Assembly: GCA_021324015.1 (NCBI GenBank)
Contig: JAJPJX010000211.1
Span: 62,001 to 126,000, forward strand
Length of the DNA: 64,000 nt
DNA from: Solibacteraceae bacterium
Lineage (GTDB): Bacteria; Acidobacteriota; Terriglobia; Bryobacterales; Bryobacteraceae
Reading direction: 5' to 3'
Shown here: piece by piece, positions 1 to 64,000 of the stretch
Position numbering within the stretch: position 1 is the stretch's first letter
Layout: each line of letters starts with the position of its first letter
Position numbers and translations under genes: made by a program
The notes under the pieces: model-generated
Told to the model about the DNA's origin: nothing
What the model saw: the letters and a program-made list of their open reading frames with translations, nothing else
Databases searched by the model: none

Positions 1-2
1 AC

Positions 3-728
3 ATCCCCACCTGGGTCTTTCTTCCGGATAACGCGCGCGGGCGCCTGCCGGCCACGCTGTTCGTGAACGAGGCCGGCAAAGAGGCGGAGGCCATGGAATT
101 CGGGCGCTACGAACGCCTGGCGCGGGAGGACCGCCTGGTGGCGGCGGTGGATCTGCGCGGCATGGGTGCGACCCGGCCCGCGCACCCGCCCGCCAACAAC
201 CGCACCGATCCCTACCGCCAGTTGTTCGACGTCGAGGCGGCCATGTGTTACATGGCCTGGTACATGAACCAGTCCCTCTTCGGCATGCGCGTGGGCGATA
301 TCGTGCGCAGCGTGGATTACCTGCTCGGCCGGCCGGACGTGGCCTCCGCCGGGCTGCGCGTGGTGGGCCAGGGGGCCGCCGCGCCCCTGGTGCTCTGCGC
401 CGCGGTAATCGATGCGCGCATCGCTGAGGTGGCCGCCGAGCACTGCCTGCTCTCCTGGCGCACCCTGGCGCAGGTGGACCGCTACACCCACTCCACGGGC
501 ATCTTCGTACGCGATGTATTGCTGGATTTCGACCTGCCGCAGATTGCCGCCGCACTGGCCCCCCGCCCGCTGACGCTGGCGGCCGTTGTGGATCACCTGA
601 AGCACCCCGTGCCCGCCTCGCGCGTGCGGACCGAATACCGCGCAGCCCTGGAGGCCTATCGCCGGGCGGGCGCGCCGGACCGCTTTCGCATCGTGCAGGC
701 CGGCGCGGAAACCGACTGGGTGGCATAA
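3..728 (+). CDS. alpha/beta-hydrolase (acetyl xylan esterase-like), 5'-truncated by window edge
   Basis: The frame is open from base 3, so the gene begins upstream and the GTG at 63 is an internal codon. The visible ~241 residues look like the C-terminal half of an acetyl-xylan-esterase/dienelactone-hydrolase type alpha/beta-hydrolase: a strand with VDLRGMGA, the nucleophile-elbow region, and a late DFDLPQIAAALAPRP segment. The elbow reads VVGQGAAAP, so the usual catalytic Ser of GxSxG is replaced by Gly and a late His sits in VVDHLKHP. This fits a catalytically degenerate domain. The fold assignment is by pattern only. Substrate and full length are unknown. Confidence 0.55.
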   Translation: MPTWVFLPDNARGRLPATLFVNEAGKEAEAMEFGRYERLAREDRLVAAVDLRGMGATRPAHPPANNRTDPYRQLFDVEAAMCYMAWYMNQSLFGMRVGDIVRSVDYLLGRPDVASAGLRVVGQGAAAPLVLCAAVIDARIAEVAAEHCLLSWRTLAQVDRYTHSTGIFVRDVLLDFDLPQIAAALAPRPLTLAAVVDHLKHPVPASRVRTEYRAALEAYRRAGAPDRFRIVQAGAETDWVA

Positions 729-799
729 CGCACAAACTTGATATTGGGGGTTCTAATAAGCCGCTGTTTGCGATATCATGATCCGCTTACCAGCTACTT

Positions 800-2608
800 A
801 TGCTTCGTAACATGTGTTTCACCCCGCGCATGAGCCTCCTGTTTTGGGCGGCGCTACTCTCCGCCCAAACCCCGCACCGGACACCCCAAATGCGTCCGGT
901 AATCCGCGGGCGCCACTATGCAGTTACTTCCATGAAACCGGAAGCCACACTGGTGGCCGAGCGCATCCTGCGCGCGGGCGGTAACGCCTTTGACGCCATC
1001 GTAGCCGGGCAGGCGGTGCTGGCCCAGGCGGATGCCGCCAGCAACGGCGTGGGCAGCGACGCGGTCATCCTGATCTACGACGCGCGCGCCAATAAAGTCA
1101 TCTCGCTCAACGCCGAGGGCACCGCGCCGAAGCTTGCCACTATCGAATGGTACAAGGAACATAACAAGGGCGAACTGCCCGACAGCGACGGGCTGCTAGC
1201 CGGCACCGTGCCCGGCGTGGTGGATGCCTGGTACACGCTGCTCGACCGCTGGGGCACTATGACGTTCGCGCAGGTGCTGGCCCCCGCCATCGAGATCGCC
1301 GAGCACGGATTCCCCCTCAGCGAACGCCTGGCCGCGGCCATCAACGGCTCCCAGAAGCTCAAGAAGTACGCTTCCAGCCAGAAAGTCTACTATCCGGGCG
1401 GCAAGGTCTGGAAGGCCGGCGAGATCTTCACCAATCCGGAACTGGCGCGCACGCTGAAGCGCCTGGTGGAGGCCGAGCAAGCCGCCGCCTCCAAGGGACG
1501 CCACGCCGCCCTGCTGGCCGCGCGGGACCGCTTCTACAAGGGCGATATCGCGCGCGAAATGGCCCGCTTCTCCGAGGAGAACGGCGGCCTGTTCCGCTAC
1601 GAGGATTTCGCCTCCTACCACGTGGAACTGGAAACGCCCGTCTCGCTCGATTACCGCGGCTACCAGGTCTACAAGAACCCTTCGGCTTCGCAGGGCCCTT
1701 CGGAGTTATTCGCCCTGAGCTTGCTCGAAGGCTACGACCTGAAGGCCATGGGCCAGAATAGCGCGGCCTATATCCACACCGGCGTGGAGGCCATCAAGCT
1801 GGCCATGGCAGACCGCGAAAAATACCTGGGCGACATGGATTTCATCAAGATTCCGTACGCCGGGCTGCTCTCCCGCGACTATGCCGCGGAGCGCCGCAAA
1901 CTGATCGACCCGGACCACGCTTCCCTGGATCTCCGCATGGGCACGGCCGAGAAATACATGACTGGTGTCCGCCCCATCCAGCGGCCCACCGATGTCAACT
2001 ATGCCGGCGACAGCCGCGACGACGGCGACACCAGCTATATCGCCGTGGTCGACAGCCACCGCAACATGATCACCTTCACGCCCAGCCTGCATAGCGGCTT
2101 CGGCACGGGCGTGGTCATGGGCGACCTGGGCTTCATCTTCAATTGCCGCGGCGACTACTACTCCCTTACCCCGGGGCACGCCAACGCACTGGCCCCCGGA
2201 AAGCGTCCCCGCAGCACCCTGCAAGGCACGCTGGTGATGCGCGACGGGCGGCCCTTTATGATCACCGGCAGCCCCGGCGGTGACGATCAGTGCATGCGCA
2301 CCATGCAGACCTTCCTGAACGTGGCCGAGTTCGGGATGAACATCCAGCAGGCCATCGAAGCGCCACGCTGGTCCACGCGAAGCTTCCCGCTCTCCTACTT
2401 CCCGCACTCCATGTACCGCGGGGAGATGAGCGTGGAAGAGCGCATTCCGGTGGAAGTGCGCGAGGCGCTCATCGCGAAGGGGCATAAGCTGAAAGTCGTC
2501 GGCCCCTGGAGCCAGAGCATGAACGGCGGCATCGTGGTGGACGCGGCGAACGGCGTGCTCAGCGCCGGGGCCGACCCGCGCTGCGACGCTTACGCCCTCG
2601 CCTGGTAA
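800..2608 (+). CDS. ggt: gamma-glutamyltransferase family protein
   Basis: An Ntn-hydrolase of the gamma-glutamyltransferase family, which transfers or hydrolyses gamma-glutamyl groups from glutathione and related compounds, normally in the periplasm. The 602-residue length suits an unprocessed precursor. The early part has the family segments GGNAFDAIVAGQAVL and AGTVPGVVDAW. The self-processing site is the DTSY motif, with the nucleophile Thr at about residue 411, followed by GFGTGVV and SPGGDDQ. The N-terminus has a short hydrophobic signal-like stretch. The ATG at 830 would place it closer to the start than the ATG at 800, so the true start is uncertain. No operon partner is evident, and the next gene follows after 130 bases. 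Confidence 0.85.
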   Translation: MLRNMCFTPRMSLLFWAALLSAQTPHRTPQMRPVIRGRHYAVTSMKPEATLVAERILRAGGNAFDAIVAGQAVLAQADAASNGVGSDAVILIYDARANKVISLNAEGTAPKLATIEWYKEHNKGELPDSDGLLAGTVPGVVDAWYTLLDRWGTMTFAQVLAPAIEIAEHGFPLSERLAAAINGSQKLKKYASSQKVYYPGGKVWKAGEIFTNPELARTLKRLVEAEQAAASKGRHAALLAARDRFYKGDIAREMARFSEENGGLFRYEDFASYHVELETPVSLDYRGYQVYKNPSASQGPSELFALSLLEGYDLKAMGQNSAAYIHTGVEAIKLAMADREKYLGDMDFIKIPYAGLLSRDYAAERRKLIDPDHASLDLRMGTAEKYMTGVRPIQRPTDVNYAGDSRDDGDTSYIAVVDSHRNMITFTPSLHSGFGTGVVMGDLGFIFNCRGDYYSLTPGHANALAPGKRPRSTLQGTLVMRDGRPFMITGSPGGDDQCMRTMQTFLNVAEFGMNIQQAIEAPRWSTRSFPLSYFPHSMYRGEMSVEERIPVEVREALIAKGHKLKVVGPWSQSMNGGIVVDAANGVLSAGADPRCDAYALAW

Positions 2609-2738
2609 CCGCTCCCGCCGTTCTGATTTCAGCCCGTGCGAAACCGCACACGCGCGCGCTGATGCGCCTCCCTGCGCTCCCATCGTTCACTCGTCCGTAA
2701 CACGAGGCTGGTATTCGTGGTTGCCGAGGAGAATTCCC

Positions 2739-4478
2739 GTGTTCCAACCGAATAAACGAACGCTAGCTCTCGCTGTGTTTCTGACTGCGTCATTGCCTCC
2801 GACGGCCCTTCCGCAAGCCCAGATCAGCGGACCGAACGGCATCCGCCACGTGCTGCTCATCAGCATTGACGGCATGCATGCCCTGGATTATCTGAACTGT
2901 TCGCTGGGCGTCAGCGGCGTAAATGGCGGGGCGCCGTATTGCCCCAATCTGGCTGGGCTCGGCAACAACGGCATCAACTACGTGAACACCTCCACCTCGA
3001 AGCCCTCCGATTCCTTCCCTGGACTGATGGCCATCGTGACGGGCGGCTCGCCGCGCACGGTGGGGGCGTACTACGACGTGGCATATGACCGCTCCCTCGA
3101 CGCTCCCGCACAGACCACCGGCAACGGAGTGGCCGCCGGTCCCTGCACCGCCGGAGCTCCCCCGACGGGCACCCGGACCGAATACGACGAAGGCATCGAT
3201 ATCGATCAGACTAAGCTCAACGGCGGCGCGCCCGGCGCCGGGCTGACCGACGGCGGGATCGCCTCCATCAACCCCGCCTTCCTGATCCGCGACCCCCGGC
3301 GGGGCTGCGCCCCGGTCTATCCCTGGAATTTTGTGCGCACCAATACCATCTTCGGCGTGGTGCACGCGGCGGGCGGCTATACCGCCTGGTCGGACAAGCA
3401 CCCCTCGTATTCCTCGGTGGCCGGCCCGGGTGATGGCCGCACCGTGGATGACTACTACTCGCCGGAAATCAATTCCGCGGTGGTGAACCTGCCAGGCGTC
3501 ACCACGCCCACCGGCGTCTCCTGCGCCACGATTCCCGATCCCTCCCAAACCGGCTCCTGGACGGACAGCTTCCAGAACATCCAGTGCTACGACACGCTCA
3601 AGGTCAACGGCATCCTGAACCAGATCGACGGCCGGACGCACAACGGCCAGTCCCGCGCGCCGGTGCCGAACCTGTTCGGGATGAACTTTCAGGCCGTCAG
3701 CGTGGGCCAGAAGCTGATCGAGAAGAATGTCGGCAGCGGCGGCTACCTGGATGCGACCGGCACTCCCAGCACGGCGCTGTTGAGCGAAATCCAGTTCGTG
3801 GACGCTTCCATCGGCGCCATGATCTCGGAGTTGAAAAAACAGGGGCTGTTCAATTCCACGCTGATCGTGATCACCGCCAAGCACGGCCAGTCGCCCATCG
3901 ACCCGAACCGCTTCTTCCCCATCCCGGGCCCGAATGGCAACAACGGCAACTCTCCCGCAACCATTCTGGCCAATCTGCTGCCTTCCTCCGAATCGCCCAA
4001 CAATCCCAACGGAATCGGGCCCACTGAGGACGATGTCTCCCTGCTGTGGCTGTCCGATTCCAGCCAGACCGGCAATGCGGTTTCGATGCTGGAGGCCAAC
4101 GCCGCGCAAGCCGGCATCGGCGAGATCCTGGCCGGCACGGCGATCGCCCAGTTGTATAACGCGCCCGGCCTGCCTCCGCACGGCGATCCGCGCACGCCGG
4201 ATATCATCGTGACGCCGAACTTCGGCGTGGTCTACACAGGGAGCAGCAAGAAACTGGCGGAGCACGGCGGATTCGCCCACGACGATACCAACGTCATGCT
4301 GTTGCTCTCCAACCCGAACTTTGCCCGCGCGTTGGTCTCGAGCACGGTGCAAACGGCGCAGGTGGCCCCCACGATTCTTCAGGCCCTGGGCCTCAGCCCC
4401 AGCGCCCTCCAGGCAGTCCAGATGGAAGGCACGCCGGTGCTGCCCGCCGCGCCCTTCCAAAACCCCGCGGCGCAGTAG
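2739..4478 (+). CDS. secreted alkaline phosphatase/nucleotide phosphodiesterase superfamily protein
   Basis: A member of the alkaline phosphatase-like superfamily (type I phosphodiesterase/NPP or phosphoglycerate-mutase-like metal hydrolases). Metal-site signatures are visible: LLISIDGMHALDY near the N-terminus, a Ser/Thr nucleophile region with SFPGLMAIVTGGSP, a late VITAKHGQSP and a final EHGGFAHDD. I chose the GTG at 2739 because GAGGAGA at 2726-2732 sits six bases before it. A TTG at 2721 is an alternative. The predicted protein has 579 residues and starts with a signal peptide (LALAVFLTASLPPTALPQA), so it is exported. The substrate cannot be told from the sequence. Confidence 0.8.
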   Translation: MFQPNKRTLALAVFLTASLPPTALPQAQISGPNGIRHVLLISIDGMHALDYLNCSLGVSGVNGGAPYCPNLAGLGNNGINYVNTSTSKPSDSFPGLMAIVTGGSPRTVGAYYDVAYDRSLDAPAQTTGNGVAAGPCTAGAPPTGTRTEYDEGIDIDQTKLNGGAPGAGLTDGGIASINPAFLIRDPRRGCAPVYPWNFVRTNTIFGVVHAAGGYTAWSDKHPSYSSVAGPGDGRTVDDYYSPEINSAVVNLPGVTTPTGVSCATIPDPSQTGSWTDSFQNIQCYDTLKVNGILNQIDGRTHNGQSRAPVPNLFGMNFQAVSVGQKLIEKNVGSGGYLDATGTPSTALLSEIQFVDASIGAMISELKKQGLFNSTLIVITAKHGQSPIDPNRFFPIPGPNGNNGNSPATILANLLPSSESPNNPNGIGPTEDDVSLLWLSDSSQTGNAVSMLEANAAQAGIGEILAGTAIAQLYNAPGLPPHGDPRTPDIIVTPNFGVVYTGSSKKLAEHGGFAHDDTNVMLLLSNPNFARALVSSTVQTAQVAPTILQALGLSPSALQAVQMEGTPVLPAAPFQNPAAQ

Positions 4479-4490
4479 GCGCAGCCTCGC

Positions 4491-4518
4491 GGAGCGGGCG
4501 CCGCCGGACGCCCGCTCC
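4491..4518. terminator. GC-rich hairpin after the phosphodiesterase gene
   Basis: A 10-bp perfect inverted repeat (GGAGCGGGCG / CGCCCGCTCC) encloses an 8-base loop and starts 13 bases after the stop of the phosphodiesterase gene. There is no T-run after it, so it is either a weak intrinsic terminator or a 3'-end stabilising hairpin. It separates this gene from the NTPase cluster that follows. Confidence 0.5.
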
Positions 4519-4554
4519 GGCGTTCCCCGCCTCTCGCGGCCGCCTTCCGCGCCC

Positions 4555-4583
4555 TTGACGGCGGCAAACCGCGCGGATAGTGT
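4555..4583 (+). promoter_or_regulatory. sigma70-like promoter of the NTPase/patatin cluster
   Basis: TTGACG at 4555-4560 and TAGTGT at 4578-4583 are separated by exactly 17 bases. The expected transcription start is about 4590, only a few bases before the ATG at 4593, and there is no clear Shine-Dalgarno sequence. The first gene of the cluster is therefore probably translated from a leaderless or nearly leaderless mRNA. Confidence 0.5.
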
Positions 4584-4592
4584 AAGTGGGTT

Positions 4593-5495
4593 ATGACCTA
4601 TGAAGAGGTGTTCGGCATCCGCGACAACCCCTTCTGTCCCAACAAGCCGTATGAAGGCGTGAGCCCCTTCCTGATGGCCAAGCTTTCGTCTCTGCCGCTC
4701 CAGATTCACAAAGCCCCCAGGCTGAAGGACCTGTTTTCCGAAGACGCCGGGCCGTTCCGGGACGCCATTCAGGACTTCCAGTCACTGTTGCAGGGCTACG
4801 GGTACGATCCGCCGGGCGTGGGCACCGAATCCTTCGTCTTTCTGATCCGCGGTCCGCAGGGCACCGGCAAGACCACTCTGGCGCTCTGGATGGTCGATTG
4901 GCTGGCCTCCTGCCTGCCGCCTCCCGGCAGGTGGAAAATCTACGACGACTGGATCCACAAGGATTTCGTCAGCGCCGAAGCCCAAGCCTCGGCTTTCCTG
5001 GCGCTGCGCGACCGCATTCTCCAGGAGACTTCCGAAACCGACTATATCTGCGTCCTGCTGGACAACCTGCTGGGCGGCGCCGAACAGCAAGCCCTGAACC
5101 TCTACGGCGATCTTTTCGAGAAGCGCGTGGTGGCCATCTTCCTGATCACCAGCGACCACGTGCTGCTCAACAAGAACTGGGACAACGCGCGCTTCAGCCC
5201 GCACGCCATTTACCAGACCGAGGATCTCAGCGCCGATAACGCCGTGCATTACATCCGCGACCGCATGAAGGTCTTTCGCGCGCACGGCGGCAACTCGCCC
5301 GCCGATCTGCTCTATCCCTTTCGGGAAGACGACATCCGCAGCTCGCTCGAGACCGGGGCCGACGAGACCGGGCGCATCGTCACCCTGCGCCAGCTCAACA
5401 TCACCCTTTGCAACGCCCTCCGGGAGGGGGTCAAACTGGGGCCGCCGGGCCCGCCGATCTCGCTGGTCCAGGCCTACCAGCGGCTGGTGGCCTGA
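4593..5495 (+). CDS. AAA-type ATPase, first gene of NTPase/patatin cluster
   Basis: A 300-residue protein of unknown function with a P-loop NTPase core. Walker A is GPQGTGKTT at about residues 87-95, and a Walker B-like strand YICVLLDNL has its Asp near 157. The start EVFGIRDNPFCPN resembles the FGL-x-x-x-PF opening of ExeA/GspA-type AAA ATPases, but the rest is too divergent for a firm family call. No membrane segment or nuclease motif is visible. Its stop codon is directly followed by the ATG of the next ATPase, so the two are almost certainly translationally coupled. A probable promoter abuts its own start codon. Confidence 0.7.
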   Translation: MTYEEVFGIRDNPFCPNKPYEGVSPFLMAKLSSLPLQIHKAPRLKDLFSEDAGPFRDAIQDFQSLLQGYGYDPPGVGTESFVFLIRGPQGTGKTTLALWMVDWLASCLPPPGRWKIYDDWIHKDFVSAEAQASAFLALRDRILQETSETDYICVLLDNLLGGAEQQALNLYGDLFEKRVVAIFLITSDHVLLNKNWDNARFSPHAIYQTEDLSADNAVHYIRDRMKVFRAHGGNSPADLLYPFREDDIRSSLETGADETGRIVTLRQLNITLCNALREGVKLGPPGPPISLVQAYQRLVA

Positions 5496-7841
5496 ATGCC
5501 GGACATGAACCCTTTCCCGGATTATCCCGTGGCCAAGCTCACGGATGCCAGGCCGCCGCACGCCATTATTGAGACCGACCAGATCCAGCGCGCGCGGGGA
5601 GCGGTGGAGACCTATACCAACCAGTGGCCGAAGGATCTGGCGCGCACCGCGGAGACCATCAGGCCCGTGATCCTGGCGGTGCGCGGCGACTACGGCTCGG
5701 GCAAGACCTTCCTGCTGCTCGACGCCATGGCCACGCTTCGGGAAAGGCTGGCCGGCCGCTCGCATACGGTGTTGCGCTTTGCCGCGATCGAGGCCGATCC
5801 GGTGGGTTGGTATCAGACGGAAATCGGCCCGCGCCTGGCCGGCAACCAGCTCGCCGAAATCATGACCCTGGTCTACGCCGAGGCCGCCAAAAAGGTGGCC
5901 TCCGAGGTGGCTCTGACCGAGGCTGCCGTGGAGCGCCTGAATCGCGAGCCGCGCTTCGTCTACCAGCTCATTAACAGCCACCTGCTCAACCGCTCGCGCG
6001 TAGACGCCACCCTGGCGGATTTTTTGCGGCAGCAATGCAAGATCGGCGACGACGACACTCGCGCTGCCTGCCAGGGCCTGATCTGGGACCAGACCACCGG
6101 CATCGCCCAAAAATGGTTTGCGGGCAGGCCGCTGGATTCCTCGGAAAAAGAGCAGTTGCGCATTTCGCAGAGCATCATCACGGAAAACGCCGCCGCGGCC
6201 GCAATCACCGCCGTCGCCTCCATTCACGCCTTTCTGCGCCGGCCCCTGGGCCTATTCATCGATGAGCTGGAGCACCTGGTCCGCTTCGACCGGCGCGAAA
6301 ACGCGGACCGCGGCGTCACCTGGATGAAACGCCTGCTCGAGAGCCTGGCCGGCGCCAGCCCGCTGATGTTCGTGGCCGGCCATTGGGACGCCTGGGAGGG
6401 GCTCCGCGCCGACTACCTGGACCGCTTCACGGCGCAGATCCCCATCGACATGCTCAAGCTCGCCGGCAACGACGTGCGCACCATTGTGGAGCGCATCGTG
6501 CCACTAGTGACCGGCAAAACGCCCGTCTTCTCCCAGGATGCCGCCGACGCCGTGGCGCGACTGGCCGGCGGAAATTTCCGGCGGGTGATTACCCTGCTGC
6601 GCGCGCTGTTTGACAGCTCCGCCGGCTTTAGCCAAAGCCCCGCCGGCGAAACCATCGAGAAGCTGTTCGAGGAAGCCGGCCAGAAGCTCTCCCTGGACCA
6701 GGCCACCCAACTGTTGCAGGAGATCCTGGGGCAGCGCGGCATCGAGGCGCGCCCCTACGCGCTGGTGAACGAGACGCGCTTCGACCTGGCGGGCTACCAG
6801 GCGGGCCGGCCCCGGATCGTCTTCGCCCTGCGCCATGCCCTCACCGCCGCCGACAGCGCCGGAGACGTCAAGCGCTTCCTGGCGCAGTTCGACGCGGCGC
6901 ACAACAGCGTGCCCGGCCTGATCGGCTGCTTTATCGCCGACGGCAGCGTGGATACCGAGGTTCTGTCGGCCATCGGCGGCTCGGATGTCAACGTGATCGC
7001 CTTCGACCTCACCCGCCGCGACGTACTGGCCCGCATCACCGCCGAGCTCGACAAGCGCCTGGGCGTCAAGCCCGGAGCCGGAACCGCCAGCGCCGTCGAG
7101 CAGCTTTCGGTGCAGAGCGCCGCCCTGGTCGAACGCATCGACGAGGCGCGGCGCACCCAGGATGCCACCCTGGTCGCGGCGCTCGAGGACCAACGCAGGA
7201 AGCTCAGCCTGGAATTGGAAAAGGCCAGCAGCCAGTACCAGCAGCGCACGCAGGATTTGGAACGGCAGATCGCCGCCATCGAGCGGAAGCGCATCACCGA
7301 AATCCAGGAGATCGGAAAGCGGGTCGATGAACTGACCCAGCAACTCCAGTCGGAACGGGAGAAGCAGGTCACCCGCCTGGCGGCGCCGGCCGAATCCGAC
7401 CTGACGCGCCTGCATGTGACCTACACGGACCTGATGAAGCAGCCCACCCCGGGCCAGCTCCTGAACTATGGGTTGGATTCCATGGCCATGGCCCTAGCCC
7501 TGTTCGGCGTCGTAGCCGGGATCGCTTCGGCCGTCTTCTTCAAGATCGGGAGCTACGACCTCCAAGGGTCCGTTTGCCTGGCGCTCGCGGGTGTATCCGT
7601 GCTGGCGCTGGCTTACGTGGTCCGCAGCCGCGCCCTGCGTTTTTCCCGCTTTCACGATTTTCGCGTGCGCACTCTGCGCGAGATCTACGCCCGCTCCGAA
7701 TCTCCTGAGGCTCTGATCTCCGCGGACAATTTGATGCGCAATCTGTTCGATCACTATGGATGGCCGGAAGGTATGCTGCGCTCCCGGGACCTTTTGGGCC
7801 AGCAGTTCGGGCTGCGCTCCGAAGCGCGGCCCATGAGTTGA
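5496..7841 (+). CDS. large P-loop ATPase with coiled coil and C-terminal membrane hairpin
   Basis: A 781-residue NTPase. Walker A is GDYGSGKT at residues 64-71, and Walker B is LFIDELEHL with Asp256-Glu257, followed by a sensor-like strand LMFVAGHWDAW. A middle domain (about 400-525) is unrecognised. About 533-630 is rich in Glu, Gln, Lys and Arg in heptad-like order and is probably a coiled coil. Two hydrophobic stretches at about 660-710 probably form a membrane hairpin before a short cytoplasmic tail. The architecture suggests a membrane-anchored STAND/AAA-like sensor. It starts immediately after the preceding ATPase and is followed 50 bases later by the KAP NTPase. No effector domain is recognised, so function by analogy is speculative. 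Confidence 0.7.
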   Translation: MPDMNPFPDYPVAKLTDARPPHAIIETDQIQRARGAVETYTNQWPKDLARTAETIRPVILAVRGDYGSGKTFLLLDAMATLRERLAGRSHTVLRFAAIEADPVGWYQTEIGPRLAGNQLAEIMTLVYAEAAKKVASEVALTEAAVERLNREPRFVYQLINSHLLNRSRVDATLADFLRQQCKIGDDDTRAACQGLIWDQTTGIAQKWFAGRPLDSSEKEQLRISQSIITENAAAAAITAVASIHAFLRRPLGLFIDELEHLVRFDRRENADRGVTWMKRLLESLAGASPLMFVAGHWDAWEGLRADYLDRFTAQIPIDMLKLAGNDVRTIVERIVPLVTGKTPVFSQDAADAVARLAGGNFRRVITLLRALFDSSAGFSQSPAGETIEKLFEEAGQKLSLDQATQLLQEILGQRGIEARPYALVNETRFDLAGYQAGRPRIVFALRHALTAADSAGDVKRFLAQFDAAHNSVPGLIGCFIADGSVDTEVLSAIGGSDVNVIAFDLTRRDVLARITAELDKRLGVKPGAGTASAVEQLSVQSAALVERIDEARRTQDATLVAALEDQRRKLSLELEKASSQYQQRTQDLERQIAAIERKRITEIQEIGKRVDELTQQLQSEREKQVTRLAAPAESDLTRLHVTYTDLMKQPTPGQLLNYGLDSMAMALALFGVVAGIASAVFFKIGSYDLQGSVCLALAGVSVLALAYVVRSRALRFSRFHDFRVRTLREIYARSESPEALISADNLMRNLFDHYGWPEGMLRSRDLLGQQFGLRSEARPMS

Positions 7842-7891
7842 GTTGTTGCGCCGCGACCGTAAAGAAAGCGGCCGTGGAGAGGAGAACTTCG

Positions 7892-9313
7892 ATGGCCGCC
7901 ACCTACGTGGAAGATATCCCTTCGCCGGCGCCCCGGTTCGATTGCGACACCGTGGCCAAGGCCCTCACCGAAGTGTTACTGCGTCCGGCTTCGGGAGCCA
8001 TCGTCCTGGGAGTGCACGGACCGTGGGGCTCAGGCAAGACCACGCTGCTGGAAGCCATCCGCAGGGACCTCGCCGCGCGCGGCCTCCATAGCACCGTAAT
8101 CTGGTTCAACGCCTGGAAGTTTCAGGACCGGGAAGCGCTCTGGCGCGCCTTGATTCTGCACGTAGTCGCCCGGTTGAAGGACAGCGGCGGCGACGCCAAA
8201 AAGCTCACCGAACTGGAAGAGTCCCTGTACCGGGCCTTCACCGTGGAGGAAAAAGGCCCCTGGAAGCTCAACTGGCGCACTCTGATCGTCGAGTTGATCA
8301 GCATGCTGCTCTCCATCGTGAAGCTGGATTTCGTGGGCAAGGCCCTCAAGTCCTCCACCGGCTGGTTCGGCCGGATTTTCCTGGGCGGCGGCGATGAAGA
8401 CGGGGACGGAGGAGCCGTGCTGGATCACGACCGCGTGGAAAAGATCGCCTCCGTGCTGGAGCGCAAGACCGTGGAGCGGCAGGTCGTGCAGGTGGAATCC
8501 ATCGAGCAATTCCTGGGGAAGTTCCAGGACCTCATGAAGACCCTGTCCGCGGCCGGGCACGGAGTCTTTGTGTTCATCGACGACCTGGACCGCTGCCTCC
8601 CCGAAGCCGCCTTGCAGATTTTCGAAGCCATCAAGCTGTTTCTGGACGCCCCCGGCTGCCGCTTCGTGGTGGCGCTGGACCGCGAGGTGATCCGCAAAGG
8701 GCTGGCCGTCCGCTATGCCGCCCCGGGCGCCGCGGCCGCCGGCCAGTCCCTCATCGATCCCGATGAATACATCGAAAAGACCATCTCGGTCTCCTACGAC
8801 GTGGCTACCCTCTCGCGCGGAGACGCCTTGGAGATCATGGACGCCTTCCAACTCCCGTTCGCCCTGGACGACCCGCAGAAGCGCCTGATCATCGCCGGGC
8901 TGGGCACCAATCCGCGCCGGGTGAAGCGCTTCATGAACACCCTGGCGGTGCAGTTTCACCTGGCCGCGCTGGCCGGCGTCGCAGCGCCGCCGAACCCGCG
9001 CGACCTGGACATCGTCATCAAGCTGCAAATCGTGAATTACCGCTATTCCGGCCTCTTCGCGGCCCTGCTGGCCGACGCGTCGCTCATCGCGCGCCTGCAG
9101 GAGATCAGCACCACGTACCGCACCAACCTGGATTCCGGGGATCAGCAGAAGGCGCGTGCGGAGCGGGCCGCCGCCCTGGCGCGCGAGCGCCCCCAGATTC
9201 AGGCGCTCGAACACGAAGAGGATTTCTGGCGGCTGATGGCCGTCAAGCCATCTTTTCCCAAGGACGCGCAAGGCATCGCCAAGGTGCAGCAGTGGTTCCG
9301 CACCCGCGTGTAG
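7892..9313 (+). CDS. KAP family P-loop NTPase
   Basis: A 473-residue member of the KAP NTPase family (Kidins220/ARMS and PifA), which includes plasmid and phage-exclusion proteins. Walker A is GPWGSGKT at residues 43-50. The family-typical Walker B FIDDLDRC starts its Asp pair at residue 230, and the region FVVALDREVI follows. A hydrophobic stretch (LIVELISMLLSIVKL, about 130-145) lies between Walker A and Walker B, where KAP proteins carry membrane insertions. It is short here, so it may be a peripheral anchor. GTNPRRVKRFMN is the helical lid. The ATG at 7892 was chosen because AGAGGAGA precedes it by seven bases. It is the third NTPase in a row, and a patatin follows after 43 bases. Confidence 0.82.
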   Translation: MAATYVEDIPSPAPRFDCDTVAKALTEVLLRPASGAIVLGVHGPWGSGKTTLLEAIRRDLAARGLHSTVIWFNAWKFQDREALWRALILHVVARLKDSGGDAKKLTELEESLYRAFTVEEKGPWKLNWRTLIVELISMLLSIVKLDFVGKALKSSTGWFGRIFLGGGDEDGDGGAVLDHDRVEKIASVLERKTVERQVVQVESIEQFLGKFQDLMKTLSAAGHGVFVFIDDLDRCLPEAALQIFEAIKLFLDAPGCRFVVALDREVIRKGLAVRYAAPGAAAAGQSLIDPDEYIEKTISVSYDVATLSRGDALEIMDAFQLPFALDDPQKRLIIAGLGTNPRRVKRFMNTLAVQFHLAALAGVAAPPNPRDLDIVIKLQIVNYRYSGLFAALLADASLIARLQEISTTYRTNLDSGDQQKARAERAAALARERPQIQALEHEEDFWRLMAVKPSFPKDAQGIAKVQQWFRTRV

Positions 9314-9356
9314 CCGCGCGGCCATATTACAATTTAGGGGAAAGAGATCTGTAACT

Positions 9357-10505
9357 ATGCTCGGTCTGGTAATGACAGGCGGCGGCGCCCGGGGCGCCTA
9401 TCAAGCCGGAGTGCTCAAGCGCATCGGCGAGATCCCCCGTGTCCGGGCGCAGGGCAACCCCTTTCCGATCATTGGGGGCGCCTCGGCCGGAGCCGTGAAC
9501 GGGTCGGCGATTGCCGCGGGCAGCGACGATTTCGCCGCCGCCACCGAGGTCACCGCGCAGCTCTGGTCCAGCCTTCAGCCGTCCGACATTTTCCGGTGCG
9601 ATGTCCTGTCGCAAGCGCGCAATTCCGTGACGTGGATCCTGGATCTCTCTTTCGGAGGGGTGGTGGGGGGCGGCAACGCCCACTCCCTTCTGGATGCCCG
9701 CCCTTTGCGGGCTTTTCTCAACCGGCACCTGGACTGCGACCGGATCCAGGCCAATATCAAGCAGGGCTGCCTCTACGCCCTGGCCATCTCCGCGACCAAT
9801 TACAACTCCGGGCGAAGCTATCTGTTCATTCAAGGCAAGAGAGGCCATCCCATCTGGAACCGAAGCCGCCGGGTCACGCTGGCCACGAAAATCACCGTTG
9901 ACCACATCTGCGCCTCGGCAGCCATTCCGCTGGTCTTTCAACCGGTGAAACTGCGCACCGCGCGCGGCACGGCGTTTTTCGGCGATGGATGTATCCGGCT
10001 GCAACAGCCCCTCAGTCCCGCCATCCGCCTGGGCGCCCATAAGATCCTGGCCATCGGCGTTCGCGGAGAGAGCCCGGAACGTGAGAGCGAAAATACTCGT
10101 CAGACCGAGCCCTCCCTGGCTGAAATGATGGGAGTCCTCTTCGACGTCATGTTTCTGGACCATCTTTCTACCGATATCGAGCACCTCCAGCGCCTGAACC
10201 AGCTTCTGGGCGCCGGGCAGATCGGTCAGCCCGGCCTGGAAGGTTGCGAACGAATGCTCCCGTTGCGCTCGTTTCTGATCACGCCGTCGGTGCCTTTGTC
10301 CGAAGTGGCCATGCAGCACCGCCTCGACATGCCGTACCTGATCCGGTACTTCGTGAACAGCCTGGGGCGGGATGCGGCTTCGTCCGCGGATCTGATGAGC
10401 TACCTGCTGTTCACTTCGCCGTACACCAGCGCGCTGGTCGATATCGGCTATCAGGACGCAGCCCGGCAGATCGACGCGATCGAAGACTTCCTTTACGCCG
10501 CGTGA
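9357..10505 (+). CDS. patatin-like phospholipase
   Basis: A patatin-family serine acyl hydrolase of 382 residues. The oxyanion loop GGGARG is at residues 8-13, and the nucleophile elbow GASAG puts the catalytic Ser at 43. The dyad Asp is near 210 in GDGC, where most relatives have DGG or DGA. It would cleave membrane phospholipids or other lipid esters. There is no signal peptide or membrane segment, so it acts from the cytoplasm. It sits 43 bases after the KAP NTPase on the same strand. A TACAAT hexamer at 9328 could give it a separate promoter. Patatins of this length also occur as ordinary housekeeping genes, so its membership in the NTPase cluster is probable but not certain. Confidence 0.85.
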   Translation: MLGLVMTGGGARGAYQAGVLKRIGEIPRVRAQGNPFPIIGGASAGAVNGSAIAAGSDDFAAATEVTAQLWSSLQPSDIFRCDVLSQARNSVTWILDLSFGGVVGGGNAHSLLDARPLRAFLNRHLDCDRIQANIKQGCLYALAISATNYNSGRSYLFIQGKRGHPIWNRSRRVTLATKITVDHICASAAIPLVFQPVKLRTARGTAFFGDGCIRLQQPLSPAIRLGAHKILAIGVRGESPERESENTRQTEPSLAEMMGVLFDVMFLDHLSTDIEHLQRLNQLLGAGQIGQPGLEGCERMLPLRSFLITPSVPLSEVAMQHRLDMPYLIRYFVNSLGRDAASSADLMSYLLFTSPYTSALVDIGYQDAARQIDAIEDFLYAA

Positions 10506-10521
10506 TCCCCGGAAAGGATCG

Positions 10522-11133
10522 TTATCGCGAATACCGGCGGCGCCGCTGGAACCAGACTACACCTAACACTCCAGCCAGCATCAGGCTCCAAGTGGAGGGT
10601 TCGGGAACGACAGCCGGTGTCAACGAACTCAGCGTCAGGATATCCCCGGCGCCGCCGTTGGTTCCCAGCGTGAAGGGGCCAACTCCGTTGGGCGCGCTGG
10701 GGCTGCTAATGCTATTAAAGAAATTGAAGTCGCCCACGCCCACGGGGCCCCAATGCGAAGCGCCCACGGTCTGGCCCACCAGATTGGTCGACAGATTCAG
10801 CGTGCCGCCGCCCGTATTCCAGGCGAAACTCCCAAAATCACTAAGCGTGAACGTGCCATTCCCGGAACTCGCGCCGGAAACCGTAAGCGTCAGGGACTGA
10901 ATCACACTCAGGCTGGAGGTATTCCCGGGATTCGGCAACAGCGTTTCGTCCAGCACGATCTGGCCGCTGGCCGCCGCCGAACCGGTAGAAGTGTACACCA
11001 TGTCGAAGGTGCCGAAAATGTCACTGGCTTGCGACGCCGGCGCTGCCGCGAATAGAAGGAACGCCGCCAGCCCCGCCCAGCATCCCAGTCTTCGATTCAC
11101 TCTGCCGCACGCTTGTTGGTTCCGAGGAGTCAT
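10522..11133 (-). CDS. PEP-CTERM sorting-domain protein
   Basis: A secreted protein of about 203 residues. After an N-terminal signal peptide (CWAGLAAFLLFAAAPASQA) comes a Ser/Gly/Thr-rich beta-type body, then the C-terminal PEP-CTERM signal: VPEPSTW, a hydrophobic helix LMLAGVLGVVWF and an Arg cluster. Such proteins are sorted by an exosortase, and no exosortase gene is visible in this window. I prefer the ATG at 11133. A TTG at 11181 would add 16 residues, and neither start has a good ribosome site. The gene converges on the patatin gene with 16 bases between stops. The specific function is unknown. Confidence 0.8.
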   Translation of the reverse strand: MTPRNQQACGRVNRRLGCWAGLAAFLLFAAAPASQASDIFGTFDMVYTSTGSAAASGQIVLDETLLPNPGNTSSLSVIQSLTLTVSGASSGNGTFTLSDFGSFAWNTGGGTLNLSTNLVGQTVGASHWGPVGVGDFNFFNSISSPSAPNGVGPFTLGTNGGAGDILTLSSLTPAVVPEPSTWSLMLAGVLGVVWFQRRRRYSR

Positions 11134-11248
11134 GCGTTGAATTATATCTTCCCTCGCGGAGCCGAATAAAGATAAATCCAATGGAATTTTTCAATGTTTC
11201 GTTCGTATTCACTCAATTCGTGGGAATTAATTGTTCATAAACGCGCAT

Positions 11249-12175
11249 TTATCTCAGAACGGTCACCACCAACTTTCCACGCCCGGCCCGCTCGACGGTG
11301 CCCGCATACGCCTCCGCAGCGCGTGAAAGCGGCACTACCGCGTCCACAAACGGCCGCAGTTTTCCCGCGTCCAGAAGCCGCCCAATCTCGAGGAGTTGTT
11401 CCCGGTCCGGCTCGACGATGAAGAAGGCCTCTTTGACGCGTTCCTCTTGCGCGATTTCGCCGCCGGCCGCGATCGTGATCATCCGCCCGCCGGGCTTGAG
11501 AACGCTCCACGACCGCCGCAGCGTCTCACCTCCCACGGCGTCGAAGACCACATCCACATCCCGCACCTCGTTTTCGAAACGGGCGGTCCGGTAGTCGATC
11601 ACCTGGTCCGCGCCCAGCTCTTTGGCGAATCCGATATGCCGGGCCGAAACGGTGGCGGTCACGCGCGCCTCGCGCAGGCGCGCCAACTGGATCGCGAAGA
11701 CCCCCACGGCTCCCGCTCCGCCATGGACCAGGACATGCTCCCCCGCCCGCAGTTTCGCGCGGTCGATCAGCCCCTGCCACGCGGTCAGCGCTCCAATCGG
11801 CGTGGAGGCGGCCTCCGAATGGCTCAGACCAAGCGGCTTCGGAGCAATCCACGCCGGTTGAGTGACGCAATAATCGGCCAGCGCTCCGTCCGCGAACCAG
11901 TCGTTCATGCCGAAGATCTCCTGCCCGGCGGAAAGCCCCAGCACCCCCTCGCCGAGTTCCGCAATCTCTCCGGAAAACTCGTGGGCCGGCACGGCGTCCC
12001 TGCGCGCGTCGCCGTTTCTGGTGTGCGAGTTCGGATACCAGGCCAGTTCCGTCGGTGTGACGCCCGCCGCGTGCACGCGAACCAGCACCTCGCCCGGGCG
12101 CGGCTTCGGCCTGGGAATCTCCTTCTCGACCAGGACCGGCTTCTGCGTGGCATCGGCGACACACAGGGCATTCAT
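11249..12175 (-). CDS. zinc-free MDR oxidoreductase (quinone oxidoreductase-like)
   Basis: A 308-residue medium-chain dehydrogenase/reductase of the NADP-dependent quinone oxidoreductase type. It has a GroES-like N-terminal domain (PGEVLVRVHAAGVTPTE), the Rossmann glycine motif VHGGAGAVGVFAIQLA at about 150, and AVGGETL further on. The structural-zinc cysteine cluster seen in alcohol dehydrogenases is absent. It lies 7 bases downstream of the SDR gene on the same strand, so the two form an operon. The substrate is unknown but is probably an enone, quinone or aldehyde. Confidence 0.8.
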   Translation of the reverse strand: MNALCVADATQKPVLVEKEIPRPKPRPGEVLVRVHAAGVTPTELAWYPNSHTRNGDARRDAVPAHEFSGEIAELGEGVLGLSAGQEIFGMNDWFADGALADYCVTQPAWIAPKPLGLSHSEAASTPIGALTAWQGLIDRAKLRAGEHVLVHGGAGAVGVFAIQLARLREARVTATVSARHIGFAKELGADQVIDYRTARFENEVRDVDVVFDAVGGETLRRSWSVLKPGGRMITIAAGGEIAQEERVKEAFFIVEPDREQLLEIGRLLDAGKLRPFVDAVVPLSRAAEAYAGTVERAGRGKLVVTVLR

Positions 12176-12182
12176 GGGCGCC

Positions 12183-12932
12183 TCACAGGTTACTCATCCC
12201 GCCGTCGATCAGGACCTCGCTGCCCGCCATGAACGCCGATTCGTCCGAGGCGAGAAAAACTACGGCGCGGGCAATCTCGCTGGGTTTTCCGAAGCGCCCC
12301 GCCGGGACCTGGCTCTGGATGGCGGCGGCCACGGACCCCAGATCGGCTTCCGACAAGCCGAGCTTGCCGTACAGGGGGGTCGAGATGGGACCGGGGCTGA
12401 TGGCGTTCACCCGGATGCCGCGCGAGATCAACTCGCCCGAGAGGGTGCGGACCAGCGAAAGCAGTGCGGCCTTGCTGGCTCCGTAAACGCTCGTATTCGG
12501 CATCCCTATGTGCGCGTTCACCGAGGCGTTCAGCACGATGGAAGCCGGGTTCGCCAGCGCCGGCAATAGGGCCTGCACCAGGAAATACGGCCCTTTCACG
12601 TTGACCGCGAAGGAGCGGTCAAAAGCGTTTTCATCCCACTGCTCCACAGGTCTGAGCTCGGCGATTCCGGCATTGAGGAACAGGACATCGAGCCCGCCGA
12701 AAGACTGCCGAAGCGTTTCCGCAACCTTCTTCTGCGCGCCTGCCTCGCCGGCGTCCGAGGGAATAATCAGCACGTCGGGCCCGAGTTCTTTACGGGCGCT
12801 TTCGAGCGTCGCCGGATTCTTGCCGGTGACCGCCACGCGGGCGCCCTCGTTCAAGAACTGGTGCGCGGTTTCGAGGCCGATGCCGCTGGTCCCGCCGGTG
12901 ATGAGAGCCCGTTTCCCCTGTAGCCTGCCCAC
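12183..12932 (-). CDS. SDR family oxidoreductase
   Basis: A classical short-chain dehydrogenase/reductase of about 249 residues. The cofactor motif is TGGTSGIG near residue 12, NAG is in LFLNAGIAEL, the catalytic Ser is in LNASVNAHIG, the YGASK motif supplies Tyr and Lys, and the protein ends with VLIDGGMSNL. I chose the GTG at 12932 because a GGGGGA run lies seven bases upstream. A TTG at 12947 would add five residues. It is first in a two-gene operon with the MDR reductase. The substrate is not predictable. Confidence 0.82.
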   Translation of the reverse strand: MGRLQGKRALITGGTSGIGLETAHQFLNEGARVAVTGKNPATLESARKELGPDVLIIPSDAGEAGAQKKVAETLRQSFGGLDVLFLNAGIAELRPVEQWDENAFDRSFAVNVKGPYFLVQALLPALANPASIVLNASVNAHIGMPNTSVYGASKAALLSLVRTLSGELISRGIRVNAISPGPISTPLYGKLGLSEADLGSVAAAIQSQVPAGRFGKPSEIARAVVFLASDESAFMAGSEVLIDGGMSNL

Positions 12933-13057
12933 GGTGCAATCCCCCAATGATGAAAATTCCGACGGTCTATGGGATTCACCAGCCGAAGAAAGGATGCAGA
13001 TATTCCGGCAGGTGGCCTCCAGGAGCGGCGATGGGTCGCGGTGAAAGCAGCCGCAGG

Positions 13058-13588
13058 CTAGAGATCAAGCCGTCTGATCTCTGGGATCGCCGCCGATAGC
13101 GACGGAATGCAGGACCCCGGAATTGGGGCGTTGGTGCGACTCCATTCGAAAAAACGATCAGCGGCAGTCGCGATGAAATCATCGACAGCGGCATCTCGGC
13201 TGTAGTCCGTCTCCTCATCCACCTGCCTGCCGCTCAGGCACAGAATCCAGGTCTCGATATTCCGCTTCGGAATCAGGTGAACGATCCGTTCGTCATCGCC
13301 GCGTCGGGGTAAGCCGGAGAATTGCCGGCGGCGTTGCCCCAGCCCTGCCTTGTCGGCATCAATCGCTACAATAAGTGCCGTCCTGGCGTGCTTCGACCTC
13401 GCTCGATACGTGCCGACGGCCGTCGCATAGCGTTCCCGAACCCACTGTTCCCCGCATCCCCTCCCGCTGGGCAGGGGGTCGGGGTAGAGGTCGTGCCCGG
13501 AGTACCCCAGGCGGTAAAGATACCTTCGAACAAACCCTTGGTGCCGCTCGTCCTCGGCAAGGACTGCCACCTGCGAGGGCCTATTCAC
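13058..13588 (-). CDS. small TOPRIM-like protein paired with an OLD/AAA15-type ATPase
   Basis: A 176-residue protein, probably a single-domain TOPRIM nuclease-like protein (DUF4276/AriB-like). The signs are a first strand ending in an acidic motif (VAVLAEDERHQGF), a central strand with a DxD pair (ALIVAIDADKAG, about residues 70-81), and a later IPKRNIETWIL element of the type found in TOPRIM partners of ABC-like ATPases. It starts with GTG at 13588, which overlaps the last eight bases of the ATPase gene, so translation is coupled. By family knowledge, ATPase plus TOPRIM pairs include OLD nucleases and the PARIS anti-phage system. The family assignment is mine, by motif only. Confidence 0.62.
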   Translation of the reverse strand: MNRPSQVAVLAEDERHQGFVRRYLYRLGYSGHDLYPDPLPSGRGCGEQWVRERYATAVGTYRARSKHARTALIVAIDADKAGLGQRRRQFSGLPRRGDDERIVHLIPKRNIETWILCLSGRQVDEETDYSRDAAVDDFIATAADRFFEWSRTNAPIPGSCIPSLSAAIPEIRRLDL

Positions 13589-14693
13589 GCTCCCATCCCC
13601 GAGCTACGAGTTCAGAGGGGGATAGTGGGCTGTCAGGATCTCCATGAAACCGCTCCACGCGGACCGGCCCAATTCCATCGCGAAGGAATTGCACGCCGTT
13701 TCTTGGAGCCCATTGATTGATGAATTCCGGGTGGTGCGAAATGAGGAGGATTTGTCCCTGGCCACTTTCGACAGCGTCGGTCACCGCCATCAGCCACGGC
13801 TGAATCTCGCGGAGAGAAACAAAGTTGTCGGGCTCGTCGAGAACAACTGTACTTCCCCTGGCCAGGACGAAATGCAAAATGGTGTACAGACAGATCAGGC
13901 ACCGCTGGCCATCGGACAACTCGTTGAAAGAGAATTTGCTGGCCTTTCCCCCGCTCTGGCCCTGACTAAATTCAGCGGTCAGCAGCCGCACATTTTCTCC
14001 CGCTGGTTCTAGTTGCAGAAAAGTGAAACCATCCAGGGATGCGCGCAAGCTTTCGAGCAGGGCAGCATTTTGCTGGGGATACGCCTGCACGAGGTGCCGG
14101 TACCATGCGGCGATGTTTGAGAGATCGACCTTAGGATAGAGGTCCTCACCCTCCGCTCGAGATCCCATCGCAAACGGGTTGATCCGAAAGCAAAACAGAC
14201 CGGCGAGCCATGCCTTGAATCGGCTGAGCGTTTGGTTGTCCTTCCTCGGAATGATCGTTGCCAGGGCCGAACGATGCCAGTCGAACTCGTAGGTGACCTT
14301 GTGCTCGGACCGGTCATTGTAAAGATGCACTTCGCCGGTATTGAACTCAAAGATCGGCTTCCCGTTACAGCGAACTGTCTCGGAATAGACACGCGGCCGC
14401 GGCGGGTCTCCCCAGGGTTCGATCGTGAGGTGATAGATGTATTGCGCGCCGTCTAACTCCGCTTCGAGTTCGCAGGTCTGTTGCGGTTGGTTCAGCCATC
14501 GTGTCCGCTGGCTCAGGACAAGGAAGTCGTCAAACACGTCGCCCTTCGCGATGAACTGCCGTAAGAACAGTAGAGCATCAAGGAAGGACGACTTGCCCGA
14601 TCCGTTCCGGCCCAGGATCAGCTCCCTTCGAGCGGGCCTGTGCTCGAAGTTGACAAAACAGCGGAAATTATCCAGGTAAAGCCGCGTGAGCAT
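13581..14693 (-). CDS. AAA15/OLD-like ABC ATPase
   Basis: A 370-residue SMC/RecF-like ATPase. Walker A is GRNGSGKSS at residues 28-36, the ABC-like signature is NELSDGQRCL, Walker B is VVLDEPDN, and the switch His is in ILLISHHPEF. The N-terminus LTRLYLDNFRCF is typical of RecF/OLD/AAA15 proteins. The region between Walker A and the signature is short, without a long coiled coil. The gene overlaps the downstream TOPRIM-like gene by eight bases. Such ATPases act as sensors or cages for toxic nuclease partners in several defence modules, and that is the likeliest role here. Confidence 0.82.
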   Translation of the reverse strand: MLTRLYLDNFRCFVNFEHRPARRELILGRNGSGKSSFLDALLFLRQFIAKGDVFDDFLVLSQRTRWLNQPQQTCELEAELDGAQYIYHLTIEPWGDPPRPRVYSETVRCNGKPIFEFNTGEVHLYNDRSEHKVTYEFDWHRSALATIIPRKDNQTLSRFKAWLAGLFCFRINPFAMGSRAEGEDLYPKVDLSNIAAWYRHLVQAYPQQNAALLESLRASLDGFTFLQLEPAGENVRLLTAEFSQGQSGGKASKFSFNELSDGQRCLICLYTILHFVLARGSTVVLDEPDNFVSLREIQPWLMAVTDAVESGQGQILLISHHPEFINQWAPRNGVQFLRDGIGPVRVERFHGDPDSPLSPSELVARGWERE

Positions 14694-14729
14694 TTGATTT
14701 CATTCTACCCGCCCGCGGCCCCCTCCAAC

Positions 14730-17700
14730 CTACCCGTGCACAGTGGCGCGGCGCTCCAGCTTGCCCCAGCCCACCAGCCGCCCCTTCATGGCGAAAAGCA
14801 GCGACTTGGCCAGCACGTAGTACATGAGCTCGCGATAGTAGACGCGCTGGAAGAACAGCAGTGCCAGGTCCCAGGGCTTCTCGCCCTCCAGGGCGTACGC
14901 CAGCAGCCCCGTCAGCAGTTCCAGCACGAAGAAGCCCAGGTAAAACGCCAGCACGATGCGCCAGTTGCCCGCCACGAGCGCCAGCACCATGGCCAGTTCG
15001 GCCAGCGGCGAGATGGCCGAAAGCAGCACTTGAAATACCCAGATGCTGGGCAGCGCTACCCAGCCCAGCGACCCGTACTTCGGCACGAACAGGGCGTCGC
15101 GATGTTTCCAGGCGGCTTGCAGTGTCCCGAAGGCCCAGCGGAAGCGCTGCTTGGCCAGGCTGCGCGTATCCTCGGGAGCCTCCGTGTAGGCCACGGCTTC
15201 CTCGTCATACCGGATGGTATGGCCCTCGCGCCGGATGGCCAGCGTCAGGTCCGTGTCTTCGGCCAGCGTGTCGTGCCCAAAGCCGCCCAGCTTCAGCACC
15301 AGATCCTTGCGCCACGCCCCCACCGCTCCCGGTACCACCGTGATGGCGTTCAGCAGGTCCAGCGCGCGCCGGTCCAGGTTGAAGCCGTAGATGTATTCGA
15401 TCGACTGAAAGCGCGTGATCCACTTGTTCCGGTTGCCCACGCGCGCGTTGCCGGAAACCGCGCCGATGCGCGGGTCGGCAAAATGCCGCACCAGCTTCCC
15501 GATGGTGCCCGGGCGGAAAATCGTGTCCGCGTCGAGCGCGATCAGGATATCCCGCGAGGCGTGCGCGATGGCGTAGTTCAGCGCCGCCGATTTGCCGCGG
15601 TTGGCCTGCGCGAGCACGCGCACCCGCGCATCCCGGCCGAAGTGCTCGCGCAGCAGGGCCAGCGTGCCGTCCGTGGAGCCGTCGTCCACCACCACCACCT
15701 CCACGCCCGGATAACCGTTCTCGAGCACGGAGCGCACCGTGCGCGCGATCACCTTCTCTTCGTTGTAGGCCGCGATCACCACGGAGACCGGCGGCTGCCA
15801 GCCCGCATCGAATCGCCGCCGCCGCGCGCGCTGCTTCTGGATCACCGCCAGCGAGCCGAACGCCAGCGAGCGCATCAACGTCAGGTAGATCGCCCATAGG
15901 AACAGAATTCCGATCACCTTCTTCACGTTGCTCTGGGCGCCGAAAGCTTCGCCTTCGATGCGCGCCAGCCGCATCTCGGCTTCGCCCGGCACGGGCATCA
16001 CCTCGTCGCGGGCCTTGCCGATCAGCTCGCTCACCGTCACGAAGCGGTAGCCCTGATTTCGCAGATCGTCGATGATGCGCGGCAGCGCCTCCACCGTGGC
16101 CGAGCGGTCGCCGCCTGCGTCGTGCAGCAGGATGATGTTGCCGCTGTCCTTCTCGCTCTCCACCTCGTCCACGATCTTCTGCGCCGTCACGTTGCGGTCC
16201 CAGTCGCGCGGGTCAATCCGCTCGCCGATGACCATGTAGCCGGCCTGCTGCGCGCGATAAATGGGAATGATCTCGGCCGGCGTCTGCGGCTCGCTGTCCG
16301 CGTTATAGGGCGGCCGGAACAGCGTGGTGGCGCGCCCCACGGCGTTCTCGATGATGCGCAGCGTGGTGCTCAGCTCCAGCCGGCTGCGTTCCTCGGAAGC
16401 CGCCGCGACGTTGGGGTGCGAGTAGGTGTGGTTGCCGATCTCGTGGCCCTCGTCCCAGGCGCGCTTCAGCAGCGCGGGATTCTGCTCCGCGTTGACCCCG
16501 ATCACGAAAAACGTAGCACGCACCCCGCGGCTCTTCAGCACGTCCAGAACCTGCGGCGTGAAGCGCGGATCGGGACCGTCGTCGAAACTCAGCGCCAGCG
16601 TCTTGGGAACCCGCCGGCTGTTCTCCACCACGTAGTAGGAAGGTAGCGCCTCGTACCTCTCCTCGTAGTCTCCGTCTTCATCCCGTTTTACGGAGCGGCG
16701 GCCGTCGTGCGGCGTCTCCGTGATCCGCAGGATGTCGCCATCGCCCGTGCGGATCACCGAGCGCGTCGCCGTCAGCGCCGCCAACTGCCCCGGATCGTAA
16801 TTGTCGTCCGGCCAGGCTTCCGGCTTGAGCACGGTCCACAAGCCGGGATCTTCGGCCCCCAGGCGCCACACCCCCACGCCCCGGAAGCCTCCGTCGGAGA
16901 CGTCGATCACGTGGTTCAACCCGGTCACCGCGTCCAAAAACCAGACTTCGTGCTGCCCCGCTTCGTCCCGATAGCGGAGCACCGGATTCTCAGCGTCCGC
17001 GTCCCACTGCACCGACCCTTTGCGCAGCGAAGCCGCACTCATCACGTCGCCGAACACCGCTTCGGCGCCTCCCGAGCCGCCGATCACCCAGTCATAGCCG
17101 TAGGCGCCCAGCCCGATCACGGTTTTCTCCGGCGGCACAATCTTGGCCAGCCGGTCCAACTGCCCCTGGAACCAGTCCTCGGACGCCACCGGACCGGGCG
17201 GCCCGGACTGATAGTGCTCGTCGTAGACCATCGGCACCAGGTAGTCGATGAGGGTCGCCAGGCGCTTCAGATCATAGGCCGGATCGTCGGGCGGCACGCT
17301 CTCGGTCACCAGCAGCCCGGCAGGTTGCAGCCGGGCGCGCAACTCTGCCATAAACGCCACCAGGTCGTCCCGGTCGCGGCGGGAGAGCTGCTCGAAGTCG
17401 ATATTCACGCCTGCAAAGTGGTGCTCGGTGAGGTTGCTGTAGATGTTGTCGATCAGGTTCTCGCGGGCCTCCCGGTTGCGCAGGATGTGCTGCACGTCGC
17501 CCGCCTGCCAGCCGTCCCGAAAATTAGTCACCAGAGCCAGGATGGGCAGTTTCACCTGCTTCGCAATCTCGATCACCACCGGATCGGACTGGTCGTCCAG
17601 GTCCCCCCGCCGGTTCTGGAGGATCAGCCACTCCGGCACCAGGTGCGTGAGGTGGGCCAGGTTGAGGCGCAGGGAGACGATGCTGGACGGGTCCCAGTTG

Positions 17701-18059
17701 ACGTAGTAGCCGAACACGATCGGCTGGCCCGCCCCGGCACGCGCCGCCTGCCGTGGGTGGATCAGTGGAGAAGCCGACCGCACGTATTTCAGATTCTTGG
17801 CGGCGCGGCGCATACGGAACGGCACGTTCTTCACCGCCCGCTCCCCGGAGATGATCCGGCGCACGTCCTGGAAGCTGGAAAGCGACTGCACCGGGCTGAA
17901 GCCCAGGGCCGGCAGTTGCGGGCTCACCCCTACCGTCAGGACCACGAGGAAAAGCCCCACTACGAAGAAAATCCCCGCCGTCTGCACCGCCCGGCGAAAG
18001 CGCGCCCAGCGCCGCCCGGTCGGATCGTAAAAGACAAACGAGGGATGCTTCTCCGTCAC
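14730..18059 (-). CDS. trifunctional GH18-like / polysaccharide deacetylase / GT2 membrane protein
   Basis: A single 1109-residue protein. A transmembrane helix lies at about 25-48. A GH18-type TIM barrel follows (about 110-410), with VFGYYVNWD and the catalytic-loop remnant GVNIDFEQ near 219. Next is a CE4 (NodB) deacetylase at about 480-690, with SFDDGPD near 490 and the metal motif HTYSHP. Then comes a membrane helix and a GT2 glycosyltransferase at about 755-975 (VSVVIAAYNEE, VVVDDGSTDG, ALDADT, AEDTD, QRFRW), then several C-terminal membrane helices. The parts match synthesis, deacetylation and trimming or binding of a beta-linked polymer such as poly-N-acetylglucosamine. It stands alone with no visible partner genes. 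Confidence 0.88.
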   Translation of the reverse strand: MTEKHPSFVFYDPTGRRWARFRRAVQTAGIFFVVGLFLVVLTVGVSPQLPALGFSPVQSLSSFQDVRRIISGERAVKNVPFRMRRAAKNLKYVRSASPLIHPRQAARAGAGQPIVFGYYVNWDPSSIVSLRLNLAHLTHLVPEWLILQNRRGDLDDQSDPVVIEIAKQVKLPILALVTNFRDGWQAGDVQHILRNREARENLIDNIYSNLTEHHFAGVNIDFEQLSRRDRDDLVAFMAELRARLQPAGLLVTESVPPDDPAYDLKRLATLIDYLVPMVYDEHYQSGPPGPVASEDWFQGQLDRLAKIVPPEKTVIGLGAYGYDWVIGGSGGAEAVFGDVMSAASLRKGSVQWDADAENPVLRYRDEAGQHEVWFLDAVTGLNHVIDVSDGGFRGVGVWRLGAEDPGLWTVLKPEAWPDDNYDPGQLAALTATRSVIRTGDGDILRITETPHDGRRSVKRDEDGDYEERYEALPSYYVVENSRRVPKTLALSFDDGPDPRFTPQVLDVLKSRGVRATFFVIGVNAEQNPALLKRAWDEGHEIGNHTYSHPNVAAASEERSRLELSTTLRIIENAVGRATTLFRPPYNADSEPQTPAEIIPIYRAQQAGYMVIGERIDPRDWDRNVTAQKIVDEVESEKDSGNIILLHDAGGDRSATVEALPRIIDDLRNQGYRFVTVSELIGKARDEVMPVPGEAEMRLARIEGEAFGAQSNVKKVIGILFLWAIYLTLMRSLAFGSLAVIQKQRARRRRFDAGWQPPVSVVIAAYNEEKVIARTVRSVLENGYPGVEVVVVDDGSTDGTLALLREHFGRDARVRVLAQANRGKSAALNYAIAHASRDILIALDADTIFRPGTIGKLVRHFADPRIGAVSGNARVGNRNKWITRFQSIEYIYGFNLDRRALDLLNAITVVPGAVGAWRKDLVLKLGGFGHDTLAEDTDLTLAIRREGHTIRYDEEAVAYTEAPEDTRSLAKQRFRWAFGTLQAAWKHRDALFVPKYGSLGWVALPSIWVFQVLLSAISPLAELAMVLALVAGNWRIVLAFYLGFFVLELLTGLLAYALEGEKPWDLALLFFQRVYYRELMYYVLAKSLLFAMKGRLVGWGKLERRATVHG

Positions 18060-18093
18060 AACGCGCCGCTATTTTTACAATAGCAGCCCGGCT

Positions 18094-19122
18094 CTACGGC
18101 GTGACTACCACCTTGCCGAATTGCTCCTTCTGCTCCAGGCGCTGGTGCGCCGCGCGAATCTCGCCGAGCGGGTACACGCGGTCCACTACCGGGCGGATCT
18201 GCTTGCGGAACACGAATTTCAGCACCTGGTGCAGCTCTCCCATGCTGCCCATGAAGGAGCCCAGCAGAGAAAACTGCCGGTTGAACAGAAAGCGCAGATC
18301 CACCTTGGCGTCATAGCCCGTAGTAGCGCCGCAGGTCACCAGGCGGCCGCCCGCGGCCAGCGACTCCAGGCTCTTGGCCCAGGTAGCTGTGCCTACGTGC
18401 TCCACCACCACGTCCACGCCGCGTTTGCCGGTGAATTTCTTGACCTCGGCGGAGATGTTTTCGCGGTAGTGATCGATCACGTGGTCGGCGCCGAGTTCCT
18501 TGGCCCGGGCCAGCTTGACCTCGCCGCCCGCGGTAGCGATCACCCGGCACTGGAACAGCTTGGCGATCTGGATCGCCATCGAGCCCACGCCGCTCGAGGC
18601 GGCCAGCACCAGCACATCTTCGCCCGGCTGCAACTGCGCGCGGCTCATCAGCATGTGCCACGCCGTCAGCGAAACCAGGGGCGCGGCGGCGGCTTCTTCA
18701 AACGCCAAATCGTCCGGAATGGGAATCACCGTATACTCGGGCGCCGCCAGCAGTTCCGCGTTGCCGCCGTCCACGCCGTAGCCGAACATGGTGAACCGCC
18801 GGCAGAAATTGTCCCGCCCGGAAAGGCACGCCTCGCATTGCCGGCAGCTCAGACCCGGCGAGAGCAGCACCCGCATCCCGGGCTTCACCCTCTCGCACAA
18901 CTCGCCGGCAGCCACCACCTCGCCGGCGATGTCGCTGCCCAGGATGTGCGGCATGGAAAAGGTCATGCCGGGGATCCCGCCCCGCACCCACAGGTCCAGG
19001 TGATTCAGCGCGCAGGCGCGTACACGCAGCAGAACCTGGTTCGCTTTGATGCGCGGCTCCGGAGCCTCCTCGTACACCAGCACTTCCGGCCCGCCGTGTT
19101 GATAGATTCGCGCGACTTTCAT
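18094..19122 (-). CDS. zinc-binding MDR alcohol/quinone dehydrogenase
   Basis: A 342-residue medium-chain dehydrogenase. It has the structural-zinc loop with four cysteines (CRQCEACLSGRDNFC), the GroES-like domain, and the nucleotide-binding motif AASSGVGSMAIQIAK. The segment HILGSDIAGEVVAAG is usual for this family. It therefore differs from the zinc-free relative at 11249-12175. It is transcribed away from the MBL gene on the other strand, with 47 bases between their start codons. The substrate is unknown. Confidence 0.82.
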   Translation of the reverse strand: MKVARIYQHGGPEVLVYEEAPEPRIKANQVLLRVRACALNHLDLWVRGGIPGMTFSMPHILGSDIAGEVVAAGELCERVKPGMRVLLSPGLSCRQCEACLSGRDNFCRRFTMFGYGVDGGNAELLAAPEYTVIPIPDDLAFEEAAAAPLVSLTAWHMLMSRAQLQPGEDVLVLAASSGVGSMAIQIAKLFQCRVIATAGGEVKLARAKELGADHVIDHYRENISAEVKKFTGKRGVDVVVEHVGTATWAKSLESLAAGGRLVTCGATTGYDAKVDLRFLFNRQFSLLGSFMGSMGELHQVLKFVFRKQIRPVVDRVYPLGEIRAAHQRLEQKEQFGKVVVTP

Positions 19123-19169
19123 CGGTTCCAGCCTAACACCGCCCTGCCTCGTGTTGTATCCTGAGGCTT

Positions 19170-20000
19170 GTGGACCGGCGTGGGCCGTTCCGCTGCGGTT
19201 CCTGGAGGCCTCCCATCGTCAAGTTCTGCGTGCTGGCCAGCGGCAGTTCCGGCAACGCCGCCCTGCTGGCCACCGCCACAACCCGGATCCTCGTGGATGC
19301 CGGCCTGAGCCTGCGTGAACTGACGCGCCGCCTGGCCGCCATCGGCGAACAGCCCGAAACCTTGAGCGCCATCGTCGTCACCCACGAGCACTCCGATCAC
19401 ATTGCCGGGCTCACCCGCCTGGCGCGGTATCTGGCCCACCGCAACGTGAAGGCGCCCGTCTTCTTTACGCACCGCACCGCCGCCGCCATCGACTGGAACG
19501 GCCATCCGCCGCCGCTCGAAACCTTCCAGGCGGGCGCGCGTTTCCCCGTGGGCGATATCGAGGTGCAGAGTTTCACCATCCCGCATGATGCCGCCGATCC
19601 GGTGGGCTTCTGCTTTCAGACCCAGGGATTAAAAATCGCCGTCGCGACCGATTTGGGCTATCTTACCGAGTCCGTGAAGTATCACCTGCGCGGCGCCCAC
19701 ATGTTGCTGCTCGAATCCAATCACGATCTGGAGATGCTCAAGGTGGGCCCTTATCCCTGGTCGGTCAAGCAGCGCGTGATGAGCCGCGTGGGCCACCTCT
19801 CCAACGACAGCATGCGCGATTTCCTGCTCCACGATTTCGATGCCTCGACCGGCCACCTCATCCTGGGGCACCTCAGCGAACAGAACAACCACCCGGAAAT
19901 CGTGCGCATGATGGCCACCGAAGCGCTCGGCCGGCGCGGGCTCCCCACGCGCTTCGAGATCGCCAGCCAAAAACAGCCCACCGGAGTTTTCGAGTACTGA
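19170..20000 (+). CDS. MBL-fold metallohydrolase, WalJ/YycJ-like
   Basis: A metallo-beta-lactamase-fold hydrolase like WalJ/YycJ (possible 5'-3' exonuclease or phosphodiesterase). It has the opening FCVLASGSSGN, the metal motif THEHSDH, IPHDA, the metal Asp in AVATDLGY, and the closing LGHLSEQNNHPE. The GTG at 19170 gives 276 residues, with a TATCCT hexamer seven bases upstream. Homologues, however, start right at the residue encoded at 19215. There an ATC codon is preceded by GGAGG with a six-base spacer, so a non-AUG ATC start is possible. It lies 7 bases before purB. Confidence 0.82.
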   Translation: MDRRGPFRCGSWRPPIVKFCVLASGSSGNAALLATATTRILVDAGLSLRELTRRLAAIGEQPETLSAIVVTHEHSDHIAGLTRLARYLAHRNVKAPVFFTHRTAAAIDWNGHPPPLETFQAGARFPVGDIEVQSFTIPHDAADPVGFCFQTQGLKIAVATDLGYLTESVKYHLRGAHMLLLESNHDLEMLKVGPYPWSVKQRVMSRVGHLSNDSMRDFLLHDFDASTGHLILGHLSEQNNHPEIVRMMATEALGRRGLPTRFEIASQKQPTGVFEY

Positions 20001-20007
20001 ACAACTT

Positions 20008-21336
20008 ATGATTCCGCGATACACCCGGCCCGAAATGGGCCGCATCTGGAGCGACCAGAACAAATTTCAACAGTGGCTCGAAGTCGAGCTGGCAGCCTCC
20101 GAGGCCCTGGCCGAATTGGGCAGCGTGCCGGCGGAGGCAGCCCGCCTTCTGCGCGCGCACGCCGGCTTCGATGCCGCCCGCATCCTGGAAATCGAAAAAG
20201 AGGTGAAGCACGATGTCATCGCTTTCACCACCGCCGTGGCCGAAACAATGAAGGCTGCCGGCCACGCCGAAGCCTCCCGCTGGCTGCACTATGGCCTCAC
20301 CTCCAACGACGTGGTGGACACCGCCCAGGCGCTGCAGATCCGCCAGGCTTGCCGCATCCTCCGGGACGGCCTGGTGCGGTTGCACGGCGTGCTGCGCCGG
20401 CGCGCCCTGGAATTTCGCCACACCGTGCAGATCGGCCGCACCCACGGCGTTCACGCCGAACCCATCACCTTCGGTCTCAAGCTGGCCATCTGGTATGAAG
20501 AAACCGGCCGCAACCTGGAGCGCCTGGACGCAGCCGCGGAAGCGCTGCGCGTGGGCAAGATCTCCGGCGCCGTGGGCACCTTCGCCCACATCGGCCCGGA
20601 AGCTGAAGAACACATCTGCGCCCGCCTGGGTCTCAAGCCCGCGCCCGTCTCCTCCCAAGTGATCCAGCGCGACCGCCACGCGCAGTTCATTTGCGCGCTG
20701 GCCCTGGTGGCCGCCACTTGCGAAAAAATCGCGCTCGAAGTCCGCCACTTGCAGCGCACAGAAGTCCGGGAGGCCGAGGAATATTTCGCCCGCGGGCAAA
20801 AGGGCAGCTCAGCCATGCCGCACAAGCGCAATCCAGTCACCTGCGAGCAGATCTGCGGCTTGGCGCGCGTGGTGCGCGCCAACCTGCAAGCGGCCTTCGA
20901 AGATATTGCCCTCTGGCACGAGCGGGATATCTCGCACTCTTCGGTCGAGCGCGTCATCCTTCCCGATTCCACCATCCTCGCCGATTACCTGTTGGATAAA
21001 ACCATACGTCTCGTCGATACCCTGCTGGTCTATCCCGAGCGCATGCGCCGCAATCTCGAAATGACCCGCGGCCTGGTCTACTCCGGCCAGCTTCTCCTGG
21101 ACCTGGCCGCCGCCGGCATGTTGCGTGAGCAGGCCTATCGGGTAGTGCAGTCTCATGCCATGCGCGCCTGGGAAGAGGAATCCGATTTCCGCGCCGCCAT
21201 CGAAGCCGATCCCGAGATCCGCGCCGCGCTCAGTCCCGCGCAAATCGCCGAGGCGTTCTCGCTCGAGCGCCAGCTCCGGAACGTAGACCGCATCTTCGAT
21301 CGGGTTTTCGGGAAAAGCGGACCCGAGACCCCGTAA
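20008..21336 (+). CDS. purB: adenylosuccinate lyase
   Basis: A 442-residue fumarase/aspartase-superfamily enzyme of purine synthesis. It splits SAICAR to AICAR and adenylosuccinate to AMP. The family signature SSAMPHKRNPV is present, along with the catalytic His regions GLTSNDVVDTAQ and IGRTHGVHAEP, and the order of domains and length match PurB. It is seven bases downstream of the MBL gene and is probably co-transcribed with it. Nothing is unusual. Confidence 0.95.
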   Translation: MIPRYTRPEMGRIWSDQNKFQQWLEVELAASEALAELGSVPAEAARLLRAHAGFDAARILEIEKEVKHDVIAFTTAVAETMKAAGHAEASRWLHYGLTSNDVVDTAQALQIRQACRILRDGLVRLHGVLRRRALEFRHTVQIGRTHGVHAEPITFGLKLAIWYEETGRNLERLDAAAEALRVGKISGAVGTFAHIGPEAEEHICARLGLKPAPVSSQVIQRDRHAQFICALALVAATCEKIALEVRHLQRTEVREAEEYFARGQKGSSAMPHKRNPVTCEQICGLARVVRANLQAAFEDIALWHERDISHSSVERVILPDSTILADYLLDKTIRLVDTLLVYPERMRRNLEMTRGLVYSGQLLLDLAAAGMLREQAYRVVQSHAMRAWEEESDFRAAIEADPEIRAALSPAQIAEAFSLERQLRNVDRIFDRVFGKSGPETP

Positions 21337-21511
21337 CACCACGCAACCGGCTCATTTCGTTTGTCTTAAATGGCACATGCCGGCCTGCCCGTGTCCCTTC
21401 GCCCGAAAATTTCGCGTGAATTTCAGGTCGTTTTCGGTTACAGTAGAACCAGACGGAATGCCTACTGCAAGGCTACAGCCAGAGCGGGCCAGTCGGACGC
21501 GCCGCCTCGAT

Positions 21512-21919
21512 ATGGCCCGGGTATTGATCGTTCAGGATGAACTGGCCTCCCGGTTAACGCTACAAACGATTCTAAGGGCCGGTGGTTACGCCGTAGATGT
21601 GGCCGCATCCGTGCCGGAGGCGCTCGCTAAACTCGACGAGCGCCAATATGAGCTGGTGCTTAGCGACATGGAGTTGGAAGCGCCGGAGATCGGCCGGGGA
21701 GTGTTAAGCTACGCACGGTTGAAAGACTATCGGCCCGCAACCGCCGTGGTCACTGCCTATCATGACCACTAGGCCTTGCGGTCTGGTGTGAAACGCGAGC
21801 ACTGGGTTTCGGTCAACGCCAGCGAGTTGAGCAACCTCCTGGCGAAGGTCGCGGAGCTGATTGGGATTCGCGCCAGCCGCCGCGCCGAACGCGCCCTGCG
21901 CCAGTCCGCCGCGGTTTAA
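21512..21919 (+). pseudogene. response-regulator receiver gene interrupted by an in-frame TAG
   Basis: The ATG at 21512 opens a receiver domain (MARVLIVQDELASRL, then the phospho-acceptor Asp in LVLSDMELEAP and the Thr in AVVTAYHDH). A TAG at 21770-21772 stops it after 86 codons. The same frame continues without further stops for 48 codons to the TAA at 21917. That tail (SELSNLLAKVAELIGIRASRRAERALRQ) looks like the final helix and basic tail of a stand-alone receiver. One nonsense change therefore splits a ~134-residue protein. It may be a fresh pseudogene, a truncated protein or an amber-readthrough case. Upstream in-frame ATGs at 21458 and 21377 exist but code for non-receiver residues. Its TAA overlaps the stop of the convergent hydrolase gene. 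Confidence 0.7.
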
Positions 21920-22542
21920 CGTTCCAGCCCCGCTACTTCTTCTTCCAGATGTTCCAGCGCCCCGGCGAAAAAGTGGTCGCGGGCGTTCACCCAGATCAGC
22001 CGTTTCGGGTCCGCGATGCGGGCATACACCGACTCCATCTCCGGACGCGGTCCGTGTTCGTCGTGAGTGCTCTGAATAAAGAACTTACGCGCCGGACAGG
22101 TTTCCAGATAGCGCCAGTCTCCTCCCCGGGTCGGGAAGCCGGCGGCGATCAGCCGCGCGGCGCCTCCTGACTCGCAGCCCAGGCGCAGGATCACACGCGA
22201 GCCGAACGAAAAACCGCCCAGGGAGTACGGCAGCCGGGGATAGCGAGCTCGCAGCCAGGCTAAGGCTGCCCGCGCATCTTCCACCTCGCCCACCCCGTGC
22301 GCATGTTCGCCCGCGCTGCGGCCTACTCCGCGAAAGTTGAAACGCAGTACCACCGATCCGGATTTCCGCAGGCCCCGTGCCAGCCGGTAGACCACTTTGT
22401 TCAGCATGGTGCCCCCGTAGAGCGGGTGCGGATGGCAGACCACGGCGGCCTCCACCGGCTCCCGGTCGTCCGGTTCCTCCAACAGGGCCTCCAGCGGCCC
22501 GGCTGGGCCGTCCAACAGGTGCGATTCGATACGCCGCGCCAC
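21916..22542 (-). CDS. alpha/beta-hydrolase (COG2945-like)
   Basis: A small 208-residue alpha/beta-hydrolase. It has the oxyanion-side motif CHPHPLYGGTM, a FNFRGVGRS strand, the nucleophile elbow GFSFGS and the terminal catalytic His in RDHFF. There is no signal peptide, so it is cytoplasmic. It starts with GTG three bases after the stop of yajQ, so the two are coupled. The biochemical role of this widespread family is not known. Its stop codon overlaps that of the broken receiver gene on the other strand. Confidence 0.78.
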   Translation of the reverse strand: MARRIESHLLDGPAGPLEALLEEPDDREPVEAAVVCHPHPLYGGTMLNKVVYRLARGLRKSGSVVLRFNFRGVGRSAGEHAHGVGEVEDARAALAWLRARYPRLPYSLGGFSFGSRVILRLGCESGGAARLIAAGFPTRGGDWRYLETCPARKFFIQSTHDEHGPRPEMESVYARIADPKRLIWVNARDHFFAGALEHLEEEVAGLER

Positions 22543-22545
22543 TGC

Positions 22546-23046
22546 CTAGTTGGTCCGGTAGTTGGTGAACTGCATGTCGATGCCGTAATCGGTGTCGCGG
22601 AGCAGCTTGATCACCATCTGGAGGGTGTCGCGGTCCCGCCCGCTCACCCGCACCAAATCACCCTGAATGGAAGCCTGCACCTTCAGCTTGCTGTCCTTGA
22701 TGCTGCGCACGATCTCGCGGGCTTTCTCGATGGGGATGCCCTGCTGTAGCGAGATTTCCTGCCGCACCGTCGAGCCCGCCGCCGGAATGATCGAGCCGTA
22801 CGTCAGCCCTTTCAGCGGCACCTTTCGTTTCACCAACTTACCTTCCAGGACCTCAATTATCGCCTTCAGTTTATAATCGTCCTGGCTGGCCAGAAGGATC
22901 TTATGCTCCTTTTCGTTGAGTTCGATGGAGGATTTGGAGTCCTTCAGGTCGTAGCGCGTGTGGATTTCTTTCAGTGCCTGCTGCACGGCATTGGAAACCT
23001 CCGGCAGCTCAATCTTGGAAACAACGTCGAAACTGTTATCAGGCAT
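22546..23046 (-). CDS. yajQ: YajQ family nucleotide-binding protein
   Basis: A 166-residue protein of the YajQ/DUF520 family (reported c-di-GMP effector in Xanthomonas, nucleotide-binding in general). It has the conserved start NSFDVVSKIELPEV, KRKVPLKGLTYGSI, IVRSIKDSKLKVQASIQGD and the RVSGRDRDTLQ end, with normal length. It lies three bases downstream of the response-regulator gene and three bases upstream of the hydrolase gene, in a tight operon with bamD. Confidence 0.93.
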   Translation of the reverse strand: MPDNSFDVVSKIELPEVSNAVQQALKEIHTRYDLKDSKSSIELNEKEHKILLASQDDYKLKAIIEVLEGKLVKRKVPLKGLTYGSIIPAAGSTVRQEISLQQGIPIEKAREIVRSIKDSKLKVQASIQGDLVRVSGRDRDTLQMVIKLLRDTDYGIDMQFTNYRTN

Positions 23047-23049
23047 ACG

Positions 23050-23622
23050 TCAACGGGGACCTGGTTTGGCGCTCAGGGCCACCAGCACTCTCCGGGTAAT
23101 CTCCTCAATCATGCCTCCCATGGATGCATCCAGCGCCAGCGTCACGGCCGCCTTGAGACGTTCCGGGTCGATCACGGCCACAAACGGAACCGTGGGTACT
23201 TCTCCCCTCCCCGCCTCCTTTGGGGATGCGGCGGGCCGGTCGCCCTTTTCGCGCACAGCGGCCTCCAGGAGCGGCCGCACCGTCTCCACCAGGACCGAAG
23301 CTTCGAAGGGCTTGTGGATCACGCCATCGGCCCGGGCGCGGTTCACTTCCGCCGCATCCACCTTTTCCTGTACGCCGGCGGTGAGCACCACCCGGGCGTG
23401 ACGGTGGCGGGGGCTGAGCTTCACGTACTGGCAAATCTCGTAGCCCGAACGCGCCGGCATGGCGATGTCCGCCAGCACCAGATCCGGGTCTACGTCCTCC
23501 AAGCGGATCAGCGCCGAGTCGCCGTCACTCACCGTCACTACTTCAAATCCCTCCCCGGTCAGGATCTGCTCGCCCATGCGCTGTGCATGGGAACTGTCGT
23601 CCGCCAGCAGAATCCGGCTCAT
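23050..23622 (-). CDS. single-domain response regulator with C-terminal extension
   Basis: A 190-residue protein. Residues 1-120 are a CheY-like receiver: acidic pocket LADDSS, phospho-acceptor Asp in LVLADIAMP, Thr in VVLTAG, Lys in IHKPF. A low-complexity linker follows, then a helical tail of about 40 residues with no DNA-binding domain. Its ATG overlaps the TGA of bamD (ATGA), so synthesis is coupled to BamD. The output is unknown, and the tail may be a protein-interaction or dimerisation element. Confidence 0.85.
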   Translation of the reverse strand: MSRILLADDSSHAQRMGEQILTGEGFEVVTVSDGDSALIRLEDVDPDLVLADIAMPARSGYEICQYVKLSPRHRHARVVLTAGVQEKVDAAEVNRARADGVIHKPFEASVLVETVRPLLEAAVREKGDRPAASPKEAGRGEVPTVPFVAVIDPERLKAAVTLALDASMGGMIEEITRRVLVALSAKPGPR

Positions 23623-24917
23623 TTCTGCTGCTGATCCGGCTGCTTCTTGGGCTTTTTTTCCTTTTTCTTTTTGGGGGGCTTGCCGGTATGGTTGGAAGGC
23701 AGCGGCTGGGGAGCCGCGCTTGCCTGGCTCCCGCCGGCCTGGCCGGAAGAAGCACCGGTGGCGGGCGGTGTGCCTCCCGCGGGCGTGCTACCCGCGGGGG
23801 GCTGGGCGCCCGGCGGATTCTGGCGCGCATCCGGCTTGGTATCGAGCGCCGTGGAATCCTGCACCGTGGAAACCGAGACGTCCGCGCTGACGCCGGTGGT
23901 GCCCGTAGCGCTCGGCGGCGCCTGCGCGGCTGTCGGCACACTCAGCGGAATGGGCGGGCGCATGGTTTCCATGGTGGGCGTGCCGGACTTGGCTGCCAGG
24001 CGGGTGTCGGGTCCCCTCTTAAACGCTCCCCAGAAGTGGCTCATCACGCTGGCGTTGTCGCGGTTCTCCAACTCGTACTTCATGCGCGCCTCAGCCACCG
24101 GATCGGCCTGCGGTACCGGCCGATTCATAGCCGCCAGCATCTGTTTGGCTTCGTCGGCATGGTCGCTCAACGGATAGTCCTTCACGATGCGCGACAATGC
24201 CGAGGCCTCCCGGTCCTCAAAACGGTCGCCCATGCGCTGGTAGGAGTCCGCCATCAGCCACAGCGCCTCGTCGGCGCCGCTGTAGAGCGGATACTGCGTG
24301 ACCAGGCCCTCGAAGCGGTTGGCCGCCGCCGGATAGCTGCCCTTGTGGTGATAGAAATAGCCGGCCCGGAACTCGTGCTCGGCCAGCACCTCCTGGATAT
24401 TGCGCAGCAACTGCTGCGCCCGCGGCGCAAACTTGCTGTTGGGGAACTGCACCAGCAGTTGGCGGCACTCGTCTTCCGCGCGCAGGGCGTGCATGGTGTC
24501 GCGGTCGGCCTTCTCCGTCTGCCGGTAGTGGATCATGCAGACTTTCTCCTGCGCCTCGGCCGCCTCTTCCATGGTCGGATAGAAGAGGATGAAGTCCTTG
24601 TATTCGGCTTCCGCCTGGGCCATGCCGTGAGCCCCGCCTTCGCGGTACCAGCTATCGGCGATGGCCAGCTTGGCCTTGGCCAGATACTCGCTGGTGTCGT
24701 AAGTGTTGATCAGCGTCTGCAAGGTGAGCCGGGCTACTTCGTAGCGGCTATGCTCGATATCGCCAATGGCTTTGTCGAACAGCACCTTGTCGGGTTGCTG
24801 CGTGTTTTTGGTGATGGGGTTTTCGTACTTCTTCCGGCGAAGCCCGCACGAGCTCAGCAGTCCCAATGCAACTGCCAGCACGATCACCTCACGAACGGCG
24901 TGTCGATCCAGATTCAT
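23619..24917 (-). CDS. bamD: outer-membrane assembly lipoprotein BamD-like
   Basis: A 432-residue lipoprotein. The signal peptide ends in LLSSC, with Cys as the lipidation site near residue 24. The next ~250 residues contain TPR-like helices with BamD features (YENPITKN, DIEHSRYEVARLTLQTLIN, LADSW-like repeats, FPNSKFAPRA). BamD is part of the beta-barrel assembly machine at the inner face of the outer membrane. The last ~130 residues are an added low-complexity Pro/Ser/Gly region ending in a Lys-rich PPKKKKEKKPKK stretch, which makes it much longer than proteobacterial BamD (about 245). It overlaps the response-regulator gene by four bases. Confidence 0.85.
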   Translation of the reverse strand: MNLDRHAVREVIVLAVALGLLSSCGLRRKKYENPITKNTQQPDKVLFDKAIGDIEHSRYEVARLTLQTLINTYDTSEYLAKAKLAIADSWYREGGAHGMAQAEAEYKDFILFYPTMEEAAEAQEKVCMIHYRQTEKADRDTMHALRAEDECRQLLVQFPNSKFAPRAQQLLRNIQEVLAEHEFRAGYFYHHKGSYPAAANRFEGLVTQYPLYSGADEALWLMADSYQRMGDRFEDREASALSRIVKDYPLSDHADEAKQMLAAMNRPVPQADPVAEARMKYELENRDNASVMSHFWGAFKRGPDTRLAAKSGTPTMETMRPPIPLSVPTAAQAPPSATGTTGVSADVSVSTVQDSTALDTKPDARQNPPGAQPPAGSTPAGGTPPATGASSGQAGGSQASAAPQPLPSNHTGKPPKKKKEKKPKKQPDQQQK

Positions 24918-24988
24918 GCCAATCCCACCCTACCTGGTGAAGTTACCCCCCGAGAACTGCAATTGCATCGCCAAGACGCCGCGAAGCG

Positions 24989-25663
24989 CTACACACGGAC
25001 GGCCTCCGCTTCGCTGGCAATCTGACGCATCTCCGTCACCGCCGCGGCCGGGTCCGGGGTGTGAAAAACCGAGGACCCTGTGACGATCCAGTCACACCCC
25101 GCGCGCACCACGTCCGCCAGGTTTTCCTTGGTGACCCCGCCGTCGATCTCGATCGGGAGGGCCAGCCGCAACTCCCGCCGCATCTGGTCCAGGCGGCGCA
25201 CCTTGTCGAGTGACCGCGGAAGAAATTGCTGTCCGCCGAACCCCGGATTCACGCTCATAATCAGCACGTAATCCGCCAGGTCCAGCACCTCCTCCAGCAG
25301 CGAAACCGGCGTGGCCGGATTTAACACCACCCCGGCCAGCGCGCCTTCCTGCTGAATCGTGCGCAGCGTATTGTCCAGATTCGGACAAGTCTCCTGGTGC
25401 ACCAGCACCCGGTCGGCGCCCGCCTGAATGAACACCGGCGCATACTTGTCGGGATCGGTGATCATCAGGTGAACGTCCAGGGTCATCCGGGTGATTTTAC
25501 GGATGGATTCTACCACCGGCGGACCGATGGTGAGATTGGGCACAAAATGCCCGTCCATGACGTCCAGGTGCAGCGCTGTGGCTCCGCCCTGCTCCACGCG
25601 CGCGATTTCCTCGCCCAGCCGCGTGAAGTCGGCAGCGAGGATTGAAGGAATAATTTCAACCAT
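24989..25663 (-). CDS. rpe: ribulose-phosphate 3-epimerase
   Basis: A 224-residue TIM-barrel enzyme that interconverts ribulose 5-phosphate and xylulose 5-phosphate. All signature pieces are present: IIPSILAADF, LHLDVMDGHFVPNLTIG, LDVHLMI, SVNPGFGGQ, EIDGGV and the phosphate loop VTGSSVF. The start overlaps the end of rsmB by eight bases, so they are coupled. The 71 bases between rpe and bamD hold nothing recognisable. Confidence 0.95.
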   Translation of the reverse strand: MVEIIPSILAADFTRLGEEIARVEQGGATALHLDVMDGHFVPNLTIGPPVVESIRKITRMTLDVHLMITDPDKYAPVFIQAGADRVLVHQETCPNLDNTLRTIQQEGALAGVVLNPATPVSLLEEVLDLADYVLIMSVNPGFGGQQFLPRSLDKVRRLDQMRRELRLALPIEIDGGVTKENLADVVRAGCDWIVTGSSVFHTPDPAAAVTEMRQIASEAEAVRV

Positions 25664-26822
25664 TTGCAGGCTTATCCGATTTTATCACAGCTACGAAAAA
25701 GCCATCCCCAGGGTCCCGGCCCGGAATCCTCTGCGCGGTCTCCACCACCAAGTCCGGAGGCACGGAGGCCACCACCTGCTGGTTTTCCTCGGTCTCCAGC
25801 GAGCAAGTGGAGTAGACCAGCATACCACCGGGGGCTAACACTGCTCGCGCCTGGGCCAGAAACGCCTTCTGGCGCCGCTGGAGATCGTCGAGGTCCGCCG
25901 GCCGGAGGCGCCACTTAATCTCCGGATTGCGCGCCAGCGTGCCGGTACCCGAGCAGGGCGCGTCCACCAGGATACGCTCGAAACGGACGTCGAACGGCAG
26001 AGGCGCGGTGCCGTCCAGCACCACCAGCGGGATGCCCAGCCGCCGGAGACCTGCCAACCGGTGGTGATGCCGGTCACAAGCCAGCGCCCACACGCCGGCC
26101 TCCAGCGCCTGCGCCGTCTTGTTGCCCGGTGCGGCGCAGAGGTCCAGGAAGCGCATGCCTGGTCCCAGCCGCAGGTGCGGCACCACGGACTGCGAGCCGA
26201 TGTCCTGAATCCGGAAGCCGCCGGTCTGGCCTAACGGCGCCAAATAGCATCCGGGAATGTCGGTGGCCTCGAGCGTCAGCCCCTCGACTTTCCCGCCCGG
26301 CGGCACATGAACGTAGGTCTCCGGCGGCGCCAGGTTGGCGCGGGCGATCTCCTCGGCCAGCCGTTCTCCGAACTGCCGCTGCCAGCGGTCGAGCAGCCAC
26401 GCCGGATGCGAGAGAGCCGTGGCGCGGTCCGGCCACGCCACCGGCGCGCGGTCTACTTTGCGCAGCACGGCGTTGACGAATCCCCTGGCCGAGCGCTTGC
26501 GGGCGCGCGAAACCAGTTCCACGCTCTGGTTCACCGCCGCGTGCGCCGGCACGCGGTCCAGGTGGCGGATCTGGTAAATCCCCATGCGCAGCGCAATGCG
26601 CACTTCCGCATCCAGGCGCGACTTTCCGGAATAGCGCCCGATGAGGTAGTCCAGCTGCGCCTGGTAGCGCAGCGCGCCGAAGACGATTTCCGAGGCCAGC
26701 CCGGCGTCCCTGTGGTCCAGGCTGCCCGCCCGCGCGGCCAACAGGTCCGCGGCGTATCCGCCCCGTTCCACGGCGAGCAGGACGTCAAAGGCGAGCACGC
26801 GCGCCGCGGAAAGGCCAGCCAT
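25656..26822 (-). CDS. rsmB: 16S rRNA m5C967 methyltransferase
   Basis: A 388-residue RsmB/Sun-type RNA methyltransferase. It has an N-terminal NusB-like helical domain (about 1-135, GLASEIVFGALRYQ, ARGFVNAVLRKV) followed by a SAM-dependent domain with FLDLCAAPGNKT, the catalytic Cys in DAPCSGTG and the second Cys in YSTCSLE. It methylates cytosine in 16S rRNA. It is divergent from ttcA, with only 14 bases between the two start codons, so the promoters overlap. Confidence 0.93.
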   Translation of the reverse strand: MAGLSAARVLAFDVLLAVERGGYAADLLAARAGSLDHRDAGLASEIVFGALRYQAQLDYLIGRYSGKSRLDAEVRIALRMGIYQIRHLDRVPAHAAVNQSVELVSRARKRSARGFVNAVLRKVDRAPVAWPDRATALSHPAWLLDRWQRQFGERLAEEIARANLAPPETYVHVPPGGKVEGLTLEATDIPGCYLAPLGQTGGFRIQDIGSQSVVPHLRLGPGMRFLDLCAAPGNKTAQALEAGVWALACDRHHHRLAGLRRLGIPLVVLDGTAPLPFDVRFERILVDAPCSGTGTLARNPEIKWRLRPADLDDLQRRQKAFLAQARAVLAPGGMLVYSTCSLETEENQQVVASVPPDLVVETAQRIPGRDPGDGFFVAVIKSDKPANG

Positions 26823-26823
26823 T

Positions 26824-26829
26824 TATAAT
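26824..26829 (+). promoter_or_regulatory. TATAAT hexamer in the 14-base rsmB/ttcA divergent gap
   Basis: A perfect -10 hexamer TATAAT lies seven bases before the GTG of the ttcA-like gene, with no Shine-Dalgarno sequence. No good -35 is visible at the expected distance, inside the rsmB coding end. It implies a leaderless ttcA transcript. Confidence 0.45.
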
Positions 26830-26836
26830 CATCTTA

Positions 26837-27622
26837 GTGGATCTCGAAAAAGCACTTCTGCGCAAAGTCGGGGAGGCGATTCACCGCTTTAGAATGATCC
26901 GGGACGGCGACCGCGTGGCCGTGGCTCTCTCCGGCGGCAAGGACTCCCTCACATTGCTCGAAGCCCTGCTACTGCTGGCCCGGCGCGCGCCCGTGGATTT
27001 TTCGGTCTGCGCCTTCACGGTCGAGCAGGGCAAGTTTCTCCGCCCCATCGAGCCGCTGGGGGAATACTTGCGGCGGCGCGGCGTGGCCTGGACCTATTTC
27101 CGCGACGAGCCTTCTCTGCGCCTGCTCGACGAGCAGCCCGAGCACGGCTGCGACCTGTGCAGCCGCTACCGCCGCCGGGCGGTCTATGAAGTGGTCCGCG
27201 GCCTGCGCGCCAATGTCATCGCCTTCGGCCACACGGCGGACGATTTTTGCGAGGCCCTGCTGCGCAATACTATGTTCACCGGACGGCTGAGCGCCCTGCC
27301 TCCGGTGACTCACTCCCGCGACCGCGAGTTCCGCCTCATCCGCCCGCTGCTGTACGTCACCGAAGACCTCACGCACGCCTACGCGGAATCCCTGGGCGCG
27401 CCGGTGGTGCCCTGCGGATGCTCTCAGCGCACCGGCACGGTGCGCCGCTCCCTGCGCGACATGTTCCGGGAATTGGAGCGCGAATATCCGCACCTGAAGG
27501 AAAACATCCTCTCCGCCATGGGCAACCTGGATACCGGCCGCCTGCTGGACACCCGCTTCCTGGATCTCGAGGGCCGCCGCCCCGCGGCGCCCGAAGCCTT
27601 TCCCATCCTCCGCGAATCGTAA
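26837..27622 (+). CDS. ttcA: TtcA-family tRNA 2-thiocytidine/sulfurtransferase PP-loop protein
   Basis: A 261-residue PP-loop ATPase that adenylates a tRNA base before sulfur transfer. The PP-loop SGGKDS is near residue 35, the first Cys pair is CDLCSRYRR, HTADDFCEALLRN is conserved, and a late PCGCSQ provides the third Fe-S ligand. This fits TtcA (2-thiocytidine 32), which carries a [4Fe-4S] cluster bound by three Cys. The usual PCxLCG motif is changed to PCGCSQ, so a related sulfurtransferase remains possible. The start is GTG. Confidence 0.82.
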   Translation: MDLEKALLRKVGEAIHRFRMIRDGDRVAVALSGGKDSLTLLEALLLLARRAPVDFSVCAFTVEQGKFLRPIEPLGEYLRRRGVAWTYFRDEPSLRLLDEQPEHGCDLCSRYRRRAVYEVVRGLRANVIAFGHTADDFCEALLRNTMFTGRLSALPPVTHSRDREFRLIRPLLYVTEDLTHAYAESLGAPVVPCGCSQRTGTVRRSLRDMFRELEREYPHLKENILSAMGNLDTGRLLDTRFLDLEGRRPAAPEAFPILRES

Positions 27623-27729
27623 GCATTCTCCGCCGCAACGTGCGAGAATAACATGTTACACAAAGCAGCCTTTCCGGCCCGGTGTGGCCGTTTCCAAAAC
27701 AAAATGCTTTTCTATCCGCACCGTTTCCT

Positions 27730-28344
27730 ATGAGACTCCTCCCCCGCGAAGAGAAGTTCTTCAGCCTGTTCCTGAAACAGGTGGGAATCATCTCCGAGGC
27801 CTCCAAGCTGCTGCTCGAGGGCGTGAAGAACGGCAAGGCGCAACTGCCCGCCATTGCCAAGCAGGTCATCGACCTCGAACACAAAGGCGACGAGGTCATC
27901 CACGAGATCTACACTCGTCTAAACCAGACCTTCATCACTCCGCTGGACCCCGAAGACATTCATTCGCTCTCCTCCAAGCTCGACGATGTGCTGGACGGCA
28001 TCGAGGACACCATCCACCGCATGGTGGCTTACCGGGTGGAAGTGATTCCGCAGCCCATGGTGGCGCTGTCGGAAATCGTGTGCAGTTGTAGCACCGCGCT
28101 GCACAAGGCGTTTCAGGCCCTGGAGGCCAGCCAGCCGCTCATGGAGCACTGCATCGAGATCAACCGCCTGGAAAACGAAGGCGACCGGCTGGGCCGCCGC
28201 GCGGTAGCCGAACTGTTCGACCAGGAAAAGGACCCCATCGTCCTCATCAAGCTGAAAGAGATCTACGAATTTCTGGAAAACACCATCGATAGCTGCGAAG
28301 ATGTGGCCGATGTGCTGCAAAACGTCGTGGTGAAAAACAGCTAA
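27730..28344 (+). CDS. DUF47/PhoU-like phosphate transport regulator
   Basis: A 204-residue all-helical DUF47 protein, typically encoded just before a PiT transporter and thought to control it. Visible family features are LLPREEKFFSLFLKQV at the start, IDLEHKGDEVIHEIYTRLNQTFITPLDPEDIHSL, DVLDGIEDTIHRMV, and a final EFLENTIDSCEDVADVL. I chose the ATG at 27730. A GTG at 27682 would add 16 atypical residues. It ends five bases before the Pit gene, so the pair is an operon. The 107 bases upstream hold no clear motif. Confidence 0.9.
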   Translation: MRLLPREEKFFSLFLKQVGIISEASKLLLEGVKNGKAQLPAIAKQVIDLEHKGDEVIHEIYTRLNQTFITPLDPEDIHSLSSKLDDVLDGIEDTIHRMVAYRVEVIPQPMVALSEIVCSCSTALHKAFQALEASQPLMEHCIEINRLENEGDRLGRRAVAELFDQEKDPIVLIKLKEIYEFLENTIDSCEDVADVLQNVVVKNS

Positions 28345-28349
28345 CGCCG

Positions 28350-29387
28350 ATGTCCCCCCTGCTGCTCGCCGTTTTGATCATCACGGTGGCCCTGGCGTTC
28401 GATTTCCTCAACGGTTTCCACGACGCGGCTAACTCCATCGCCACCGTAGTGGCCACGCGGGTGCTAACGCCCTTTCAAGCGGTGTGCTGGGCGGCGTTCT
28501 TCAATTTCGTGTCCGCTTTCCTGTTCGGCACCGGCGTGGCCTCCACCGTGGGCAAGGGGTTCGTGGACCTCAACCTGGTGACGCCCTACGTGATCATGGC
28601 GGGCCTGTTCGGCGCCATCGCCTGGGACCTGATCACCTGGTGGTGGGGGCTACCCACCAGTTCCTCACACGCGCTAATCGGCGGATACGCGGGCGCGGCG
28701 CTGGCCAACGCCGCCTGCCGCCTGGGATTCGTGAACAGCTACAAGGCCCTTATCAAGGGCCAGTGGCCCACCACGGTGGCCTTCATCGTGGTGGCGCCCA
28801 TCATCGGCCTGGTGCTGGCCTACTGCCTCATGATCGCCGTGTATTGGATGTTCCAGCATTCCACGCCCTCGAAGATGGACGTCTATTTCCGCAAGCTGCA
28901 GTTGATCTCGGCCGGCCTCTACAGCTTCGCGCACGGCACCAACGACGCGCAGAAGACCATGGGGATCATCACCGGCGTGCTGGTCACCTCGGGCTTTCTG
29001 CCGCGCGGCCAGTTCCATGTGCCCGTGTGGGTGATTCTGGCGGCGCACGCGGCCATCGCCCTGGGCACGCTGAGCGGCGGATGGCGCATCGTGCACACCA
29101 TGGGAGGCCGGCTCACGCGCCTGAAGCCGCGCAGCGGATTCTGCGCCGAGACTGCCGCGGCCATCTCCATCCTGTTCGCCACCTGGCTCAAGCAGCCGGT
29201 CTCGACCACCCACGTGATCGCCGGCTCCATCGCCGGGGTGGGCAGCATCAACCGCTTCAAGGCCGTGCGCTGGGGCATCGCCACCAACATCGTGTGGGCC
29301 TGGATCCTCACTATCCCAGCTTCCGCGGCCATCGCCTGGGTCTCCTTCCTGGTGATCCGCCTGATTCTGCCGGCCGCCGTCATGTGA
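28350..29387 (+). CDS. pit: inorganic phosphate transporter, PiT family
   Basis: A 345-residue membrane protein with about ten helices and the duplicated PiT signature. The first copy is FDFLNGFHDAANSIATVVATRVL; the second is FAHGTNDAQKTMG. The conserved PTSSSHALIGG and PVSTTHVIAGSIAGVG are also present. It imports phosphate (metal-phosphate) with protons. It is translated right after the DUF47 regulator. Confidence 0.94.
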   Translation: MSPLLLAVLIITVALAFDFLNGFHDAANSIATVVATRVLTPFQAVCWAAFFNFVSAFLFGTGVASTVGKGFVDLNLVTPYVIMAGLFGAIAWDLITWWWGLPTSSSHALIGGYAGAALANAACRLGFVNSYKALIKGQWPTTVAFIVVAPIIGLVLAYCLMIAVYWMFQHSTPSKMDVYFRKLQLISAGLYSFAHGTNDAQKTMGIITGVLVTSGFLPRGQFHVPVWVILAAHAAIALGTLSGGWRIVHTMGGRLTRLKPRSGFCAETAAAISILFATWLKQPVSTTHVIAGSIAGVGSINRFKAVRWGIATNIVWAWILTIPASAAIAWVSFLVIRLILPAAVM

Positions 29388-29409
29388 GCCGGACCTGTTT
29401 TCGCCGCCT

Positions 29410-30357
29410 ATGCCACGAATCGTGATTCCCGATGATGACCCGCCCGTGATGGCTCCCAGCCAGGCCTATCGCAGCCTGCTGGCCCAGATTCCGGTGGAAT
29501 ACTACGACAGCTTGCCCGGCACCGAGGAGGCCCTCCTGGAGCGCATCCGCGGCGCCGAGATCGTGATCAATATCCGTTCCTCCGTGCGCTTCACCGAGAG
29601 CGTGTTTCGCCAGTGCCCCGGCCTGCGCCTCTTATCCATCTGGGGCACCGGCACGGACAACGTGGACCTGGCGGCCGCCGCGCGCCACGGCGTCACGGTC
29701 ACCAATACGCCGGGGGTTTCGGCCGTTTCCATCGCCGAGCACTCCCTGGCGCTCATGCTGGCGGTGGCGCGGCGGATTCCGCAGATCGACGCGCAGACCC
29801 GCCAGGGGCAATGGCCTCGCGGCGGAGTCACGCAGATGCACGGCAAGACGCTGGGCGTCATCGGGCTGGGCGCCATCGGCCGGCAGTTCGCCCGCATCGC
29901 CACCGGCATCGGCATGCGCGTGATCGCCTGGACCATGCATCCCAATCCCGCCCTGGGCTTCACCCTGGTGGACCGCAACGAACTGCTGCGCACCAGCGAC
30001 GTGGTGAGCCTGCACCTGCGGCTCTCGCCCCAAACCAAGGGCTTCCTCGGGCCGCGGGAACTGGCCCTGCTGAAGCCTACCGCCATCCTGGTGAACACCG
30101 CGCGCGGCGCCTTGGTGGACGAAGCCGCGCTGCTCGAGGCGCTCCGCTCCAGCGCCATCGCCGGCGCCGGGCTGGACGTCTTCGAGACCGAACCGCTGCC
30201 TCCCGGCCACCCCTTCACCACGCTGCCGAACGTAGTGCTCACGCCGCATTCGGGGGGCGTCACGCCGGAAGCCCTGGAGGCCGGCCTGCAACTCTCCGTG
30301 GATAACATCTGGAGCTTCCTGTCCGGCAATCCCAAGCACGTGGTCGCGGCGCCCTGA
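29410..30357 (+). CDS. D-isomer-specific 2-hydroxyacid dehydrogenase
   Basis: A 315-residue NAD-dependent dehydrogenase. The Rossmann motif GVIGLGAIG is near residue 150. The catalytic residues are the Arg in NTARGALVDEAAL, a Glu in VFETEPLP and a His in LTPHSGGVTPEA. The family includes phosphoglycerate, glycerate and lactate dehydrogenases. There is no ACT domain, so it is not the SerA of full length. It starts 22 bases after the pit gene and may be read through from it. It converges on the cupin gene. Confidence 0.87.
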   Translation: MPRIVIPDDDPPVMAPSQAYRSLLAQIPVEYYDSLPGTEEALLERIRGAEIVINIRSSVRFTESVFRQCPGLRLLSIWGTGTDNVDLAAAARHGVTVTNTPGVSAVSIAEHSLALMLAVARRIPQIDAQTRQGQWPRGGVTQMHGKTLGVIGLGAIGRQFARIATGIGMRVIAWTMHPNPALGFTLVDRNELLRTSDVVSLHLRLSPQTKGFLGPRELALLKPTAILVNTARGALVDEAALLEALRSSAIAGAGLDVFETEPLPPGHPFTTLPNVVLTPHSGGVTPEALEAGLQLSVDNIWSFLSGNPKHVVAAP

Positions 30358-30367
30358 GCCAGGAGCG

Positions 30368-31159
30368 CTACTCCGCCCAGATTTTCAGCAGCAGGTAGCC
30401 CAGCTTTCCCGGGCCCGGGTCCATGTGGTGGGCCGTATTACGCGGAATCAGCACCAGGTCGCCCGGCCCGATGCGGTAGGACCGCGCGCCCGTGACACCG
30501 CTGCCGCGAATCTCTCCCGGCGGATCTTCTTTGGGATTCGAGATCTCGCCGCCCAATTGCGCGGCGGCGGTCCCGATTTGCAGGAAGTAGATGTCCACGC
30601 AGCCCCGGTGCGCTTCCCACGGCCCGGCATGCGCCGGGTAGATCACGTAGTTCATGGTGAAATTGCGGCCCGCGTGCAGCGGCTGGTTGCGGTCGTGCGT
30701 GGCCAGGGTTTCGCGGATCTGCTCCCGGGTCACCACGTCCGGCATGCGCCGCGGGGCCAGGATGCCGCCCAGCGCCGGCGGCTGCGCGCCGCCCTCGGGA
30801 AACACCCGCACCACGATCATCTCGAGCGGTCCGGCTCCCGCCTCCACGCGGCTGGGCACGCCGCGCGGCACGTAAACCAGGTCGCCTGCCGAGATCCGGT
30901 ACGCCTTGCCGTTCAGGGTCAGCGCCGCGCTGCCGCCATGCACCAGCCAGACTTCATCGGCGTCCGCGCGGCGGGTCGCCGGCCCGGCGCCACGCGCCAC
31001 GCGAAACACGATGGCGAAGTTCGGCCGCTGGTGCACTACCTGCGACGCCCCCGCCCCGGCAAACAGCGCCGAGATGCGTTCGCTGGGTAGCACATCCCGA
31101 ATCTCGCCCGCGGCCGGCCAGGGCATCATCAGCAAGAGCGCCCACAGGTATCGCACCAT
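30368..31159 (-). CDS. secreted bicupin protein
   Basis: A 263-residue protein with a signal peptide (LWALLLMMPWPAAG) and two cupin-like halves. The first has ADADEVWLVHGGSAAL followed by ISAGDLVYVPRGVPSRVEAG. The second has GCVDIYFLQIG and IGPGDLVLIPRNTAHHMDPG. Metal-binding His residues are only partly kept (H in VHGG and HH in NTAHH), so enzyme activity is uncertain. It is probably periplasmic. Monocistronic. The function is unknown. Confidence 0.75.
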   Translation of the reverse strand: MVRYLWALLLMMPWPAAGEIRDVLPSERISALFAGAGASQVVHQRPNFAIVFRVARGAGPATRRADADEVWLVHGGSAALTLNGKAYRISAGDLVYVPRGVPSRVEAGAGPLEMIVVRVFPEGGAQPPALGGILAPRRMPDVVTREQIRETLATHDRNQPLHAGRNFTMNYVIYPAHAGPWEAHRGCVDIYFLQIGTAAAQLGGEISNPKEDPPGEIRGSGVTGARSYRIGPGDLVLIPRNTAHHMDPGPGKLGYLLLKIWAE

Positions 31160-31467
31160 CCCCTCCCGAGGCCCCGATTATAGATGATTTGCGCCCCCTG
31201 CATGCGGCGCAAAAAAACCGGCGCAGACGCAAACATCTGGGTGTATACTCTTCCCAATTTGGGATGCCCCAAATGGAAATCGAGGCTCACGGCCTCTTTC
31301 CGGTCCGCCACGAAGAGAACCGGTCCGGGTAGTGGGAGTAACAGCAATTGTGGGACTAACATCCTACTAACCGAAAGTCGGAGCCGTCCGGCGGGAGAGT
31401 CCTTTTGTCCAAAACTCCGAATCCGCGAGTCCCCTGACTCCGGCCAAAGGACAGTAGGGAGGAAACG
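31160..31467. other. 308-base gene-free leader region
   Basis: The region between the divergent cupin gene and the small secreted protein. It holds a TATACT -10-like hexamer (31244-31249), a 7-bp inverted repeat ATTTGGG/CCCAAAT with a four-base loop (31257-31274), a near-identical direct repeat GTGGGAnTAACA (31332-31343 and 31350-31361), and an excellent ribosome site AGGGAGGAAACG just before 31468. No known riboswitch consensus is recognisable, and the short open frames inside have no coding look. Confidence 0.5.
31257..31274. repeat. 7-bp inverted repeat with 4-base loop
   Basis: ATTTGGG, ATGC, CCCAAAT: a perfect dyad just after a TATACT hexamer in the leader of the small secreted protein. 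It could be an operator or the stem of a small hairpin. Confidence 0.5.
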
Positions 31468-31890
31468 ATGAAAAAGCTGAGCAATTCATGGAAGGCGATT
31501 CCGCTGATCGCCCTGGCGGGGATCGTGAGCCTTTGCTATGTGGTGCGGCTGAGGGCCTTTACCCTGATCGAAACGCAATACCTGCCTGCCGTGCAGCTTG
31601 TGCCGCTCCAAACGGCCACGCTGGCGGTTACGAATATTTCCGGCCAGGCAGTCAGTGCCAGCGTGTCCATTGTTGCGGGCAACGGTACGGTTCTGGCTTC
31701 GAAATCGCCGTCGATCCAAGCAGGGCATACCTTCCTTTTGCCGTACATCACCCCGGCCGGAACCACACCCACCACAATTCGGGCGATGGTCAATTTGGGC
31801 ACCGCAAAGGCGACCGTGTCCAGCCTCATGACATTTGACCTGACCACCGGAGAGGTAATCGCCGTCGTGCCCGGGCAGTTAGTGCAATAG
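31468..31890 (+). CDS. small secreted protein of unknown function
   Basis: A 140-residue protein with a basic N-terminus and one hydrophobic segment (IPLIALAGIVSLCYVVRL), so it is exported or anchored. The remainder is a Thr/Val/Ala-rich, beta-strand-rich domain (LAVTNISGQAVSASVSIVAGNGTVLASKS) like a single immunoglobulin-type or adhesin-like sandwich. Many such proteins occur in Acidobacteria-like genomes without function. The ribosome site AGGGAGGAAACG is very strong and decides the ATG. The long leader suggests regulated expression. Confidence 0.7.
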   Translation: MKKLSNSWKAIPLIALAGIVSLCYVVRLRAFTLIETQYLPAVQLVPLQTATLAVTNISGQAVSASVSIVAGNGTVLASKSPSIQAGHTFLLPYITPAGTTPTTIRAMVNLGTAKATVSSLMTFDLTTGEVIAVVPGQLVQ

Positions 31891-31940
31891 TCACACAGCC
31901 TGCCAGGCATACATTCTTACCGCTCCCATCGCCGAAAGAG

Positions 31941-33452
31941 ATGTCCGCGGCTGTGGATTGGTCCCTTACCCGTGCAGATGCGGGCCGTGCGCGGCTGGCG
32001 TTGTGGCTGGCCACGCCATTTTTCACCGGCGCGGCCATCATGGCGCAGGAACTCGCGGCGTTGCGGCTGTTTGCCCCTTACTTTGGATATTCCATCTATC
32101 TGTGGGGCAGCCTGATCTCGGTGGTGATGCTCGCGCTGGCTCTGGGCTATGCCGCGGGCGGCTGGGTTGCCGACCGCAGCCGGACAGACCTGCCGCTCTA
32201 CGGCCTGCTCCTCGCCAGCGCGGCCTATCAGATTGGAATCCTTTTCGCCGTGGTGCCCATCCTTCGCTACTTTGCGGATTGGGGAGACTTTTCCGGTGCG
32301 GCGCTGGCCGCCCTGGTCCTTTTTGCGCCCCCCATGACGGCCACGGCGGCCGCCGGCCCCTACCTGATTCGCCTGCTGGCGCATTCGGGACGCGTGGGAT
32401 CGGCGGCGGGCAAAGTGTACGCGGTGTCCACCATCGGTGGCATTGCCGGCATTCTCGCCACCAGCTTCTTCCTGGTGCCGCACCTCGGCACTCACAGGGC
32501 GCTGGCCGCGATCTGTCTCCTCACAGCACTCATCGCCGCGGCCGGACTGGTGCGGCGCGCACCCTCTGCGGGGCTGGCCCTCGCCCTGATCGTGGCGCTG
32601 CTGCGATTTGTGCCGGAATCGGGCTGGTCCCGGAACAGCGTGTGGGCGGTGGAGTCTCCCTACAACCTGGTGAGGGTTGTGCGCAACGGCCAATGGCTCT
32701 TGCTCAAACTGAACGACGATGGCGGCGTGCACACCATCCGGGACGAGCGCACCGGATGGACCGGCCACTACTTTGATGCCTTCGCCCTCGGGCCGCTGTT
32801 GACTCCGGCACGGCGCCTGCTGGTGCTTGGCCTGGGCGGCGGCGGCTCCATCGCATCCACCCGCAGGACAGCGCCCTCCATCGAGATTGACGCGGTGGAG
32901 ATCGATCCCAAAGTGGTGGAAGCAGCCATCCGGTTTTTTGCGCTAAACTCCGGGGACGGCAGGCTCCGCATCCACATCGCGGACGCGCGTCCGTGGCTGG
33001 CGCGGCACACGGAGAAGTACGATCTCGTACACGTGGACCTCTACCAGGGCGGGCCGTACATCCCCTTCTACCTCGTCACCATGGAGTTCTTTGAATCCGT
33101 GCGAGCCCACATGTCGCCGGATGGTCTGCTGATGATGAACGTGTTTGACAACAGCCGGGGGCAGGAATTGCTCGCCTCCTCCGTGCTGACGCTGAAGCGG
33201 GTGTTTCCGGCTGTGGTGGCGCTATCGGTTGGCTACGGCAACCACATGCTCCTGGCTTTTTCCAGGGAGACCTCGGAAGCAGCGGTACGCGCGCGGTTCG
33301 CCGCGTTCGCAGGCGACCAGACCATCCAGCGCCTGGCGAGACAGGCGGAAGGACAGATCGACGATGCCCCGCTGCCCGCCGGAGCCAGAGTCTTCACCGA
33401 CGACCTAGCGCCGGTCGAGGAAATCACACGGCGCGCGCTCGCTGGGAATTGA
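31941..33452 (+). CDS. fused MFS/spermidine synthase-like membrane protein
   Basis: A 503-residue protein. The N-terminal half (about 20-225) has six to seven hydrophobic helices with the motif AALRLFAPYFGYSIYLWGSLISVVMLALALGYAAGGWVAD cut in pieces through the segment. The C-terminal half is a polyamine-synthase-like Rossmann domain: LLVLGLGGGGSI, the acidic EIDAVEIDPKVV, RIHIADAR and YDLVHVDLYQGG. Members of this fused family are common and their substrates are unknown. The classic catalytic Asp of spermidine synthase is replaced in the LYQGG region, so real aminopropyl transfer is doubtful. Confidence 0.8.
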   Translation: MSAAVDWSLTRADAGRARLALWLATPFFTGAAIMAQELAALRLFAPYFGYSIYLWGSLISVVMLALALGYAAGGWVADRSRTDLPLYGLLLASAAYQIGILFAVVPILRYFADWGDFSGAALAALVLFAPPMTATAAAGPYLIRLLAHSGRVGSAAGKVYAVSTIGGIAGILATSFFLVPHLGTHRALAAICLLTALIAAAGLVRRAPSAGLALALIVALLRFVPESGWSRNSVWAVESPYNLVRVVRNGQWLLLKLNDDGGVHTIRDERTGWTGHYFDAFALGPLLTPARRLLVLGLGGGGSIASTRRTAPSIEIDAVEIDPKVVEAAIRFFALNSGDGRLRIHIADARPWLARHTEKYDLVHVDLYQGGPYIPFYLVTMEFFESVRAHMSPDGLLMMNVFDNSRGQELLASSVLTLKRVFPAVVALSVGYGNHMLLAFSRETSEAAVRARFAAFAGDQTIQRLARQAEGQIDDAPLPAGARVFTDDLAPVEEITRRALAGN

Positions 33453-33631
33453 GTCAAACTACTTTCTGCAAGCCTGCAAACCACCGATCCGCGGCTTGCG
33501 TGCGCTTCCTCACCAATCAGCCGCGTTGGTCGTAGGGCGGCTTCACATTCCGTACTGGTGAGCGCCAATCCTGTGAAACCCTGACCGCCCGCCCCGTGTT
33601 TAACTCTATAGAAGACGGAGGCTTCTACTGG

Positions 33632-34558
33632 ATGAAACGCTGGACGAAGAATCTGGGTATTGCCCTTCTGGCAATTGTCGTAACAGCCGATCTTGCCCCA
33701 GCTCAGGTCCGCCGGGTCAGACGTGCAGGCCGCGCTCGAAGCGGCCAATGGTCCCGCCAGAGGACAATTACAGGACCCAACGGACGTCAGGCAACCGTGC
33801 AATCCAACGGCGCCTATGGCAACGGTCAATTCAGCAAAAACAAGACGATCACCGGACCCAATGGGAGGAGCACCGCCGTTAACACCGCAGGCACCTATGG
33901 TAACGGTCAATTCACCAAGGACAAGACCATTACCGGACCCAACGGCAGGACGACGACCATCGACACCACGGGCAGCGCCGGGAACGGGCAATTCAGCAAG
34001 GACAAGACCATCACCGGACCCAACGGGAGAACGGCGGCGATCAATACCACTGGAACGTACGGCAATGGTCAGTTCACCAAGGACAAAACCATCACCGGGC
34101 CGAATGGAAAGACCTCGACCATCGACACTGCGGGGACCTACGGCAACGGCCAGTTCACCAAGGACAAAACCATCACCGGACCCAATGGGAAGACCGCGAC
34201 TATCGACACCACCGGAACGTATGGCAACGGTCAGTTCAGCAAGGACAAGACTATCACCGGACCCAATGGGAAGACCGCGACCATAGACACCACCGGAACC
34301 TACGGCAACGGGCAGTTCACCAAGGACAAGACCATCACCGGACCCAATGGGAAGACCGCGACCGTAGACACCACCGGAACCTACGGCAACGGGCAATTCA
34401 CCAAAGACAAGACCATTACCGGACCCAACGGCAGAACAACGACGATCGATACTACGGGCAACGCCGGCAATGGCCAATTCAGCAAGCAGAAGACCATCAC
34501 CGGGCCCAATGGGAAAACCACGACCGTTGATACCACGGGGACCTACAGCAAAAACTAG
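33632..34558 (+). CDS. secreted protein of ten 27-residue tandem repeats
   Basis: A 308-residue protein with a signal peptide (LGIALLAIVVTADLAPAQ). From about residue 47 to the end it consists of a 27-residue unit repeated ten times with no insertions: TITGPNGKT, then T-x-D-T-TGTYGNGQF, then a Ser/Thr-Lys-Asp-Lys junction. The last unit stops after TGTYSKN. The repeats are rich in Gly, Thr, Asn and Lys and look like a beta-helix or an extended surface fibre. I chose the ATG at 33632 (GGAGG ten bases upstream) rather than the GTG at 33596, which has no ribosome site. The function is unknown, and surface attachment or matrix is plausible. Confidence 0.82.
   Translation: MKRWTKNLGIALLAIVVTADLAPAQVRRVRRAGRARSGQWSRQRTITGPNGRQATVQSNGAYGNGQFSKNKTITGPNGRSTAVNTAGTYGNGQFTKDKTITGPNGRTTTIDTTGSAGNGQFSKDKTITGPNGRTAAINTTGTYGNGQFTKDKTITGPNGKTSTIDTAGTYGNGQFTKDKTITGPNGKTATIDTTGTYGNGQFSKDKTITGPNGKTATIDTTGTYGNGQFTKDKTITGPNGKTATVDTTGTYGNGQFTKDKTITGPNGRTTTIDTTGNAGNGQFSKQKTITGPNGKTTTVDTTGTYSKN
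33770..34558 (+). repeat. 81-bp tandem repeat array, ten units
   Basis: Units beginning ACMGGRCC start at 33770, 33851, 33932, 34013, 34094, 34175, 34256, 34337, 34418 and 34499, so the period is exactly 81 bases throughout. The central copies are nearly identical at DNA level, including synonymous sites, and the terminal copies are more diverged. This pattern fits recent expansion by slippage or unequal crossing-over. It lies inside the secreted repeat protein gene. Confidence 0.9.
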
Positions 34559-34687
34559 TCACGAGTCTCGCCCTGGAAGCCGGGAGCCGGAGTGGCCGCC
34601 ATTCTGACTCCCGTCTTCTGACTGCTGTCTCCTCCCCAGGTGAATCTCTGTTTCAGGACGACGCCCGTCCGGAAGTATCATGGGCGC

Positions 34688-35626
34688 ATGAACCGACGTC
34701 ATTTTCTGAGTGCTGCCGGCGCGGGTGGAACCGCCCTCGCCGGCGCCGCGGCCCAGCCCGCTTCTTCCGAGCCCGGCGTGGTGGTGGAACGTAAGGTCTC
34801 CGGCAAACCGCGCGCGGGCAAGGTGCTGGCCGCCATCCAGCCACACTGCGACGACATTCCGCTTTTCGCCGGCGGCACCGTGCTGAAGCTGCTCGACGAA
34901 GGCTGCACCGGCTACCTCATCCGCATCACCAACGACGACATGGCCGGCCCCGGCACCATCGCCGAAACCGTGATGGCCAACGAGCGCGACCACGACGCTC
35001 TGGTGCGTGTCATGGGCTTCCGCAAAGGCTTCAGCCTGAACTACAGCAATCACCAGATGGACGGCATTTCCAAGCCCGAGCTGCGCTCCCGCCTGATCTT
35101 CCTCTTCCGCCTGCTGAAAGTGGATACCGTGGTCTGCTACGACCCCTGGGGACACTACGAGGAGAATCCCGACCACTACGTCACCGCCCAATGTGTGGAG
35201 GCCGCCTGCTGGATGGCCGGCGGGGGCAAGGATTACCCCGAGCACTTCGAGGCCGGACTCCAGCCGCACGGCGTCCGCGAGAAATACTATTTCGCCCGCG
35301 GCCCGCAGTTGGTGAACCGGGTGGTGGACATCACTCCCTACATCGACCGGCGCATCGACGCCATGCTGGTCAACAAGGCGCAGGGCCCGGCAGGTGACAA
35401 CGGCGCCCGGCTGCGCGCCAGCCTGGCCCGCCGCAACCTCAAGCTTCCGGTGCTGGGCGACTCCGACGACGCCGCCAACCGGAACTACGCCCGCCAGTTT
35501 CTGCTCACCCGCGAACAGGATTCCGGAAGGCCCTACGGCCTCCAGTATGCCGAGGCCTTCCACTACATCGGGCCGCCGGAGAACCCCGTGGAAGATTACA
35601 CGCGCCGGAATGCCGTGCCGCTGTAG
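34688..35626 (+). CDS. Tat-exported PIG-L/LmbE-type deacetylase
   Basis: A 312-residue protein with a Tat signal (NRRHFLSAAGAGGTALAG) and a PIG-L/LmbE zinc-deacetylase fold. The metal motif reads PHCDD (usually HPDD), with the later NPDHYVT supplying another His and ERDHDAL a helix-start His. These enzymes deacetylate N-acetyl sugars such as GlcNAc conjugates. I chose the ATG at 34688, which places the twin Arg at residues 3-4. A TATCAT hexamer lies six bases before it. Export of a PIG-L enzyme is common in this kind of genome. The substrate is unknown. Confidence 0.83.
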   Translation: MNRRHFLSAAGAGGTALAGAAAQPASSEPGVVVERKVSGKPRAGKVLAAIQPHCDDIPLFAGGTVLKLLDEGCTGYLIRITNDDMAGPGTIAETVMANERDHDALVRVMGFRKGFSLNYSNHQMDGISKPELRSRLIFLFRLLKVDTVVCYDPWGHYEENPDHYVTAQCVEAACWMAGGGKDYPEHFEAGLQPHGVREKYYFARGPQLVNRVVDITPYIDRRIDAMLVNKAQGPAGDNGARLRASLARRNLKLPVLGDSDDAANRNYARQFLLTREQDSGRPYGLQYAEAFHYIGPPENPVEDYTRRNAVPL

Positions 35627-35640
35627 CCTCCGGCGGTGCG

Positions 35641-36351
35641 TTACGGATGGCGGTGCAGCACGTGGGTGGCGATGTCCGGCCAGAACTCGCGGAACACGTT
35701 GGTCAGGGCATCGCGCCCCATCGCCCATCCGTACTTGACCGCCAGGGCACCCGCGGTGCGGTCCGCGCTCGGGTAGTACGCGGCGGAGACCGCCTGCGAG
35801 ATGCCGCGGCCGAAAACCTCCGAAGCGTTGAAGGTATTGTGCCCGTGGTAATCCGGCGTGATGAGAACACGGGAAGCCGCGTAAATAGCCCGCTTCCAAA
35901 ATCCGCCCTCTCCCATGGCGTAATACCGCTCGTCCTCGTGAAAAACGGTCGGCAAGGCGAAGATAACCAGGTAGTTGCCGCCTGCCTTATCCAGAAAGCC
36001 GCGCCAGTAATATTCTCCGTAGCCGGACAGGCCCTTGCCCAACTGCGGGTGGGCATTGGATGCCTCAGCCATCAGCGAAGTGACGCCCACGAAGACAAAC
36101 GCCGAGTAGTCGAAGCTGTTCTGCGTGGCGATTTTGAAGGCTTCTTTGGGTGTGGGCGGCGGCGGAATGGCCCCGGCGCTGACCGCGCGGTAGTTAGGCA
36201 TCACGCCCAGAATGCGCTTGGGCTGCTGCTTGGAGACGTCGGTGGCCGGCTGCGCATCCTGCGCACTCGGCGTCTCGTTTTGCGCCAGGCACATACCCGC
36301 CGCGAGAAAAAGCAAAGCCACGGGTCCCCGAGCCAGATCGGGCAAGGTCAT
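35641..36351 (-). CDS. secreted hypothetical protein
   Basis: A 236-residue protein with a signal peptide ending in CLAQ and a Pro-rich linker (AIPPPPTPKEAF). The body is helical (SFDYSAFVFVGVTSLMAEASNAHPQLGKG, GYGEYYWRGFLDKAGGNY, HEDERYYAMGEGG, HNTFNASEVFGRGISQAVSAAYYPS). I recognise the pattern as a widespread secreted protein of acidobacterial-type genomes but know no function. It converges on the PIG-L gene with 14 bases between stops. Confidence 0.7.
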   Translation of the reverse strand: MTLPDLARGPVALLFLAAGMCLAQNETPSAQDAQPATDVSKQQPKRILGVMPNYRAVSAGAIPPPPTPKEAFKIATQNSFDYSAFVFVGVTSLMAEASNAHPQLGKGLSGYGEYYWRGFLDKAGGNYLVIFALPTVFHEDERYYAMGEGGFWKRAIYAASRVLITPDYHGHNTFNASEVFGRGISQAVSAAYYPSADRTAGALAVKYGWAMGRDALTNVFREFWPDIATHVLHRHP

Positions 36352-36413
36352 ACCTTTATTTTGGATGCGTCGCCGGCCCCGGCAGGTTTCCTGGAAAAGC
36401 GCTTTTCGCAGCC

Positions 36414-37889
36414 TTAACGGACGTTGCCGGGCGCCAGCCGGTAATCGCCTCGCCCGGTGCGGTCCACGAACGTGAAGAAGAGGCGGTCGCCCAAGCCCTC
36501 TACGTGGTGGTACATCCAGATCTCGTTGGCGTAGGGCGACTGCGCCCCCGCGGGATGATCCTCGATTTCATCCGGCGGGCCGTAGACGATGTACATGTGG
36601 CCGCGGTCGGTCTGCCAGCCCGGCGTGCCGGAGGCCGTCCGAAAACGCTGGTTCGCCGACGCGATACGGCGGTAATGCTCGTCTTTGAACTCGTTTTTGG
36701 GCGTGCCCGGCGTGGGATCGCGCCGCAGCCAGAACTGCTCGATGAACTTGTCCCGCTCGGCGTCGGTTTTCAGCCGCAGGAACGCGGCGCGCTCCTCGTC
36801 GGCAATGATATAGACCACGTCCCGGCTTAGCCACTGCGCATAGGGCGAGGCGGCGCGCCCGGCTTTCTGCGGTGCGGCGGAACCCGGCCGGGCCGGCGCC
36901 CCCTGCCAGGCGGCCAGCGCCACCGCGGCGGTGGCCAGCAGGGCCGCGGCGGCGAACCACGGCGCCGCGCCGCCGGCAGGAGCATTGGGATACAACAGAC
37001 GGCGGATGCGTTTCACCAGACTCCCTCCCGTAGCCGCCACGGCCGGCACGCGGCCCGAGCAGCGGTTTTGCTCCAGGGTGGCCAGCGCCGCCGCGTAGGC
37101 GGGCGCGTTGCCGCTCATGTCCACCACCGCATCGTCGCAGCAGTGCTCGCGCTCGCTGCGGATCACCCGCGAGATCCACCAGGCCGCCGGATGATAAAAC
37201 AGCAAACCCTCTCCCAGGCGCTGGAACAGGTTCACCAGGTAGTCGCAGCGCCGGATATGCGCCAGTTCATGCAGCAGGATGGCCTCCACCTGCTGCGCCG
37301 GCAGGCCGGCCAGCAGCCCCACGGGCACCAGGATCACCGGGCGGAAATGACCCACCACGGCGGGCGCCTCCGCCAAGCAGGACTCCAGCAGCAGCACCGG
37401 CCGCGAGATCCGCAGCCGCGCGCTCCAGCGGGCCGCTTCCTGCTGCCACCGCGCCGGCGCGCAGCACACGCCGTGGCGGCGCAACCGGCGCGCCGAGAAC
37501 CACCCGGCCAGGTGCGCCAGGCAGAAGATCCAGACACCTGCCATCCAAACCGGCGCCAGCCACGGCACCGCCGCGGCAAGGTTCGGATTCCCCGGGCCGG
37601 AGCCATCTCCGCCGGCGCCCGCACCCCAGGCGGGAAACACCAGCGGCCCGGCGACCCGCGCGTGCCCGGCGCCTGCCGGCAGCAGGAGCGCCAGAGTGCA
37701 GAGAAAACCGCCCAGCATGACCGCGAGCGCCGCCAGGGCCACGGCGTAGCGGGCGCGTGGCGACCGCAGGATTCCCAGCGCGGCCGCCAGTCCCGCCGCC
37801 GCCAGCCCGCCCTCCCAGAGGGAATGCACCGGCGTCCAGCCCAGGGCCGCGGCCAGCGGCGTCGCCACCCAGGATTCCAGAAAGCTCAT
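36414..37889 (-). CDS. M56 (BlaR1-like) membrane peptidase fused to a GWxTD domain
   Basis: A 491-residue protein. Residues 1-130 hold about three to four membrane helices. The M56 zinc-peptidase motif HELAH is near residue 206, with a late helix around 310-330. The periplasmic C-terminus (about 350-491) is a GWxTD domain: LSRDVVYIIADEERAAFL, FWLRRDPTPGTPKNEF, GWQTDRGHMYIVYGPPDEIEDH. BlaR1 relatives use a penicillin-binding domain in this place, so the input signal here is different and unknown. It overlaps the blaI gene by four bases. The likely job is to cleave the BlaI repressor on sensing a periplasmic signal. Confidence 0.85.
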   Translation of the reverse strand: MSFLESWVATPLAAALGWTPVHSLWEGGLAAAGLAAALGILRSPRARYAVALAALAVMLGGFLCTLALLLPAGAGHARVAGPLVFPAWGAGAGGDGSGPGNPNLAAAVPWLAPVWMAGVWIFCLAHLAGWFSARRLRRHGVCCAPARWQQEAARWSARLRISRPVLLLESCLAEAPAVVGHFRPVILVPVGLLAGLPAQQVEAILLHELAHIRRCDYLVNLFQRLGEGLLFYHPAAWWISRVIRSEREHCCDDAVVDMSGNAPAYAAALATLEQNRCSGRVPAVAATGGSLVKRIRRLLYPNAPAGGAAPWFAAAALLATAAVALAAWQGAPARPGSAAPQKAGRAASPYAQWLSRDVVYIIADEERAAFLRLKTDAERDKFIEQFWLRRDPTPGTPKNEFKDEHYRRIASANQRFRTASGTPGWQTDRGHMYIVYGPPDEIEDHPAGAQSPYANEIWMYHHVEGLGDRLFFTFVDRTGRGDYRLAPGNVR

Positions 37890-38272
37890 TTCTCCCCCTT
37901 TCGGTATGCTTCCAGCAGTTTACGCATTTCGGCCAGTTCCTCCCGGGTGGCCTTGCGCGCCGCCAGCGCGCCCATCAGCAGCGCTTTGGCCGACCCGCTG
38001 AACGCGCGCTCCATCAGATCTCCGGCCAACTGCCGCTGGGTCCACTCCCGGGGCCGCGCGGCTTGGTAAATGTGCGCGCGCTGCGTCTCGTCGCGCCGCA
38101 CCAGCCCCTTCTCCGCCATGATCTGCATGAACTTCAGCACCGTGCTGTACTGCGCCGGGCGGCGCCGGCTGATCACTTCGTGCACCTCGCGCACCGTGGC
38201 CCGGCCGATGCTCCACAGCACGGTCAGAATTTCCAGCTCTGCATCGGTGGGTCTGGGCGGATCGTCTGCCAT
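37886..38272 (-). CDS. blaI: BlaI/MecI/CopY family repressor
   Basis: A 128-residue winged-helix repressor of the BlaI/MecI family. It has the family opening PTDAELEILTVLWSIGRATVREVHEVISRRRPAQYSTVLKFMQIM and a C-terminal dimerisation helix. The typical Asn-Phe cleavage site is not obvious. A palindromic operator overlaps its promoter and touches its start codon, which implies autoregulation. It is coupled (ATGA overlap) to the M56-GWxTD gene. Confidence 0.92.
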   Translation of the reverse strand: MADDPPRPTDAELEILTVLWSIGRATVREVHEVISRRRPAQYSTVLKFMQIMAEKGLVRRDETQRAHIYQAARPREWTQRQLAGDLMERAFSGSAKALLMGALAARKATREELAEMRKLLEAYRKGEK

Positions 38273-38309
38273 ATACGAAGACCTTACTAGTAAAGCTTTC
38301 GTATGTCAA
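38273..38309 (-). promoter_or_regulatory. promoter and palindromic operator of blaI-M56
   Basis: A 32-bp dyad at 38273-38304 has outer arms ATACGAA/TTCGTAT and an inner perfect TTACTAGTAA (38284-38293). Read on the minus strand, TTGACA (38309-38304) and TAAGGT (38287-38282) are 17 bases apart, so the dyad covers the -10 and the start site. Transcription should begin about three bases before the ATG, a near-leaderless mRNA. BlaI-family operators are palindromes of this kind. Confidence 0.7.
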
Positions 38310-38336
38310 GCGGCCGCGCTGCGTCCGCCGCGGCGG

Positions 38337-38690
38337 TCAGCCGTTGGGATCCACGCCCCGGTCGATGTGGATCCACAGCACCCGCGCCAGCCGGGCTACA
38401 AAGGGCGCCGCGGGCAGATAGGCCACGAAGGCGGCCAGGATGGCCACGTCGTAGGGCCAGTGCGCGGCCCACCAGAACAACAGCGCCAGCAATGCCACCG
38501 GCGGAATGGATAGAGCGTAGCTCACGTACATGGCGCCCAGGAAGTAGCCCTGTTCGCGCTCGAACCGCAGGCCGCACACCGGGCAGCGCTCATGTACACT
38601 GAGCATGCCCCGCAGCGGCGAGCCGCGAAAGATCCGGCCTTCCCGGCAGCGCGGGCAGCGTTCGCGGAGAATATCCTTCCACCGGGCCAT
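38337..38690 (-). CDS. DUF983 family membrane protein
   Basis: A 117-residue protein with two zinc-ribbon-like pairs (CPRCREGRIF and CPVCGLRF) and two hydrophobic helices (about 50-75 and 78-97). This is the DUF983 pattern. The function is unknown, and a zinc-dependent or redox assembly role is sometimes proposed because relatives lie near cytochrome genes. The ATG overlaps the stop of the YqgE gene by one base, so they are coupled. Confidence 0.83.
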   Translation of the reverse strand: MARWKDILRERCPRCREGRIFRGSPLRGMLSVHERCPVCGLRFEREQGYFLGAMYVSYALSIPPVALLALLFWWAAHWPYDVAILAAFVAYLPAAPFVARLARVLWIHIDRGVDPNG

Positions 38691-39316
38691 CAGCGCCCGT
38701 ACGGCCAGGCGCGCCCGCCGCCCGCGATACGCAATTCCGTCTCCTGGATCAGCCGCGACCACAGGGTCGCCGGGTCCCGGTCGAAGACCATGCCGGCATC
38801 GCCACGAAAGATGAACCAGGCGCCGAGTTCTATCTCCCGGGCGAGTTGTCCGGTGCCCCACCCGGCATAACCCAGGTACACATGAAACACGCGGGCTTCC
38901 GTGCCGGCCGCCAGCGTCTTTTCGAGCAGCGCCTTGGTGGCCACCAGGTGCACGTCGCCGAGCACCGGCTCGGCGTCCTCCGGTTTAGCCGGCGCGCGCA
39001 GCAAGCCCAGCACGCCTTCGCGCTCCACCGGACCGCCCATGTACACCGGGTCGCTGCGCCCCTTGGCCTCCTTGATGTCATCGAACACGCGCGAGATCGG
39101 CATGCGGGTGCGGCGGTTCAAGACCAGGCCCATGGCGCTCTCTTTGTCGTATTGCACCAGCAGCACGACGGTCTCGGCGAAATTAGGATCGGTCAGCTCC
39201 CGGGCGGCCACCAGCACCTTGCCCACCGCGAGATCCTTGGCGTTGGAGGATTGGGCCCGCGCTCCGCTCACCAGCAACCCTACGGCTACCGCCAGCCACA
39301 AGCCACGCGCCCTCAT
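38690..39316 (-). CDS. YqgE/AlgH family protein with signal peptide
   Basis: A 208-residue protein of the YqgE/AlgH family (DUF179). It has VLVAARELTDPNFAETVVLLVQYD, AMGLVLNRRTRMPI, YMGGPVEREGV, LGYAGWGTGQLAREIE and the final FDRDPATLWSRLI. Typical YqgE begins directly with the first motif and is cytosolic. Here 20 extra hydrophobic residues (LWLAVAVGLLVSGARA) form a clear signal peptide, so this one is probably exported. The biochemical role is unknown. Confidence 0.82.
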   Translation of the reverse strand: MRARGLWLAVAVGLLVSGARAQSSNAKDLAVGKVLVAARELTDPNFAETVVLLVQYDKESAMGLVLNRRTRMPISRVFDDIKEAKGRSDPVYMGGPVEREGVLGLLRAPAKPEDAEPVLGDVHLVATKALLEKTLAAGTEARVFHVYLGYAGWGTGQLAREIELGAWFIFRGDAGMVFDRDPATLWSRLIQETELRIAGGGRAWPYGR

Positions 39317-39359
39317 GTGAGCGATTTTCGCGCTTTTTCACCCGCGCGCCAAGCCCTGG

Positions 39360-40487
39360 TCAGGAAAACAGCACTTGCGCGCGCATGACGCGCTCCCGCA
39401 CGCGCACACCGTTGGGGCACTCCACCGAACAGGCCGCGCAATCCTCGCAGCGCACCCGCCGCGCCGGCTCGTCCAGCTCCAGGTACCGCTGCCGGGCCAT
39501 GGCGAACTGGCCGTAGCCTTCGGCATAGGCCAGGAAGCGCAGCACGTCGGCCACCGGCACGCCCTTCTCGCAGACTCCTCCGCATTCCCCGCACATGCGG
39601 CAGTAAATCGGCCGCAGCCGTGCCAGTTGTGCCCGGAGCAGTTGCTCGTCCCGCCCGGTGAACGGCTCGGAGGCCGCCCTTAAGTTCTCATCGAGCTGAT
39701 CGAAGTCCGTCATGCACACAATGGCGGTGTCCACGGCGTCGTTCTTAAGAGCCCACTTGATGGCCGCCGCCAGGGCGCCTTCCTGCTTGAGCGTGCGGGT
39801 GAGCGCATCCGGGTCCATGCCGTAAAGGCGGTCGCCCCGCCGGATGCGCGAAAAGCCGCCGGCCAGCACCTTCATGGCCACCACACCCGTGCCGGCCCGC
39901 CGGGCTTCCCGGATGGCGCCCGCCAGCGCAGACTTCATGGTGAAGTTGTAACTGGCCAGCACCACGTCGGTCTGGCCCCGCGCCGTCAGGTGTGCCAGCA
40001 TGTCTTCCATGTGGAAGTGCGCGCTCACCCCCGCAAAACGGATCTTGCCCGCCTGCTTGGCCGCGCGCTGCGCCTCCAGCAGATCATCGGTCACTTCCGC
40101 GGCGGTGTTCCGGTTGTGCAGGTACCAGATATCCAGGTAGTCTGTCTGCAGCTCCCGCAGGCTGGTCTCCAGGTCCGCCAGCGCCTCCTGCCGGGTCTTG
40201 CCCAGGCTTTTGCTGGAAAGGATCACCTGCTGGCGCTTGCCCTTCAGGGCCGCGCCCACCATGCGCTCGTTGTTGCCGTTCTGGTAGCTGCGCGCGGTGT
40301 CGAAGTAGTTGATACCCATATCTGCCGCCCGCTCGATCACGGCCCCGTCCGAGGTGGTCATGCATCCGAAGCCGAGCGCGGAGACGCGCAGGCCGGTGTT
40401 GCCCAGCCGGCGCAGCGGAGGACGAGCCGGCGCCTCCGGGCCGGCCAGCGCGGCCAGAAAACCGCGGCGCGAGGAACGCTTGGTCAT
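39360..40487 (-). CDS. aldo/keto reductase with C-terminal 2[4Fe-4S] ferredoxin-like domain
   Basis: A 375-residue protein. The N-terminus has a twin-Arg stretch (SRRGFLAALAG), perhaps a weak Tat signal. An AKR TIM barrel follows (LGNTGLRVSALGFGCM, DTARSYQNGNNERMVG, the catalytic Lys near SSKSLGK, YLDIWYLHNRN). The last ~90 residues carry eight Cys in two groups (CRMCGECGGVC and CEDCAACSVEC) for two iron-sulfur clusters. This family is known, but the substrate is not. It lies four bases after the stop of the amino-acid permease gene and may serve the same pathway. Confidence 0.85.
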   Translation of the reverse strand: MTKRSSRRGFLAALAGPEAPARPPLRRLGNTGLRVSALGFGCMTTSDGAVIERAADMGINYFDTARSYQNGNNERMVGAALKGKRQQVILSSKSLGKTRQEALADLETSLRELQTDYLDIWYLHNRNTAAEVTDDLLEAQRAAKQAGKIRFAGVSAHFHMEDMLAHLTARGQTDVVLASYNFTMKSALAGAIREARRAGTGVVAMKVLAGGFSRIRRGDRLYGMDPDALTRTLKQEGALAAAIKWALKNDAVDTAIVCMTDFDQLDENLRAASEPFTGRDEQLLRAQLARLRPIYCRMCGECGGVCEKGVPVADVLRFLAYAEGYGQFAMARQRYLELDEPARRVRCEDCAACSVECPNGVRVRERVMRAQVLFS

Positions 40488-40490
40488 ATT

Positions 40491-41843
40491 TCAGATTTTA
40501 GAACCTTGTTTATGGCGATGCCAGACAGCGTAAGCCGCCACGCCGCTCGCCAGCACCAGCACGCCGTAGAGCGCGAAGGCCCAGCCCGAGGTGGCGAAGA
40601 TGTAGCTCCAGCCTGCGAGCGCGATGGCCGCGGGCAGCGGGTAGAGCCACATACGGAACGGCCGCGCGAGATCCGGCCGGTGGCGCCGCAGGTGGTGGAC
40701 CGCGAAGACCTGCCCGATGAACTGCACCAGGATGCGCGCGGTCATCAGCGCGGAAAGCACCCACTCCAACTCCAGCAGCCCCGCCGCCGCGGACAGCCCG
40801 CCGATCACCAGCAGAGAAACGTGCGGGAATCCTCCCTCCGGATGCAGCCGGGCGAACGGCTTGAGGAAATAGCCGTCCAGCGCCGCGGCGTAGGGGATGC
40901 GGCTGTAACCCAGCAGCAGCGCGAACACCGAAGCCAGTGCCGACCACAGGATCAGGGCGGTCACCGCGCGGCCCGCCCAGGGCCCGTAGATTACCTCCAT
41001 GAAGCGCGCCACCACGAAGCGGGAATGCATGGCCTCGCGCCACGGCAGCACCGCCATGATGCACAGGCTCATCAAGGCGTAGATCAGCGCCACGGCGGCC
41101 ACCGAGTAGAGGATGGCGCGCGGGATCACGCGCGCCGGTTCGCGCACCTCGCCGCCCACGTAGCAGATATCGTAGTAGCCCAGGTAGTCGTACATGGCGA
41201 TGAGCATGGCGCTGCCCAGGCCCAGTGCGAAGCCGCTTGAGAAGCTGAAGGCATTCGGCGGAAAATCGAAGGCCAGCCGCGCCTGAAAATGCGCCAGCCC
41301 GCTGGCAATCACCCACAGCACCGTGAGCAGCATGCCGGCCCACAGCACCACCGTCATTTTGCCCACCGCCGTGATGCGGCGGTAGAGCAGTCCGGTCACC
41401 GCCAGGCCCACCGCCGCGGCCGTGAGCTTGGTCTCCCAAGGCCCCATGGACCGCCAGAAGTAGCCCAGGTACTGCGCGAAGCCGATGTATCCTGAGGCCG
41501 CCTCCAGCGGGCCGCTGAAAATGAACTGCCAGACGAAGAGAAAGGGCAGCAGCGTGCCCAGGCGGCTGCCGCGGAAGGCCTCCCGCAGGTACAGGTAGGT
41601 GCCGCCGGCGCCCGGCATGGCCGCCGCCAGTTCGCTCCACACCAGCCCGTCGGCCAGCGCCAGGATCGCACCCAACACCCAACCCAGCATGCACTGCGGC
41701 CCGCCCATCGCGCCGATGATCAGTGGAATGGTGACGAACGGCCCCACGCCCACCATGTTGCTCATGTTGAGCGCCGTGGCTTCCAGCAGCCCCAGGCTGC
41801 GCACCAGGCCGTCCTGTTCCCGAACTTCCTCGCCTTCCGGCAT
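40491..41843 (-). CDS. APC superfamily amino acid permease
   Basis: A 450-residue transporter with about 12 hydrophobic helices. Family features include LGLLEATALNMSNMVGVGPFVTIP near the N-terminus, AMPGAGGTYLYLREAF and GLGSAMLIAMYDYLGYYDICYVGGEV. I chose the ATG at 41843. A longer frame to 42029 would run through the divergent lyase gene and is rejected. It is divergent from the threonine-synthase-like gene across a 70-base gap with a palindromic operator. It is likely the importer for the substrate of the neighbouring catabolic genes. Confidence 0.88.
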   Translation of the reverse strand: MPEGEEVREQDGLVRSLGLLEATALNMSNMVGVGPFVTIPLIIGAMGGPQCMLGWVLGAILALADGLVWSELAAAMPGAGGTYLYLREAFRGSRLGTLLPFLFVWQFIFSGPLEAASGYIGFAQYLGYFWRSMGPWETKLTAAAVGLAVTGLLYRRITAVGKMTVVLWAGMLLTVLWVIASGLAHFQARLAFDFPPNAFSFSSGFALGLGSAMLIAMYDYLGYYDICYVGGEVREPARVIPRAILYSVAAVALIYALMSLCIMAVLPWREAMHSRFVVARFMEVIYGPWAGRAVTALILWSALASVFALLLGYSRIPYAAALDGYFLKPFARLHPEGGFPHVSLLVIGGLSAAAGLLELEWVLSALMTARILVQFIGQVFAVHHLRRHRPDLARPFRMWLYPLPAAIALAGWSYIFATSGWAFALYGVLVLASGVAAYAVWHRHKQGSKI

Positions 41844-41879
41844 GAGTCCTCTGATTGTATCCGGCGGCGCGGGTGGAGT

Positions 41880-41906
41880 ACTGTCGACAGTCGAATCGTG
41901 TAGAAT
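41880..41906 (+). promoter_or_regulatory. GntR-type palindrome and -10 element in the permease/lyase gap
   Basis: ACTGTCGACAGT (41880-41891) is a perfect 12-bp palindrome. Its core TGTCGACA fits the published GntR consensus yGTM-KACr with no spacer. TAGAAT (41901-41906) lies seven bases before the ATG of the lyase gene, so the palindrome overlaps where RNA polymerase must bind. A GntR/FCD regulator is encoded immediately downstream (42965). No good -35 is visible. Confidence 0.55.
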
Positions 41907-41913
41907 GCGAACG

Positions 41914-42963
41914 ATGCCCGAAAGCGCCGTTGCCGGTCCTGCCTGCCGCCTGGGAGAAGGCGGCACCCCCTTAGTCCCCAGCGTGCAGGTGGCGCCCCGC
42001 GGCCTGTTCTTCAAGCTCGAAAACTGCAATCCCTCGGGCTCTTACAAGGATCGCTTCACCGCCGCGGAAGTCTCCCGCGTGCTGGCCTCCGGGGCCCGCG
42101 CCTGCGTGGCCACTTCCTCCGGAAACACCGGCTCTTCGCTGGCCGCCTGCTGCGCCCGCTACGGTCTGCGCTGCGCCATCCTGGTGAACCAGGACACGCC
42201 CGCCGGCAAACTGGCCCAGATGCAGGCGCACGGCGCGCGCATCCTGCGCATCCCGGAATTCGGCGCCTCGCCCGAGATCACCCGGGGAGTGTTCGGCCTG
42301 CTCGAAGCTTTCTCGCGGGAGCGCGGCGTGCCGCTGGTAGTATCGGCCTATCGCTATTGCCCCGCGGGCATGGCCGGCGTGGAGAGCCTCGCCGCGGAGC
42401 TGATCCGCCAGCAGCCGGACCTCGCCCACGTGTTCGTGCCGGTGGGCGGGGGAGGCCTGTTTTCCGCCGTCTGCCGCGGCTTCCAGGCGCGCGGAGGCCG
42501 TCTGCCCCGGATCCACGCCGTGCAGCCCGAAGGCTGCCTCACCATGGTGGCAAGTTTCCTCCGCGGCGATTCCGAAATCCGCCCCGTGGCCAGCGCCACC
42601 CGCATCAGCGGACTTTCGGTGCCCTACGATATCGATGCCGGCCTGGCGCTGGGCTTGCTGCGCGCCGCCGGAGGAGCGGGATTCGCGGTCTCTGACGAGG
42701 ATGTCTTCCACGCTCAGCGGCTGCTGCTGGAGCGTGAAGGCATCTACTGCGAGCCGGCGGGCGCCACGGCGCTGGCCGGATACCTGCAAGCCATCGATCG
42801 GCAGGCCGTCTTGCCGGACGAGCCCGCCGTCTCCCTGGTCACCGGCCACGGCTTCAAGGACCCGGATTCGATCCGGCGCGCGGCCGAAGGCCACCCCGCC
42901 GCCCTGGTGGAACACTCCGCGGTGGCCCAGGCGCTCGACGCCTTTCTGGAGGAAGCTGCGTAA
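41914..42963 (+). CDS. PLP-dependent threonine synthase/dehydratase-like lyase
   Basis: A 349-residue fold-type II PLP enzyme. The lysine motif GSYKDRFTAAEV is near residue 40, ATSSGNTGSSLA follows, and a GGGGLFSAV phosphate loop is present. The GSxKDR form is like threonine synthase rather than threonine dehydratase, but the short length and catabolic neighbours argue for a lyase or dehydratase acting on a hydroxy- or diamino-acid. It is followed one base later by the GntR regulator gene. The ATG start is preceded by a -10-like hexamer and no ribosome site. Confidence 0.8.
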   Translation: MPESAVAGPACRLGEGGTPLVPSVQVAPRGLFFKLENCNPSGSYKDRFTAAEVSRVLASGARACVATSSGNTGSSLAACCARYGLRCAILVNQDTPAGKLAQMQAHGARILRIPEFGASPEITRGVFGLLEAFSRERGVPLVVSAYRYCPAGMAGVESLAAELIRQQPDLAHVFVPVGGGGLFSAVCRGFQARGGRLPRIHAVQPEGCLTMVASFLRGDSEIRPVASATRISGLSVPYDIDAGLALGLLRAAGGAGFAVSDEDVFHAQRLLLEREGIYCEPAGATALAGYLQAIDRQAVLPDEPAVSLVTGHGFKDPDSIRRAAEGHPAALVEHSAVAQALDAFLEEAA

Positions 42964-42964
42964 C

Positions 42965-43645
42965 ATGACCACCCTCGGACTTTTTACCCCCGTGCGGGCC
43001 GCTACCCTCAAGGAGAACATCGTCGAAGTGCTGGTGGACGCGGTGATCTCCGGCAAGCTCCGGCCCGGCGACCGGCTCAACGAAAGCGAGCTCTCCCGCC
43101 AGTTGGGCGTCAGCCGCGCGCCCATCCGCGAAGCCCTGCAGCAGCTCCAGGAACAGGGGCTGGTCGAGAACCACCCGCGCCGCGGCATGTTCGTGGTCAA
43201 CCTGGAAGAGGCAGGCGCGCAGAAGATCAACAGCCTGCGCCTGGTCCTGGAGGCCGAAGCCCTGGACCTGTGCCGCGCCCACCTCACGCCGCAGGGCGAA
43301 AAGAAGCTCGCCGGCCTGCTCGCCCGCATGGACCAGAAGACCGGTATGACCGCCATCGAAGCCACTCGCCTGGACCTCGAGTTCCACCGCGCCATCTGGA
43401 GCCAGACCGGCAACGAGTACCTGGAGAAGACCCTCGCCAGTTTGACGGCGCCGCTTTTCGCCTACGCCACGCTCACCAAGCCCAGGCGCGAGAAGATGCG
43501 CATGATCCTCGATTCGCACCGGCCCCTGATGGACTATATCCAGGCGAGGCACCCCCGCAAAACCGCCCGCCAGGTCATGTGGGAACACCTCGACCTGCGC
43601 TGGAACCAGCCCGACAAGTACTGCTCCGAGCGCTTCGCCTCCTAA
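42965..43645 (+). CDS. GntR family regulator, FCD subfamily
   Basis: A 226-residue regulator. The N-terminal winged helix has LRPGDRLNESELSRQLGVSRAPIREALQQLQEQGLV, a textbook GntR helix-turn-helix. The C-terminal FCD helical domain (LEAEALDLCRAHL, LDLEFHRAIWSQTGNEYL, SHRPLMDYI) binds a metal and a small acid. It is one base after the lyase gene and 29 bases before the M81 gene. The likely operator is the palindrome at 41880-41891, which would put the lyase operon and the permease under one switch. Confidence 0.9.
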   Translation: MTTLGLFTPVRAATLKENIVEVLVDAVISGKLRPGDRLNESELSRQLGVSRAPIREALQQLQEQGLVENHPRRGMFVVNLEEAGAQKINSLRLVLEAEALDLCRAHLTPQGEKKLAGLLARMDQKTGMTAIEATRLDLEFHRAIWSQTGNEYLEKTLASLTAPLFAYATLTKPRREKMRMILDSHRPLMDYIQARHPRKTARQVMWEHLDLRWNQPDKYCSERFAS

Positions 43646-43674
43646 ACCGCCACCTGAACAGTTACATTTGATAA

Positions 43675-45165
43675 GTGATGAAACGCATCGGCATCGCCGG
43701 CTTCCTGCACGAATCGAACACGTTCCTTCCGGTGGCCACCACCTACGAGCATTTTGCCTCCACCAGCCTCACCCGCGGCGAGGACCTGCTGCGGCGCTGG
43801 CGCGGCGCGCATCACGAGATGGGCGGCTTTCTGGAGGGTGCCGAACGCTACGGGTTCCAGCCCGTCCCCCTGCTCTCCACCTACGCCATGCCCAGCGGCA
43901 CCCTCACCGCCGAGGCGTTTGACCGCATCGCCGGCGAAATGACGGAGAGCCTGCGCGCCGCCCTGCCCCTGGACGGCCTGCTGGTGGCGCTGCACGGCGC
44001 CACGGTGGCCGAAAACCATCCGGATGCCGACGGCGAGGTGCTGGCCCGCCTGCGCGCCGTGGTGGGCCCCGATCTCCCCATCGTGAACACGCTCGATCTG
44101 CACGCCAACGTCTCCGAGCGCATGGTAGCCGGCGCCAACGCGACCGTGATCTACCGCTCCAATCCGCACCTGGACCAGCGCGAGCGTGGCCTGGAGGCCG
44201 CCGGGCTCATGGATCGCATCCTGCGCCAGAAAATCCAGCCCGTGCAGGCCCTAGCCGCGCCGCCGCTGCTGATCCAGATCTCCCGGCAATACACCTCCGA
44301 GCAGCCCGCCCTGGGATTGTACGAAGACCTGCGGCAGGTGCTCTCCTGGCCCGGCATTCTCTCGGCCAGCGTGGCCATGGGCTTCTACTACGCCGACGTG
44401 GAGGAGATGGGCACCTCCTTTCTGGCGGTAGCCGACCGCGACCCGGAACTGGCGCGCCGCGCCGCACAATGGATGGCCGCACGCGCCTGGGAGCGCCGCG
44501 CCGAGTTTGTCGGACGCCTGCCCAGCCCGGAGGAGGCCGTGCGCACCGCCGCGCAGTCCGAACAGGCTCCGGTGGCGCTCATGGACATCGGCGACAATGT
44601 GGGCGGCGGCAGCCCTGGCGATTCCACCATTCTGTTCGCCGAGATCCTGCGCCAGCAGGTGCCCAACGCCCTGGTGATCCTCTACGATCCGGAAGCGGTG
44701 AATGCCTGCGCGGCCGCCGGTGTACGCTCCACCGTGGAACTGCGCGTGGGCGGCAAGACCGACCGCCTGCACGGCGACCCCGTGCCCGTCCGCGGCCGCG
44801 TGCGGACGCTCTCCGACGGCGTGTTCCTCGAAACCCAGGTGCGCCACGGCGGCTGGGGCGCGAGCGACCAGGGAGTCACAGCAGTGGTGGAAACCGAGCA
44901 GCAGCACACCATTGTGCTCACCAGCCGCCGCATGGCCCCTATGAGCCTGGAGCAGGTCATCAGCCTGGGCATCCACCCCGAGCGCAAGCGCCTGCTGATC
45001 GTCAAGGGAGTCGTGGCGCCGCGCGCCGCCTACGCTCCCGTGGCTCCCAGGATCCTGCTGGTGGACACACCCGGAGTCACCAGCGACAATCCCCGGCACT
45101 TCGCCTACCGCCACCGCCGCCGTCCGCTCTACCCTCTCGAAGAAGAGGCGGCCTACACGGTCTGA
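43675..45165 (+). CDS. M81 family metallopeptidase (MlrC-like)
   Basis: A 496-residue protein of the M81/MlrC family (microcystinase C). It has the start RIGIAGFLHESNTF, GLLVALHGATVAENHPDADGEV, the Zn ligands in NTLDLHANVSERM and SNPHLDQRERG, and the C-terminal half with DNVGGGSPGD. MlrC cleaves linear peptides containing beta-amino acids such as Adda. Relatives in soil bacteria are usually of unknown substrate. The start is GTG at 43675, or the ATG at 43678. Confidence 0.87.
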   Translation: MMKRIGIAGFLHESNTFLPVATTYEHFASTSLTRGEDLLRRWRGAHHEMGGFLEGAERYGFQPVPLLSTYAMPSGTLTAEAFDRIAGEMTESLRAALPLDGLLVALHGATVAENHPDADGEVLARLRAVVGPDLPIVNTLDLHANVSERMVAGANATVIYRSNPHLDQRERGLEAAGLMDRILRQKIQPVQALAAPPLLIQISRQYTSEQPALGLYEDLRQVLSWPGILSASVAMGFYYADVEEMGTSFLAVADRDPELARRAAQWMAARAWERRAEFVGRLPSPEEAVRTAAQSEQAPVALMDIGDNVGGGSPGDSTILFAEILRQQVPNALVILYDPEAVNACAAAGVRSTVELRVGGKTDRLHGDPVPVRGRVRTLSDGVFLETQVRHGGWGASDQGVTAVVETEQQHTIVLTSRRMAPMSLEQVISLGIHPERKRLLIVKGVVAPRAAYAPVAPRILLVDTPGVTSDNPRHFAYRHRRRPLYPLEEEAAYTV

Positions 45166-45171
45166 CGGCCC

Positions 45172-46128
45172 ATGCATCCGCAGGACTTTCATCCCGAGAA
45201 CTTCGCCCGCGGCGCGAAACACGCGCTGGATCTGGAATTCTACGCCGGTGGGTGCCGTCTCAGCCTGCCCGTGCTGCTGGTGCGCGGAGCCGCCGCCGGC
45301 AAACGCCTGGTGGTCACCGCCGGCGTGCACGGGGACGAATACGAAGGCGTGCGCACGATCTTCGAGATTTACCGCGAGCTCGACCCGCGGCGCATGACCG
45401 GCGACCTCCTGGCCGTGCCCGCCGCCAATCCGCCGGCTTTTTGGAACGTCTCCCGCACCAGCCCGCTCGATGGCGGCAACCTGGCGCGCGTCTTCCCCGG
45501 CGATCCCGCCGGGCCGCCGACCGCCGCCATCGCCTGGTACCTGGACCAGCGTATCCTCGCCTGCGCCGACCTGTACCTCGATCTGCACAGCGCCGGCGTG
45601 CGCTGCCTGATGCCCACGCTCATCGGCTACCACGAGCCCGACGCCGCGGCGCGCGCAGCCGCCCTGGTCTTCGGCGCGGACGTGGTGTGGTGCCATCCCA
45701 GCGTGGCGCCCGGCCGCACGGTCTCCGCCGCCATCGCCCGCGGCATGCCGGCGCTCTATACCGAAGCCCGCGGCGCTGGCCGCATCCATCCCGAGGACCT
45801 GGAGGTCTACACGCGCGGCGTGCGCAACCTGCTGCGGCACCTGGGCATTCTCGAAGGCGTACCGGAAGCGCCCCCCTGCCGCTATCATCTGCGCGGCGAT
45901 GGCAATATCGATCAGAGCGTCGCGGCTTCCCGGCGCGGCTTTCTGGTGCCCAAAGTGACACTCCTTGAGCCGGTCGCCGCGGGGCAGGAACTCGGTGTGC
46001 TGCTGGACCTGCACGCCGAGCCCCTCGAAACCTTCCGCGCGCCCTGCGCCGGGCTGGTGGTGCTGATCCACGCCTGCCCGCTGGTGGAAGCCGGCGAGCC
46101 GCTTTTTCTAGTCACCGGCATCCTGTAA
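45172..46128 (+). CDS. succinylglutamate desuccinylase/aspartoacylase-like zinc hydrolase
   Basis: A 318-residue M14-like zinc amidohydrolase (AstE/AspA/DoeB group) that removes an N-acyl group from an amino acid. The zinc site is visible as TAGVHGDEYEG and the later LDLHSAG, with ALYTEARGAG towards the end of the catalytic domain. The last ~80 residues form the usual beta-rich tail with a biotinyl-like turn (GFLVPKVTLLEPVAAGQELG). It lies six bases after the M81 gene and ends the plus-strand half of the locus. Confidence 0.87.
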   Translation: MHPQDFHPENFARGAKHALDLEFYAGGCRLSLPVLLVRGAAAGKRLVVTAGVHGDEYEGVRTIFEIYRELDPRRMTGDLLAVPAANPPAFWNVSRTSPLDGGNLARVFPGDPAGPPTAAIAWYLDQRILACADLYLDLHSAGVRCLMPTLIGYHEPDAAARAAALVFGADVVWCHPSVAPGRTVSAAIARGMPALYTEARGAGRIHPEDLEVYTRGVRNLLRHLGILEGVPEAPPCRYHLRGDGNIDQSVAASRRGFLVPKVTLLEPVAAGQELGVLLDLHAEPLETFRAPCAGLVVLIHACPLVEAGEPLFLVTGIL

Positions 46129-46146
46129 AAGAACGCTGACACCGTA

Positions 46147-46172
46147 CCGAGCCGCGACCGTGAGGGAGCGGT
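46147..46172 (+). repeat. dispersed intergenic repeat, copy 1
   Basis: CCGAGCCGCGACCGT followed by GAGGGAGCGGT, a 26-base element between the convergent aspartoacylase and SDR genes. The same sequence, with one or two changes, recurs at 50613 and 55869. Confidence 0.75.
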
Positions 46173-46174
46173 TT

Positions 46175-46930
46175 CTACCGGAACAGCACAAATCCGCCGT
46201 CCACGCGCAGGACACTTCCGGTGACATACGATCCATCGTCGGACACCAGGAACCGCACGGCGCGGGCGATCTCCTCGGGCCGGCCCAGACGGCCGAAGGG
46301 CAGCTTCTTGCCCTCTTCGCGAATCGTCTCTTCGGAAAAAGCCTTGTGCTCGCCGGGCGTGTCGATCCAACCGGGCTCGATGGCGTTCACGCGGATGCCG
46401 TGCGGCGCCAGTTCCCGCGCCCACGTGGCCGCCATGTGGTTCACCGCCGCCTTGGCGCCGTTGTACGCGGTGGCGTTGGGATAGGGCCGCGAGGCGTGCA
46501 CCGAGCTGATCATCACGATGTTGCCGCCCCCGCCCTGCTTGACCATCTGGCGCGCGGCCAACTGGCTGCAATGGAACGCGCCCCACAGGATCACGCGCCA
46601 GACCGTCTCGACATCCGCGATCTCCAGTTCCAGCAGCGGCTTCCGCACGCTGACGCCGGCATTGTTCACCAGGATGTCCAGGCGGCCGAACTGCGTCACC
46701 GTGCGCTCGATGGCCTGCTCCACCGACGCCCGGTCGCCCACGTCGCCGGGCACGTAGAGCGCGCGCCGCCCCAGCTTTTCGATCTCCGCCAGCAGCCCCA
46801 CCGCTTGCACGAGCGAAGCCGGATCCAGAATGGCCACATCCGCGCCGTGCGCCGCCAGCTCCAGCGCGGTCGCCCGGCCGATGCAGCTGGCGCCGCCGGT
46901 GACCATCGCCACCTTTCCTTGTAAGGACAT
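46175..46930 (-). CDS. SDR family oxidoreductase
   Basis: A 251-residue short-chain dehydrogenase/reductase. It has TGGASCIGRA (one Gly of the usual GxxxGxG replaced by Cys in SCIG), NNAGVSV, the catalytic Ser in ISSVHAS, YNGAKAAV (Tyr-Lys), and WIDTPGEHK. The ATG at 46930 is three bases after the stop of the M24 gene, so it is translated from the same mRNA. It probably oxidises or reduces a pathway intermediate. Confidence 0.85.
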   Translation of the reverse strand: MSLQGKVAMVTGGASCIGRATALELAAHGADVAILDPASLVQAVGLLAEIEKLGRRALYVPGDVGDRASVEQAIERTVTQFGRLDILVNNAGVSVRKPLLELEIADVETVWRVILWGAFHCSQLAARQMVKQGGGGNIVMISSVHASRPYPNATAYNGAKAAVNHMAATWARELAPHGIRVNAIEPGWIDTPGEHKAFSEETIREEGKKLPFGRLGRPEEIARAVRFLVSDDGSYVTGSVLRVDGGFVLFR

Positions 46931-46933
46931 GTT

Positions 46934-48049
46934 CTACAGCTCCATGGGGAAGTCGAAGAGGTTCTCCAGCCCGTTTTCCCGCACTACGTAGTTGTCTTCC
47001 AGCCGGATGCCCCCCTGCAAGGCCTGCGAATAGACGCCCGGCTCGAGGGTAATCACGTCGCCGGCTTCGAAGATGTCGTCCGTGCCCGGGATGATGCGCG
47101 GCGCTTCGTGCCCGCGGTGGCCGATGCCGTGCCCGGCATGGTGCCAGAAGCTTTTCTCGCTGAGCGGATCGGCGTCCAAAAATTCCTTGACGCGGGCATA
47201 GACGTCCCGCGCGCGCACACCGGGCTTGACGGCCGCTTCGCCGATGCGCATCGCCTGCCGCACCAGTTCCCAGGCGCGCATCTGCAAGTCCGTGGGCGCG
47301 GTGGCGGCGAAGGTCCGGCACACATCTCCGAAATACAGGTGCGGCGCCGGGAAAATGTCCAGGATGTAAAGATCTCCCGCCTGGATGGCGCGCCGCGTGG
47401 CCGGTCCGCCGCCGGAGATGCCCCGCTCCCCGCAGGCGAAATCCCCCAGGAATTCGACCGCCGTGCCTGCCTCCCTCACGATCGCCCCGTACATGGCCAG
47501 GTAGACGTCCAGCTCGGTGCGGCCCGGCGAGATGGTTTCCCGCGCCGCGCGGTAGGCCGCCGCGCAATAACGCAGGCTCTCCCGGATCTCGGCGATCTCG
47601 TCCTCCTCTTTGCGCTTGCGCAGCTTGAGAACCGTGCCCGTGGCGTCGGCCACCTCCAGCCGCGGCCACACCTCCTGCAACGCGCGATCGAGCAGGCTCG
47701 AAACCACGGCCTGCTCCACGGCGCAGGTGGCCACCCCGGCCCCCTGGCGCGCGAGCGCGGCTTTTAACAGCCCGGCGGCATCGTGCGCCGGATGCGTGAT
47801 GGTGCGCCGGATGGAATAGAACTCCAGCGGCACCGTCTCGCCCGCGCACCATTCGCCTTTCGCCGCGGTGACCAGGGTGCTGTTCCCGTCCGCCCGCAGC
47901 GCGAACACGGTGGGCACCACGGCTTCGCTCAGCGCGCCGGTCAGGTAATACACCGTGCGGTAGTCGCTGGTCACGAACAGGTCCCAGCGCTGCGCCTCCA
48001 TCTCCGCCAGCAGCCGGCGCTGGCGCGCCCGGCAGCCCTCCAGGGTCAT
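46934..48049 (-). CDS. M24 family metallopeptidase (aminopeptidase P-like)
   Basis: A 371-residue creatinase/aminopeptidase P-fold hydrolase. The C-terminal pita-bread domain has all five metal ligands: Asp in LYILDIFP, Asp in YFGDVCRTF, His in HHAGHGIGHRG, Glu in TLEPGVY and Glu in IRLEDNYVV. The N-terminal domain has TSDYRTVYYLTGALSE. The ATG at 48049 overlaps the stop of the dipeptidase by one base. Related enzymes cleave Xaa-Pro, creatine or ectoine, and which applies here cannot be read from the sequence. Confidence 0.87.
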   Translation of the reverse strand: MTLEGCRARQRRLLAEMEAQRWDLFVTSDYRTVYYLTGALSEAVVPTVFALRADGNSTLVTAAKGEWCAGETVPLEFYSIRRTITHPAHDAAGLLKAALARQGAGVATCAVEQAVVSSLLDRALQEVWPRLEVADATGTVLKLRKRKEEDEIAEIRESLRYCAAAYRAARETISPGRTELDVYLAMYGAIVREAGTAVEFLGDFACGERGISGGGPATRRAIQAGDLYILDIFPAPHLYFGDVCRTFAATAPTDLQMRAWELVRQAMRIGEAAVKPGVRARDVYARVKEFLDADPLSEKSFWHHAGHGIGHRGHEAPRIIPGTDDIFEAGDVITLEPGVYSQALQGGIRLEDNYVVRENGLENLFDFPMEL

Positions 48050-49104
48050 TACTTCCAGGCTCCTTCGAAGAATCGCAGCCAGTTGCCGTGCATAATAGCC
48101 GCGATATCCGCCTCGCGATACCCGCGCTTGCGCAGCAGCGCCGGAATCTTCTGCAAATCCACGATGGTGTCCAGGTCCTCGGGACTCTGCTCGGTGCCGT
48201 AGCCGCCGTCCAGGTCGCTGCCGATCGCGCAATGCCGGGCCGTCCCGGCGATCTGGCAGATGTGATCGATCTGGTCGGCCACGTTCTCCAGCGTGACGTG
48301 CAGCTCGCGCGCGGTCTGCAGCGTCCAGCCGGGCGCCAGCATCCAGGAATCCAGCGCCGTGCCGATCACGGCATCCCGCTCGAGCAGCGCCTGGATCTGG
48401 GCGTCGGTGAACTGCCGGTCTCCGGGCACCAGCGCGCGGCAATTGTTGTGGCTGGCGAGCACCGGCCCCTGAAAGAGCTCCAGCGCCTCCCAAAAGCTTT
48501 CCTCGGCCAGGTGCGTAGCATCCAGCACCATGCCCAACTGCTGCATGGCTTGCAGCAGGTCGCGGCCCGCCGGCGTCAGGCCGCCGGAGGACGCGGTGCC
48601 GTGCGCGTAGGCGCTGGGGCCGTAATGCGCCAGCCCGACTACGCGCAGGCCGTCCTCCCACCAGGCGGCCGCGTGGTCCGGAGAAAGGATCGGGTCGGCG
48701 CCCTCCATGGCCAGGATAAAGCCCAACGGCGTGGTCTCTGGCGCCGCCTGCCACTCCCCGAGGTGCCCCACGAGCGCGCGCCAGTCCTTGAGCAGGCGGG
48801 CCTTGCCGCCGCGCTCCAGCACCCGGTAGTAGGCCAGTTGGCCCTGCGCCATGGCGCAGGCGATCTCCTGCGTGCGGAAGTCCAGCAGGGAGTCGCCCCG
48901 CGGCTTGGCGCGCGCCAGCACCGTGGCCAGGCATACCGCCACTTCGCCCCGGCGCAGTTCGGGCAGCGAGACCGTGTTGGTGCCCCGGCCCTGCTCGGTC
49001 ATGCCGGCCTCCGCGGCGCGGATTTCCGCCACCGTGCGGTTCAGGTCGCGATTCCAATTCAGGGCGTTCCAGGAAATGTCCAGATGAGAGTCGATAACGA
49101 GCAT
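48049..49104 (-). CDS. membrane dipeptidase (M19, renal dipeptidase-like)
   Basis: A 351-residue M19 dipeptidase. It has the metal motif VIDSHLDISWN, the bridging Glu in LAMEGADP, His residues in LDATHLAEES and VLASHNNCRAL, and the Asp in IGSDLDGGYG. M19 enzymes hydrolyse dipeptides, including D-amino-acid dipeptides. There is no signal peptide, so it is cytoplasmic. It is linked by a 21-base gap to the upstream aminotransferase gene and overlaps the M24 gene by one base. Confidence 0.88.
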   Translation of the reverse strand: MLVIDSHLDISWNALNWNRDLNRTVAEIRAAEAGMTEQGRGTNTVSLPELRRGEVAVCLATVLARAKPRGDSLLDFRTQEIACAMAQGQLAYYRVLERGGKARLLKDWRALVGHLGEWQAAPETTPLGFILAMEGADPILSPDHAAAWWEDGLRVVGLAHYGPSAYAHGTASSGGLTPAGRDLLQAMQQLGMVLDATHLAEESFWEALELFQGPVLASHNNCRALVPGDRQFTDAQIQALLERDAVIGTALDSWMLAPGWTLQTARELHVTLENVADQIDHICQIAGTARHCAIGSDLDGGYGTEQSPEDLDTIVDLQKIPALLRKRGYREADIAAIMHGNWLRFFEGAWK

Positions 49105-49125
49105 GATGTCGAAGGGGAAGGCCGG

Positions 49126-50490
49126 TCAGGCGACGCCGGTGACCGCGCCGTGCTTTTCCAGGCTTGGCCCCACACTGGCCAGAGCCGCCTCCCAGGCGCG
49201 CAGCGTCTCCTCAATGTCCGCCGGCGTATGGGCCGCCGAGATGGAGCATTGCTTGGTGGCCAGCGGGAAAAAGTACACGCCGCGGCGGATGAGTTCCCGC
49301 CGCATTTGCGTGTCCGCCGCGAAAGCATGGTGCGCCGCCAGGTCGTGCCAATCCTTGGGGCGGTGGTCCATAAAATACAGGCAGCAGGCCGAGCCTTGCC
49401 GCACCAGCGTAGCGCCGATGCCCAGCCGCCGCAGCGTCTCGCCCACGCCGTGTTCCAGTTCCGCGCCCAGAGCTTCCACCCGCCGGTAGACCTCGCCGCC
49501 GTCTTCCAGCAGCCGCTCGATCGTCGCGATGGCGGCCGCCGTAGGCACCGGGTGCGCGTTGTAGGTTCCCGCCAGCAGCACCCGCCGCCGCGCATCGGGA
49601 TGCACCACGTAGTCCATCAGCGCCGCCTTGCCGCCCAGCACGGCCATGGGATAGCCGTTAGCCACCGCCTTGCCGTAGACCACCAGGTCGGGAACCACGC
49701 CGGCGATCTCGGCGTACCCGCCCAGCGCGTGCCGGAAGCCGGTCTTCACTTCGTCGAAGATCAGCACGAAGCCGAATTCGTCCGCCAGGGCGCGCAAGCC
49801 CTCCAGGTATCCCGGCTCGGGCAGGATCAGTCCCACGTTTTGCAGGATGGGTTCGGTGATCAGCGCGGCCACCGGATACCGTTCGCACACATACCGCACC
49901 GAGGCCAGGTCGTTGAAGTTCACCGGATGAACGAGCCTCTGATGCTCCTCCGGAATGCCGGCGCTGATGGGTGCGAACGGATATTCTCCGGGGGAAACGC
50001 GCGGCCCCAACTGCTCGAGCGGCGTCATCAGGTTGCAGGCCACGTCGTTGTGCCAGCCGTTGTAGCCGCCCTGCATCACCACGATGTGGTCGCGGCCGGT
50101 GGCCGCGCGCGCCAGGCGGATCGCCTGGTAGGTGGCTTCGCTGCCGGTGTTCAGAAGCTGCACCGATTCCACCCACGGGATGTGCGTGCAGATCAGCTCC
50201 GCCAGGCGGCCCTCGGCCACCGTGGTGCCCGAACCGTACAGGCTCTCCCCGGCGCGCAGAGCCGCTTCCACGGCCGCATTGACGTGCAGGTCGTTGTGTC
50301 CCAGAAAATGCGGTGCAAATGCGAAGTGGTAGTCAATGTAGCGGTTGCCGTCCGCGTCGTACAGGTAGGCCCCCCGGCCCTGCACGAACACGATCTCCGG
50401 CGCGGTGGCCCGGTTCACCGACACAACGCCGCCCGGAATATACCGGCGATTCCGGCGGAGAATCTCTGCGGATTTCGGATACGAGTCCAT
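49126..50490 (-). CDS. class III aminotransferase (GSA-aminomutase-like)
   Basis: A 454-residue PLP enzyme of the class III/glutamate-1-semialdehyde aminomutase group. It has GSGTTVAEGRLAELI, NTGSEATYQAIRLARAATGRD, the PLP-binding Asp in LIFDEVKTGFR, and the lysine motif VVYGKAVANGYPM. The aminomutase and beta-amino-acid aminotransferases share this form. Near many peptidase genes it is more likely a catabolic aminotransferase than HemL. It heads the minus-strand operon. A TATAAT on the minus strand (50503-50508) gives a leader of only about 5-7 bases. Confidence 0.86.
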   Translation of the reverse strand: MDSYPKSAEILRRNRRYIPGGVVSVNRATAPEIVFVQGRGAYLYDADGNRYIDYHFAFAPHFLGHNDLHVNAAVEAALRAGESLYGSGTTVAEGRLAELICTHIPWVESVQLLNTGSEATYQAIRLARAATGRDHIVVMQGGYNGWHNDVACNLMTPLEQLGPRVSPGEYPFAPISAGIPEEHQRLVHPVNFNDLASVRYVCERYPVAALITEPILQNVGLILPEPGYLEGLRALADEFGFVLIFDEVKTGFRHALGGYAEIAGVVPDLVVYGKAVANGYPMAVLGGKAALMDYVVHPDARRRVLLAGTYNAHPVPTAAAIATIERLLEDGGEVYRRVEALGAELEHGVGETLRRLGIGATLVRQGSACCLYFMDHRPKDWHDLAAHHAFAADTQMRRELIRRGVYFFPLATKQCSISAAHTPADIEETLRAWEAALASVGPSLEKHGAVTGVA

Positions 50491-50539
50491 GTGCTGTCCG
50501 CGATTATAGCGTGGCGGCGGCCTGTTTCAGGGCCCGTTT

Positions 50540-50557
50540 GAGCGCACCAAAGCGCTC
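50540..50557 (-). terminator. 6-bp perfect hairpin after the molybdenum-hydroxylase operon
   Basis: GAGCGC, six-base loop, GCGCTC. It lies in the 174-base gap between the end of the FAD-subunit gene (50665) and the start of the aminotransferase gene (50490). It has no T-run, so the terminator role is tentative. The rest of the gap holds a repeat copy (50613) and the aminotransferase -10. Confidence 0.35.
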
Positions 50558-50612
50558 ATTTCCAGCCTCCTGGACATAGCTACTCCTCACACCCCGGCTT
50601 TGCAGACTCTGG

Positions 50613-50638
50613 CCGAGCCGCGACCGTCAGGGAGCGGT
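50613..50638 (+). repeat. dispersed intergenic repeat, copy 2
   Basis: CCGAGCCGCGACCGT then CAGGGAGCGGT, 26 bases. It differs from copy 1 at one position. Confidence 0.75.
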
Positions 50639-50664
50639 GTTTTCGGACTTTTCGTCGCGCACGG

Positions 50665-51642
50665 TCATCCGGCCGCGGCCAGCAGCGCGCGCTTCACGGC
50701 GGTTCTGGCCAGTTGGACCTTATAGGCGTTGCGGCTCAGCGGCGTGGCGCCTGCCACGGCGGCCTGGCCGGCCTCCCCGGCGGTCTCCGGCGTCACCGTT
50801 TTGCCGGCCAGCGAGCGCTCGGCCTCCGGCGCCGCCCAGGGGGTGGGAGCCACGTGCCCCATCACGATGCGGGCGCTCTCCACGGTCTTGCCCTTCATTC
50901 GCAGGGCTACCGAGGCGGTCGCCAGAGGCCAGTCCAGCGCCTCCCGTTGCCGCACCTCGTATGTGGCGTTGCGCACGCCGCGCGCCGGCGGCAGCAGGAT
51001 CTCGGTCAGGATCTCGTTCGGCCGCAGCGCAATCTCCCGCTGCCGGTCGTTTTCCGGCGTGAGAAAGAACTGCTCGGCCGTCACTTCCCGCGTGCCGGAA
51101 CTGGAAGCCAGTTTGATCCTGGCTCCCAGCGCGGCCAGGGCGGGTCCCAGGCTGGAGGCGCTGACAAACTTCGCGGCGCCCTGATTGCCGAAAATGGCGT
51201 GATAGCGGTTGTCGCCCTCCGCCACCAGGCTGCGGCCGCCGCCGTCCCGGGCCAGCAGGCCGTGGCCGGTGCGGAAATACCAGCAGCGCGGCCGCTGGCA
51301 AAGGTCGCCCCCCACCGTGCCCACGTTGCGGATCTGCGGGCTGGAAACGCCGCGCGCGGCGGCCGCCAGCGCGGGATAGTCCGCCCGCACGGCGCTGTTT
51401 TCCAGCAGTTCGTCGAAGGTGACCAGCGCCCCCAGGCGCAGGCCGCCGCCGGATTTGCGAATGCCGCCCAGTTCCCGGATGCCCTTGATGTCCACCACGC
51501 GCTGCGGCGTATGCAGGTAGTCCTTCATGAGGCTGATCAGGTCGCTGCCGCCGGCAAGCACGTCGGCTTCTCCCCACTCGGCGCCCAGCAGCGCCAGGGC
51601 TTCGGAAAGCGTGGCGGGACTGGCATAGGCGAAGGATTGCAT
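50665..51642 (-). CDS. FAD-binding subunit of a molybdenum hydroxylase
   Basis: A 325-residue medium subunit of the xanthine dehydrogenase/CO dehydrogenase family. It has the FAD motif VLAGGSDLISLMKD and the conserved IRNVGTVGGDLCQRPRCWYF, followed by a C-terminal CO-dehydrogenase-flavoprotein domain. It passes electrons from the iron-sulfur subunit. Its ATG overlaps the TAA of the large subunit by one base. It is the last gene of the operon. Confidence 0.88.
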   Translation of the reverse strand: MQSFAYASPATLSEALALLGAEWGEADVLAGGSDLISLMKDYLHTPQRVVDIKGIRELGGIRKSGGGLRLGALVTFDELLENSAVRADYPALAAAARGVSSPQIRNVGTVGGDLCQRPRCWYFRTGHGLLARDGGGRSLVAEGDNRYHAIFGNQGAAKFVSASSLGPALAALGARIKLASSSGTREVTAEQFFLTPENDRQREIALRPNEILTEILLPPARGVRNATYEVRQREALDWPLATASVALRMKGKTVESARIVMGHVAPTPWAAPEAERSLAGKTVTPETAGEAGQAAVAGATPLSRNAYKVQLARTAVKRALLAAAG

Positions 51643-53774
51643 TACGCGTTCCTCCCTTCCAGGGCCGCCAGCACGCGGTCGGGCGTCATGGGCACCCGGG
51701 GCACCCGCACGCCGATGGCGTTGGCGACCGCATTGGCGATGGCCGCGATGCCGGGAATCACCGGAGGCTCGCCCAGCCCCACCACCCCGCGCCGGTCGTG
51801 CTCCGGCCGGATGTCCAGAATGGGGATGATTTCGCCGAAATCGCAGTTCGCCGTGAATTTGTAGAACTCCATGTTCGGGTTGAGCACCCGCCCGGTCACT
51901 TCGTCCATCACGCGCTCTTCAAACAGCGCGCCGCCGATGGACATGGTGCAGGCGCCGTAGATCTGGTTCTCCGCGGTCTTGGGGTTGATCACCATGCCGC
52001 AGTCGTGCACCGCCACCATGCGGTTCATCTTGATCACGCCGGTCTCCACGTCCACCGTGATGTCCGCCACCTGGACGCCGCCCACCCCGCCGGTGTTCAG
52101 CCCGCCGGGGTTGCGCGGATTGTTCTCGCCCATGGCCACGATGTTCTCGGTCAGCTTCTGGCAGGCGGATTTCCAACTGATGCTCTTCGAGGGATTGGCG
52201 GTGACGCGGATATCGCCGTCCACGATCTCGAGTTGATCCGCTGGCGCGCCCAGCACCGGGCTGGCCACCTCGAACAGCTTGGCCAGCGCGTTGATGGTGG
52301 ATTTGCGGGTGGCCGAAGATACGCCGCCCACGGTGGTCGAGCCGCCGGACCCATCTCCCGGCGGATACTGGTTGTCTCCCACCTTGAGGTTCAGCAGGCT
52401 GGTGGGAATCGTCAGGGTCTCGGCCGCCACCATGGTGATGACCGTGCGAGTCCCTGTGCCGATATCCTGCGTGCCCAGTTCCAGGTCCACGGAGCCATCC
52501 GGATGGATGGTGGTGCGGCAGGCCACCGAGTGACCCGCGCCGCCCCAGGTGCCCACTCCCAGGCCCAGGCCGCGCTTCACCGGCCCCGCGCCAGACTCGC
52601 CGCGCGGATGCCACAGCTTTTTCCAATCCGATACCTCCGCGGCCTTGATCAGTTGCGCCCGGTAGACTCCCGCCCGGGCGGTCAGGTCCGCATTGCGGGC
52701 GAACAGGTCCATGGGATCCATGCGCAGTTTGGCCGCCAGGTCGTCCATGGCGGCGCAGGTGAGGAAAGAGGCCTGCGGGTGGTTCGGCGCCCGCCAGGCG
52801 CGCGAAGGCCCGGCGTTTACCGCCACCGCCGTGTGCGCCAGCTTGCGGTTGGGAATTTCCGTGAACACATAAGGAATCGGAGGCAGCCCGCCGCCCGTCA
52901 TGCCGCCGGTGGCCCAGGACTCGGACTGCCAGCCGGTGATGGTGCCGTCTTTCTTCGCCGCCAGCTTGATTTTGGCGAACGCGGAGGGCCGGTTGCCGGC
53001 GATGGTCACGTCCGTGGCGCGGTCCAGGAACAGGCGCACCGGCCGGCCGCCGCAGGTGCGCGAAAGGTGCGCCGCGGCAATGGCCCACACGTCGGAGGGA
53101 AACTTGCTGCCGAACCCGCCCCCCATGTGGTCCATGTGCGCGTGGATCTTCGAGACCGGCACCCCCAGGGGCCGCGAGAGATCCTGCGCGTACGTGCAGA
53201 TCCCCTGCGTGGTGGGCCACACATGCACCTCGTCGCCCTTCCACTGGATGACCTGCCCGTGGGTCTCGGGAGTGCAATGCACCAGCACCGGAATGCCGTA
53301 GGTGCCTTCGGAAACCACGTCCGCTTCCCGGAACGCCCGCTCGACGTCGCCGGCGGTTTGTTCCCCGGCGGCCTTGGCGCGGTTGCCGGCCTTGGAGAGA
53401 TCTTCTTCGTTCACCAGGTGCGGCAACACCTCGTACTCCACCCGGATCTTGCGCGCCGCGTCGCGCGCCTGGTCCGGCGTGGCCGCGGCCACCACGGCCA
53501 CCTCGCCCCCGGCCCACTGGATCTCCGCGCCGGGCTTGGCGATAATCTCGATCCCGGTCACGCCCTCGGCGCGCTGCGCCTCGCTGGTGTCCATGCTGCG
53601 AATACGCGCGTGGGCGTGCGGGCAGGTGAGCAAAGCCGCGTACAGCATGTCCGGCTCAGCCACATCGTAGGGATACTTCGCCTGCCCGGTGGCTTTCACC
53701 AGGGCGTCCACGCGGTCCACCCGCTGGCCGATCACCTTGCGTTTGTCCATCGGCGGCCAGTTATATGCGGGCAT
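51642..53774 (-). CDS. molybdopterin-binding large subunit of a xanthine dehydrogenase-family hydroxylase
   Basis: A 710-residue molybdenum-cofactor subunit. It has the aldehyde oxidase start KRKVIGQRVDRVDALVKATGQAKYPYDV in pieces, MGGGFGSKFPSDV, the QDIGTGTRT stretch, and the catalytic Glu in GLGEPPVIPG. The ATG at 53774 was chosen because GGAGG precedes it. A frame extension to 53831 lacks a site. It overlaps the end of the iron-sulfur gene by 14 bases. The substrate (aldehyde, purine or N-heterocycle) cannot be read from the sequence. No signal peptide is seen, so export would need the Tat-tagged small subunit. Confidence 0.88.
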   Translation of the reverse strand: MPAYNWPPMDKRKVIGQRVDRVDALVKATGQAKYPYDVAEPDMLYAALLTCPHAHARIRSMDTSEAQRAEGVTGIEIIAKPGAEIQWAGGEVAVVAAATPDQARDAARKIRVEYEVLPHLVNEEDLSKAGNRAKAAGEQTAGDVERAFREADVVSEGTYGIPVLVHCTPETHGQVIQWKGDEVHVWPTTQGICTYAQDLSRPLGVPVSKIHAHMDHMGGGFGSKFPSDVWAIAAAHLSRTCGGRPVRLFLDRATDVTIAGNRPSAFAKIKLAAKKDGTITGWQSESWATGGMTGGGLPPIPYVFTEIPNRKLAHTAVAVNAGPSRAWRAPNHPQASFLTCAAMDDLAAKLRMDPMDLFARNADLTARAGVYRAQLIKAAEVSDWKKLWHPRGESGAGPVKRGLGLGVGTWGGAGHSVACRTTIHPDGSVDLELGTQDIGTGTRTVITMVAAETLTIPTSLLNLKVGDNQYPPGDGSGGSTTVGGVSSATRKSTINALAKLFEVASPVLGAPADQLEIVDGDIRVTANPSKSISWKSACQKLTENIVAMGENNPRNPGGLNTGGVGGVQVADITVDVETGVIKMNRMVAVHDCGMVINPKTAENQIYGACTMSIGGALFEERVMDEVTGRVLNPNMEFYKFTANCDFGEIIPILDIRPEHDRRGVVGLGEPPVIPGIAAIANAVANAIGVRVPRVPMTPDRVLAALEGRNA

Positions 53775-54411
53775 TTTTCCCTCCTTTGCCCCGCCCGGCG
53801 GCGTCCAACACCGCCTTGCGGATGGGCACATAGGCGCCGCAGCGGCAGATGTTGCCGCCGAACGCCGCGGCCACTTCGGCTTCCGTGGGTTTGGCGTTGC
53901 GCTTCAGGTACGCTTTGGCCGCCATTACAAAGCCGGGCGTGCAGAAACCGCACTGCAGGCCGTCCTGGTGCACGAAGGCGGCCACCAGCGGATCCGAAGC
54001 CGGCACACCCTCGATGGTCTCGATGCTCTTCCCCCGTGCCTCGATCGCCAGCATGCTGCATGCGTACACCGCCTTGCCTCCTACGAGCACGGTGCAACTG
54101 CCACACGTGCCGCGGTCGCAGTTGGGCTTGGCTCCCGTGATGTGAAGCTGGTTGCGGAGGGCGTCCAGCAGCGTGACCCGCGGCTCCACCACCAGTTGCT
54201 GCGGTTTGCCGTTGACGGTGAGCGTGAGGGGAACAGCGCCCGGACCCAAAAGGTTGCCGGCTGGGGGAGCGGCCAGCACCTCCCGTTCCAGGATGCCCGT
54301 TCCCAGGGCTCCGCCGCCGATGCCCACGCCGCGGATGAATCCGCGGCGCGAGACGCGGGCCTTGGTCTTTTTCGATACCTCACAGATCTTGTTTGAACTC
54401 ACTGGTCGCAT
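53761..54411 (-). CDS. Tat-exported (2Fe-2S) subunit of a molybdenum hydroxylase
   Basis: A 216-residue iron-sulfur subunit. A Tat signal (SRRGFIRGVGIGGGALGTG) is followed by a plant-type 2Fe-2S domain (CDRGTCGSCTVLVGGKAVYAC) and the second cluster domain (GLQCGFCTPGFVMAA, GNICRCGAY). The Tat signal implies a periplasmic heterotrimer, with the other subunits carried by hitch-hiking. The start could be the ATG at 54411 or the GTG at 54402. The AAGGA at 54412-54416 spaces better with the latter. It is first in the operon. Confidence 0.9.
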   Translation of the reverse strand: MRPVSSNKICEVSKKTKARVSRRGFIRGVGIGGGALGTGILEREVLAAPPAGNLLGPGAVPLTLTVNGKPQQLVVEPRVTLLDALRNQLHITGAKPNCDRGTCGSCTVLVGGKAVYACSMLAIEARGKSIETIEGVPASDPLVAAFVHQDGLQCGFCTPGFVMAAKAYLKRNAKPTEAEVAAAFGGNICRCGAYVPIRKAVLDAAGRGKGGKNARI

Positions 54412-54428
54412 TCCTTTCTGTTGAGGGC

Positions 54429-54447
54429 CGGCTGTTTTGAGCAGCCG
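54429..54447. other. 6-bp hairpin in the iron-sulfur gene leader
   Basis: CGGCTG, seven-base loop, CAGCCG, a perfect stem in the 148-base divergent region between the molybdenum-hydroxylase operon and the DegT-like gene. It would lie in the leader RNA of the minus-strand operon. Confidence 0.4.
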
Positions 54448-54466
54448 TCTTTGATTGTATTACAGA

Positions 54467-54486
54467 TTAATAGATCTTAATAGCTC
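54467..54486. repeat. two tandem 10-bp repeats in an AT-rich divergent promoter
   Basis: TTAATAGATC followed immediately by TTAATAGCTC, 9 of 10 identical. The 10-base spacing puts both on the same face of the helix, as in binding sites of OmpR-type response regulators. The flanks are markedly AT-rich against the GC-rich background, and TACAAT on the minus strand (54458-54463) may be a -10. Confidence 0.5.
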
Positions 54487-54559
54487 TTTATGAGGCAAGG
54501 GACTTGCGCCCGGACCGCGCTTGGTAGTACGGTAAAGGCCGAAAGGACCCGGCGAAAGC

Positions 54560-55858
54560 ATGTCCGCTTCCAGAAGAACCTTCGTTCAGGCAGCCGGCGC
54601 CGCGATGACCGGACTCGGCATGGCGGCCCCGCGCGAGACGCTGGCCCTCCAGGGCGGCGCCAAGGCCGTCACGTTCCCCGCCGCCGAGCACGCCGCGCTC
54701 ACCAGGTGGCCGCGTTACGGACCTGCCGAGAAGCAGGCCCTCCATGCCCTCATCGACAGCGGAAAGTTCTACGACGAGCTGCCGCTGTTCGAAAAAGAGT
54801 GGAAGGAGTACACCAAGGCGCCCTTCGTCAAGGCCCACATGAATTGCACCAGCGCGCTCACCAGCATGTTTTTCGCGCTGGACCTGGAGCCCGGCAGCGA
54901 AATCATGGTGCCCTCCTATACCTTCTTCGCCACCTGCCTGGCCATGCGCTTCTTCGGATACGTGCCCATCTTCGTGGACGTGGATCCGGCCACCGTGTGC
55001 TTCGACCTGGAAGACGCCAGGCGCAAGCTCACGCCGCGCACCCGGGCCGTCACGGTCATGCATTCCTGGGGAATGCCCTGCGAAATGGACCGCATCTCCG
55101 CGTGGACCCGCGAGAAAGGGCTGATCCTGACCGAAGACTGCGCGCAGGCCCACGGCGCCTCCATGCAGGGCCGCATGATGGGCAACTGGGGCGTGATCGG
55201 GTGCTACAGCTTCCAAACCAGCAAAGTGCTGCCCACCGTGGAAGGCGGCATGGGGATGTACCAGACGCGCGAGTATTTCGAACGCGCCGCGGCCTTCGGA
55301 CACTACGAAGATCCCCCCAAATTCCCCGCCGGCAGCCCGGTGCGCCGCTACGACGGCACCGGATTCGGCCAGAAGTTCCGCATGCACCCCTTCGCCGCGG
55401 CCGTCGGCCGCCAGCAACTCCGCGGGTTGGACGAGCGCGGCGCGCTGGTGGCGGCCAACATTCGCAAGCTCAACGACCGGCTGCTGCAACTGCCGGGCCT
55501 CAGCGAGCCGCGCTGCCGTCCGGACCAAAAGCGCGCTTACTACAACGGCAACATGCTGTTCCTGGATTCCGCCAAGGCCGGTTTCTCTCGCGCCGCCCTG
55601 CTCAAAGCGCTGCGCGCCGAAGGAGTCCGCGCCAGCATGTGGGACTATCCGGAGCAGCACAAGATGGCCATCTACGCGGAAGCCAAGTGGTGGCACCATC
55701 CCCCGGTAATCCCGCAGTCCATGCCGGGCAACGCCCAGGTCAATGCCACGCACATCTTCCTGCCGCTGATGCACGGCGAGGCCGGCGAGCTGATCGAGCA
55801 GTACGTCCAGGCCTTCGAGAAGGTCTGGGCGCACCGCGCCGAACTCGCGCAAACGTAG
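54560..55858 (+). CDS. Tat-tagged DegT/DnrJ/EryC1-fold aminotransferase-like protein
   Basis: A 432-residue protein with the PLP fold-type I core of sugar aminotransferases: NCTSALTSMFFALDLEPGSEIMVPSYTF in pieces, EDCAQAHGASMQGR, and the PLP-lysine region YSFQTSKVLPTVEGGM. The N-terminus is a twin-Arg signal (SASRRTFVQAAGAAMTGLGM). DegT enzymes normally work in the cytosol on nucleotide sugars, so export is unusual, and the protein may act as a sensor or on free sugars. It opens a plus-strand run of sugar genes. Confidence 0.82.
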   Translation: MSASRRTFVQAAGAAMTGLGMAAPRETLALQGGAKAVTFPAAEHAALTRWPRYGPAEKQALHALIDSGKFYDELPLFEKEWKEYTKAPFVKAHMNCTSALTSMFFALDLEPGSEIMVPSYTFFATCLAMRFFGYVPIFVDVDPATVCFDLEDARRKLTPRTRAVTVMHSWGMPCEMDRISAWTREKGLILTEDCAQAHGASMQGRMMGNWGVIGCYSFQTSKVLPTVEGGMGMYQTREYFERAAAFGHYEDPPKFPAGSPVRRYDGTGFGQKFRMHPFAAAVGRQQLRGLDERGALVAANIRKLNDRLLQLPGLSEPRCRPDQKRAYYNGNMLFLDSAKAGFSRAALLKALRAEGVRASMWDYPEQHKMAIYAEAKWWHHPPVIPQSMPGNAQVNATHIFLPLMHGEAGELIEQYVQAFEKVWAHRAELAQT

Positions 55859-55868
55859 CCCGGTGCGA

Positions 55869-55894
55869 CCGAGCCGCGACCGTCAGGAAGCGGT
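55869..55894 (+). repeat. dispersed intergenic repeat, copy 3
   Basis: CCGAGCCGCGACCGT then CAGGAAGCGGT, 26 bases, one change from copy 2. It lies between the DegT-like and RhaT-like genes. Confidence 0.75.
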
Positions 55895-55927
55895 GGACTG
55901 TAGTGTATCCTCAAGATTCGCATCCCC

Positions 55928-56941
55928 ATGGTCGCCCTCGGCGTCATCTATGCGGTTCTGTCCGGCTTGGCGAACGGCCTGTTCACCACGCCCATGAAGA
56001 TCATCCGCCACTGGAAGTGGGAGAACATCTGGCTGATCTTCATCCTGACCGCCTGCTGGGGGATGCCGCTCACGGTGGTGCTTTCGACCGTGGGTGACTT
56101 CCGGCCGGTGGTGTCCGCCGCGCCGGAGGCCGCCGTCACCGCCGCCCTGGCGTTCGGCTTCGCCTGGGGTTTCGGCGCCATCCTGTTCGGCCTGAGCGTG
56201 GACCGGTTGGGGGTTTCGCTGGCCAATACGCTGGTGCTGGGCCTGAGTTCGGCGCTGGGTTCGTTGGTGCCGCTGGTGCTGGCCGGCACGCTCCGCCTGG
56301 AGGCCCGCCAACTGGTGCTGTTCCTGGGCGTGGCGGTGTTTATCGCCGGCATCGCCGTGTGCAGCGCGGCGGGGCGCATGCGGGACGCCGCGGAAGCGCG
56401 CAGCGCGGCGGCGCCGCAACCCTCGGCGGTGGGCTACCTGTTCGCCATCGGCGCCGGCGTCATGTCCGCCGTGTTCAACATCGGCTACAGCCTGGCCCTG
56501 CCCATCGCCGCGGCGGGCATGCGTCTGGGGCATTCGAGCTTTCGCGCCACCAACGTGATCTGGCTGCTCATGCTGGGCGCCGGCGCCCTGCCCAACATCG
56601 GCTATTGCACGCTGCTGCTGGCGCGACACCGCAGCGCGGGGCTGTTCGTCGCCCCGGCGCCCGCCCCCTCCTGGGGCCTGAGCCTGCTGATGGGCCTGCT
56701 GTGGGGCGGCAGCATCTTTCTTTACGGCGCGGCCACGCCCCTGCTGGGCGATATCGGGCCCTCCATCGGCTGGCCTCTGAGCCTCGCCGTGGGGCTGCTG
56801 GTGGCCAACCTCATGGGCTTTCTGCTCGGTGAGTGGCGCCGCGCCGGCGGAGAAGCCGTAAGCCGCATGCGCCTGGGCATCGGCATGCTGCTGGCGGCCA
56901 TCGTGCTGTGCGCCTTTTCCACGACGTTGGGGAACGCATGA
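55928..56941 (+). CDS. RhaT-like sugar/proton permease
   Basis: A 337-residue membrane protein with about ten helices of the L-rhamnose/DMT superfamily type. It has the start VALGVIYAVLSGLANGLFTTPMK and repeated LGLSSALGSLVPL and NIGYSLALPIAAAG segments. Its TGA overlaps the ATG of the NanE-ROK gene (ATGA), so transport and the fusion enzyme are made together. The cargo is probably a sugar matched to that enzyme, such as N-acetylmannosamine or sialic acid. Confidence 0.85.
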   Translation: MVALGVIYAVLSGLANGLFTTPMKIIRHWKWENIWLIFILTACWGMPLTVVLSTVGDFRPVVSAAPEAAVTAALAFGFAWGFGAILFGLSVDRLGVSLANTLVLGLSSALGSLVPLVLAGTLRLEARQLVLFLGVAVFIAGIAVCSAAGRMRDAAEARSAAAPQPSAVGYLFAIGAGVMSAVFNIGYSLALPIAAAGMRLGHSSFRATNVIWLLMLGAGALPNIGYCTLLLARHRSAGLFVAPAPAPSWGLSLLMGLLWGGSIFLYGAATPLLGDIGPSIGWPLSLAVGLLVANLMGFLLGEWRRAGGEAVSRMRLGIGMLLAAIVLCAFSTTLGNA

Positions 56942-58536
56942 AACCGATTCCCGATGTGCTCGTCCCGCTCGCGGGAAAACTGCTGGTTTCCTGCCAGGCC
57001 TCCCCGGGCGATGCCTTTCGCGACAGCGCTTCGATCGCCCGCTTTGCGCGCGCCGCGGTGGATGGCGGAGCGGCCGGAATCCGCGCCGACGGACCCGAGG
57101 ATGTCCGCGCCATCCGGGCCGCCGTCCCGGTGCCCATCGTGGGCATTCAGAAAAGTGTGCAGGAGGACGGGCGCATCCTCATCACTCCCTCCGTGGCGGC
57201 CGCCCGCGCGCTGGTGGAAGCCGGCGCGCGCCTGGTGGCCCTGGACTGCACGGCCCGCGGCCAACGCTACGGCGCGCTCGACCGCCTGCGGCGCATCCGC
57301 GCCGAGCTAGGTGTCCCCGTGCTGGCCGATATCGCCACCGTCGAGGAAGCCGAGGCCGCCGCGGACGCGGGCGCCGACGCGGTGCTATCCACCATGCGGG
57401 GCTATACGGAGGACACCGCGCACGTGCGCGCCTTCGAGCCTGCCTTCATCCACGCGCTGAAGGACGCAGTGGAGGTGCCCGTGATCGCCGAAGGCCGCAT
57501 CGTCGAGCCTTCTCAGGCCGCCGCCGCCCTGGATGCCGGGGCCTTCGCCGTAATCGTGGGCACGGCCATTACGCGGCCGCACGAAGTGACCCGCTGGTTC
57601 GCCGAGGCCATGCGCAAAGCGGACCGCGCGGCCAGTTTCCTGGGGATCGACCTGGGCGGCACCAACACCAAGTTCGGCATCGTCTCCGGCGCCGGCGAAC
57701 TGACTCACGAATCCTTCGCCCCCACGCCCGCCGCGGGCGGCCGCGCCGTGTTGCTCGAGCATCTCAAGGCCGTGGCGCGTCAATGCGTGGAGACGGCCCG
57801 CGCCGCCGGGATCCAACCCGCGGCCCTGGGTGTGGCCACCGCCGGATGGGTGGATAATCGCACCGGCCAGGTGGTCTACGCCACCGACAACCTGCCGGGC
57901 TGGACCGGCACGCCTTTGGCCGAGGAACTCCGCGCCGCTGTGGGTCTGCCAGTGGCCGCGGAAAACGACGCCAACGCGCTGGCCGTCGCCGAGCGCCACT
58001 TCGGTCTGGGGCGCGACGTCGAGAACTTCGCCTGCATCACCCTGGGCACCGGCGTGGGCGGAGGCTGCTACGTCAACGGGCGCCTCAACCGCGGCGCGCA
58101 CTTCTTCGCCAACGCCTTCGGGCACATGAGCATCCAGCCGGAAGGCCTGCCCTGCAATTGCGGGCAGCGCGGTTGTCTGGAGGTCTACGCCAACGCCGCC
58201 GCGCTGGTGCGCTACGCCGGCGGCGCGCACGCCACCGCCGAAGACGTGATCCGCGCGGCCAACGCGGGAGAGAGCCCGGCGCGCGCCGCCCTCCGCACCT
58301 ACTCGGGCTACCTGGCGCGCGGCTGCGCGGCCCTCATCCACCTGCTGGATCCCCAGCGCCTGATCTTTTCCGGCGGGCTGGCGCAGAATAACCCGGCGCT
58401 CGTCGCGGATCTCGAGGAGGAGTTGGCCCGCCTGGTCACCGTGTGGGACCGCCGCGGCATTCAGATCCGCCTTTCGCCGCTGGCTTACTACGGCGGCGTG
58501 CTGGGTGCCGCCGCCATCGCCCGCGAAGCCCTGTAG
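56938..58536 (+). CDS. NanE-ROK fusion: ManNAc-6-phosphate epimerase plus sugar kinase
   Basis: A 532-residue two-domain protein. Residues 1-230 form a NanE TIM barrel (LLVSCQASPGD, the catalytic Lys in IVGIQKSV, the Glu in VIAEGR). Residues 240-532 form a ROK kinase: GIDLGGTNTKFGIV, the catalytic Asp in AENDANALAVAE, and the zinc motif of His in FGHMSIQ and Cys in CNCGQRGC. Together they phosphorylate N-acetylmannosamine and convert ManNAc-6-P to GlcNAc-6-P. No NanA lyase is visible. A RhaT-like permease overlaps upstream and a sialidase lies downstream. Confidence 0.88.
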   Translation: MKPIPDVLVPLAGKLLVSCQASPGDAFRDSASIARFARAAVDGGAAGIRADGPEDVRAIRAAVPVPIVGIQKSVQEDGRILITPSVAAARALVEAGARLVALDCTARGQRYGALDRLRRIRAELGVPVLADIATVEEAEAAADAGADAVLSTMRGYTEDTAHVRAFEPAFIHALKDAVEVPVIAEGRIVEPSQAAAALDAGAFAVIVGTAITRPHEVTRWFAEAMRKADRAASFLGIDLGGTNTKFGIVSGAGELTHESFAPTPAAGGRAVLLEHLKAVARQCVETARAAGIQPAALGVATAGWVDNRTGQVVYATDNLPGWTGTPLAEELRAAVGLPVAAENDANALAVAERHFGLGRDVENFACITLGTGVGGGCYVNGRLNRGAHFFANAFGHMSIQPEGLPCNCGQRGCLEVYANAAALVRYAGGAHATAEDVIRAANAGESPARAALRTYSGYLARGCAALIHLLDPQRLIFSGGLAQNNPALVADLEEELARLVTVWDRRGIQIRLSPLAYYGGVLGAAAIAREAL

Positions 58537-58562
58537 CCGCCCTTTCGCTGCCGGATGCTACC

Positions 58563-59960
58563 ATGCGGGTGATGCTTTCCCGCCTGCTCCGCTGCTGTGT
58601 TGTGCTCGCGGTCTGCGCCGCCGCCGCGCTCGCCGGGCAGCTCACCGGCCTGGACCGCTATGTGCAGACGCCGGATCCGCACTACCACTACGAACTGGTG
58701 AAGACCATCCCCGGCAATGGCTACACGTGCTACGTCATCGATCTCACCTCCCAGCAATGGCGCACCGCGGCCGAAGTGGACCGGCCCGTCTGGAAACACT
58801 GGCTGATTCTCGTGCAGCCGGACGAGGTGAAGTGGCATACCGGCCTGCTCTTCATCACGGGCGGCTCGGTGGAGGACAAGGCGCCTGAGAAACCTAGCGA
58901 GTTTCTGGTGGATATGGCCATGACCACGCACTCCGTGGTGGCCGAACTGCACGGTGTGCCCAACGAGCCGCTGGTCTTTCGCGACGAAGGTAAGCGTCGC
59001 AACGAGGATGAGATCATCGCCTACACCTGGGTGAAGTACCTCAAAACCGGCGACGAAACCTGGCCGCTGCGCATGCCCATGACCAAGGCCGCGGTGCGCG
59101 CCATGGACACGGTGACGGCCTTCTGCGCCAGTCCCCGGCGTGGCGGCGTGCAGGTGGATCGCTTCGTGGTGGCGGGCGCCTCCAAGCGCGGCTGGACCAC
59201 CTGGACCACCGCCGCCGTGGACCGCCGTGTGGTGGCCATCATGCCCATCGTGATCGACATGCTTAACGCCGTCGAATCCTTCGAGCACCATTACCAGGCC
59301 TACGGCTTCTATTCGGAAGCCGTGAAGGATTACCAGGACATGGGTCTGATGGAGGTCTCCCACACGCCCGGCTACCGCGCCCTGATGGAGCTGGTGGAGC
59401 CTTTCAGCTACCGCGACCGCTACAGCATGCCGAAATTCATCATGAACTCGGCGGGCGACCAGTATTTCCTGCCCGATTCTTCGCGTTTCTATTTCGACGA
59501 CCTGCCGGGTGAAAAATACCTGCGCTACGTTCCCAACACCAACCATTCCCTGGCCAAATCGGACGCGCGCCAAAGCCTCATCGCCTACTACGATGCCTTT
59601 CTGCGGGGCGCGCCGCGGCCGCGCTTCTCCTGGAAATTCGAGAAAGATGGCGCGATCCGCGTGACCGCGGCGGACCCGCCCTCAGAAGTGCGCCTATGGC
59701 AGGCCACCAATCCCAAGGCGCGGGATTTCCGCCTGGAAACCCTCGGCCCGGCTTACCGCGGCAGCCTGCTCGCCAGCCAGGGTAACGGCGCGTATGTGGC
59801 GCGCGTGGAAAAGCCGGCCCAGGGATGGACGGCGGCTTTTGTGGAGCTGACCTATCCCAGCGGGGGCAAGTATCCGCTGAAGTTCACTACCGCCGTGCGC
59901 ATCGTGCCGGACACCCTGCCCTATCCCAAGCCGAAGCCTTCGGGACATCTGCCGGAGTGA
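58563..59960 (+). CDS. secreted PhoPQ-activated pathogenicity-related (PqaA) family hydrolase
   Basis: A 465-residue protein with a signal peptide (LLRCCVVLAVCAAAALAG) and the PqaA-type alpha/beta-hydrolase core. It has QQWRTAAEVDRPVWKHWLILVQPD near the start, the nucleophile Ser in VVAGASKRGW, and the late GDQYFLPDSSRFY and NTNHSL (catalytic Asp and His). A beta-rich tail follows from about 350. The enzymatic role of this family is not established. It is plus-strand, 26 bases after the NanE-ROK gene. Confidence 0.85.
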   Translation: MRVMLSRLLRCCVVLAVCAAAALAGQLTGLDRYVQTPDPHYHYELVKTIPGNGYTCYVIDLTSQQWRTAAEVDRPVWKHWLILVQPDEVKWHTGLLFITGGSVEDKAPEKPSEFLVDMAMTTHSVVAELHGVPNEPLVFRDEGKRRNEDEIIAYTWVKYLKTGDETWPLRMPMTKAAVRAMDTVTAFCASPRRGGVQVDRFVVAGASKRGWTTWTTAAVDRRVVAIMPIVIDMLNAVESFEHHYQAYGFYSEAVKDYQDMGLMEVSHTPGYRALMELVEPFSYRDRYSMPKFIMNSAGDQYFLPDSSRFYFDDLPGEKYLRYVPNTNHSLAKSDARQSLIAYYDAFLRGAPRPRFSWKFEKDGAIRVTAADPPSEVRLWQATNPKARDFRLETLGPAYRGSLLASQGNGAYVARVEKPAQGWTAAFVELTYPSGGKYPLKFTTAVRIVPDTLPYPKPKPSGHLPE

Positions 59961-59970
59961 CTGGTCCCGG

Positions 59971-61026
59971 CTACGGCTCGGGAACCTCTGCCAGGGGTAC
60001 TTCCACGTGCCGGATCTTGCGCCGGTTCCACGTGTAGGTGACGTGCACGTTGCCGTCGGCGCTCTGGATGATGGCCGGGTAAGAATACTCCCCCGGATCG
60101 CTTTCGAGCGCCAGAAACATCTTCCAGTGATCGCCGTCCCGGCTGACCGCGAGGTTCAGCGGCGTGCGGCCGTTCTCGCTGTGATTGTAGACCAGCAGGA
60201 TCCGGCCATCCCGGAGCGCCACCGCGTCGATGCCGCTGTTGGGATTCGGGAGGGAAGTAGGCTGCGCCTGGGTCCAGGTGACGCCTGCATCCCGCGAATC
60301 CGCATAGCAGATCCGCCCGATGTCGCGGGTGGACCGCACGAACATGCGCAGTCTGCCGGCCAGAGGCACGATCGCCGGTTGGATGATGCCGCTAGTGCGG
60401 TTCCATTCTTCCACGCCGGGCACGGGCGGTAAGGGAGCGTTCGCGGTGTGCGCGCGCGGCCCGGCCGGCGTGGCGGCGATGGGCCCGTGCCTGGTCCAGG
60501 TGCGGCCGTTATCTGTGCTGCGCTCCACCCAACAGGCCCACGAATGGTAGCTCTCGACGGAGGTGCCGCTCACGATGGTCCCGTCCGGCAGCACCAGCGG
60601 CTTGTCCTTGATGGGGCCGTAGAGCCCGGCGGGCAGGTGCTCCACCGGCGACCAGGTGAGGCCGCGATCGCGGCTCGCGCGCCGCGCCGCCGTCCACGAG
60701 GAGGGACTGGGACCGAATTTGTAGTAGAACCAGAGCACGCCGTCGCGGCTGAAGAACAGAACGGGGTTATAGGCGGCGATGTGGGGCTCGCGCGCCAACT
60801 CAAACGGCGCCGACCACTTTCCGGCGGCCTTGCGCGCGGCCCAGATGGCCACGTCCGGGCGCCCTTCCGCGCTGCCGCCGAACCAGGCCGCCAGGAACTC
60901 GCCGGGCTGCGTCTCGACGATCGTGGACGCGTGGCAGGAGGGAAAAGGCGCCTCCTCGTAAATGAACTCGGCGCGCGGGGCGGCCGTCAGCGGCAGTGCC
61001 GCGAGGAACACCAGCAAACTCCTCAC
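59971..61026 (-). CDS. secreted BNR-repeat sialidase-like protein
   Basis: A 351-residue six-bladed propeller of the sialidase superfamily (BNR_2). The signal peptide is LLVFLAALPLTAAP. Asp-boxes are visible as SRDRGLTWSP, STDNGRTWT and SRDAGVTWT. The Arg/His/Asp positions of sialidases look partly kept, but GH33 catalytic residues cannot be confirmed by eye. I chose the GTG at 61026, which overlaps the stop of the CocE gene (GTGA). It fits with the NanE-ROK gene on the other strand, releasing sialic acid or another terminal sugar. Confidence 0.85.
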   Translation of the reverse strand: MRSLLVFLAALPLTAAPRAEFIYEEAPFPSCHASTIVETQPGEFLAAWFGGSAEGRPDVAIWAARKAAGKWSAPFELAREPHIAAYNPVLFFSRDGVLWFYYKFGPSPSSWTAARRASRDRGLTWSPVEHLPAGLYGPIKDKPLVLPDGTIVSGTSVESYHSWACWVERSTDNGRTWTRHGPIAATPAGPRAHTANAPLPPVPGVEEWNRTSGIIQPAIVPLAGRLRMFVRSTRDIGRICYADSRDAGVTWTQAQPTSLPNPNSGIDAVALRDGRILLVYNHSENGRTPLNLAVSRDGDHWKMFLALESDPGEYSYPAIIQSADGNVHVTYTWNRRKIRHVEVPLAEVPEP

Positions 61027-62783
61027 GGGATCACCGGAAGCAGGATGTAGGAGGCGTGCGCCGCCGAGTGGTACACCTCCTGGTGCGCCGCCCGCACATG
61101 CGCGCTCGTGCCGAAGGGCTCGCCGGTGTTCGGATTCCGGTCGAACTCCGGGAAGTGGCTGCTGGTCACGTCCACGCGGATGCGGTGGCCCTTGAGGAAG
61201 ACGTTGCTGGTGCCCACCAGGTCGATCGAGAGCGCGTACACTCTGCCCGCGTCGAGCGGCTCCGGATGGCTGAAGCTGTCGCGGTAGCGCGCGCGCAGGA
61301 TGCCTTCGCACATGTTGATCGCCCGGCCGTCCGGAAACACGTCCACCAGCTTGGCCACGAAGTCCGTATCCGGCGCGTCGGAGGAGGCCGCCAGCACCAC
61401 CTTCACCGGCCCGGTAACTTCCACGTCCTTGGTGAGAACCTCGGAGGTGTAGACCAGCACGTCCGGGCGCTTCTCGATGGGCCTCTGGTCGCGCGGCCCG
61501 GAGAGAGTGGGCGTGCCGCAGCAGTTATTGCCGCCCGTGCTGGGCACCGGATTCATGGGGTCGTAGGTGTAGCGGTCCGGAGGAGCATCGCCGCGCGGCG
61601 CCTCCCAGGAAAGCGCGTGGCCTGGCTGGAAGTACATCTTGGTGTACATCGTGCGCGCCAGCGGGTATTCGTGCTCGTAGCGCCACTCGTTGCGGCCCAT
61701 CACGAAAATGCGCACCGGCGGCGCGCTGCCCAAGCCGTCATCTTTCCCCTTCAGCCAGTAGTCGTACCACTCCAGTTGCACTTCGTTGCGGTCCACCATC
61801 GCCGCCGGGCCGAAATCCAGGTCGCCGGTCTTCCGCGAGACGCCGTGCTCCCACGGCCCAATGACCATCCGGGCCTGTTTGCGCGCCTGCTCGGTCTTAG
61901 CGCGCAGGCTCATGCCCGTGTAGCCGTGCTGCGTGCCCTGCGTGAAGATATCGAACCAGCCGCCCATGGTCTGCACCGGGACGGAAAGCTTGTCGAAGAC
62001 CTCTTCCACGTTCAGCACCCGCCAGTAGTCGTCGTAGTCCGGATGCCGAATCCAGTCCGTGTAGAAGCGCGTGTGCCGCCCGGCGAGTTCCTGCATATCG
62101 ATCAGCGGCAGGTGTTCGAGGATGGTCTCGTAGCTCAGGCTGGGCGGCCCGTGCTTCAGCGTGTGGACGCCAGTGTTCTGCATGATGCGCGATTCCTGCC
62201 GCACCGCGCCCCAGCCGAAGTTGAACGAGAGGCGCCAGGCGCCGTTGAGCGTCACCCAGTTGTGATACAGGCTGGTGGAGGCCACGATGGGGAAGATGGC
62301 CACCAGGTGCGGCGGCAGCGCCATGGCCGCGCGCCATTGCACGTGCCCGCCGTAGGAGTGGCCCTGCATGGCCACCTTGCCGTTCGACCAGGGCTGCTTC
62401 GCGGCCCACTCCACCGTGTCGTAGCCGTCCTCGATATCGTTGCGGAAGGGCTCCCACTTGCCCTCCGACTCGTGCCGCCCGCGCACGTCCTCGAACACGA
62501 ATACGTACCCGCGCTCGGCGAAAAACAACGGCTCTTCGTACGCGACGGGATATCGCTCCACGCTGTACGGCGTGCGCGCCACGATCACCGGATACCTGCC
62601 GGGCTTCGCGGGCCGGTAGACATCCGCATAGAGAGTCACGCCGTCCCGCATGGGGATAGGCACCAGGTTATCGAGCCTCACGTCATTGGTGGGCGGATAG
62701 GCTCTCGGAAAGCGCACCGGCGCTGCCAGAGAAGGGATCGCAAGAAGAATTCCCGGAAAACCAAAGCATCGGATGACGGACAT
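61023..62783 (-). CDS. CocE/NonD family hydrolase (X-Pro dipeptidyl-peptidase-like)
   Basis: A 586-residue secreted or periplasmic hydrolase with a signal peptide (FPGILLAIPSLAAPV). The alpha/beta-hydrolase domain has PYSVERYPV, DVRGRHESEG and the nucleophile elbow QGHSYGGHVQW. The C-terminal jelly-roll domain has VSLDLVGTSNVF-like strands (YALSIDLVGTS, GHRIRVDVTSSHFP). The family includes cocaine esterase and glutaryl-7-ACA acylases. It overlaps the sialidase gene by four bases, so the two are one operon. The substrate is unknown. Confidence 0.87.
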   Translation of the reverse strand: MSVIRCFGFPGILLAIPSLAAPVRFPRAYPPTNDVRLDNLVPIPMRDGVTLYADVYRPAKPGRYPVIVARTPYSVERYPVAYEEPLFFAERGYVFVFEDVRGRHESEGKWEPFRNDIEDGYDTVEWAAKQPWSNGKVAMQGHSYGGHVQWRAAMALPPHLVAIFPIVASTSLYHNWVTLNGAWRLSFNFGWGAVRQESRIMQNTGVHTLKHGPPSLSYETILEHLPLIDMQELAGRHTRFYTDWIRHPDYDDYWRVLNVEEVFDKLSVPVQTMGGWFDIFTQGTQHGYTGMSLRAKTEQARKQARMVIGPWEHGVSRKTGDLDFGPAAMVDRNEVQLEWYDYWLKGKDDGLGSAPPVRIFVMGRNEWRYEHEYPLARTMYTKMYFQPGHALSWEAPRGDAPPDRYTYDPMNPVPSTGGNNCCGTPTLSGPRDQRPIEKRPDVLVYTSEVLTKDVEVTGPVKVVLAASSDAPDTDFVAKLVDVFPDGRAINMCEGILRARYRDSFSHPEPLDAGRVYALSIDLVGTSNVFLKGHRIRVDVTSSHFPEFDRNPNTGEPFGTSAHVRAAHQEVYHSAAHASYILLPVIP

Positions 62784-62833
62784 TGGTGTCCATTCTAATG
62801 CAGCGCGGTCCCGGCCACGGCATCGGCTTGCCG

Positions 62834-64000
62834 CTACCCGGCTGTCCTTCCTGGATCCCTAATCCAACTCTGGACCTGGTAGCCCGCCAGCAGGAGGAGC
62901 ATCCACGCCAGGGGCGCCGGGTAATGCGCCACGTAGCTGACCACGTAATAGACCAGCGGAAACGTCGCCAGCGGCATGAGCAGCGCCGCCCGGCCCGGAG
63001 CCGTCAGCGCCGGCAGAATGCGGCGCAGAGCGAGCAGCGCCAGCACCGTCACTGTCGTGAACAGTGCTGCCAGCCATGGGTCGCGCAGCGGGCCGCACCA
63101 GAAATGAAGAAAGCGCATCAGCGTGAGGCGCAGGAATTCGCCCGGGTGAGTTCTGATCCACGCGAGCGCCTCATTCCTGGCTTGCCGGTTGTACTCCGCT
63201 TCTCCCAGGTCCCGCACCCGGTGGGCCTCCCCCAGGTTCTCGCTGGGGTGGCGCAGCGTCCCCTGGCGGGCATACGTGACCTCGATGTCCGCAGCGGCGC
63301 CGGGGTGATTGGCGATGCGGAGTTCCAGGCCGAAATTGCTGCGGATGAAAAAGAACCCGTGGAGGGCCGTGTAATTGCGCCAGGTCCAGGGGACGCAGGC
63401 CAGCGCGGCCCCGGCGGCGACGCATGCGGCGAGAAGCCACTTGCGCCGGCCGCGCTTCCACCAGAGCTCGAAGATCAAATTGCCCAACACGACGAGCAGT
63501 AAGGGGGGCAAAATGTGAAACGCCGCGCCGCACGCCATGCCGAGCAGCACCGAGCCGGCGGCGGACAGGCGTTCCGCGGTCCAGCGGTACAGAAAGGCGA
63601 CGGTCAGCAGGGCAAACGCGAGCGCCGCGTGGGCCGTGGCCCCAAGGCCGATAACCTCGCCCAGCCCTTGCTGCGGAATGAGCGCGCAGGCGACGCCGGC
63701 GAAGATCCCCGCCCGCGTGCCCAGACCCAATCTGCGTGCGAACCACGGGAGCAGGGCGTAGAGCGCGGAATAACTGCATATCCCCACCAGCGCGCGCACA
63801 TACCCGGCGGCCGCCGTCATCCCGAAAGCGTGGTAGATGAGAGCCAGAAGAGCGGGTGAAAGAGGAGTGGGGTGCGCGGTAGGCCCCGTCGGGATCATGT
63901 AAGGATCGGCGAACTGCCCGCTGCGCATGAGCGACAAGGCCACTTTGCCGATTTCGCCGCCCAGGCGATAGAAGTTTTCGTGATTACTCACCCAGTAGAC
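62834..64000 (-). CDS. polytopic membrane glycosyltransferase-like protein, 5' end beyond window
   Basis: At least 385 residues of a membrane protein with about nine hydrophobic helices, similar to GT39/ArnT/PMT-type glycosyltransferases. Shared features are the first-loop FYRLGGEIGKVALSLMRSGQFADPYM, TGPTAHPTPLSPALLALIYHAFG, and the periplasmic domain with NYTALHGFFFIRSNFGLEL. The frame remains open past the GTG at 63991 to the window edge, so the N-terminus is missing. The acceptor (lipid or protein) is unknown. Confidence 0.75.
   Translation of the reverse strand, partial: VYWVSNHENFYRLGGEIGKVALSLMRSGQFADPYMIPTGPTAHPTPLSPALLALIYHAFGMTAAAGYVRALVGICSYSALYALLPWFARRLGLGTRAGIFAGVACALIPQQGLGEVIGLGATAHAALAFALLTVAFLYRWTAERLSAAGSVLLGMACGAAFHILPPLLLVVLGNLIFELWWKRGRRKWLLAACVAAGAALACVPWTWRNYTALHGFFFIRSNFGLELRIANHPGAAADIEVTYARQGTLRHPSENLGEAHRVRDLGEAEYNRQARNEALAWIRTHPGEFLRLTLMRFLHFWCGPLRDPWLAALFTTVTVLALLALRRILPALTAPGRAALLMPLATFPLVYYVVSYVAHYPAPLAWMLLLLAGYQVQSWIRDPGRTAG

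Follow-up and report, generated by a model that had tools for sequence, protein, structure and literature searches.

A compact ABC ATPase and putative toprim nuclease gene pair from an acidobacterium, a candidate split OLD/PARIS-like defence module

Among the OLD classes described to date, PARIS constitutes the split class 4 (PMC10568477, PMC12796447). In PARIS, AriB is a tRNase that is set free from AriA (PMC12409363), and the published detection rule combines an AAA_15 or AAA_21 ATPase scoring above 32 or 27 bits, respectively, with a DUF4435 partner at 27 bits or more (PMC9122126). PARIS has been located within BREX in Salmonella (PMC11341690), and OLD-toprim modules were reported to be common in BREX and DUF499 systems (PMC12839542). 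Also described are the HEC, or Hma-embedded candidates (PMC12988326), and WonAB, a related pair of an ABC ATPase and a nuclease (PMC12137116).

The gene pair considered here, A and B, lies in a 64,000-nucleotide stretch of acidobacterial DNA (the window, meaning the whole stretch analysed) from a genome of 8.2 Mb (G000) with a single copy of B. The pair spans positions 13058-14693, both genes being on the minus strand with A preceding B. Its features are as follows.

13581..14693, minus strand: gene A (ATG start), coding for a putative sensor, an ABC ATPase (AAA_21) of 370 aa
13058..13588, minus strand: gene B (GTG start), coding for a putative toprim nuclease of 176 aa
13581..13588, minus strand: overlap of A and B, 8 bases, from the ORF coordinates
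14589..14612, minus strand: Walker A of A, GRNGSGKS, residues 28-35; G28, N30, G31, G33 and K34 invariant in 60 A proteins
13905..13919, minus strand: LSDGQ, the ABC signature of A (residues 259-263), in which S260 and G262 do not vary across the 60
13833..13853, minus strand: Walker B of A, with D286 and E287, both invariant in 60
13734..13736, minus strand: switch histidine H320 of A, invariant in 60
13553..13555, minus strand: E12 of B, first acidic residue, right after the first strand, which the model places at 6-11; no variation in the 61 chosen rows
13352..13360, minus strand: D77-A-D79 of B, DxD after strand 70-75; invariant in the 61 chosen rows, 98% in 65
13247..13267, minus strand: KRNIETW of B, residues 108-114, with E112; E112, T113 and W114 invariant in the 61

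A preliminary description of this DNA had claimed an ATPase and a small partner on a common strand with an 8-base overlap, as the ORF positions bear out. The Walker A, ABC signature, Walker B and switch histidine that it read in the ATPase, and the acidic first motif, DxD and RNIETW that it read in the partner, are all present, and the key residues listed above are invariant in the 60 A proteins and the 61 chosen B rows, respectively. On the same strand, 5' of A, a gene ends at 14730 whose product of 1109 aa contains glycosyl hydrolase 18, deacetylase and glycosyltransferase domains (Pfam), 36 bases before A; downstream of B is an SDR-like gene (12183-12947, named by eye). The G+C content is 0.563 for A, 0.616 for B and 0.658 for the window, and a promoter and terminator scan gave a signal no higher than the shuffled level. 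Elsewhere in the window, 2.5-8.5 kb from the pair, a same-strand run on the plus strand (4593-10505) encodes a 300-aa P-loop protein, a 781-aa BrxC/D-like ATPase (Pfam 8e-5), a KAP NTPase (PF07693 6.2e-34; QatA model 6.3e-43, though its 147 bits fall short of the cut-off of 600) as well as a patatin (3e-21), and may be a conflict-related operon.

Protein A scored 66.6 bits against Pfam AAA_21 (cut-off 27) and matched the PADLOC models AriA (5.4e-19), AbiLi (2.6e-18) and HEC-01A (1.7e-17), several of which were also matched by 60 of 60 aligned A relatives (E 0.001). Its predicted model (pLDDT 92.1) resembles the heads of SMC, Rad50 and PtuA in a structure search (Z 19-21). A belongs with the ABC heads of the OLD/SMC/Rad50/PtuA kind. 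As its Walker A and signature motifs, the D-E of its Walker B and its switch histidine are invariant in 60 proteins, it would be expected to hydrolyse ATP.

Toprim domains carry an acidic residue at the first strand and a DxD at a later strand, and DUF4276, DUF3226, RloB and DUF4435 are toprim relatives. In the model of B, this acidic pattern is represented by E12 after strand 6-11 and D77xD79 after strand 70-75. In the alignment of 61 rows, obtained from 65 non-redundant sequences by leaving out L023, L062, L067 and L070 (left out for odd C-termini or, in the case of L070, for loss of the DxD), E12, D13, D77, D79, E112, T113 and W114 are invariant, and profile comparison aligned KRNIETW with the E-x-W element of HEC-01B. 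For the window's B itself, Pfam, PADLOC and NCBIfam gave no match up to E 1, and PHROGs none up to 0.1. Its 61 relatives gave weak Pfam matches to DUF3226 (15 proteins, best 1.4e-4), DUF4276 (10, best 2.3e-5) and RloB (3, best 9.6e-4), DUF4435 being absent among the best 25 of the 56 Pfam families matched. The PADLOC label HEC-01B matched up to 27 of the 61 weakly by one model, with a best value of 1.7e-7 by another, and PHROGs returned scattered weak single-member matches (at most 3/61).

Compared profile to profile, the B family reached 87.4% with HEC-01B, 86.6% with DUF4276 and 3.3% with RloB, against ~0.1% for column-shuffled controls; such one-against-one probabilities are rough, and HEC-01B is a mixed label. 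When the B profile was set against 32 neighbour families, the top value was 6.7% and the other 31 gave at most 1.35%. The top family consists of four HEC-01B sequences, in the cluster to which those of L027 and L039 belong; the link is thus not confirmed by this second HEC-01B group, whose alignment is small and weak. By profile, the nearest relatives of B are DUF4276/HEC-01B. The preliminary description had likened the RNIETW element to DUF4276/toprim proteins; a link to DUF4276 is seen with the family profile, but not with the window's B taken singly, which has no DUF4276 match at E 1. Two DUF4276 loci occur elsewhere in G000 besides the pair, and DUF4435 was carried by 0 of 100 genomes of the window's order. 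Divergent cyanobacterial-class pairs of an ATPase and a B-like protein were also seen (L199 5783-7626, L200 4931-6786 and L210 7297-9190; B-profile E 1.8e-9 to 2.1e-8 or better) and may bridge the B family and DUF4276, L210 passing the DUF4276 cut-off (33.2 bits) and L199 failing it (23.4).

The predicted model of B (pLDDT 92.7) shows alternating strands and helices and matched the OLD C-terminal region 6nk8 (Z 6.8, rmsd 4.2, 142 residues aligned), the PARIS chain 8ux9_A (306 residues, AriB by inference; Z 6.0, rmsd 3.9, 139 aligned), 8v46_D (Z 5.4) and GajA 8jq9 (Z 5.4, rmsd 3.9, 129 aligned), but also lumazine synthases at up to Z 7.0, level with OLD and AriB; a family missing from these tables is not thereby counted against. 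The preliminary description had named a lack of structural similarity to toprim as evidence against itself; toprim chains do figure in the list of matches, with lumazine synthases equally high. With B as query, Foldseek returned nothing at E 0.001 from PDB or from viral models; the best viral match was an RloB-like protein above that threshold (E 9.3e-3). The B profile reached at best E 0.34 against solved structures. The toprim fold of B is putative, based on motifs and profiles more than on the structure search, which does not single out toprim.

Of 112 B relatives in genome contigs, 80 were kept and, with four from a close-relative search, gave 84 loci; a single record apparently stands behind both L003 and L013, so that not all of the loci are independent. 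In 79 of the 84 (the window's own counted), A and B overlap by 1-22 bases on a common strand, most often by 8 (33 loci), 14 (25) or 4 (12) bases. These 79 include loci with a short A (L011, L032, L041) or a short or cut B (L015, L041, L046, L066), while in the remaining five (L019, L037, L070, L074, L083) the pair is broken, lies at the edge of a contig or yielded no A. With 79 of 84 loci coupled, the A-B pairing is more than chance. The module also decays in some lineages, A and B being disrupted in L037 (4902-6367) and B shortened in L066 (5995-6315). B was the less conserved protein: of the 75 pairs in which A is more than 75% identical, 56 showed lower identity in B, although these pairs are not independent of each other. 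The window, for example, shares 82.9% (A) and 64.6% (B) identity with L005, and 81.0% and 62.3% with L006.

Occurrence is patchy, with the pair in 4 of 41 relatives and 6 of 297 genomes of the phylum (own genome counted in each). It was found in 13 of 291 genomes of the class of G408 (8 full and strong, centre counted; 1 partial; 4 weak) and in 12 of 257 of the class of G407 (9 full, centre counted; 3 partial or weak). Eleven of 12 genomes hold one copy, the twelfth having one full and two partial matches. The G000 pair is closest to those of Bryobacterales and other Acidobacteria. In a tree of A+B built by a quick method (73 rows, 11 phylum labels, 3 rows unlabelled), the 9 labelled Acidobacteriota rows fall together, as do the 4 Chlorobiota rows; Thermodesulfobacteriota and Chloroflexota rows are scattered. 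A strongly supported 9-row clade beside L004 (of the window's order) carries Fibrobacterota, Chloroflexota, Planctomycetota, Myxococcota, Pseudomonadota and Thermodesulfobacteriota labels. Horizontal transfer is the likely cause of this mixing of phyla; most rows of the mixed clade are metagenome bins.

The upstream glycosyltransferase gene has 11 relatives besides the window's own, and neither A nor B was found downstream of it in any of the 9 with ~1.5 kb of downstream sequence. Conversely, this gene is absent upstream of the close pairs L006, L007 and L201, each with at least 1.6 kb of upstream sequence (L005 offers only 236 bases). The empty site in 9 relatives and the lack of such a gene beside those three pairs suggest that the pair probably arrived as a unit. 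Plasmids, phages and viral contigs gave no match to the pair with one query per search, and a phage- or plasmid-borne element is not supported by these single-query searches.

Most loci have ordinary neighbours, at a site often common to related genera: Nostocales have P-type ATPase and MerR-like genes there, whereas in Microcoleaceae and Chlorobiaceae the genes are ABC-type (by eye and from tallies). The neighbour scan covered 131 of 154 neighbours, from 51 of 80 loci, and 48 of the 80 have 4 kb or more of flanking DNA on each side (measured from the start of B less 1 kb). At 1e-15, defence models matched few of the 131 immediate neighbours. Of the PADLOC matches listed (25 of 38 families), those in L024, L033 and L039 were checked further; the list also contains mad3 (7/131), AriA (2, one being that of L039), RtcR, Psyr, Nsn, Shos and Dpd, which may be housekeeping relatives.

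A minority of placements are of another kind. Two Desulfobacterota loci are of BREX type, with the order PglX, SLFN/AlbA_2-wHTH gene, A, B, PglZ, BrxL in L024 and PglX (end only, at the sequence edge), A, B, PglZ, BrxL in L033, where the stop of pglX and the start of A overlap by one base (TGATG). Both are cut at pglX by contig ends, and in a direct search of the 84 loci their PglX, PglZ and BrxL were present in these two only. The additional gene between pglX and A in L024 (3436-4131) encodes SLFN/AlbA_2 and winged-helix domains. In one of 28 further regions (L188), a DUF1156 methylase gene ends 48 bases before A, a DUF499 ATPase gene starts 12 bases after B and a HEPN_Swt1/SNF2 helicase follows, forming an RM-like locus. 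L039, L041 and L066 have HEC-01 genes 198-524 bases past B, and in L194 and in L027 (same genome as L192) such genes are ~4 kb from the pair; an AAA_15/DUF3696 ATPase gene is found ~2 kb upstream of the pair in L185 (1184-2569). PglZ was not commoner in cyanobacteria with the pair (3 of 29 carriers, against 31 of 291), which argues against the pair as a dedicated BREX part. A conserved link to a non-defence pathway, which the preliminary description had named as evidence against itself, was not seen among the neighbours, although most of them are ordinary.

Since relatives occur in many bacterial phyla and sometimes in anti-virus gene clusters, the pair is probably a compact defence module, and we favour the reading that A-B is a miniature split OLD/PARIS-like module, most likely for abortive anti-phage defence (probability about 0.62). 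The proposed mode of action is as follows. A and B would form a complex in which the ABC ATPase head A would bind ATP, keep B inactive and, as a sensor, monitor the cell for a sign of infection; upon the trigger, A would change state and free or activate B, a small metal-dependent toprim nuclease that would cut tRNA or DNA (about equally likely) and so stop the infected cell. This reading draws on the coupling in 79 of 84 loci, the invariant ATPase motifs and acidic set of B, and the profile link to DUF4276 and HEC-01B compared with the shuffled controls. It is also in keeping with the position of the pair between pglX and pglZ in 2 of 84 loci, the DUF1156/DUF499 placement in 1 of 28 regions and the patchy occurrence at differing sites, as well as with PARIS within Salmonella BREX and the frequency of OLD-toprim modules in BREX and DUF499 systems (PMC11341690, PMC12839542). 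Against it stand the ordinary neighbours of most loci, often constant within a genus, the zero plasmid, phage and viral-contig matches, a PglZ no commoner in carriers, the 6.7% of the second HEC-01B group, a structure search in which toprim is not singled out and BREX loci cut at pglX.

Several of these observations would also suit a housekeeping or stress nuclease acting on the cell's own DNA or RNA and drawn into defence loci on occasion. Ordinary neighbours and conserved sites within genera, a single copy in 11 of 12 genomes and zero phage, plasmid and viral matches all point that way, and Cran1, an OLD-family protein acting in the archaeal cell cycle, offers a precedent (PMC12796447). We nevertheless consider such a role rather unlikely, given the patchy occurrence, the many phylum labels mixed in the tree, the lack of the pair at the same site in 9 relatives with flank sequence, and the BREX and DUF499 placements. 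The match of the B model to lumazine synthases, at up to Z 7.0, would fit a protein that has lost nuclease activity or never had it and serves A as a structural or nucleotide-binding partner; with E12, D77, D79 and E112 invariant in the 61 chosen rows, this is improbable. Two overlapping genes, one for a small putative nuclease, together with the Pfam description of AAA_21 as a putative AbiEii toxin of type IV toxin-antitoxin systems, recall a pair kept by addiction, in which B alone would poison the cell and A would only neutralise it. That is highly improbable, as A has complete ATP-hydrolysis motifs, plasmid matches number zero and, in PARIS, loss of either gene is not toxic (PMC9122126).

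The reading of A-B as a defence module can be taken further, tentatively, as something possible rather than likely: the pair may represent a widespread, distinct and very compact split OLD class (guard and killer of 370 + 180 aa), which was taken up separately by BREX and by a DUF499 RM-like system and would sense blocked restriction or another sign of infection and act through a minimal toprim effector cutting RNA or DNA. If the favoured defence reading is right, the pair would add a compact OLD/PARIS relative of a kind that family searches miss, the window's B being without a match in Pfam, PADLOC, NCBIfam and PHROGs. Its small size would also make it convenient for studying the control of a toprim nuclease by an ABC sensor, and the way in which guard modules get into BREX and RM-like loci.

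Set beside known systems, the pair shares an ABC ATPase and a toprim-like part with class 1 OLD and Gabija GajA, B aligning with 6nk8 and 8jq9, whereas both domains are in one protein there (PMC10568477) and in two genes here. AbiL is approached through the AbiLi match of A (2.6e-18). An RloB-like protein gave B its best viral structure match, but membership of RloB (PF13707) was rejected, with no match for the window's B, weak matches in 3 of 61 relatives and a profile value of 3.3%. For DUF4276 (PF14103), to which the family profile and 10 of 61 relatives point, membership of the window's B was likewise rejected, with zero match at E 1 (Pfam cut-off 30.2 bits). DUF4276 was not found in the literature searched; the A-B family may nonetheless already be published. 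HEC-01 similarly combines an ABC ATPase with a small putative toprim protein, and A matches HEC-01A (1.7e-17) while the B family reaches 87.4% with one HEC-01B group; however, true HEC-01A scores 2e-135, the other HEC-01B group gives 6.7% and the window's B has no HEC-01B match in PADLOC. With PARIS, the pair has in common an ABC ATPase and a toprim (putative in B) as separate adjacent genes, the AriA match of A (5.4e-19), the alignment of B with the 306-residue 8ux9 chain (probably AriB; Z 6.0) and an occurrence inside BREX, in Salmonella for PARIS (PMC11341690) and in L024 and L033 for A-B. It differs in size, A having 370 residues against 464 in AriA and B 176 against 306, so that the partner is indeed smaller than AriB, as first noted from the sequence. 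Although A passes the ATPase half of the PARIS rule (AAA_21, 66.6 bits against 27), the window's B has no DUF4435 match (Pfam, E 1), and its membership of PARIS was rejected on that half of the published rule. The initial comparison with OLD or PARIS modules is therefore narrowed: the pair is not PARIS by the DUF4435 rule, and a two-gene OLD/PARIS-like module is the best supported reading.
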